A program made the position numbers and the translations under genes. A stretch of DNA of 20,266 nt, taken from a virus. The notes under the pieces were generated by a model that had not been told where the DNA came from, made no database searches, and saw only the letters and a program-made list of their open reading frames with translations. Positions 1-20,266 of the stretch are shown one piece after another (within the stretch, counting starts at the first letter, position 1; each line of letters begins with the position of its first letter). Location: the IMG/VR virus record IMGVR_UViG_3300044613_001034, positions 1 to 20,266 of that record; one strand, 5' to 3'.

Positions 1-1696
1 CTGTTGCGACATCAAAGTTCTCCCAGAGCCAGTTACCGACTTCAAGGAACTCAGAATCCTTGTAGTTGACGGTGATCGATGGCTTGTGATGGCAGTAATG
101 TTCCTGATAAGTCTTCCACAGATCCAAGTGATCCAATGCACGGAGATCTTCCGTGGTAATTGTGCCTCTTGGGGCCTTCATAGCAAAGGTAAAGACCGCT
201 GTGTTATTAGGATTAATCACATCATCTTCGCAAGGAACGCCTTGATCCTTCATAAGATTGTAAATTGGATCCTTCTTGTCAATACGAATTCTACGATAAT
301 AGTGTTCAGCATAACGTGGGTGGAGACCTGATGCCGAATCAACCAAGCACGAAGTCGTTCCCTCTGGCTTGATGCATGTGATGGACTTGCTTGGATTGAT
401 GCCAAGCTTCTCTGCCCACTTCATGTTAGTTGCCGTCGCATGGTCACGGAGAGTTTCAAGTAGACGCACCAACTTTGGCTTGCCTTCAAGGCCACTGGTT
501 AACTTGTTGTCGTAGATTCCGGTCATACTGACACCGAGTAGACGCTCCTCTTCGCAATTCTTCTTCCATTCGGGACGAAGGTATGGGAAGTCAGTGAAGG
601 TAGATTGAACCGTACCGATGATGGTGGCAATCTCAATCTTCTTCTTCAAAGAAGCAGCAGTGTCGTCAGGACGAACAACGACAGTTGAGAGATTGCAGAA
701 CTCAAATGGCTTCAGGATGATCTCAGAGCATGGATTTGTGCCATACTCACAGTTCTCGTCTCTACCCCACTTGGCTGCTTGCTCCTGCAATGCCTTGCGG
801 TTAATCATACCACGCTCACCGCTGTGGCTGTTGTAGAGCGAAGTCCACTCTTCAAGGAACTGGCCCATCGGAGGACGACCACGATAAACAGCAGAGTTGT
901 TTGCGTAGGAACGGAATCCAGCCTGCTCCCACCATGCACCGCTCTTGCAGAGAGCCATCTCACGATCCGAAAGATCGCTGAGAGAGATCATAGCAGAGCG
1001 ACGAACGCCACCGACGATGACTGCATTTGCAATTGCGCAGCAGATGTCGTGGCATTCCAGAGCAGTGAGTCTGCGTCCTTGTGCGTTGTAGAACACCTTG
1101 ACGATGAACTTGAACAGATTGTCAAGAGGAGCAGGACCACTTGCACGACCACCAAAGGTCTTCAGTCTTGCACCCGCTGGACGAATCTTCGACAGATCCC
1201 ACTTAACGTGACGACCTGCATAAAGGTGATCCATGATAAACTTAACTGCATTGCCCCAACCTTCCTTTGAGTCTTCAACAACATAAGTGATGTTAAAGAC
1301 CTTTTCAATCTTGTTTGCAACTTGTGGGAGCTTGTCAGTGTATTGGTGTTCAACAGAATAACCAACACCAGTACCGTTCATGAGAACAACAAAAAGTTCC
1401 GCAAACGAATCAAGACTATCGATTGGCAAGTACGAGCAGTTGTACAAGCAAGTATTATCGTGATCCAATGCAGGACCAGCAGTCATCAAACTGCGCATGG
1501 AAGGAAGAACCTCAAGATTGAGGATTGCTTCCTTCACATCTGGACGCTCTGCAAGTTGCGGAACCTTAGCGGTAAAGTATTTCCACCAACGGTCAACACA
1601 TTCCTCCCATGATTCCCGGCGATTGTAATCGGGCATCCAACGAGAGTAGCGAGAAATAAAAATAAACGATTGAAAAGGTGATAAAGTTTCTGCCAT
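1..1696 (-). CDS. nrdJ: Adenosylcobalamin-dependent (class II, monomeric) ribonucleotide reductase, 3' end cut by window edge
   Basis: Reduces ribonucleotides to deoxyribonucleotides in the host cytoplasm, using B12 to make the active-site thiyl radical. The start is the ATG at 1694-1696, with AAGGAG at 1705-1710 ahead of it. About 565 residues are visible before the frame leaves the window; the Lactobacillus monomeric enzyme is about 740. Residues 321-326 read NPCSEI, giving the thiyl-radical Cys323 and catalytic Glu325. Cys334 lies 11 residues on and Cys87 sits in the N-terminal half: the same Cys pair and spacing as C119/C408/C419 of the Lactobacillus RTPR. The C-terminal redox cysteines would lie outside the window. 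It starts 26 bases after thyX and would be the distal gene of the replication unit. Its codons look richer in G/C at third positions (AAG, AAC, CGT, ATC) than those of the small neighbours. The family call is firm; the single-chain subtype rests on the motif pattern. Confidence 0.93.
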   Translation of the reverse strand, partial: MAETLSPFQSFIFISRYSRWMPDYNRRESWEECVDRWWKYFTAKVPQLAERPDVKEAILNLEVLPSMRSLMTAGPALDHDNTCLYNCSYLPIDSLDSFAELFVVLMNGTGVGYSVEHQYTDKLPQVANKIEKVFNITYVVEDSKEGWGNAVKFIMDHLYAGRHVKWDLSKIRPAGARLKTFGGRASGPAPLDNLFKFIVKVFYNAQGRRLTALECHDICCAIANAVIVGGVRRSAMISLSDLSDREMALCKSGAWWEQAGFRSYANNSAVYRGRPPMGQFLEEWTSLYNSHSGERGMINRKALQEQAAKWGRDENCEYGTNPCSEIILKPFEFCNLSTVVVRPDDTAASLKKKIEIATIIGTVQSTFTDFPYLRPEWKKNCEEERLLGVSMTGIYDNKLTSGLEGKPKLVRLLETLRDHATATNMKWAEKLGINPSKSITCIKPEGTTSCLVDSASGLHPRYAEHYYRRIRIDKKDPIYNLMKDQGVPCEDDVINPNNTAVFTFAMKAPRGTITTEDLRALDHLDLWKTYQEHYCHHKPSITVNYKDSEFLEVGNWLWENFDVAT

Positions 1697-1722
1697 ATTT
1701 GAGACTCCTTTGGTGGGTGTCT

Positions 1723-2457
1723 TTATTTAGTTGTTAGAGTTTGCCATGAAACTGGGAAAAGTGGAGCAATAATTTGTCCAATTGCCTCGGCAAATTTTTG
1801 AATTTCCCATTGTGCATGACTGTCAATTCTCAGGTTATAAACGCGGGCAAATGCGTAGAGAGAACCAGTCCACACAAATTCCGTATAAGTTCCTTGTGGC
1901 AATATTGAACGTGCCTGTTCAGGAGCGACACCATCTGCCAAAAGTTTATTGTAAAGATCAAGACATTCATTCAGGACTGTTTGGTATTCCTGCCTGAGTC
2001 TAATGCAGAGATCCATATCTTCAATTGCACCACTGCTTCCTTGCTTTGCTCCATCGGTAGGAGCACCGCGCCACATTGGAACATAAACTTCGGGTTCAAA
2101 TGTAACATATCTGCGACTGACCTCGTTCATTACTAGACCAATCTGATGCTTACCAAGTTGTGCACGAACAAAGATCGGGCACTTGATGCGTAGGCTGATC
2201 TGCGGATGGCAGAACGGAGTAAAGTGGTTATGCTTTGCAAGATACTTAATAAGTTTTGTATCTTTCTCCAGCAACTTTTGTTCTTGATAACCAGTCCAGT
2301 TTTTTTCTGAATCCCAATGGCTTTCCTTGTTAAAGGAAACTCTTGCAGCATTAACAACGCTGAGATCAGACCCCATGTAATCGATCAAGTCAACATGGCC
2401 ATGATCTAAAACAAAATACTTAGTCTGCGCCATTTTTATGTTCGGTATCTCTGTCAT
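1723..2457 (-). CDS. thyX: Flavin-dependent thymidylate synthase ThyX
   Basis: Methylates dUMP to dTMP using methylenetetrahydrofolate and FAD/NADPH. From the ATG at 2457 the protein is 244 residues. The family's N-terminal block is seen as HNHFTPFCH (76-84). The C-terminal block has ARSILP (182-187), TEFVWTGSLYAF (192-203) and NLRIDSHAQWEI (208-219), whose Arg210 matches the substrate-activating arginine. The family signature RHRx7S is altered to KHQ at 103-105, followed by NEVSRRY (111-117). Start choice: the ATG at 2457 has GAGGAAG just upstream. A second ATG at 2433 would give MAQTKYF as N-terminus but has no clear ribosome site; the longest frame begins at 2496. The start overlaps the preceding small gene by 38 bases. 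It lies directly before the ribonucleotide reductase gene, which fits a joint dNTP supply role. Confidence 0.93.
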   Translation of the reverse strand: MTEIPNIKMAQTKYFVLDHGHVDLIDYMGSDLSVVNAARVSFNKESHWDSEKNWTGYQEQKLLEKDTKLIKYLAKHNHFTPFCHPQISLRIKCPIFVRAQLGKHQIGLVMNEVSRRYVTFEPEVYVPMWRGAPTDGAKQGSSGAIEDMDLCIRLRQEYQTVLNECLDLYNKLLADGVAPEQARSILPQGTYTEFVWTGSLYAFARVYNLRIDSHAQWEIQKFAEAIGQIIAPLFPVSWQTLTTK

Positions 2458-2656
2458 CTGCTTCCTCGTCATTATCAACCAACTCAATGGTAACACCAGA
2501 AATTTTTGTAAAATCGGCAGCGTACTCTCTAGCGCGATGCCATAGTTCAGGATTCATTTCCTTTACATATTCGCCAAATCTCTGTACAAATGTTAGATAC
2601 GCTTCACTTGCTTTTAAAATGTCTTCTTCAGACATGTCTTCATTATCTTTATTCAT
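2420..2656 (-). CDS. Small acidic protein of unknown function
   Basis: A 78-residue protein whose family I do not recognise. It is strongly acidic (N-terminal MNKDNEDMSEED and a C-terminal tail rich in Asp/Glu around 60-72) and probably mostly helical in the middle (DILKASEAYLTFVQRFGEYV). It has no membrane segment, signal peptide or cysteine pair. The ATG follows directly on the primase stop (TAAATG), and AGAAGG lies in the last primase codons, so translation is probably coupled to primase. Its 3' end overlaps the thyX start. Tight packing and a good ribosome site support it as a real gene, but its role is unknown. Confidence 0.72.
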   Translation of the reverse strand: MNKDNEDMSEEDILKASEAYLTFVQRFGEYVKEMNPELWHRAREYAADFTKISGVTIELVDNDEEADDRDTEHKNGAD

Positions 2657-3643
2657 TTAAACCTTCTTCCAGTAAGTATACTTTATTTTTGCTTTGAGTC
2701 CAGAATAAACATTATTGATGATAAGCTTTAACACCATACTTTGGCCGTAAACCTTTACCATGTCATTAATGTCTTTCTTGGATATTTCATCAGGCCAGAT
2801 TACTACATTTCTTCCGGCATCAATATATCTTCCCAACAAACTAACGATTTCAGAATTTCTTGGTTCATTATCAAAAATAAAAACTACTTTTGATTTTTGA
2901 ATTTTGGCAGGAAGGTCCTCAAGCCATCCAGCCCCCTGCATTGCTATCCCGTTTGGAATAAACATAGAATCAATAGGTCCTTCTGTCACATATACCGTAC
3001 TATGAGGATCCACTTTATCTAAGTTATACCAAAGTCTTTCTTGACCTTCTTCCTTTAGGGTTATGTATCTGAGTGATGGATTTCCATCGTCAAAAGACCG
3101 CCCCTGAACACCGATGAGTCTGCCTTCTTCATTGTAAAAAGGTATGACGAGTCTGGCCTCTGACCGACCTTCACGGTCAAAGGACGACATGACCTTGCTG
3201 AAATCAGGGCAGTAATAAAAATTACTATATTTTTCTTTCGGTATTTCTCTAGATTCAACATACTTTACTGCCTTGTGCTCATTATTTAGGAGGTCAAGCC
3301 GTGTGCCCAATTCCGTGAATACAGGATGTCTTTTTTCAGGCTTTTGTTCTTTAATTGTTTCTGGTGTTTTATCTTTATAGACCTCAAACGCATATTCCTT
3401 GCAGAGTGATGGGCTAATAGACTCAAGAACACCGTATAAATTACAGGTAAAACCGCAATTGTGACACTTGTATACATAATTTCCTTTATGCTCAAAGAAA
3501 TATCCCCTTGTCTTGGACTTATTTTTCTTTGAGTCGCCACACTTAAAACATCTGCATGTAGCTAGTGAATCTTTTTTCCACTTAAACTTCTCAAGGGAAC
3601 CAGAAACAAGATTCACATATTTCTTGTCAATATATATGCTCAC
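2657..3643 (-). CDS. 61: DNA primase, T4 gp61-like
   Basis: Makes RNA primers for lagging-strand synthesis together with the gp41-type helicase. The protein is 328 residues, close to T4 gp61 (about 340). It has an N-terminal zinc ribbon with CFKC at 32-35 and CHNC at 60-63, then a TOPRIM catalytic core: VYVTEGPIDS (217-226, Glu221), FIFDNEPR (255-262, Asp258 and Glu260) and KDINDM (290-295). T4 gp61 has near-identical EGPIDS, DNEPR and KDVNDM stretches as I recall it. The start codon is GTG at 3641-3643, within the GTGA overlap with the helicase stop, and GAGGA lies just upstream. The overlap with the helicase gene fits production of a coupled primosome. The family call is secure. Confidence 0.95.
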   Translation of the reverse strand: MSIYIDKKYVNLVSGSLEKFKWKKDSLATCRCFKCGDSKKNKSKTRGYFFEHKGNYVYKCHNCGFTCNLYGVLESISPSLCKEYAFEVYKDKTPETIKEQKPEKRHPVFTELGTRLDLLNNEHKAVKYVESREIPKEKYSNFYYCPDFSKVMSSFDREGRSEARLVIPFYNEEGRLIGVQGRSFDDGNPSLRYITLKEEGQERLWYNLDKVDPHSTVYVTEGPIDSMFIPNGIAMQGAGWLEDLPAKIQKSKVVFIFDNEPRNSEIVSLLGRYIDAGRNVVIWPDEISKKDINDMVKVYGQSMVLKLIINNVYSGLKAKIKYTYWKKV

Positions 3644-5055
3644 GTAGATTCCTCAAACGTCCAGTTTACGGCCTTGTTCTTTTTCTTTCCAAACTTTGGA
3701 TTGAATGCCTGACCATCAAAACCAGATCCGTAGGCTTCCTCTTCGGTGTTATTTGAATTGACAAGATTGTTGTTTGTATTGTCAACATCATAAAATTTCA
3801 TCTTAGATTTGTTGACACCAATCAAAAACTTTCTATTCTTTGTAAGATCGTTACCACGGTTCTTTAGCTGCTTGACCATAAGCTGACCTGCTTCAGCCAG
3901 CTCATCATTCTCAATGAGCGCAAAGAAGAAGTCTGCGGTCTGAGGCAAGCCAAAGCTTTCCGAAGTATCTGTCATCTCCATGTCGCTACTCTTCGCACCT
4001 TCACGGTTAACCTGAGTGGCTGTCCATAGAGGAACATTGAACTGCTTGGCAAGACCACGGAGCTCTTCTGCGATTCCCTTAACGTAGGTATAGCTATTCA
4101 TACCATTGCCTAGCTTGAATCGGGCACATGAGCAGATATTCAAATAATCTACAAAGATCACATCTGGCGCAAACTTCTTCTTGATCTTCAATTCTTCCAT
4201 AAGATTACGGAAGTGAGTTACGTTGGCTGCTGCCGTAGGATATTCCTTGATGATAAGCTTTCCACGACAAGTCTTTTTGAGGCTATCAACCTTGCTTTCA
4301 TACTGTGTCAGAGGCATTTGCTCAAGGATATGCATATCCGTGTCAAGTAGGTTTGCATCGATTCTCTTTGCAATTTCCTCTTCTGCCATCTCAAGAGTGA
4401 TATAAAGAACGTTCAAATTTTGAGAAAGACAAGATGCTGCATGGTGACACAAGAATGCGCTCTTGCCTACACCTGAAGCAGCCATCACTACGTTCAATGT
4501 CTTCTTTCGCGTTCCACCTCTGGTGATCTTGTTAAACATCTCAAGATCAAATCCAATCTTTTCCTCTACACGATGGTAATACTCATAGCGCTCATCGACA
4601 TCTTCAAGGAAATCGTGTCCGACTCTGGTATCGAAAGATACAGACAAAGCCTTTGACATGATCTCTGGAATAGCATTTTGGGTCTTTTCTTTATCCTTGC
4701 CCTCAATGATTCCAATGGATTCCATGATACCATTGTATATGGCTTTTTCTTTGCAGAACTTTTCAGTCTGCTCTACCATCCACTGTGTATCTGACTTCTC
4801 ACCTTCCTTGAACATGTCATCCGAAATGGATACACACTTCTTGAATTCTACTTCTCCAAGAGAAGTCTCATTCTCCAGAGATACGAGAATCGCATCTTTG
4901 GTGGGAAGATTGTTATATTTGAGAATAAACTTAGAAACAATATTGAAGACAGTCTTTTCTGACTTGTCGTGAAAATATGCTTCCTGTAGGAAGGGCACAA
5001 CCTTCCTTGAATAGTCCTCGTTCAAGACGAGGTTTTTCAAGATTACTGATTCCAT
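3640..5055 (-). CDS. 41: Replicative DNA helicase, DnaB/T4 gp41-like
   Basis: A hexameric 5'-3' helicase that unwinds the fork and recruits primase. The 471-residue protein matches T4 gp41 in length (475). An N-terminal helical domain (1-150) is followed by a RecA-type motor: Walker A ASGVGKSA (193-200), catalytic Glu222 in YITLEM, Walker B VIFVDYL (299-305) and the TATQVNR motif (345-351). The C-terminal tail is rich in Asn and Lys. There is no useful Shine-Dalgarno before the ATG at 5053-5055. Instead a TATAAT box ends six bases before the ATG, with TGGACA 16 bases further upstream, which suggests a leaderless transcript starting at this gene. It lies between the gp40-like and primase genes, as in T4. 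Confidence 0.95.
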   Translation of the reverse strand: MESVILKNLVLNEDYSRKVVPFLQEAYFHDKSEKTVFNIVSKFILKYNNLPTKDAILVSLENETSLGEVEFKKCVSISDDMFKEGEKSDTQWMVEQTEKFCKEKAIYNGIMESIGIIEGKDKEKTQNAIPEIMSKALSVSFDTRVGHDFLEDVDERYEYYHRVEEKIGFDLEMFNKITRGGTRKKTLNVVMAASGVGKSAFLCHHAASCLSQNLNVLYITLEMAEEEIAKRIDANLLDTDMHILEQMPLTQYESKVDSLKKTCRGKLIIKEYPTAAANVTHFRNLMEELKIKKKFAPDVIFVDYLNICSCARFKLGNGMNSYTYVKGIAEELRGLAKQFNVPLWTATQVNREGAKSSDMEMTDTSESFGLPQTADFFFALIENDELAEAGQLMVKQLKNRGNDLTKNRKFLIGVNKSKMKFYDVDNTNNNLVNSNNTEEEAYGSGFDGQAFNPKFGKKKNKAVNWTFEEST

Positions 5056-5061
5056 ATTTGT

Positions 5062-5089
5062 ATTATACTCTTATATTAATATATGTCCA
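5062..5089 (-). promoter_or_regulatory. Sigma70-type promoter of the helicase gene
   Basis: On the minus strand: TGGACA (5084-5089, one mismatch to TTGACA), 16 bases, TATAAT (5062-5067), six bases, ATG at 5055. It occupies most of the 37-base gap between the gp40-like gene and the helicase gene, and replaces a ribosome-binding site. Confidence 0.65.
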
Positions 5090-5092
5090 GCA

Positions 5093-5407
5093 TCAGTCTT
5101 GATGAACATCATCTTCAAGATCGGCAGTGTCCAATGATTTTACTTCAATACCGCTTTCAACAATATTTGTAAATATTTCACCAACTGTATTAGTAAAATG
5201 TTGTTCTTCTTTATTAAAATCTTCAGGAGCTTGTATAATATCAATTTCCATTGTCACGCTCAAATCATCGCCTTTTTCTTGTAAACTAATTTTTCCAAAT
5301 TTAAAAACAATATCCTGATACGGTCCAGTTTTAATTTTGATTGGACAAGTTTGAGTAACGTCTGATGTTGGATCTTCCAAAAATTCGTATTTAATCTTGC
5401 TGTCCAT
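5093..5407 (-). CDS. Candidate gp40-like head vertex assembly chaperone
   Basis: A 104-residue acidic protein that probably folds mainly as beta strands (YQDIVFKFGKISL, DDLSVTMEIDII), followed by a helix (HFTNTVGEIFTNIV) and an acidic tail. It has no signal or membrane segment. The start chosen is the ATG at 5405-5407, with AAAGGAC upstream; a longer frame begins at 5434 but lacks a ribosome site. It overlaps the uvsX 3' end by 17 bases. The assignment rests mainly on position: T4 has gene 40, a 114-residue head vertex chaperone, in exactly this slot between uvsX and 41, and the size agrees. I cannot confirm sequence homology by eye, so an unrelated small protein is possible. Confidence 0.5.
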   Translation of the reverse strand: MDSKIKYEFLEDPTSDVTQTCPIKIKTGPYQDIVFKFGKISLQEKGDDLSVTMEIDIIQAPEDFNKEEQHFTNTVGEIFTNIVESGIEVKSLDTADLEDDVHQD

Positions 5408-6413
5408 ATTTGAAGTCCTTTTGGATATTCGCATCCAACTTATCTAGAACATCTTTTGTATAATACTTTTCCGGTTCGTCATCGATATTCTTTTCAAATA
5501 CTTTTGACCCATCCGGCAATTCAATACGGGTAGACACCTTCTTGAACACACCATACTTGATTGCAAGGTCTGTCAGGCCGTAGTACCTACTCAATCCAGT
5601 CGTGTAATTTAGTCGTGTTTCTACTTGAGTATTTTCTTTTACAAATCGATTCTTGTAGTTTGTGCACTTTATAAAGTTGCCTACTACACCCTCTTCTCCT
5701 TTGTCCTTTGACTTTGAAAGAGTAAGAATAGTGCTTGCAGCATACTTCAGACCAATACCACCACCCAGCTCCTTTGTTGGCACATAAGCACCGATGACCT
5801 GATATGTGTGATTAGTCAGAAGCATTGGAATGTTAGCCTTACCAAGCTTCAGTGTCAGTACACGGAAAGTCGCTTTTGTCTGCTGGGCTTTAGTCATGTC
5901 TCTGACATTCTTTCCTTCAGCAGAGTCATTCATCTCTTTTTCGGTTGACAACATGCCCAAAGAGTCAAGAACCATAAACATTGGCTTGCGCTCATCTTCT
6001 GGGGTCTCAAGTACATCATTAACGATCTTGAGTGCCTGAGTCTTGAAGTCTTCAATAGTTGCCACAGGAACCACTGCAATTCTATTTGTATCAATTCCTC
6101 TTGACTCAAACATGTCTGTGGTGACTGCTTGCTCTGTGTCGAAATAAATGACAACTCCTTCTTCGTGGTCTCTGAGGAATTGTGATGCGATTCCGAGTGC
6201 ATAGAAGGTCTTTCCGGTTGCTGGATCACCAGCAAGACAAGAAATCTTGTTATTGGGAAGACCTCCGTAAATTGAACCAGACAAAAGGGCGTTCAATACA
6301 TAAGAACCAGTGTCAATAAACCCAGTAACATCAGAACCTTCAAGGCCATCTGCAACAAGTTTAGCGTCTGGATTATTTATCTTTGTGATTAAGCTTTTTA
6401 GATACTTTGACAT
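5391..6413 (-). CDS. uvsX: UvsX, RecA-like recombinase
   Basis: Forms filaments on single-stranded DNA and drives strand exchange for recombination-dependent replication and repair. The 340-residue protein has Walker A GDPATGKT (62-69), catalytic Glu94 in YFDTEQ, Walker B MFMVLDSLG (145-153), and a loop region around KAQQTKATFR followed by TNHTYQ. T4 UvsX is 391 residues, so this is a shorter form. The ATG at 6411-6413 has only an A-rich stretch upstream rather than a Shine-Dalgarno, and lies 41 bases inside the preceding small gene, so translational coupling is likely. A perfect 8-bp hairpin occurs 33 bases upstream of the ATG. The family call is secure. Confidence 0.95.
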   Translation of the reverse strand: MSKYLKSLITKINNPDAKLVADGLEGSDVTGFIDTGSYVLNALLSGSIYGGLPNNKISCLAGDPATGKTFYALGIASQFLRDHEEGVVIYFDTEQAVTTDMFESRGIDTNRIAVVPVATIEDFKTQALKIVNDVLETPEDERKPMFMVLDSLGMLSTEKEMNDSAEGKNVRDMTKAQQTKATFRVLTLKLGKANIPMLLTNHTYQVIGAYVPTKELGGGIGLKYAASTILTLSKSKDKGEEGVVGNFIKCTNYKNRFVKENTQVETRLNYTTGLSRYYGLTDLAIKYGVFKKVSTRIELPDGSKVFEKNIDDEPEKYYTKDVLDKLDANIQKDFKYGQQD

Positions 6414-6675
6414 TATTTTTTCTTTCTCTAGTAGTTACAATTACAGCAGCCCAATTTTCTTGGGCTGTTTCTGCTGATTTTACCGATTTGATGATTAAGT
6501 TGCCATCAACTTCAAGAAGTCTATCACCAACAATATAGCATGGCCCACCTTCAAAATCAAATAACCCATCACCATGGCGAGTATACAAAGACCTACCTTC
6601 GATTTTGTAAGATCCATCTTCAAGAAGTGTGAGTATTCGTTCATCACCATATCTAGATTTAAATTTCTTAACCAT
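6373..6675 (-). CDS. Small unknown protein upstream of uvsX
   Basis: A 100-residue protein, not recognised. The first two thirds look like short beta hairpins with many Gly and aromatic residues (KIEGRSLYTRHGDGLFDFEG, GDRLLEVDGNLIIKSV). The last 25 residues are basic (TRERKNNVKVSKKLNHKDK), which would suit nucleic-acid contact, but this is only a compositional hint. AGGAG lies about ten bases before the ATG at 6673-6675. Its last 41 bases overlap the uvsX start, so it may serve to couple uvsX translation. It occupies space that in T4 holds genes such as 42 and beta-gt, but it resembles neither. Confidence 0.7.
   Translation of the reverse strand: MVKKFKSRYGDERILTLLEDGSYKIEGRSLYTRHGDGLFDFEGGPCYIVGDRLLEVDGNLIIKSVKSAETAQENWAAVIVTTRERKNNVKVSKKLNHKDK
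6447..6467 (-). promoter_or_regulatory. Perfect 8-bp hairpin upstream of uvsX
   Basis: CAGCCCAA (6447-6454) and TTGGGCTG (6460-6467) are perfect reverse complements around a five-base loop. In the leftward mRNA it lies inside the small gene before uvsX, ending 33 bases before the uvsX ATG. No T-run follows on the minus strand, so it does not look like an intrinsic terminator. Control of uvsX translation or RNA processing is possible. Confidence 0.4.
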
Positions 6676-6678
6676 AAA

Positions 6679-6918
6679 TTAATACTCCTGATTTACAGCC
6701 TTTAGCAATTCCAATTCTTCTTTCAACTCTTGCAATTCTTCTTTGAGTTGAACAATTATTTTGTTTTGTCTATCAATTTCTCTTCTCTGTTCTTTAATAT
6801 CACTATTATTTGAAAAAGTTATTTCATGATTTGAATTAGAACCAAAAATATATTTGCCATCAATAAATTTGGACTTTTTTATATCATACTGGTTATATTT
6901 TTTAGAAAAACTTTTCAT
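6679..6918 (-). CDS. Small coiled-coil protein directly after DNA polymerase
   Basis: A 79-residue protein, not recognised. The N-terminal half is basic and polar (MKSFSKKYNQYDIKKSKF). The C-terminal half forms a clear heptad-type coiled coil with leucines in register (IVQLKEELQELKEELELLK), so it probably dimerises or binds a helical partner. The start is taken as the ATG at 6916-6918; a TTG at 6936 in the same frame overlaps the polymerase stop and lacks a ribosome site. A TATAAT box ends six bases before the ATG with TTGAAT 16 bases further upstream, as for the helicase gene. That promoter lies within the last polymerase codons. Confidence 0.65.
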   Translation of the reverse strand: MKSFSKKYNQYDIKKSKFIDGKYIFGSNSNHEITFSNNSDIKEQRREIDRQNKIIVQLKEELQELKEELELLKAVNQEY

Positions 6919-6924
6919 TTTTAT

Positions 6925-6952
6925 ATTATATCTCAATTAAAGAACGATTCAA
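6925..6952 (-). promoter_or_regulatory. Sigma70-type promoter after DNA polymerase
   Basis: On the minus strand: TTGAAT (6947-6952, four of six consensus), 16 bases, TATAAT (6925-6930), six bases, ATG at 6918. The -35 box lies in the last polymerase codons. It would give the coiled-coil gene and the uvsX region their own transcript, separate from polymerase. Confidence 0.6.
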
Positions 6953-9434
6953 GTGTAACTCGTTTATTTATCGACCAACCAATAGCTTGAAGAATATTAT
7001 CAAGTGGTTCACCAAAAGTTTTGTCAAATTGTTTTTTACGATCAATATATTTTTCAAGTTGAAAATTTTTAGGTGGTTTGTTGATAAACCCCATAACTGC
7101 ATCTTTACCAGCTATCCCATAAGGATTGGGAACTTTAACAAAGACAAACTTCATCTTGTCGTTTTCCTTGATGGATTGAATTTCTTTGTCTATGTTTAGT
7201 TTCTTTGTATATGCATTATGCAACAATGCTGCCTTTGTAGCAATTGGAGTTCCAATCTTGTAAATATTAGAACTGTCTTTGTATTTATTGATACCCTTGA
7301 CACCCCGAGGAGCTGCGACATCTTCAATAGGCATAATCATAAAAGCATCATAAAATTTATCAACATAGTCTCGCAACTCCTCGGGAGTTTTTGTCAAGAT
7401 AATACGAATACAATCTTTTAATTTGGAACGCACGACTGCGGGAGTACTGCTTCGTGCAGTTTCAAGACCCATGATCTTTAACTTTGGATCTGCAAATCGA
7501 ACACCTTCAAGATCTTGCATAAGCAGTGCATATCGCTTTTTGGCAATAAACATTCCCGCAGAAGCAATTGCTTCACGCTTGAAGAAGATCTTATTTTCCG
7601 GACAACCGAGAGTGTATGCTAGCAATTCCATTTCTTTCTTAAACTGCGGTTGTATCTTGTGCTCACAGACTTCATGAATAAACTGTGTCACGTCTGCAAT
7701 TTCAGTCTTTGCAGAAACCTTCTCAACGACAGCATTCAGATTAAGATAGACAGAGTCAGTATCCACTGCCAGTACATAGTCCTTGTCATCCTTTGTAAGG
7801 TGCTGAATATAGTCGTTCATAGCCATCTCTGCCTTGCGAATGATTACCTGACCAGTTACGGTCACGGCGGTAGCAAGTTCCGGAGATGAATAGACGAAAG
7901 CAGGATTCCCAAGGCAACCATAAAGGCTGTTTGCAAGAATTTTTTTAACTGACTGACGAACCTTCAATGCAGCAATACGGGGAAGAAGATCTTTGTCCTT
8001 TGTCTTTTCGTATTCCTTCTCCAACTCAATCATCTTGTTCTTTGCTTCCTTACGCTGATTAAAAGTCTTTTCGATCAGGATTGGAATAAAGCCTTTGATT
8101 TCGCGTGTAAACATAGATCCGTTGCAGGCAAGACACGAAGATATGCTTTCTGCATGTTCTATAAAATTTGGAATATCTTTTCTTTTGCTTCGAAGAAAAT
8201 CATCTGCGTTTAAAGAAGAATCTTTGTGAGTGCAAGTTTCTGGTGAAATATTCCATTGCATAATAATGCTAGGATACAGACTTGTAGCATCAAAACTTAC
8301 AATATTTTTGTAGAGACCCGGAGTAACATCCTTTACGTAGGCTCCAACAAATTGATCGTCTTTGGCATAACTCCGCTTTAACGGTGGAATTATGTTTTGT
8401 TTAAAAAGATAATCACAGCAAATGGTTTCCCAGATGCGTGTTGCAAAGAAAACCGTATCAAATGTTATCTTGGCTTCGTATGCAATAGAAACCGCAAGGT
8501 CGATCAGTCTGAGCTTATTGTCAAGCTGTTCAACCAAGATTGCATCTTGAACGTTATACTCCGCAAACTTTTGAAAATCATTGCGGTAAAACTCCCGAAG
8601 TGACCCATACTCGCTGTAATCAAGTTTTTGAGCATCCAGTTCCGCCTTTGCAATAAAATTTAGAGCGTAACTTTCTTGACTCGTTCCGGAGAACTTTTTG
8701 TACAGATCCATGTAATCAAGAATCGTATATCCGGGAAATTCATAGATCTTATAGACCTTTCCACCGATATCCGTTTCCCGCATCTTCATCAAACCAAAAG
8801 GCAACCACTCCTGAATCTCCTTCTCTTCAAAGAAGAGTTTAGCCCTACCTATTATATAGGGCATATCGAACAGTTTAATATTCCACCCAGAAATAATGTC
8901 AACATCTTCTTTTGCCAAGACTTCAAAGGTTTTTTTGATCAGTTCCTTTTCTGAACTCGTAAGTATTACTTTACAATCAGGAAGATCGACTGGCTTTGAA
9001 GTTATGACATAAGTAGCGCCATCAACCCGAATGCTCATCAGGTTAATTTTTTCATTTGGGTTGTCCAAATCAGGAAACCCGTCTTCACTCTCACATTCCA
9101 AGTCTAGGTATGCGACTTTGATCTTGGAAAGATCGTATTCCACCTCAGCCTCATAAGTCTCCATGAGATATTGAGTGAGAAAATCAGTGTTTCCATAAAT
9201 CGGGCAATCATCTAAATCCCTGTATTGGTCAAGAAACTGTCTGCAATCATAAAGAGTGTCAAAGATCATACGCTTGACCTTGACACCATTCAGCGATCTA
9301 TACTTGCTGTCTTTATCTGTTTTGATGTACAGAGAAGGTTTAAACGCAACGGTGTCCGTAAACCGAACACCATTGCGATAACCTCGGACAAGTATTTTGT
9401 TGCCCTTCAGAGCGCAGGCAGTATAAAATTTCAT
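6933..9434 (-). CDS. 43: DNA polymerase, family B, T4 gp43-like
   Basis: The replicative polymerase with 3'-5' proofreading. It is 833 residues (T4 gp43 is 898). Exonuclease motifs: Exo I YLDLECE (Asp111, Glu113), Exo II NIKLFD (Asn185, Asp190) and Exo III YNVQD (Asp297). Polymerase motifs: A, SFDATSLYPSI (Asp382); B, KILANSLYG (498-506); C, VDTDS (Asp558, Asp560); then KKRY (632-635). All catalytic residues are present. Motif A reads DATSLYPS where DFxSLYPS is usual in the family. The last residues (TLESFFN) resemble the hydrophobic sliding-clamp-binding tail of T4/RB69 polymerases. The ATG at 9432-9434 overlaps the stop of the upstream gene as ATGA, so it would be read from the leftward promoter at 9756-9783. 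Confidence 0.97.
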   Translation of the reverse strand: MKFYTACALKGNKILVRGYRNGVRFTDTVAFKPSLYIKTDKDSKYRSLNGVKVKRMIFDTLYDCRQFLDQYRDLDDCPIYGNTDFLTQYLMETYEAEVEYDLSKIKVAYLDLECESEDGFPDLDNPNEKINLMSIRVDGATYVITSKPVDLPDCKVILTSSEKELIKKTFEVLAKEDVDIISGWNIKLFDMPYIIGRAKLFFEEKEIQEWLPFGLMKMRETDIGGKVYKIYEFPGYTILDYMDLYKKFSGTSQESYALNFIAKAELDAQKLDYSEYGSLREFYRNDFQKFAEYNVQDAILVEQLDNKLRLIDLAVSIAYEAKITFDTVFFATRIWETICCDYLFKQNIIPPLKRSYAKDDQFVGAYVKDVTPGLYKNIVSFDATSLYPSIIMQWNISPETCTHKDSSLNADDFLRSKRKDIPNFIEHAESISSCLACNGSMFTREIKGFIPILIEKTFNQRKEAKNKMIELEKEYEKTKDKDLLPRIAALKVRQSVKKILANSLYGCLGNPAFVYSSPELATAVTVTGQVIIRKAEMAMNDYIQHLTKDDKDYVLAVDTDSVYLNLNAVVEKVSAKTEIADVTQFIHEVCEHKIQPQFKKEMELLAYTLGCPENKIFFKREAIASAGMFIAKKRYALLMQDLEGVRFADPKLKIMGLETARSSTPAVVRSKLKDCIRIILTKTPEELRDYVDKFYDAFMIMPIEDVAAPRGVKGINKYKDSSNIYKIGTPIATKAALLHNAYTKKLNIDKEIQSIKENDKMKFVFVKVPNPYGIAGKDAVMGFINKPPKNFQLEKYIDRKKQFDKTFGEPLDNILQAIGWSINKRVTLESFFN

Positions 9435-9748
9435 TTCTTTGCGTCTTTGTCCTTGAGCAATCCTGCAAGGATAACACTATAATTGATAATGTCAACGATT
9501 GCGTCGTACACGCTCTCGTTTTTCAAACAAAGTTCTCCACGGTTCAAATAAGTAGAGATTCTTGACATTTTATCCGTCATTCGAATAAGAACCCCGAGTT
9601 CTGCTGTTGAAAACCCAAGATATTCCGCTCGGCGGAAGTTCATGAACGGATCTGCGGTAGAAGCATAGTCATTGTTCTTTTTTTCCATCAATTCCTTGGC
9701 TTCTTGACAAATTTTAGTATGTAAGGCAAATAGTTCGTCTCTAGTCAT
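9431..9748 (-). CDS. DUF1599/Nmad1-like (MazG-like all-alpha) protein
   Basis: A 105-residue, probably all-helical protein. Conserved blocks are KKNNDYA (23-29), DPFMNFRRAEYLG (33-45), RMTDKMSRI (56-64) and NESVYDAIVDIINY (77-90). This pattern is known from the DUF1599 / nucleotide-modification-associated family, distantly like MazG-type pyrophosphatases whose acidic residues bind metal. A role in cleaving or sensing modified or unwanted nucleotides is inferred, not shown. The start chosen is the ATG at 9746-9748; an upstream frame reaching 9844 would cross the divergent promoter region. There is no clear Shine-Dalgarno. TTGACA and TATATT boxes sit immediately upstream, making it the first gene of the replication unit, with polymerase overlapping its end. 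Confidence 0.85.
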   Translation of the reverse strand: MTRDELFALHTKICQEAKELMEKKNNDYASTADPFMNFRRAEYLGFSTAELGVLIRMTDKMSRISTYLNRGELCLKNESVYDAIVDIINYSVILAGLLKDKDAKK

Positions 9749-9755
9749 GTCGCCA

Positions 9756-9783
9756 AATATAACACCTTTTAATGGACTGTCAA
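9756..9783 (-). promoter_or_regulatory. Sigma70-type promoter of the leftward replication unit
   Basis: Read on the minus strand: TTGACA (9778-9783), 16 bases, TATATT (9756-9761), then seven bases to the ATG at 9748. The -35 box is a perfect consensus. The predicted transcription start is the ATG or the base before it, so the mRNA would be effectively leaderless. It should serve the DUF1599-like gene and DNA polymerase. Confidence 0.75.
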
Positions 9784-9786
9784 GAA

Positions 9787-9794
9787 TATAAATA
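9787..9794 (+). promoter_or_regulatory. T4-type late promoter box TATAAATA
   Basis: An exact match to the T4 late -10 box, which is read by host RNA polymerase carrying the phage late sigma and coactivator. In T4, transcription starts about six bases downstream, here near 9800. This is just ahead of the GGAG ribosome site (9807-9810) of the first gene in the rightward lysis and fibre operon. Only three bases separate it from the -35 box of the leftward promoter. Confidence 0.75.
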
Positions 9795-9819
9795 TTAAGA
9801 CACAATGGAGTTTGCAAAG

Positions 9820-10425
9820 ATGTACCTATCCATGATCGATCCAATTAAAACAATAGAAGGAATTTCTCTTGCAGTTATGGGAATTTTGGGTATTGGATGG
9901 GGTGTTGCAAAATTTTGGAAGACCAAACAAAAATCAGATAATTTTATAGCAATTCATACGGAAATCCATGAATTGCTTACCGAACTTCGTTTAAGTGCCG
10001 GAAGCATGCGAGCCACGGTGCTTCAATTCCACAACGGGGAATATTTTATGGATGGTATATCCATGAGAAAATTTTCAATCACGCACGAATCTTCTCACCG
10101 TGGTTATATTTCCCAAGCCGTAAAATTTAAAAATGTTCTTTGCTCACTTTATATTCCCCTTCTAAACAGAATTCTTGAAGACAAAGCTATTATCTACCAC
10201 GTTCAAGCAATGTCTGAAAGTTATGCAAAGCATTTCTTTGAAGATGAAAATATTTCTCATTATGCATGCCTACCATTAAAAAATAAAGCAATTAATGTCG
10301 GATTTATACTAATTCAATGGCATGAGGATTTTAAACCAAATATGGACAAAGAACATGCCATGATGGAACATTTCAAAACTATAAAAGATTCTATAGAACT
10401 TCAACTTTCATATCAGAGGAACTAA
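9820..10425 (+). CDS. Membrane-anchored GAF-like domain protein, unknown role
   Basis: A 201-residue protein with one N-terminal membrane segment (about 12-32, Gly-rich with GILGIGWGVA) followed by a basic KTKQK stretch and a soluble domain. The domain pattern (ATVLQFHNGEYFMDG at 65-79, FSITHESSHRG at 85-95, then LPLKNK and GFILIQWHED) resembles GAF-like sensor folds; this is inference from pattern. Start choice: an ATG at 9805 is in frame, but the late promoter would start mRNA near 9800, leaving no room for a ribosome site there. GGAG at 9807-9810 is correctly spaced for the ATG at 9820. It heads the operon with holin and spanin candidates, so a role in lysis timing or membrane sensing is possible but unproven. 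Confidence 0.7.
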   Translation: MYLSMIDPIKTIEGISLAVMGILGIGWGVAKFWKTKQKSDNFIAIHTEIHELLTELRLSAGSMRATVLQFHNGEYFMDGISMRKFSITHESSHRGYISQAVKFKNVLCSLYIPLLNRILEDKAIIYHVQAMSESYAKHFFEDENISHYACLPLKNKAINVGFILIQWHEDFKPNMDKEHAMMEHFKTIKDSIELQLSYQRN

Positions 10426-10426
10426 T

Positions 10427-10861
10427 ATGCCTACAGAATTAATATCTTTGCTTGGTGGGGGGGTTACGGGATTCCTATTCCGCTACTGGGCCCAAAGAGC
10501 CCAAGACCAAAAAGACATGTTTAAAATGGCTATTGAGGCCAACAAACAAACAACAGATAACCAAGATAAAGCAGTCCAACGAGTGCCACTTGATGTAGGC
10601 AAAGGAGTGAGACAATTAATAGTTCTTTCATGCCTTTTTGCAGTCGTTGCAGCACCATTTGTTCTTCCATTCTTTGGGATCTCCACATTCGCTGAATTTA
10701 CACAAAAGCAACCTGAAAGTTTCTTCGGCTTGATACCCGAAACAACTCGTAAATATTTTGTAGAGATACCGGGATATTTATTTGCCGAAGAAAATCGCCA
10801 AGTTCTCTTGGCCGTAGTAGGATTCTACTTCGGAACAGCTGCGGGGGGAAATAAATCATGA
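10427..10861 (+). CDS. Probable holin, three transmembrane segments
   Basis: A 144-residue membrane protein. Segments are near 4-22 (LISLLGGGVTGFLF), 62-84 (LIVLSCLFAVVAAPFVLPFF) and 124-141 (VLLAVVGFYFGTAAGG). A charged, Gln-rich stretch (AQRAQDQKDMFKMAIEANK) lies between the first two. The layout, with the C-terminal GFYFGT ending, resembles the three-TM holin family first named from gene transfer agents. Holins open the inner membrane at a set time to release endolysin. The ATG has AGAGGAA upstream, and the gene starts two bases after its neighbour. It overlaps the following lipoprotein gene by four bases (ATGA). No endolysin gene is visible in the window. A run of seven G occurs in codons 10-12. 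Confidence 0.62.
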   Translation: MPTELISLLGGGVTGFLFRYWAQRAQDQKDMFKMAIEANKQTTDNQDKAVQRVPLDVGKGVRQLIVLSCLFAVVAAPFVLPFFGISTFAEFTQKQPESFFGLIPETTRKYFVEIPGYLFAEENRQVLLAVVGFYFGTAAGGNKS

Positions 10862-11100
10862 AATATATTCTAGCATTAATTTTTCTGGCATCCTGCACAA
10901 CACCACAGATTGTTTCTCCTCTGGACAAACAAGGAAATCCAATTCATAGTGTATTAAAAGAGCCATTTTTTGGAACACCTAGCCAAGCCTCTGAATGGAG
11001 TTTTTGGTACGTTATAATTTGTGCAGTTGTATTCTGGTTTGCTTGGAAAGAATTTAAGTCTGTAATGTGGCCAAAGCAACCCAAAAAAGAAGATAAATAA
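10858..11100 (+). CDS. Small lipoprotein with C-terminal TM segment, candidate u-spanin
   Basis: An 80-residue protein. An N-terminal lipoprotein signal ends at a lipobox LASC with Cys13 as the lipidated residue. About 35 residues follow, then a membrane segment at 48-64 (FWYVIICAVVFWFAW) and a basic tail (KEFKSVMWPKQPKKEDK). By the positive-inside rule the tail would be cytoplasmic, giving one chain tethered to the outer membrane by lipid and to the inner membrane by its C-terminus. That is the topology of unimolecular spanins such as T1 gp11, which fuse the two membranes in the last step of Gram-negative lysis. The periplasmic part is much shorter than in T1 gp11. It overlaps the probable holin gene as ATGA, and a G-rich run (10843-10848) provides the ribosome site. 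The lipoprotein call is firm; spanin function is inferred. Confidence 0.65.
   Translation: MKYILALIFLASCTTPQIVSPLDKQGNPIHSVLKEPFFGTPSQASEWSFWYVIICAVVFWFAWKEFKSVMWPKQPKKEDK
11092..11099 (+). promoter_or_regulatory. Possible late-type promoter GATAAATA
   Basis: A one-base variant of the T4 late box, 16 bases before the ATG of the 741-residue fibre gene, with its Shine-Dalgarno (GAGGA) in between. It also encodes the Asp-Lys-stop end of the lipoprotein gene. The same octamer occurs inside other genes here, so this is only a weak candidate. Confidence 0.3.
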
Positions 11101-11115
11101 GATACGAGGAAAATC

Positions 11116-13341
11116 ATGGGCGTAAAGAAACAAATGGATACATTTTTTGCCAGTTTGGGTGAGCAAACTGGATACCGTGGAAGATTGGTAAACACACCAA
11201 TGGGACCGTTCCGCTGGAACGATGCCATCGAATTGTGGGAAAACGTCAACAACGGTATGGTGATGAATAATATTTCTTTCATGGATGAATTTGCCATGAT
11301 GGATTACGATACTTTAGGTGGTGGAGGTGGAGAAAATATAACACCCCTTTATTTAAATCTTGATTTTACTCAAGGAACATTTGATTCTAGAATAACATTT
11401 TTTGAAAATGGTGTCGGTGGAATAGTAAACAGCCAAGGAATCCTTGATTATAATGAAAACAATTTATTGTCTTGGAGCGATTATGGTTTGACTGGCTGGG
11501 GATTGCCACCCGCCGGAGTATCTAGAACAGAAATTACAGATGTTGATGGAAATCCACAAAGGGGTGCTCGTATAACTTTTAGGCAGGCTGGAAATTCATC
11601 TTTAACTTTACAAACACTTTATAAAACAACATCAAAGTCTTTAATATTTTGGATAAGAGGTAGTACATCAAATATAGGAAACTGTGGTGGTGCTGTAGAA
11701 AATGTAATTGAAGTTGGAATGCAAACTCCAAATACTGCATCTAATGGTGGATTTGATGGACCTATTGGAACACCTTTTGGTACAGGTATTTGGGGATTTT
11801 CGAATAGAGGAACTTGTGATCTTATAGGTGGATTTACATCTGGTGTTATAGTAGATAAACTTGACCCATCATTTAGACCAAACCTTTGGAGAATTAGAAA
11901 TATCTCAACTACTGAATGGACTAAAGTAAAAGTAACAAATTATGATTCTGTCTCAGCAGTAAATATATATTTCGGTACTGCAACGCTGGGAGTTGGCGCC
12001 ACATACACATTCGATATGTGTCAACTACAGTTACAGGCAGGCCAGTATGATAAGGGGTATAGAAGAACAACTGGTTCACCATATTATGGACCCAGAATTA
12101 CATTTGCTTCCACTGGCGGAATAACATTGGGATGGTGGCTTGAACCAGAATTAAAAAACCGTTTAACAAATTCCATGAATTTGTCTTCGTCTGGTTTGAG
12201 TGGAACAACAGGATGGAGTTTGAGTCGCTGTGGAATTACTTGGACCACAGAAGTATTATCGCCCGCCGGATATTCAGATGGTTATAAACTTTTTGATGAT
12301 ACTACTTCAGGAACACCGACACATAGATTGATATCGGATGCTGTTACACAAACAATCAGCCCCCATTCACCCTCTGGCTATAGTTTCTACACAGCAAGCA
12401 CATGGTTTAAAGCTGGTGGTTTAACAAATGCATATCTTGTCATTGCAGATTCTACAGAAACCAATTTAGCTAGAGCAATATTTGATTTACAAAATTTTGC
12501 TGTTGGTACCACAGCACAAAGCGGAAGTGGAATAACTTTAATAAACACAGCCACGGGTCTTGAATTATATAACAATGGATGGGCAAGAGCATATATGAGT
12601 GCTGTTGTTGGTATAAGCTCCGCTTTACGAATGCATATTGGTACAGCAATACGATCAAATGAAAATGCTTATTTGGGAACTGGAACTGGTTTCGTCTATA
12701 TCTGGGGCCCACAATTTGAAAGCACTCTATTCCCGAGCAGCTATATGCCAACTGGAAATTGTGGTGCTAATTCTTTCATTTTACGTTCGTCAAATACTGC
12801 AATAATCGGAAATACCGGTAACTTGTTTTATGCAAATGATAATTCTGGAACAATAAACATAGAATATTATTACAGAAACAACCAATTTAGAAATTTCCCG
12901 TCCATAGCTAATTTTAGATTTGGTTCCGCTTCTTGCGATCCACGAACATATTCTGTTTCTTTATTTGCGGGCGAGGGAAACAATTACTACAGTGGAAATA
13001 ATGTAAGAACTGCAGGTGGTACTGGTACAAACAGCTTCGTATATTATAATGGAAGTAACGCCAATTCACCACCTCGTTACAATAACTTTATAAGACAAAG
13101 CGGTTCTTTCCTTGGATTGAGTGGATCATCCTCTTATAATATAATAAGCGTAAATGGTAGAACTGGTTCTAACTCAATTGTTTTTGGCAACGGCGGTGGA
13201 ACTCTTAATATTCCTACCTCTTTAGATTTTCAACAAAGATGTGATTCTAACCCGGATGGTCACCCGGGAATAATAATTAAGAAGTTTTCATTCGAACCAG
13301 TATTTACGCCACAAAATATTTTAGTACAAAGAACAACTTAA
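11116..13341 (+). CDS. Large fibre- or appendage-type virion protein with lectin-like modules
   Basis: 741 residues, rich in Gly, Ser, Thr and Asn, with no signal peptide. A short N-terminal region (1-65, with PFRWNDAIELWENVNNGMVM) is followed by a GGGGG linker (68-72). Two homologous modules follow, about 105-320 and 349-547. Each opens with an N-L/N-R-L segment and a GW motif (NLLSWSDYGLTGW; NRLTNSMNLSSSG) and closes with a similar motif (CQLQLQAGQYDKGYRRTTG; WGPQFESTLFPSSYMPTG). This closing motif is common in phage carbohydrate-binding or concanavalin-like modules. A third beta-rich region (552-741) completes it. The protein probably binds host-surface or other glycans from the virion. 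GAGGA lies before the ATG. The gene ends in a four-base overlap with the convergent dUTPase gene. I cannot name the exact virion part. Confidence 0.72.
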   Translation: MGVKKQMDTFFASLGEQTGYRGRLVNTPMGPFRWNDAIELWENVNNGMVMNNISFMDEFAMMDYDTLGGGGGENITPLYLNLDFTQGTFDSRITFFENGVGGIVNSQGILDYNENNLLSWSDYGLTGWGLPPAGVSRTEITDVDGNPQRGARITFRQAGNSSLTLQTLYKTTSKSLIFWIRGSTSNIGNCGGAVENVIEVGMQTPNTASNGGFDGPIGTPFGTGIWGFSNRGTCDLIGGFTSGVIVDKLDPSFRPNLWRIRNISTTEWTKVKVTNYDSVSAVNIYFGTATLGVGATYTFDMCQLQLQAGQYDKGYRRTTGSPYYGPRITFASTGGITLGWWLEPELKNRLTNSMNLSSSGLSGTTGWSLSRCGITWTTEVLSPAGYSDGYKLFDDTTSGTPTHRLISDAVTQTISPHSPSGYSFYTASTWFKAGGLTNAYLVIADSTETNLARAIFDLQNFAVGTTAQSGSGITLINTATGLELYNNGWARAYMSAVVGISSALRMHIGTAIRSNENAYLGTGTGFVYIWGPQFESTLFPSSYMPTGNCGANSFILRSSNTAIIGNTGNLFYANDNSGTINIEYYYRNNQFRNFPSIANFRFGSASCDPRTYSVSLFAGEGNNYYSGNNVRTAGGTGTNSFVYYNGSNANSPPRYNNFIRQSGSFLGLSGSSSYNIISVNGRTGSNSIVFGNGGGTLNIPTSLDFQQRCDSNPDGHPGIIIKKFSFEPVFTPQNILVQRTT

Positions 13342-13859
13342 CTAACTCCAGTACTTCCAAATCCGCCAACCCGGTCTGTCTTCAGGCCGGGTTGGTTGTA
13401 AATTTCAGCAAACTGAACTTGCTCATACTTGACAACTTCACCTTGGGCGATTCTATCTCTGTTATAAATTTTAATAGGATCTTGTACGTTTGTGTTGATC
13501 ATAATCAACTTTGTTTCATACGTATAATCTTCATCAACGACACCTTCGCAGTTTGCCAATGTAAGACCATACTTTAAGGCCATACCTGATCTTGGGTGGA
13601 GACGAATTGAATATCCAGCAGGTATATCAAAAGTCAACCCAGTTCGTACCAGCGCACGTTCTCCCGGCATAAGAAGAATGTAGTATTCATCCTTATCGTG
13701 ATCGTATTGTGGTTCAATCTCGCTAGTCTCTTTTCCCTCCCACACCTTTACTTTTTCATCTTTGGGGATATAAGCAGCAAGATCAAAACAAGCAGCCATC
13801 TTGGTTTGGTAATTGGGATCAACTACTTCTGGAGAATCTTTATAATATTTTAAATACAT
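13338..13859 (-). CDS. dut: dUTPase (trimeric dUTP diphosphatase)
   Basis: Hydrolyses dUTP to dUMP and pyrophosphate, keeping uracil out of DNA and feeding ThyX. All five trimeric-dUTPase motifs are present in 173 residues: motif 1 AACFDL (22-27), motif 2 PRSG (89-92), motif 3 GVVDEDY (106-112), motif 4 RIAQG (136-140) and motif 5 RVGGFGSTG (163-171). Motif 1 has Cys where Gly is common. About 25 extra charged residues lie between motifs 1 and 2 (around 36-60). The start is the ATG at 13857-13859; a TTG at 13874 in frame overlaps the promoter. There is no Shine-Dalgarno. A perfect TTGACA and TATAAT pair ends six bases before the ATG. It sits alone between late genes, with its own promoter, and converges on the fibre gene. 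Confidence 0.95.
   Translation of the reverse strand: MYLKYYKDSPEVVDPNYQTKMAACFDLAAYIPKDEKVKVWEGKETSEIEPQYDHDKDEYYILLMPGERALVRTGLTFDIPAGYSIRLHPRSGMALKYGLTLANCEGVVDEDYTYETKLIMINTNVQDPIKIYNRDRIAQGEVVKYEQVQFAEIYNQPGLKTDRVGGFGSTGVS
13366..13395. terminator. Strong hairpin, candidate (bidirectional) terminator inside dut 3' end
   Basis: CCAACCCGG (13366-13374) and CCGGGTTGG (13387-13395) are perfect reverse complements. The inner CTG/CAG can pair too, with one G-U wobble, leaving a TCTT loop, so the stem can reach 13 pairs. On the plus strand it is followed by a moderately T-rich stretch (TTGTAAATTT), and it starts 25 bases after the stop of the rightward fibre gene. It lies in dut codons near motif 5, so it would form in both transcripts. 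The T-run is weak, so termination is inferred. Confidence 0.55.
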
Positions 13860-13865
13860 ATGTAA

Positions 13866-13893
13866 ATTATACAATCATATTGCCTTCTGTCAA
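13866..13893 (-). promoter_or_regulatory. Sigma70 promoter of dut, consensus boxes
   Basis: On the minus strand: TTGACA (13888-13893), 16 bases, TATAAT (13866-13871), six bases, then the ATG at 13859. Both boxes are perfect consensus. The -35 box overlaps the stop codon of the preceding gene. The predicted start of transcription is the A of the ATG, so a leaderless mRNA is expected. It lets dUTPase be expressed early although its upstream neighbours are virion genes. Confidence 0.8.
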
Positions 13894-14225
13894 GGCCATC
13901 TTATGTTTTGAACTGCGCCACAAGCTGCTGGTCTATTTTCTTCAGTTCCATCCCAAGTTATTGCCAAAATTTGCTGTTCCAAAGAATTGGAAATAGAACG
14001 AATATTTTGTATATCGGTTTTAATTTGTTCCGTTTCTTCTATGGACAACAATCCAAGAGCAGCATTTCTTTGTTTGTAATCTGGTGCCAAGATTAATATT
14101 TTTTCCATTGCTTGTTGTCTTATTTGCACCAATTGATATTGAACAACATCATAAAAATTTCTATTATCTAATATTGCTGCTTCTCCACCTTCATAATGAT
14201 TTATATATTGTTTAAAAATATTCAT
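13890..14225 (-). CDS. Small protein after the fibre genes, possible tail fibre chaperone
   Basis: 111 residues, probably helical: an N-terminal polar region, then a helical core (IRQQAMEKILILAPDYKQRNAALGL split around residues 35-59), SIEETEQIKTDIQNIRSISNSLE, and an ending with ITWDGTEENRPAACGAVQNIRW. Similar small proteins with an RNAALGL-like stretch and a WDGTE...AA ending occur next to phage tail fibre genes, where some act in fibre assembly; this is recalled by pattern and not checked. The ATG has AAGGAGGA upstream, overlapping the end of the preceding gene, whose stop is two bases away. It is the last gene of the leftward adhesion cluster. Function unproven. Confidence 0.6.
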   Translation of the reverse strand: MNIFKQYINHYEGGEAAILDNRNFYDVVQYQLVQIRQQAMEKILILAPDYKQRNAALGLLSIEETEQIKTDIQNIRSISNSLEQQILAITWDGTEENRPAACGAVQNIRWP

Positions 14226-14227
14226 AA

Positions 14228-14959
14228 TTATCTTCCTCCTTGACCTACAGCAGTATACATTATAGCCATTGAATATGGGCTATTTGTTGAAAAATCTGTA
14301 AATACTAAATCTTGTTTTCTTATTGTTTGTGGAAGCGTAAAAGATCCAACATCATATTGCATTCCTAAACTTCCTATCCCAGTTAAAGGTCCTCTTGTTC
14401 CGTATCCTGTTCCATTATAGCCTGCGTTACCGGATCCAATGATACCCATAGTCGGGGTATTATTAAATACTGCGGCAAAAATATAGTAATTTAATAGCGG
14501 AGGTGTCAATCCTGAATAATTCCTTACAGTATTAACAGTAAATCCACTTCCTACTGCAATTGATGGTGACATATAAATTGATGTTGTAGGTAATCCAAAT
14601 TCATCAACATTATAAATTCCAAACATCATATTACCAGTAGTAACTGTATTACCACTTTGAATATGCAAACCATTTATGCGTGTTGGATATGGAAAATAAT
14701 ATAAACTAAAATAAATTCGATTTGCAACAACAACACCTGTGTTTGCTGCACCATTTCTACCATTTGATGGGCCATAAAAACAATCACTAAATCCACCATC
14801 TCCCGTTTGGTAACCGGATGTACCTCTTCCCATATCCGTTGTGCTTATAGGTCTACCGGGAAGATTGGACCAAACTTTTGTCTGCCCAACTTGATTGTTG
14901 ACAGAGGCCGCTGACAACGAATCATTACTATTTGGAAAACCAAATATACCTTGATTCAT
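14228..14959 (-). CDS. Structural-type protein of unknown function in the fibre cluster
   Basis: 243 residues, rich in Gly, Asn, Ser, Thr and Tyr, with no signal peptide or membrane segment. The first 80 residues look extended and polar (GRPISTTDMGRGTSGYQTGD). The rest looks like a beta sandwich, with strands such as RIYFSLYYFPYPTRINGLHI, MMFGIYNVDEFGLPTTSIY and YYIFAAVFNN; this middle layout recalls virion beta-sandwich domains that contact surfaces. I recognise no named family. The ATG overlaps the preceding stop as ATGA, so translation is probably coupled. The position among fibre genes supports a virion role. Confidence 0.6.
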   Translation of the reverse strand: MNQGIFGFPNSNDSLSAASVNNQVGQTKVWSNLPGRPISTTDMGRGTSGYQTGDGGFSDCFYGPSNGRNGAANTGVVVANRIYFSLYYFPYPTRINGLHIQSGNTVTTGNMMFGIYNVDEFGLPTTSIYMSPSIAVGSGFTVNTVRNYSGLTPPLLNYYIFAAVFNNTPTMGIIGSGNAGYNGTGYGTRGPLTGIGSLGMQYDVGSFTLPQTIRKQDLVFTDFSTNSPYSMAIMYTAVGQGGR

Positions 14960-15378
14960 AGAGAAGCACTCTCAACAAATATACCAAAAGTTTCACCAGC
15001 ATTTGTTGATGCGAATATACCTGAAGTTGCTCCTGAAATTGCTCCCGGGAGAACTAAACCAATTAATTCGGGAACTTCGAATCTAACAATAGTATTTGAG
15101 GTGCTTGGAGTATTTGCAGGAATTAATTTTTCAATCATTAATCTTCTAGTTGTACCACCATCTACGGTTCCAAAAAATCTTACTACACCTGCTGTGTTTC
15201 CTCCAGATGAAGCTACCGATACTCTGCTTATTCTTTTCCCAACAGCCGCAGATGCAGGTGCAGTAAGACCAGCACAAACAACTGACATTGTTCCGGTGCC
15301 ATCTCTGGCAGTATTGGCAGTAGTAATTTGCGTAATTTCAAAAATAGGGTTATTTGCGTATTGTGGGTTGTTTGCCAT
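14956..15378 (-). CDS. Small virion-associated beta protein, unknown
   Basis: 140 residues, Ala/Thr/Ser/Gly-rich, mostly beta by pattern: KRISRVSVASSGGNTAGVV, RFFGTVDGG, RRLMIEKLIPANTPS, TIVRFEVPELIGLVLPGA. Proteins of this size and style, with a VASxGGNTAGxVRFF-like strand, are frequent beside phage fibre genes, though their exact role is not known to me. A strong AAAGGAGA ribosome site precedes the ATG at 15376-15378, and GATAAATA (15394-15401) lies just beyond it. Its stop overlaps the next gene as ATGA. A virion role is inferred from context. Confidence 0.62.
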   Translation of the reverse strand: MANNPQYANNPIFEITQITTANTARDGTGTMSVVCAGLTAPASAAVGKRISRVSVASSGGNTAGVVRFFGTVDGGTTRRLMIEKLIPANTPSTSNTIVRFEVPELIGLVLPGAISGATSGIFASTNAGETFGIFVESASL

Positions 15379-15393
15379 ATAAATTCTCCTTTA

Positions 15394-15401
15394 TATTTAT
15401 C
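15394..15401 (-). promoter_or_regulatory. Possible late-type promoter GATAAATA
   Basis: A one-base variant of the T4 late box on the minus strand, 15 bases before the ATG of the 140-residue gene. Predicted initiation falls in the ribosome site, leaving a very short leader. The octamer also overlaps the end of the upstream fibre gene and occurs by chance elsewhere, so confidence is low. Confidence 0.3.
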
Positions 15402-17328
15402 ATACTAATCCATAAGAATATAATAAGTAATGTGGAAACGCTGTGGTTTGATTTGTTCCATCGCCAAATGTTACACCAGAAGCACTGATACCTGCGATAC
15501 TAAATAAAGCACCATTTTGATCTATACCTGCAACCATATTAGTTGCAGTAAAACCAGATGTCAATACTTGCCCATCACTGGTTTGTTTATATGCTGCCAG
15601 TATCGGTACAGATTGAGTTGGTGCCGCATTTAATCTTAGTACTGATCTACCACTTTGGTAATTGTAAGAATTGTTTATATCACAATAACCAAAAACAAAA
15701 AATCTTTCTGTGTTTAAATTATGACTGAATGCGCCAAGTCCATTGAATGCGCTACCACCAATCTGAAATATTCCATCCCTCAACCAAAGACCACCAAATG
15801 ATGTTGCTGGTAGTGCCATGAAAGATAAGAATGTAGTTCCACTAGAACTTCCAAATGTAAATCCTCCAGAAGAAATTATACCTCCAGATATTTGATTTAA
15901 ATTTCCATTTAAAGTAATACCACCAGAAGCACTCAGTCCACCCGGAGCATTCAAACGACCATAAATTGTTGCTGAGGTTTGTGTAGTTGCACCGATTACT
16001 GCTGTATTTGATCCCAGACCTAATGCATTTGCACCTATTACAATTTCATTTGAAGATGTTATATTTCCAGAAGCTGCCAAATTTCCAATGAATACTGAGC
16101 TTGCTGAATTTTGCAAGGTAGCACCAGCCGTACCTGCAAATTCTCCAGCCTGTGCACCTATCGCAATATTATTGCTTCCAGTTGCATTGTTATAAAGGGC
16201 TCTACGACCAATCAAAGTATTCGAAGCACCCGTTGTGTTTCTAAATCCTACTTCTGCTCCAATTGCAGTATTTCTGCTGGTATTATTTGTATTGACTAAA
16301 CTGTTCCAACCAATCGAAATATTTTCAGTCACTGGATTTGGAGATCCGAAGCCCGGACCAAGAGCTTGATGTCCTATTGCAATGTTATCGTTGCCTGTAT
16401 TATTTCGAATTAATGCAAAAGTTCCAATTGCAACGTTTTCGCTGCCAGTAGTATTATTAGAGAGAGAAGACGTTCCTATTGACATATTATAGGAAGCAGT
16501 TGTTGAATTTTGCAAAGCACTGGAACCAATTGCTACGTTATATTCTGCCAATCCAACTCCCGCTGTAACAGAATTTAAACTTTGCAATGCAGCAACACCA
16601 ATAGCAGTATTAGCTCTGCCTCTGGTATTGCTAATCAATGCGCTAACACCAATACCGATATTTGCATCTCCCGTTGTATTATCTCTTACAGCATTTAATC
16701 CAATTCCAATATTATTAAATCCAGTTACACCAGAATTATATGCGTTGGCACCTATTGCAAGATTTGTAGAAGTATTACTAACACCAAGCCCAACTCGGAT
16801 TCCATTTACAGAAATATCATTAGCAAAAGTACCACCAGAAGCACTTAAACCAGCATTAAATGTTACTAAACCACTAAAAGTTCCTCCTGCTGCACTAATT
16901 CCCGCAGTAAATCTTGTGAGTGCGGTGAAAGTTCCTCCTGCTGCACTCAATCCACCATTTGCAGCTAACAATCCAGCAACCGTAATAGCATCAGTTACTG
17001 CATCACCAAGATTTACATTTCCATTAGCAACAAAGTTTCCATTGACTGTTAACGTAGAACCAGAAGGAATTATTGTATTAGATGATAAAGTTGCACCAGC
17101 AGCACTAATTCCCGCAGAGAAAGATTGAAGAGCAACAAAGGTATTTGCAGTTCCTGTAGTAACTCCAGTTACTGCACCTGTTAGTCCGTTGAAGGTTGTT
17201 ACATAATCGCCAATTGAGGGATATGTTCCAACTACAATCCATGCATATCCGTTCCATTGCCATGTAGTGCCATCATATGGATATTGTTGGCCTACGGTTA
17301 ATGGTGGATTTGGAAAATCTATTGGCAT
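15400..17328 (-). CDS. Tail fibre protein with 17-residue beta-roll repeats
   Basis: 642 residues. The N-terminus (FPNPPLTVGQQYPYDG, then TTWQWNGYAWIVV) is a pattern common at the virion-attached end of fibres in marine T4-like phages. Residues 127-168 hold three copies of an SAAGGTF motif at 17-residue spacing. Residues 189-446 hold about 15 NxAIG-type repeats (AIG, GIG or SIG followed by AL...NTTG), mostly 17 apart, with a few 21-24-residue steps and a shorter last step. This recalls the left-handed beta-roll of YadA-type heads and predicts a trimeric rod. The C-terminus (about 485-642) is non-repetitive and ends with a GDGTNQTTAF motif. The start is the ATG at 17326-17328 with no clear ribosome site. 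Probably a host-recognition fibre; the receptor is unknown. Confidence 0.8.
   Translation of the reverse strand: MPIDFPNPPLTVGQQYPYDGTTWQWNGYAWIVVGTYPSIGDYVTTFNGLTGAVTGVTTGTANTFVALQSFSAGISAAGATLSSNTIIPSGSTLTVNGNFVANGNVNLGDAVTDAITVAGLLAANGGLSAAGGTFTALTRFTAGISAAGGTFSGLVTFNAGLSASGGTFANDISVNGIRVGLGVSNTSTNLAIGANAYNSGVTGFNNIGIGLNAVRDNTTGDANIGIGVSALISNTRGRANTAIGVAALQSLNSVTAGVGLAEYNVAIGSSALQNSTTASYNMSIGTSSLSNNTTGSENVAIGTFALIRNNTGNDNIAIGHQALGPGFGSPNPVTENISIGWNSLVNTNNTSRNTAIGAEVGFRNTTGASNTLIGRRALYNNATGSNNIAIGAQAGEFAGTAGATLQNSASSVFIGNLAASGNITSSNEIVIGANALGLGSNTAVIGATTQTSATIYGRLNAPGGLSASGGITLNGNLNQISGGIISSGGFTFGSSSGTTFLSFMALPATSFGGLWLRDGIFQIGGSAFNGLGAFSHNLNTERFFVFGYCDINNSYNYQSGRSVLRLNAAPTQSVPILAAYKQTSDGQVLTSGFTATNMVAGIDQNGALFSIAGISASGVTFGDGTNQTTAFPHYLLYSYGLV
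15991..16764 (-). repeat. 51-bp period coding repeats (17-residue beta-roll units)
   Basis: About 15 units in the fibre gene. The AIG-type cores start at residues 191, 208, 225, 242, 266, 283, 300, 317, 338, 355, 372, 389, 413, 430 and 444. Most steps are exactly 17 residues. Longer steps (24, 21 and 24) mark small insertions. The DNA copies are diverged, so this is protein-level periodicity kept by selection rather than a recent expansion. Confidence 0.85.
16825..16950 (-). repeat. Three tandem SAAGGTF-type units at 51-bp spacing
   Basis: SAAGGTF or SASGGTF motifs lie near residues 127, 144 and 161 of the fibre. At DNA level a 20-base stretch beginning AAAGTTCCTCC is identical at 16877 and 16928, exactly 51 bases apart, so this pair looks more recent than the beta-roll repeats downstream. 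The period equals that of the beta-roll block. Confidence 0.75.
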
Positions 17329-17352
17329 ATGTTAATATTTTTCTAATATTAT

Positions 17353-20244
17353 TTACCAGAACTTTAAGGTTCTCCACATTTCCTGACCAGTGTGACGCAT
17401 GATGTACAGATACTTAAGTCCATCTACAGTAGTTACAACTTCCATACGATTTCCTATAATTGCCGTAGAATGTGCATATGGGGTTGTTCCAGACGCATGA
17501 ATTTCAAAAGTTGTAAAATCTAATTCATAAATACGACCCGTTGCATCTTTAGTAAAGAAATATGAGTCATTACCATCATAAGCATACATCGAACCTGTTG
17601 TCAGAGTTGCTGCCATTGGACTATAGAATGGTGAAACATCCCATGTGCCAGTTGGGATATCATAAAGATCCAATATATTGGAACCACCACCACGGGAAGA
17701 AATAAGCCATCTACCTTTAGTATCCGAATTCGTTAGATTAAACAACCATCTAAAATCTATTCCAGTGCTTCTAGCAGGCACTTCATAAATTTCATAAAAA
17801 CTACCGTTATCACCTGACGCGGCCGTAGTAATGCTTGCTGCCAGATTTATTACGGTGCCTGTATGTGAGTTAATTGATGTCTCAGAACCCGTTCCTAAAC
17901 CAGCAACAATGCGAATGCGTTTACCAATAAGAGAGTTTGATTGCCAGTTTTTATTTGCATCTGTCAAAGTTGTTGTTCCGGCACTGGTTACTACACCAAA
18001 TGAATCTAAAATTTCATACTTTGAAGTGGCATCTGGTGTTGCAACAACCCACGAAGCAACCGTAAGTGCTGTTGCAGAATTTGAGGTTATTACAGATTCG
18101 TTGCCAGTTCCTGTTCCACAAACAATACGAACACGACAGCTAGTCCATTGATTTGGAATCCAAGACTTGGAAGAATCCACCAATGTTGTCGGAGTTCCAG
18201 ATGTAGCCCAACCAAATGGACTTTGTGCTGGAATTTTAGTTGTACACATAGCACCAAATCCACGTGGCTCCTGAATTACATATCTAGAAGTACCGTTTGT
18301 TGGTGCAGTTATTGCCGAACCCAACACAGTAATTGATGTTGCTGTATTTGAAGCAATTTTTCTTGCTACAGGCAACGTAGGTGAAGCTCCAGCAGTCAAT
18401 ATGTAAAGTATTTTTCCAGTAAGTTCGTTTGTATTCCAATTTTGCGACGCATCTACCAATGTTGATGCAGACTGTGATAATGCTGCCGTGGGTGATGCTG
18501 TTGCAGTAGGAGCAGCGATTGAGAATGTCGTTAAAGAAGATGTTCCTATTACCTGAAATGTATTATTAAATGTAGTATCCGTGGTACAACCAGCAATTGT
18601 TACGAATTCATTATGTTTAAAGTCATGATTTACTCCAGCTGCAGTTGTGACGTTTCCAACTTTTCCTGTAGTAATGTTCAACACCAAACCAGTTCCTGCG
18701 CCACCAGATACTGAACTAGTTGCAGCCGCAGCATAGCTTGTTCCAGAAGCAGCAAGTTGTACTGATGTTACAGCTCCATTTCCAGTGATGCCTGTAACGT
18801 ATGCCTGAGCGTTGCTTCCTGTAGTTGTAAGTGTGACCAAATCACCTATGGCGTATGTTCCTCCGGCAGTGTTTACGGAAACACTCAGCACCCCACTAGC
18901 ATTAAAAACGATACCAGAAATTGCGTATCCTTCGTGTGGAGCCTCATAACCAGTTCCACCAAATGGAGTTGCGGAAATGTTTCTTGCTACACCTGTGTCT
19001 GTAATATTTCCGTTTGCCCATAAATCTTTTTCAACTGAATATTGCCAAATTGCAGAACTTGCGTTTCCAGCTACCCAAAGTTTATCTGTATCTCCATATA
19101 CCGCATATTGTGATGTGTTGTCTGGAGTTACACCCCATTTATGATCGATAAAGAAAGTATTGTTGGTATTTCCGACAATTCTTCTTCTTTGTCCAATTCC
19201 TGTTCCAGACGTAATACGAATTTGGTGGTTTGCCCATCTATCGTATTCCATAGTTACGCCAGTATTGGTTAAACTATAAGCAGCAGTGGTTGTTCCTGTT
19301 AGTCCAGATACAAATGCGCCAGCAACTTCTCCAGTACGATCTATTGCAAAATCCGTGCCGTATTGTGCCCCTATATGGCCACCGATTGCTGTCTTGGTTT
19401 GCCAAGTGTCCGATAAAATATCGTAAAATTGCAGTGAAGAAAAAGGTGCTGATGATTGCCCTGAAAACAGCCAAAGACCACCACCCAAAATTTGATAAAT
19501 TGAAGATTCGTCAGGTGTAACAGTCCAAGGAGTATTAACTGTTACAACCGTAGATTCGATAACATAATGGGTATTTGCGTTAGCTGTTGTAACTGGTAGT
19601 AGATATGGAGTTCCAGTTACGTTTGGCCAACCTGTATTATTAAAAGAATCTACTGCTTGATGGTTTGTATCAGAGAAATATAAAGTAGTGGTATCATTAT
19701 ACAAAACTCTTCTTATTTGTCCTTGACCTTGACCAAAACTTAATCTGCATTGATAACCATCCCATTGATTTACTCTCCATTTTTTGGTGCTATCTGCTAT
19801 AGAAGCTGACGCAGCAGTTGTTACAACTCCAAAATCCGCAGTAACTGAATCGGCAACACTTGTTATAGTGCGTTCTTGGCCTGCACCTTTTCCAGCAATA
19901 ATTCTTATTGTTAATTCATCCGAAAGTTCAGAATATTTTCCAAATCCTGCAATTGTTATTGTGTTGGATGTTGCTGCAATTGTATGGCCGCGATAACCTG
20001 AATATTTTGAATACTTTAGAGCAGCAGTTGTTGATGGAGCGATATTTGGTGGTGCTACTTCCTGCCAAGAATCGGAATAGGTATCATATCGCCACATTGC
20101 TTGGCCGATGACATAGTAGAAAAATCTTGCCTTGTCATCACTTGAAGCCAATGCAGAGGTTGCAGAGGTTGCTGTAGGAGCAAAACGCATCCATTCGAAT
20201 ACTGGTTGATCAACTTGTGGTTTTAAAAGATTTGTTACTGGCAT
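17353..20244 (-). CDS. Very large structural protein with kelch-like segments and repeated beta modules
   Basis: 963 residues, with no signal peptide or membrane segment. Kelch-like strands alternating hydrophobic runs with a W-x-Y-D or W motif occur at about 41-61 (MWRYDTYSDSWQEV), 255-282 (LWLFSG, FYDILSDTWQ), 388-410 (LWVAGNASSAIWQYS) and 845-912 (LYDIPTGTWDV, IYELDF). They suggest a beta-propeller. Inserted between them are five or six related modules of 60-70 residues, each with an S/DxxKxW opening, an RIxxGxGxG core and a late SxYEI-type strand: about 107-142 (partial), 146-230, 322-383, 593-658, 686-746 and 757-821. Residues 445-525 form a GGTYAIGDxVT domain. The ATG has AGGAAAA upstream. 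Such proteins occur in marine T4-like virions, probably in tail or host adhesion; the exact part is unknown. Confidence 0.72.
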   Translation of the reverse strand: MPVTNLLKPQVDQPVFEWMRFAPTATSATSALASSDDKARFFYYVIGQAMWRYDTYSDSWQEVAPPNIAPSTTAALKYSKYSGYRGHTIAATSNTITIAGFGKYSELSDELTIRIIAGKGAGQERTITSVADSVTADFGVVTTAASASIADSTKKWRVNQWDGYQCRLSFGQGQGQIRRVLYNDTTTLYFSDTNHQAVDSFNNTGWPNVTGTPYLLPVTTANANTHYVIESTVVTVNTPWTVTPDESSIYQILGGGLWLFSGQSSAPFSSLQFYDILSDTWQTKTAIGGHIGAQYGTDFAIDRTGEVAGAFVSGLTGTTTAAYSLTNTGVTMEYDRWANHQIRITSGTGIGQRRRIVGNTNNTFFIDHKWGVTPDNTSQYAVYGDTDKLWVAGNASSAIWQYSVEKDLWANGNITDTGVARNISATPFGGTGYEAPHEGYAISGIVFNASGVLSVSVNTAGGTYAIGDLVTLTTTGSNAQAYVTGITGNGAVTSVQLAASGTSYAAAATSSVSGGAGTGLVLNITTGKVGNVTTAAGVNHDFKHNEFVTIAGCTTDTTFNNTFQVIGTSSLTTFSIAAPTATASPTAALSQSASTLVDASQNWNTNELTGKILYILTAGASPTLPVARKIASNTATSITVLGSAITAPTNGTSRYVIQEPRGFGAMCTTKIPAQSPFGWATSGTPTTLVDSSKSWIPNQWTSCRVRIVCGTGTGNESVITSNSATALTVASWVVATPDATSKYEILDSFGVVTSAGTTTLTDANKNWQSNSLIGKRIRIVAGLGTGSETSINSHTGTVINLAASITTAASGDNGSFYEIYEVPARSTGIDFRWLFNLTNSDTKGRWLISSRGGGSNILDLYDIPTGTWDVSPFYSPMAATLTTGSMYAYDGNDSYFFTKDATGRIYELDFTTFEIHASGTTPYAHSTAIIGNRMEVVTTVDGLKYLYIMRHTGQEMWRTLKFW

Positions 20245-20266
20245 AATATTTTCCTATTAAGTGAAT

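Follow-up and report, generated by a model that had tools for sequence, protein, structure and literature searches.

The 71 bases between positions 9749 and 9819 of the window (the whole IMG/VR virus record, 20,266 bases) probably form a conserved, composite, bidirectional promoter of T4 type. In this arrangement a leftward sigma70 promoter would drive an early transcript that is probably leaderless, and a rightward promoter dependent on gp55, gp33 and gp45 would drive a late transcript led by a Shine-Dalgarno sequence. The two promoters could presumably not be occupied together, and their arrangement appears to be part of a wider habit in this clade of setting promoters against start codons. 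Our working model is that host RNA polymerase carrying sigma70 would transcribe the replication operon leftward early, starting at its first codon, and that gp55 polymerase together with gp33 and the clamp would occupy the site late, transcribing the gene at 9820 rightward from about 9800.

The window covers part of the genome of a T4-like myovirus. It encodes homologues of the T4-type proteins gp61, gp41, UvsX and gp43, and its DNA polymerase is approximately 41% identical to the polymerases of T4-like phages of marine Synechococcus. Approximately 190 viral-contig loci carry relatives of the genes flanking the site, and our conservation count was made on 74 distinct intergenic regions from relatives; no relative was found in the bacterial genome contigs that we scanned. 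The genes for gp55, gp33 and gp45 lie outside the window, itself a fragment, and their homologues are known from long relatives: phmmer detected all three in six of six (gp55 at 4e-38 or lower, gp45 at 8e-39 or lower and gp33 at 2e-6 or lower), which agrees with the identities that the first-pass annotation had given to the early and late promoters. Searches for psbA in the six long relatives, for WhiB in any contig searched and for Rfam matches in the window returned nothing. Positions 1-1690 of the window have no long listed open reading frame; we considered whether they might be foreign or chimeric and rejected this, as they hold a ribonucleotide reductase gene (minus strand) common to relatives, which was unlisted because the gene is open-ended and runs off the left end. 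At the DNA level this gene resembles ribonucleotide reductase genes of Streptomyces and Roseobacter phages.

The box coordinates proposed by the first-pass annotation were exact for both promoters. On the minus strand, the -35 element TTGACA (9783-9778) and the TG-extended -10 element TATATT (9761-9756) are separated by a 16-nt spacer and match the consensus at 11 of 12 positions. Hexamers of this kind at the 16-18 nt spacing of sigma70 early promoters, with 10-12 matches of 12, were likewise found in 73 relatives. From the end of the -10 element to the A of the ATG at 9748 is 8 nt, which would place transcription initiation on the start codon or one base before it (nominal +1 at 9749); the transcript beginning there is probably leaderless. 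The first gene of this leftward replication operon (9431..9748, minus strand), predicted to have either no leader or one of a single nucleotide, encodes 105 amino acids with a weak DUF1599-like match, and the second encodes the family B DNA polymerase homologous to T4 gp43 (6933..9434, minus strand).

Only the three bases GAA (9784-9786) separate the early -35 element from the rightward late box, TATAAATA (9787-9794, plus strand). Given that the late box of T4 occupies positions -13 to -6 (PMC1524935), the predicted late +1 is 9800, in agreement with the start near 9800 that had been suggested before. It had also been argued that translation begins at the ATG at 9820 rather than at 9805, and comparison with relatives bears this out: the Shine-Dalgarno sequence GGAG (9807..9810, plus strand), kept in 72 of 73 regions, and the ATG equivalent to 9820 are both conserved. 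A start at 9805, which would leave a leader of 5 nt, was rejected since most relatives are without that ATG. The rightward mRNA from approximately 9800 is thus probably led by a Shine-Dalgarno sequence within a 20-nt leader.

Taken by itself, the window offers weak evidence for these elements; it contains 86 promoter-like sites against 58 expected, and TATAAATA occurs once against 1.5 expected in shuffled sequence, which alone is not above chance. It is the conservation among relatives that confirms the pair of elements. The composite early/late arrangement is kept in 73 of the 74 distinct intergenic regions, together with GGAG before the rightward ATG in 72 of these, while the DNA between the promoter elements is variable. 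A sigma70 pair with at least 10 of 12 matches is present in these 73 regions; the -35 element reads TTGACA in 52, TTGACG in 16 and TTGACT in 5, so that TTGAC is invariant, and the spacer is 16 nt in 63. The distance from the -10 element to the ATG of the left gene is 7-10 nt. All 73 also have a late box (TATAAATA in 61 and TCTAAATA in 12), with a gap to the -35 element of only 1-3 nt. The sole exception among the 74 is L062, where another gene lies to the left and approximately 24 nt separate the -35 element from the late box. In L062 the left gene has been swapped for a diverged homologue (53%) and the late promoter and right gene retained, a natural uncoupling of the two promoters.

The module of a late box set against a -35 element appears again at further divergent gene pairs of these genomes (G001_108/109, G001_116/117, G003_120/121, G005_41/42, G005_66/67 and G002_4/5), the gaps being -1 to 6 nt, and is thus a reusable architecture. 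We also observed a second conserved arrangement, TGTCAAG(N8)CTAAATAAT with a Shine-Dalgarno-led ATG, at G001_64, G003_25, G005_13, G002_119 and G006_14, where CTTGAC precedes in most copies. The palindrome TTGACTGTCAA, which adjoins a late box, could serve as a bidirectional site or as one under regulation.

The first rightward gene (9820..10425, plus strand) encodes 201 amino acids that match no Pfam family. The predicted structure (mean pLDDT 84) combines a long helix at the N terminus with a GAF-like fold, with matches to GAF domains in the PDB at E values of about 1e-7 to 1e-5, and the product is predicted to be a GAF-fold protein anchored in the membrane by its N-terminal helix. It aligns with 35 relatives and has conserved HNGxY...HES residues. 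The first-pass annotation had called the rightward genes a lysis operon; this was not supported, as none of the four rightward genes matches a lysis family in Pfam or PHROGs and the fourth matches a PHROG tail protein.

The position of both promoters relative to genes is a feature of the clade. We examined 837 genes, called with our own simple gene caller in the six long relatives and grouped into 345 protein families. The peak for sigma70 pairs lies 7 nt upstream of the ATG (19 of 345 families against a background of 1.5 per position, P 3e-15) and that for late boxes 6 nt upstream of it (43 of 345 against 4.0, P 4e-29), where the P values assume a Poisson background and ignore residual dependence among genes. 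TATAAATA and its variant CTAAATA each peak at 6 nt across the 837 genes; the counts of TATAAATA in the long relatives are near those of a reversed-pattern control, so that the box is informative only through where it lies with respect to gene starts. At these distances +1 is predicted, from the geometry of E. coli and T4 promoters, to coincide with the start codon. Among the genes that carry the late signature are homologues of gp3, gp4, gp13 and gp25. Together with the 73 of 74 regions described above, this peak at gene starts places T4-type late boxes upstream of late genes. We considered whether the late peak could be an artefact of gene calling and rejected this by reasoning only: an in-frame stop codon within the box would favor distances of 4, 7 and 10 nt and not 6.

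Four sigma70 promoters were recognised in the window at the starts of genes, and every one has start-codon spacing (7, 7, 7 and 8 nt). In addition to the promoter described above, these are, all on the minus strand and all upstream of genes predicted to be leaderless by this spacing: (i) TGGACA-16-TATAAT (5062..5089), 7 nt from the ATG of the helicase gene at 5055; (ii) TTGAAT-16-TATAAT (6925..6952), 7 nt from the ATG of a 79-aa gene at 6918; and (iii) a promoter matching the consensus at 12 of 12 positions (13866..13893), 7 nt from the ATG of the dUTPase gene at 13859. The gene for gp55 carries the early signature: in four contigs (G001:C1:24203, G003, G005 and G006) its GTG start codon lies exactly 7 nt downstream of a sigma70 -10 element, and the activator of the late genes is therefore itself predicted to be expressed from a leaderless message. 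Shine-Dalgarno sequences precede 0 of 133 predicted leaderless genes and 42% of the others, a difference that is partly forced because the promoter element fills that space. These data suggest that many messages in this phage group probably start directly at the first codon, which would be unusual among T4 relatives. We consider it somewhat more probable than otherwise that this T4-like clade, and in part HTVC008M, has moved both its sigma70 early and its gp55-type late promoters onto start codons, which would make many early and late messages leaderless, that of gp55 with its GTG among them, and that composite promoters have shrunk to approximately 50 bp, where occupancy by one sigma would exclude the other.

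The likeness to T4 itself lies in the box TATAAATA, in the homologues of gp55, gp33 and gp45 and in the presence of a tail-protein family member among the downstream genes. The T4 boxes, however, are found 13-40 nt upstream of the ATG and none of them at 6 nt, where the clade has its peak. The common variant CTAAATA is shared with phage Aeh1 (PMC1524935). The marine cyanomyophages S-RSM4 and P-SSM2, which are closest by identity of DNA polymerase (41%) and capsid (54%), have TATAAATA and CTAAATA boxes but lack the peak at the leaderless position; T4, phiM12 and Cr30, examined with them as controls, likewise have no peak at either the early or the late start-codon position, and the late peak is absent from a more distant contig, G011. 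The cultured T4-like Pelagibacter phage HTVC008M does have late boxes 6 nt before the annotated ATG in 12 genes (P 4e-12), and 12 of the 14 TAAATANNNNNATG sites in its genome (NC_020484) end exactly at starts annotated in GenBank. It differs in the context of the box, TAAATAGT, and in that its early leaderless peak is not significant (2 genes). The abutting early/late module was looked for in HTVC008M and S-RSM4 and was not found. Ribosomal protein bS21, which is relevant to the choice of start site by the ribosome, was found only in HTVC008M. Leaderless genes, in bacteria and in other phages, are a close precedent for the early signature: a -10 element at about 7 nt from the start codon, with no Shine-Dalgarno sequence, is the computational hallmark of such genes in bacteria (PMC3160421). 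Here the signature would extend from host sigma70 to a phage-encoded late sigma factor, in a T4-like phage. The literature that we searched, with most subscription papers outside the search, contained no report of leaderless promoters at start codons in T4-like phages or cyanophages.

How the two promoters affect one another may be judged from their geometry. Counted from the late +1, the early -35 element spans approximately -22 to -17 and the early -10 element approximately -44 to -39. In T4 the clamp abuts the polymerase on its upstream face and lengthens the footprint by approximately 13 bp (PMC2988020; PMC7892883). Since the late box touches the early -35 element, and the added footprint would here fall on the early promoter, the two complexes would claim the same DNA and mutual blocking of the promoters is expected. 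This agrees with one part of the early/late switch proposed in the first-pass annotation, namely that polymerase bound at one promoter should block the other. Compactness alone is not a sign of a switch: the divergent late/late pairs of these genomes, at which no early/late switch could exist, are packed as closely (9 of 10 have gaps of -4 to 11 nt), and tightness alone thus has no early/late meaning.

We regard it as doubtful, then, that the overlap is kept as an antagonistic switch in which the assembly of a late complex at 9787-9800 actively silences the polymerase operon. Its retention in 73 of 74 regions, its recurrence at several early/late divergent pairs and the T4 clamp, which lengthens the late footprint upstream (PMC2988020) and here onto the early promoter, are what such selection might produce, but the equally tight late/late pairs and the toleration of separated promoters in L062 argue against it. 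A further consideration on the same side concerns the host-type promoters themselves. T4-like phages turn off early sigma70 transcription by other means anyway. The same late/late gaps and the same exception, together with a coding density of approximately 90%, are consistent with packing for its own sake, that is, two independent promoters at minimum spacing without base overlap in a dense, leaderless genome and with no regulatory consequence. This seems to us slightly on the probable side, although the sizes of the footprints would give steric exclusion whether or not it was selected, and early/late is the commonest class among divergent pairs in which we recognised both promoters (15, as compared with 10 late/late). 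A third idea, that the late box is accidental and only the sigma70 promoter is real, could appeal to the box being no more frequent in the window than expected; it is extremely improbable, being refuted by the fixed place of the box amid variable sequence in 73 of 74 regions, with the peak of late boxes at gene starts throughout the clade and the presence of gp55 also against it. The reading that we find most economical has start codons placed on +1 and divergent promoters packed as closely as possible, with exclusion following whether selected or not; exclusion may be a by-product of compaction.

On the composite-promoter reading, the locus at 9749-9819 is a clean natural reporter for competition between early and late promoters. 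Precedent for the difficulty of recognising such promoters comes from the pelagimyophages, where a published prediction of late promoters with cyanophage methods failed (PMC7029224); the cause may be that the box lies only 6 nt from the ATG. If this is true, the late genes of many uncultured T4-like phages could be annotated and their start codons fixed. Our findings also raise the testable questions of whether T4-like phages depend on leaderless translation in these hosts and of whether a late sigma factor is tuned to start RNA exactly at the AUG.
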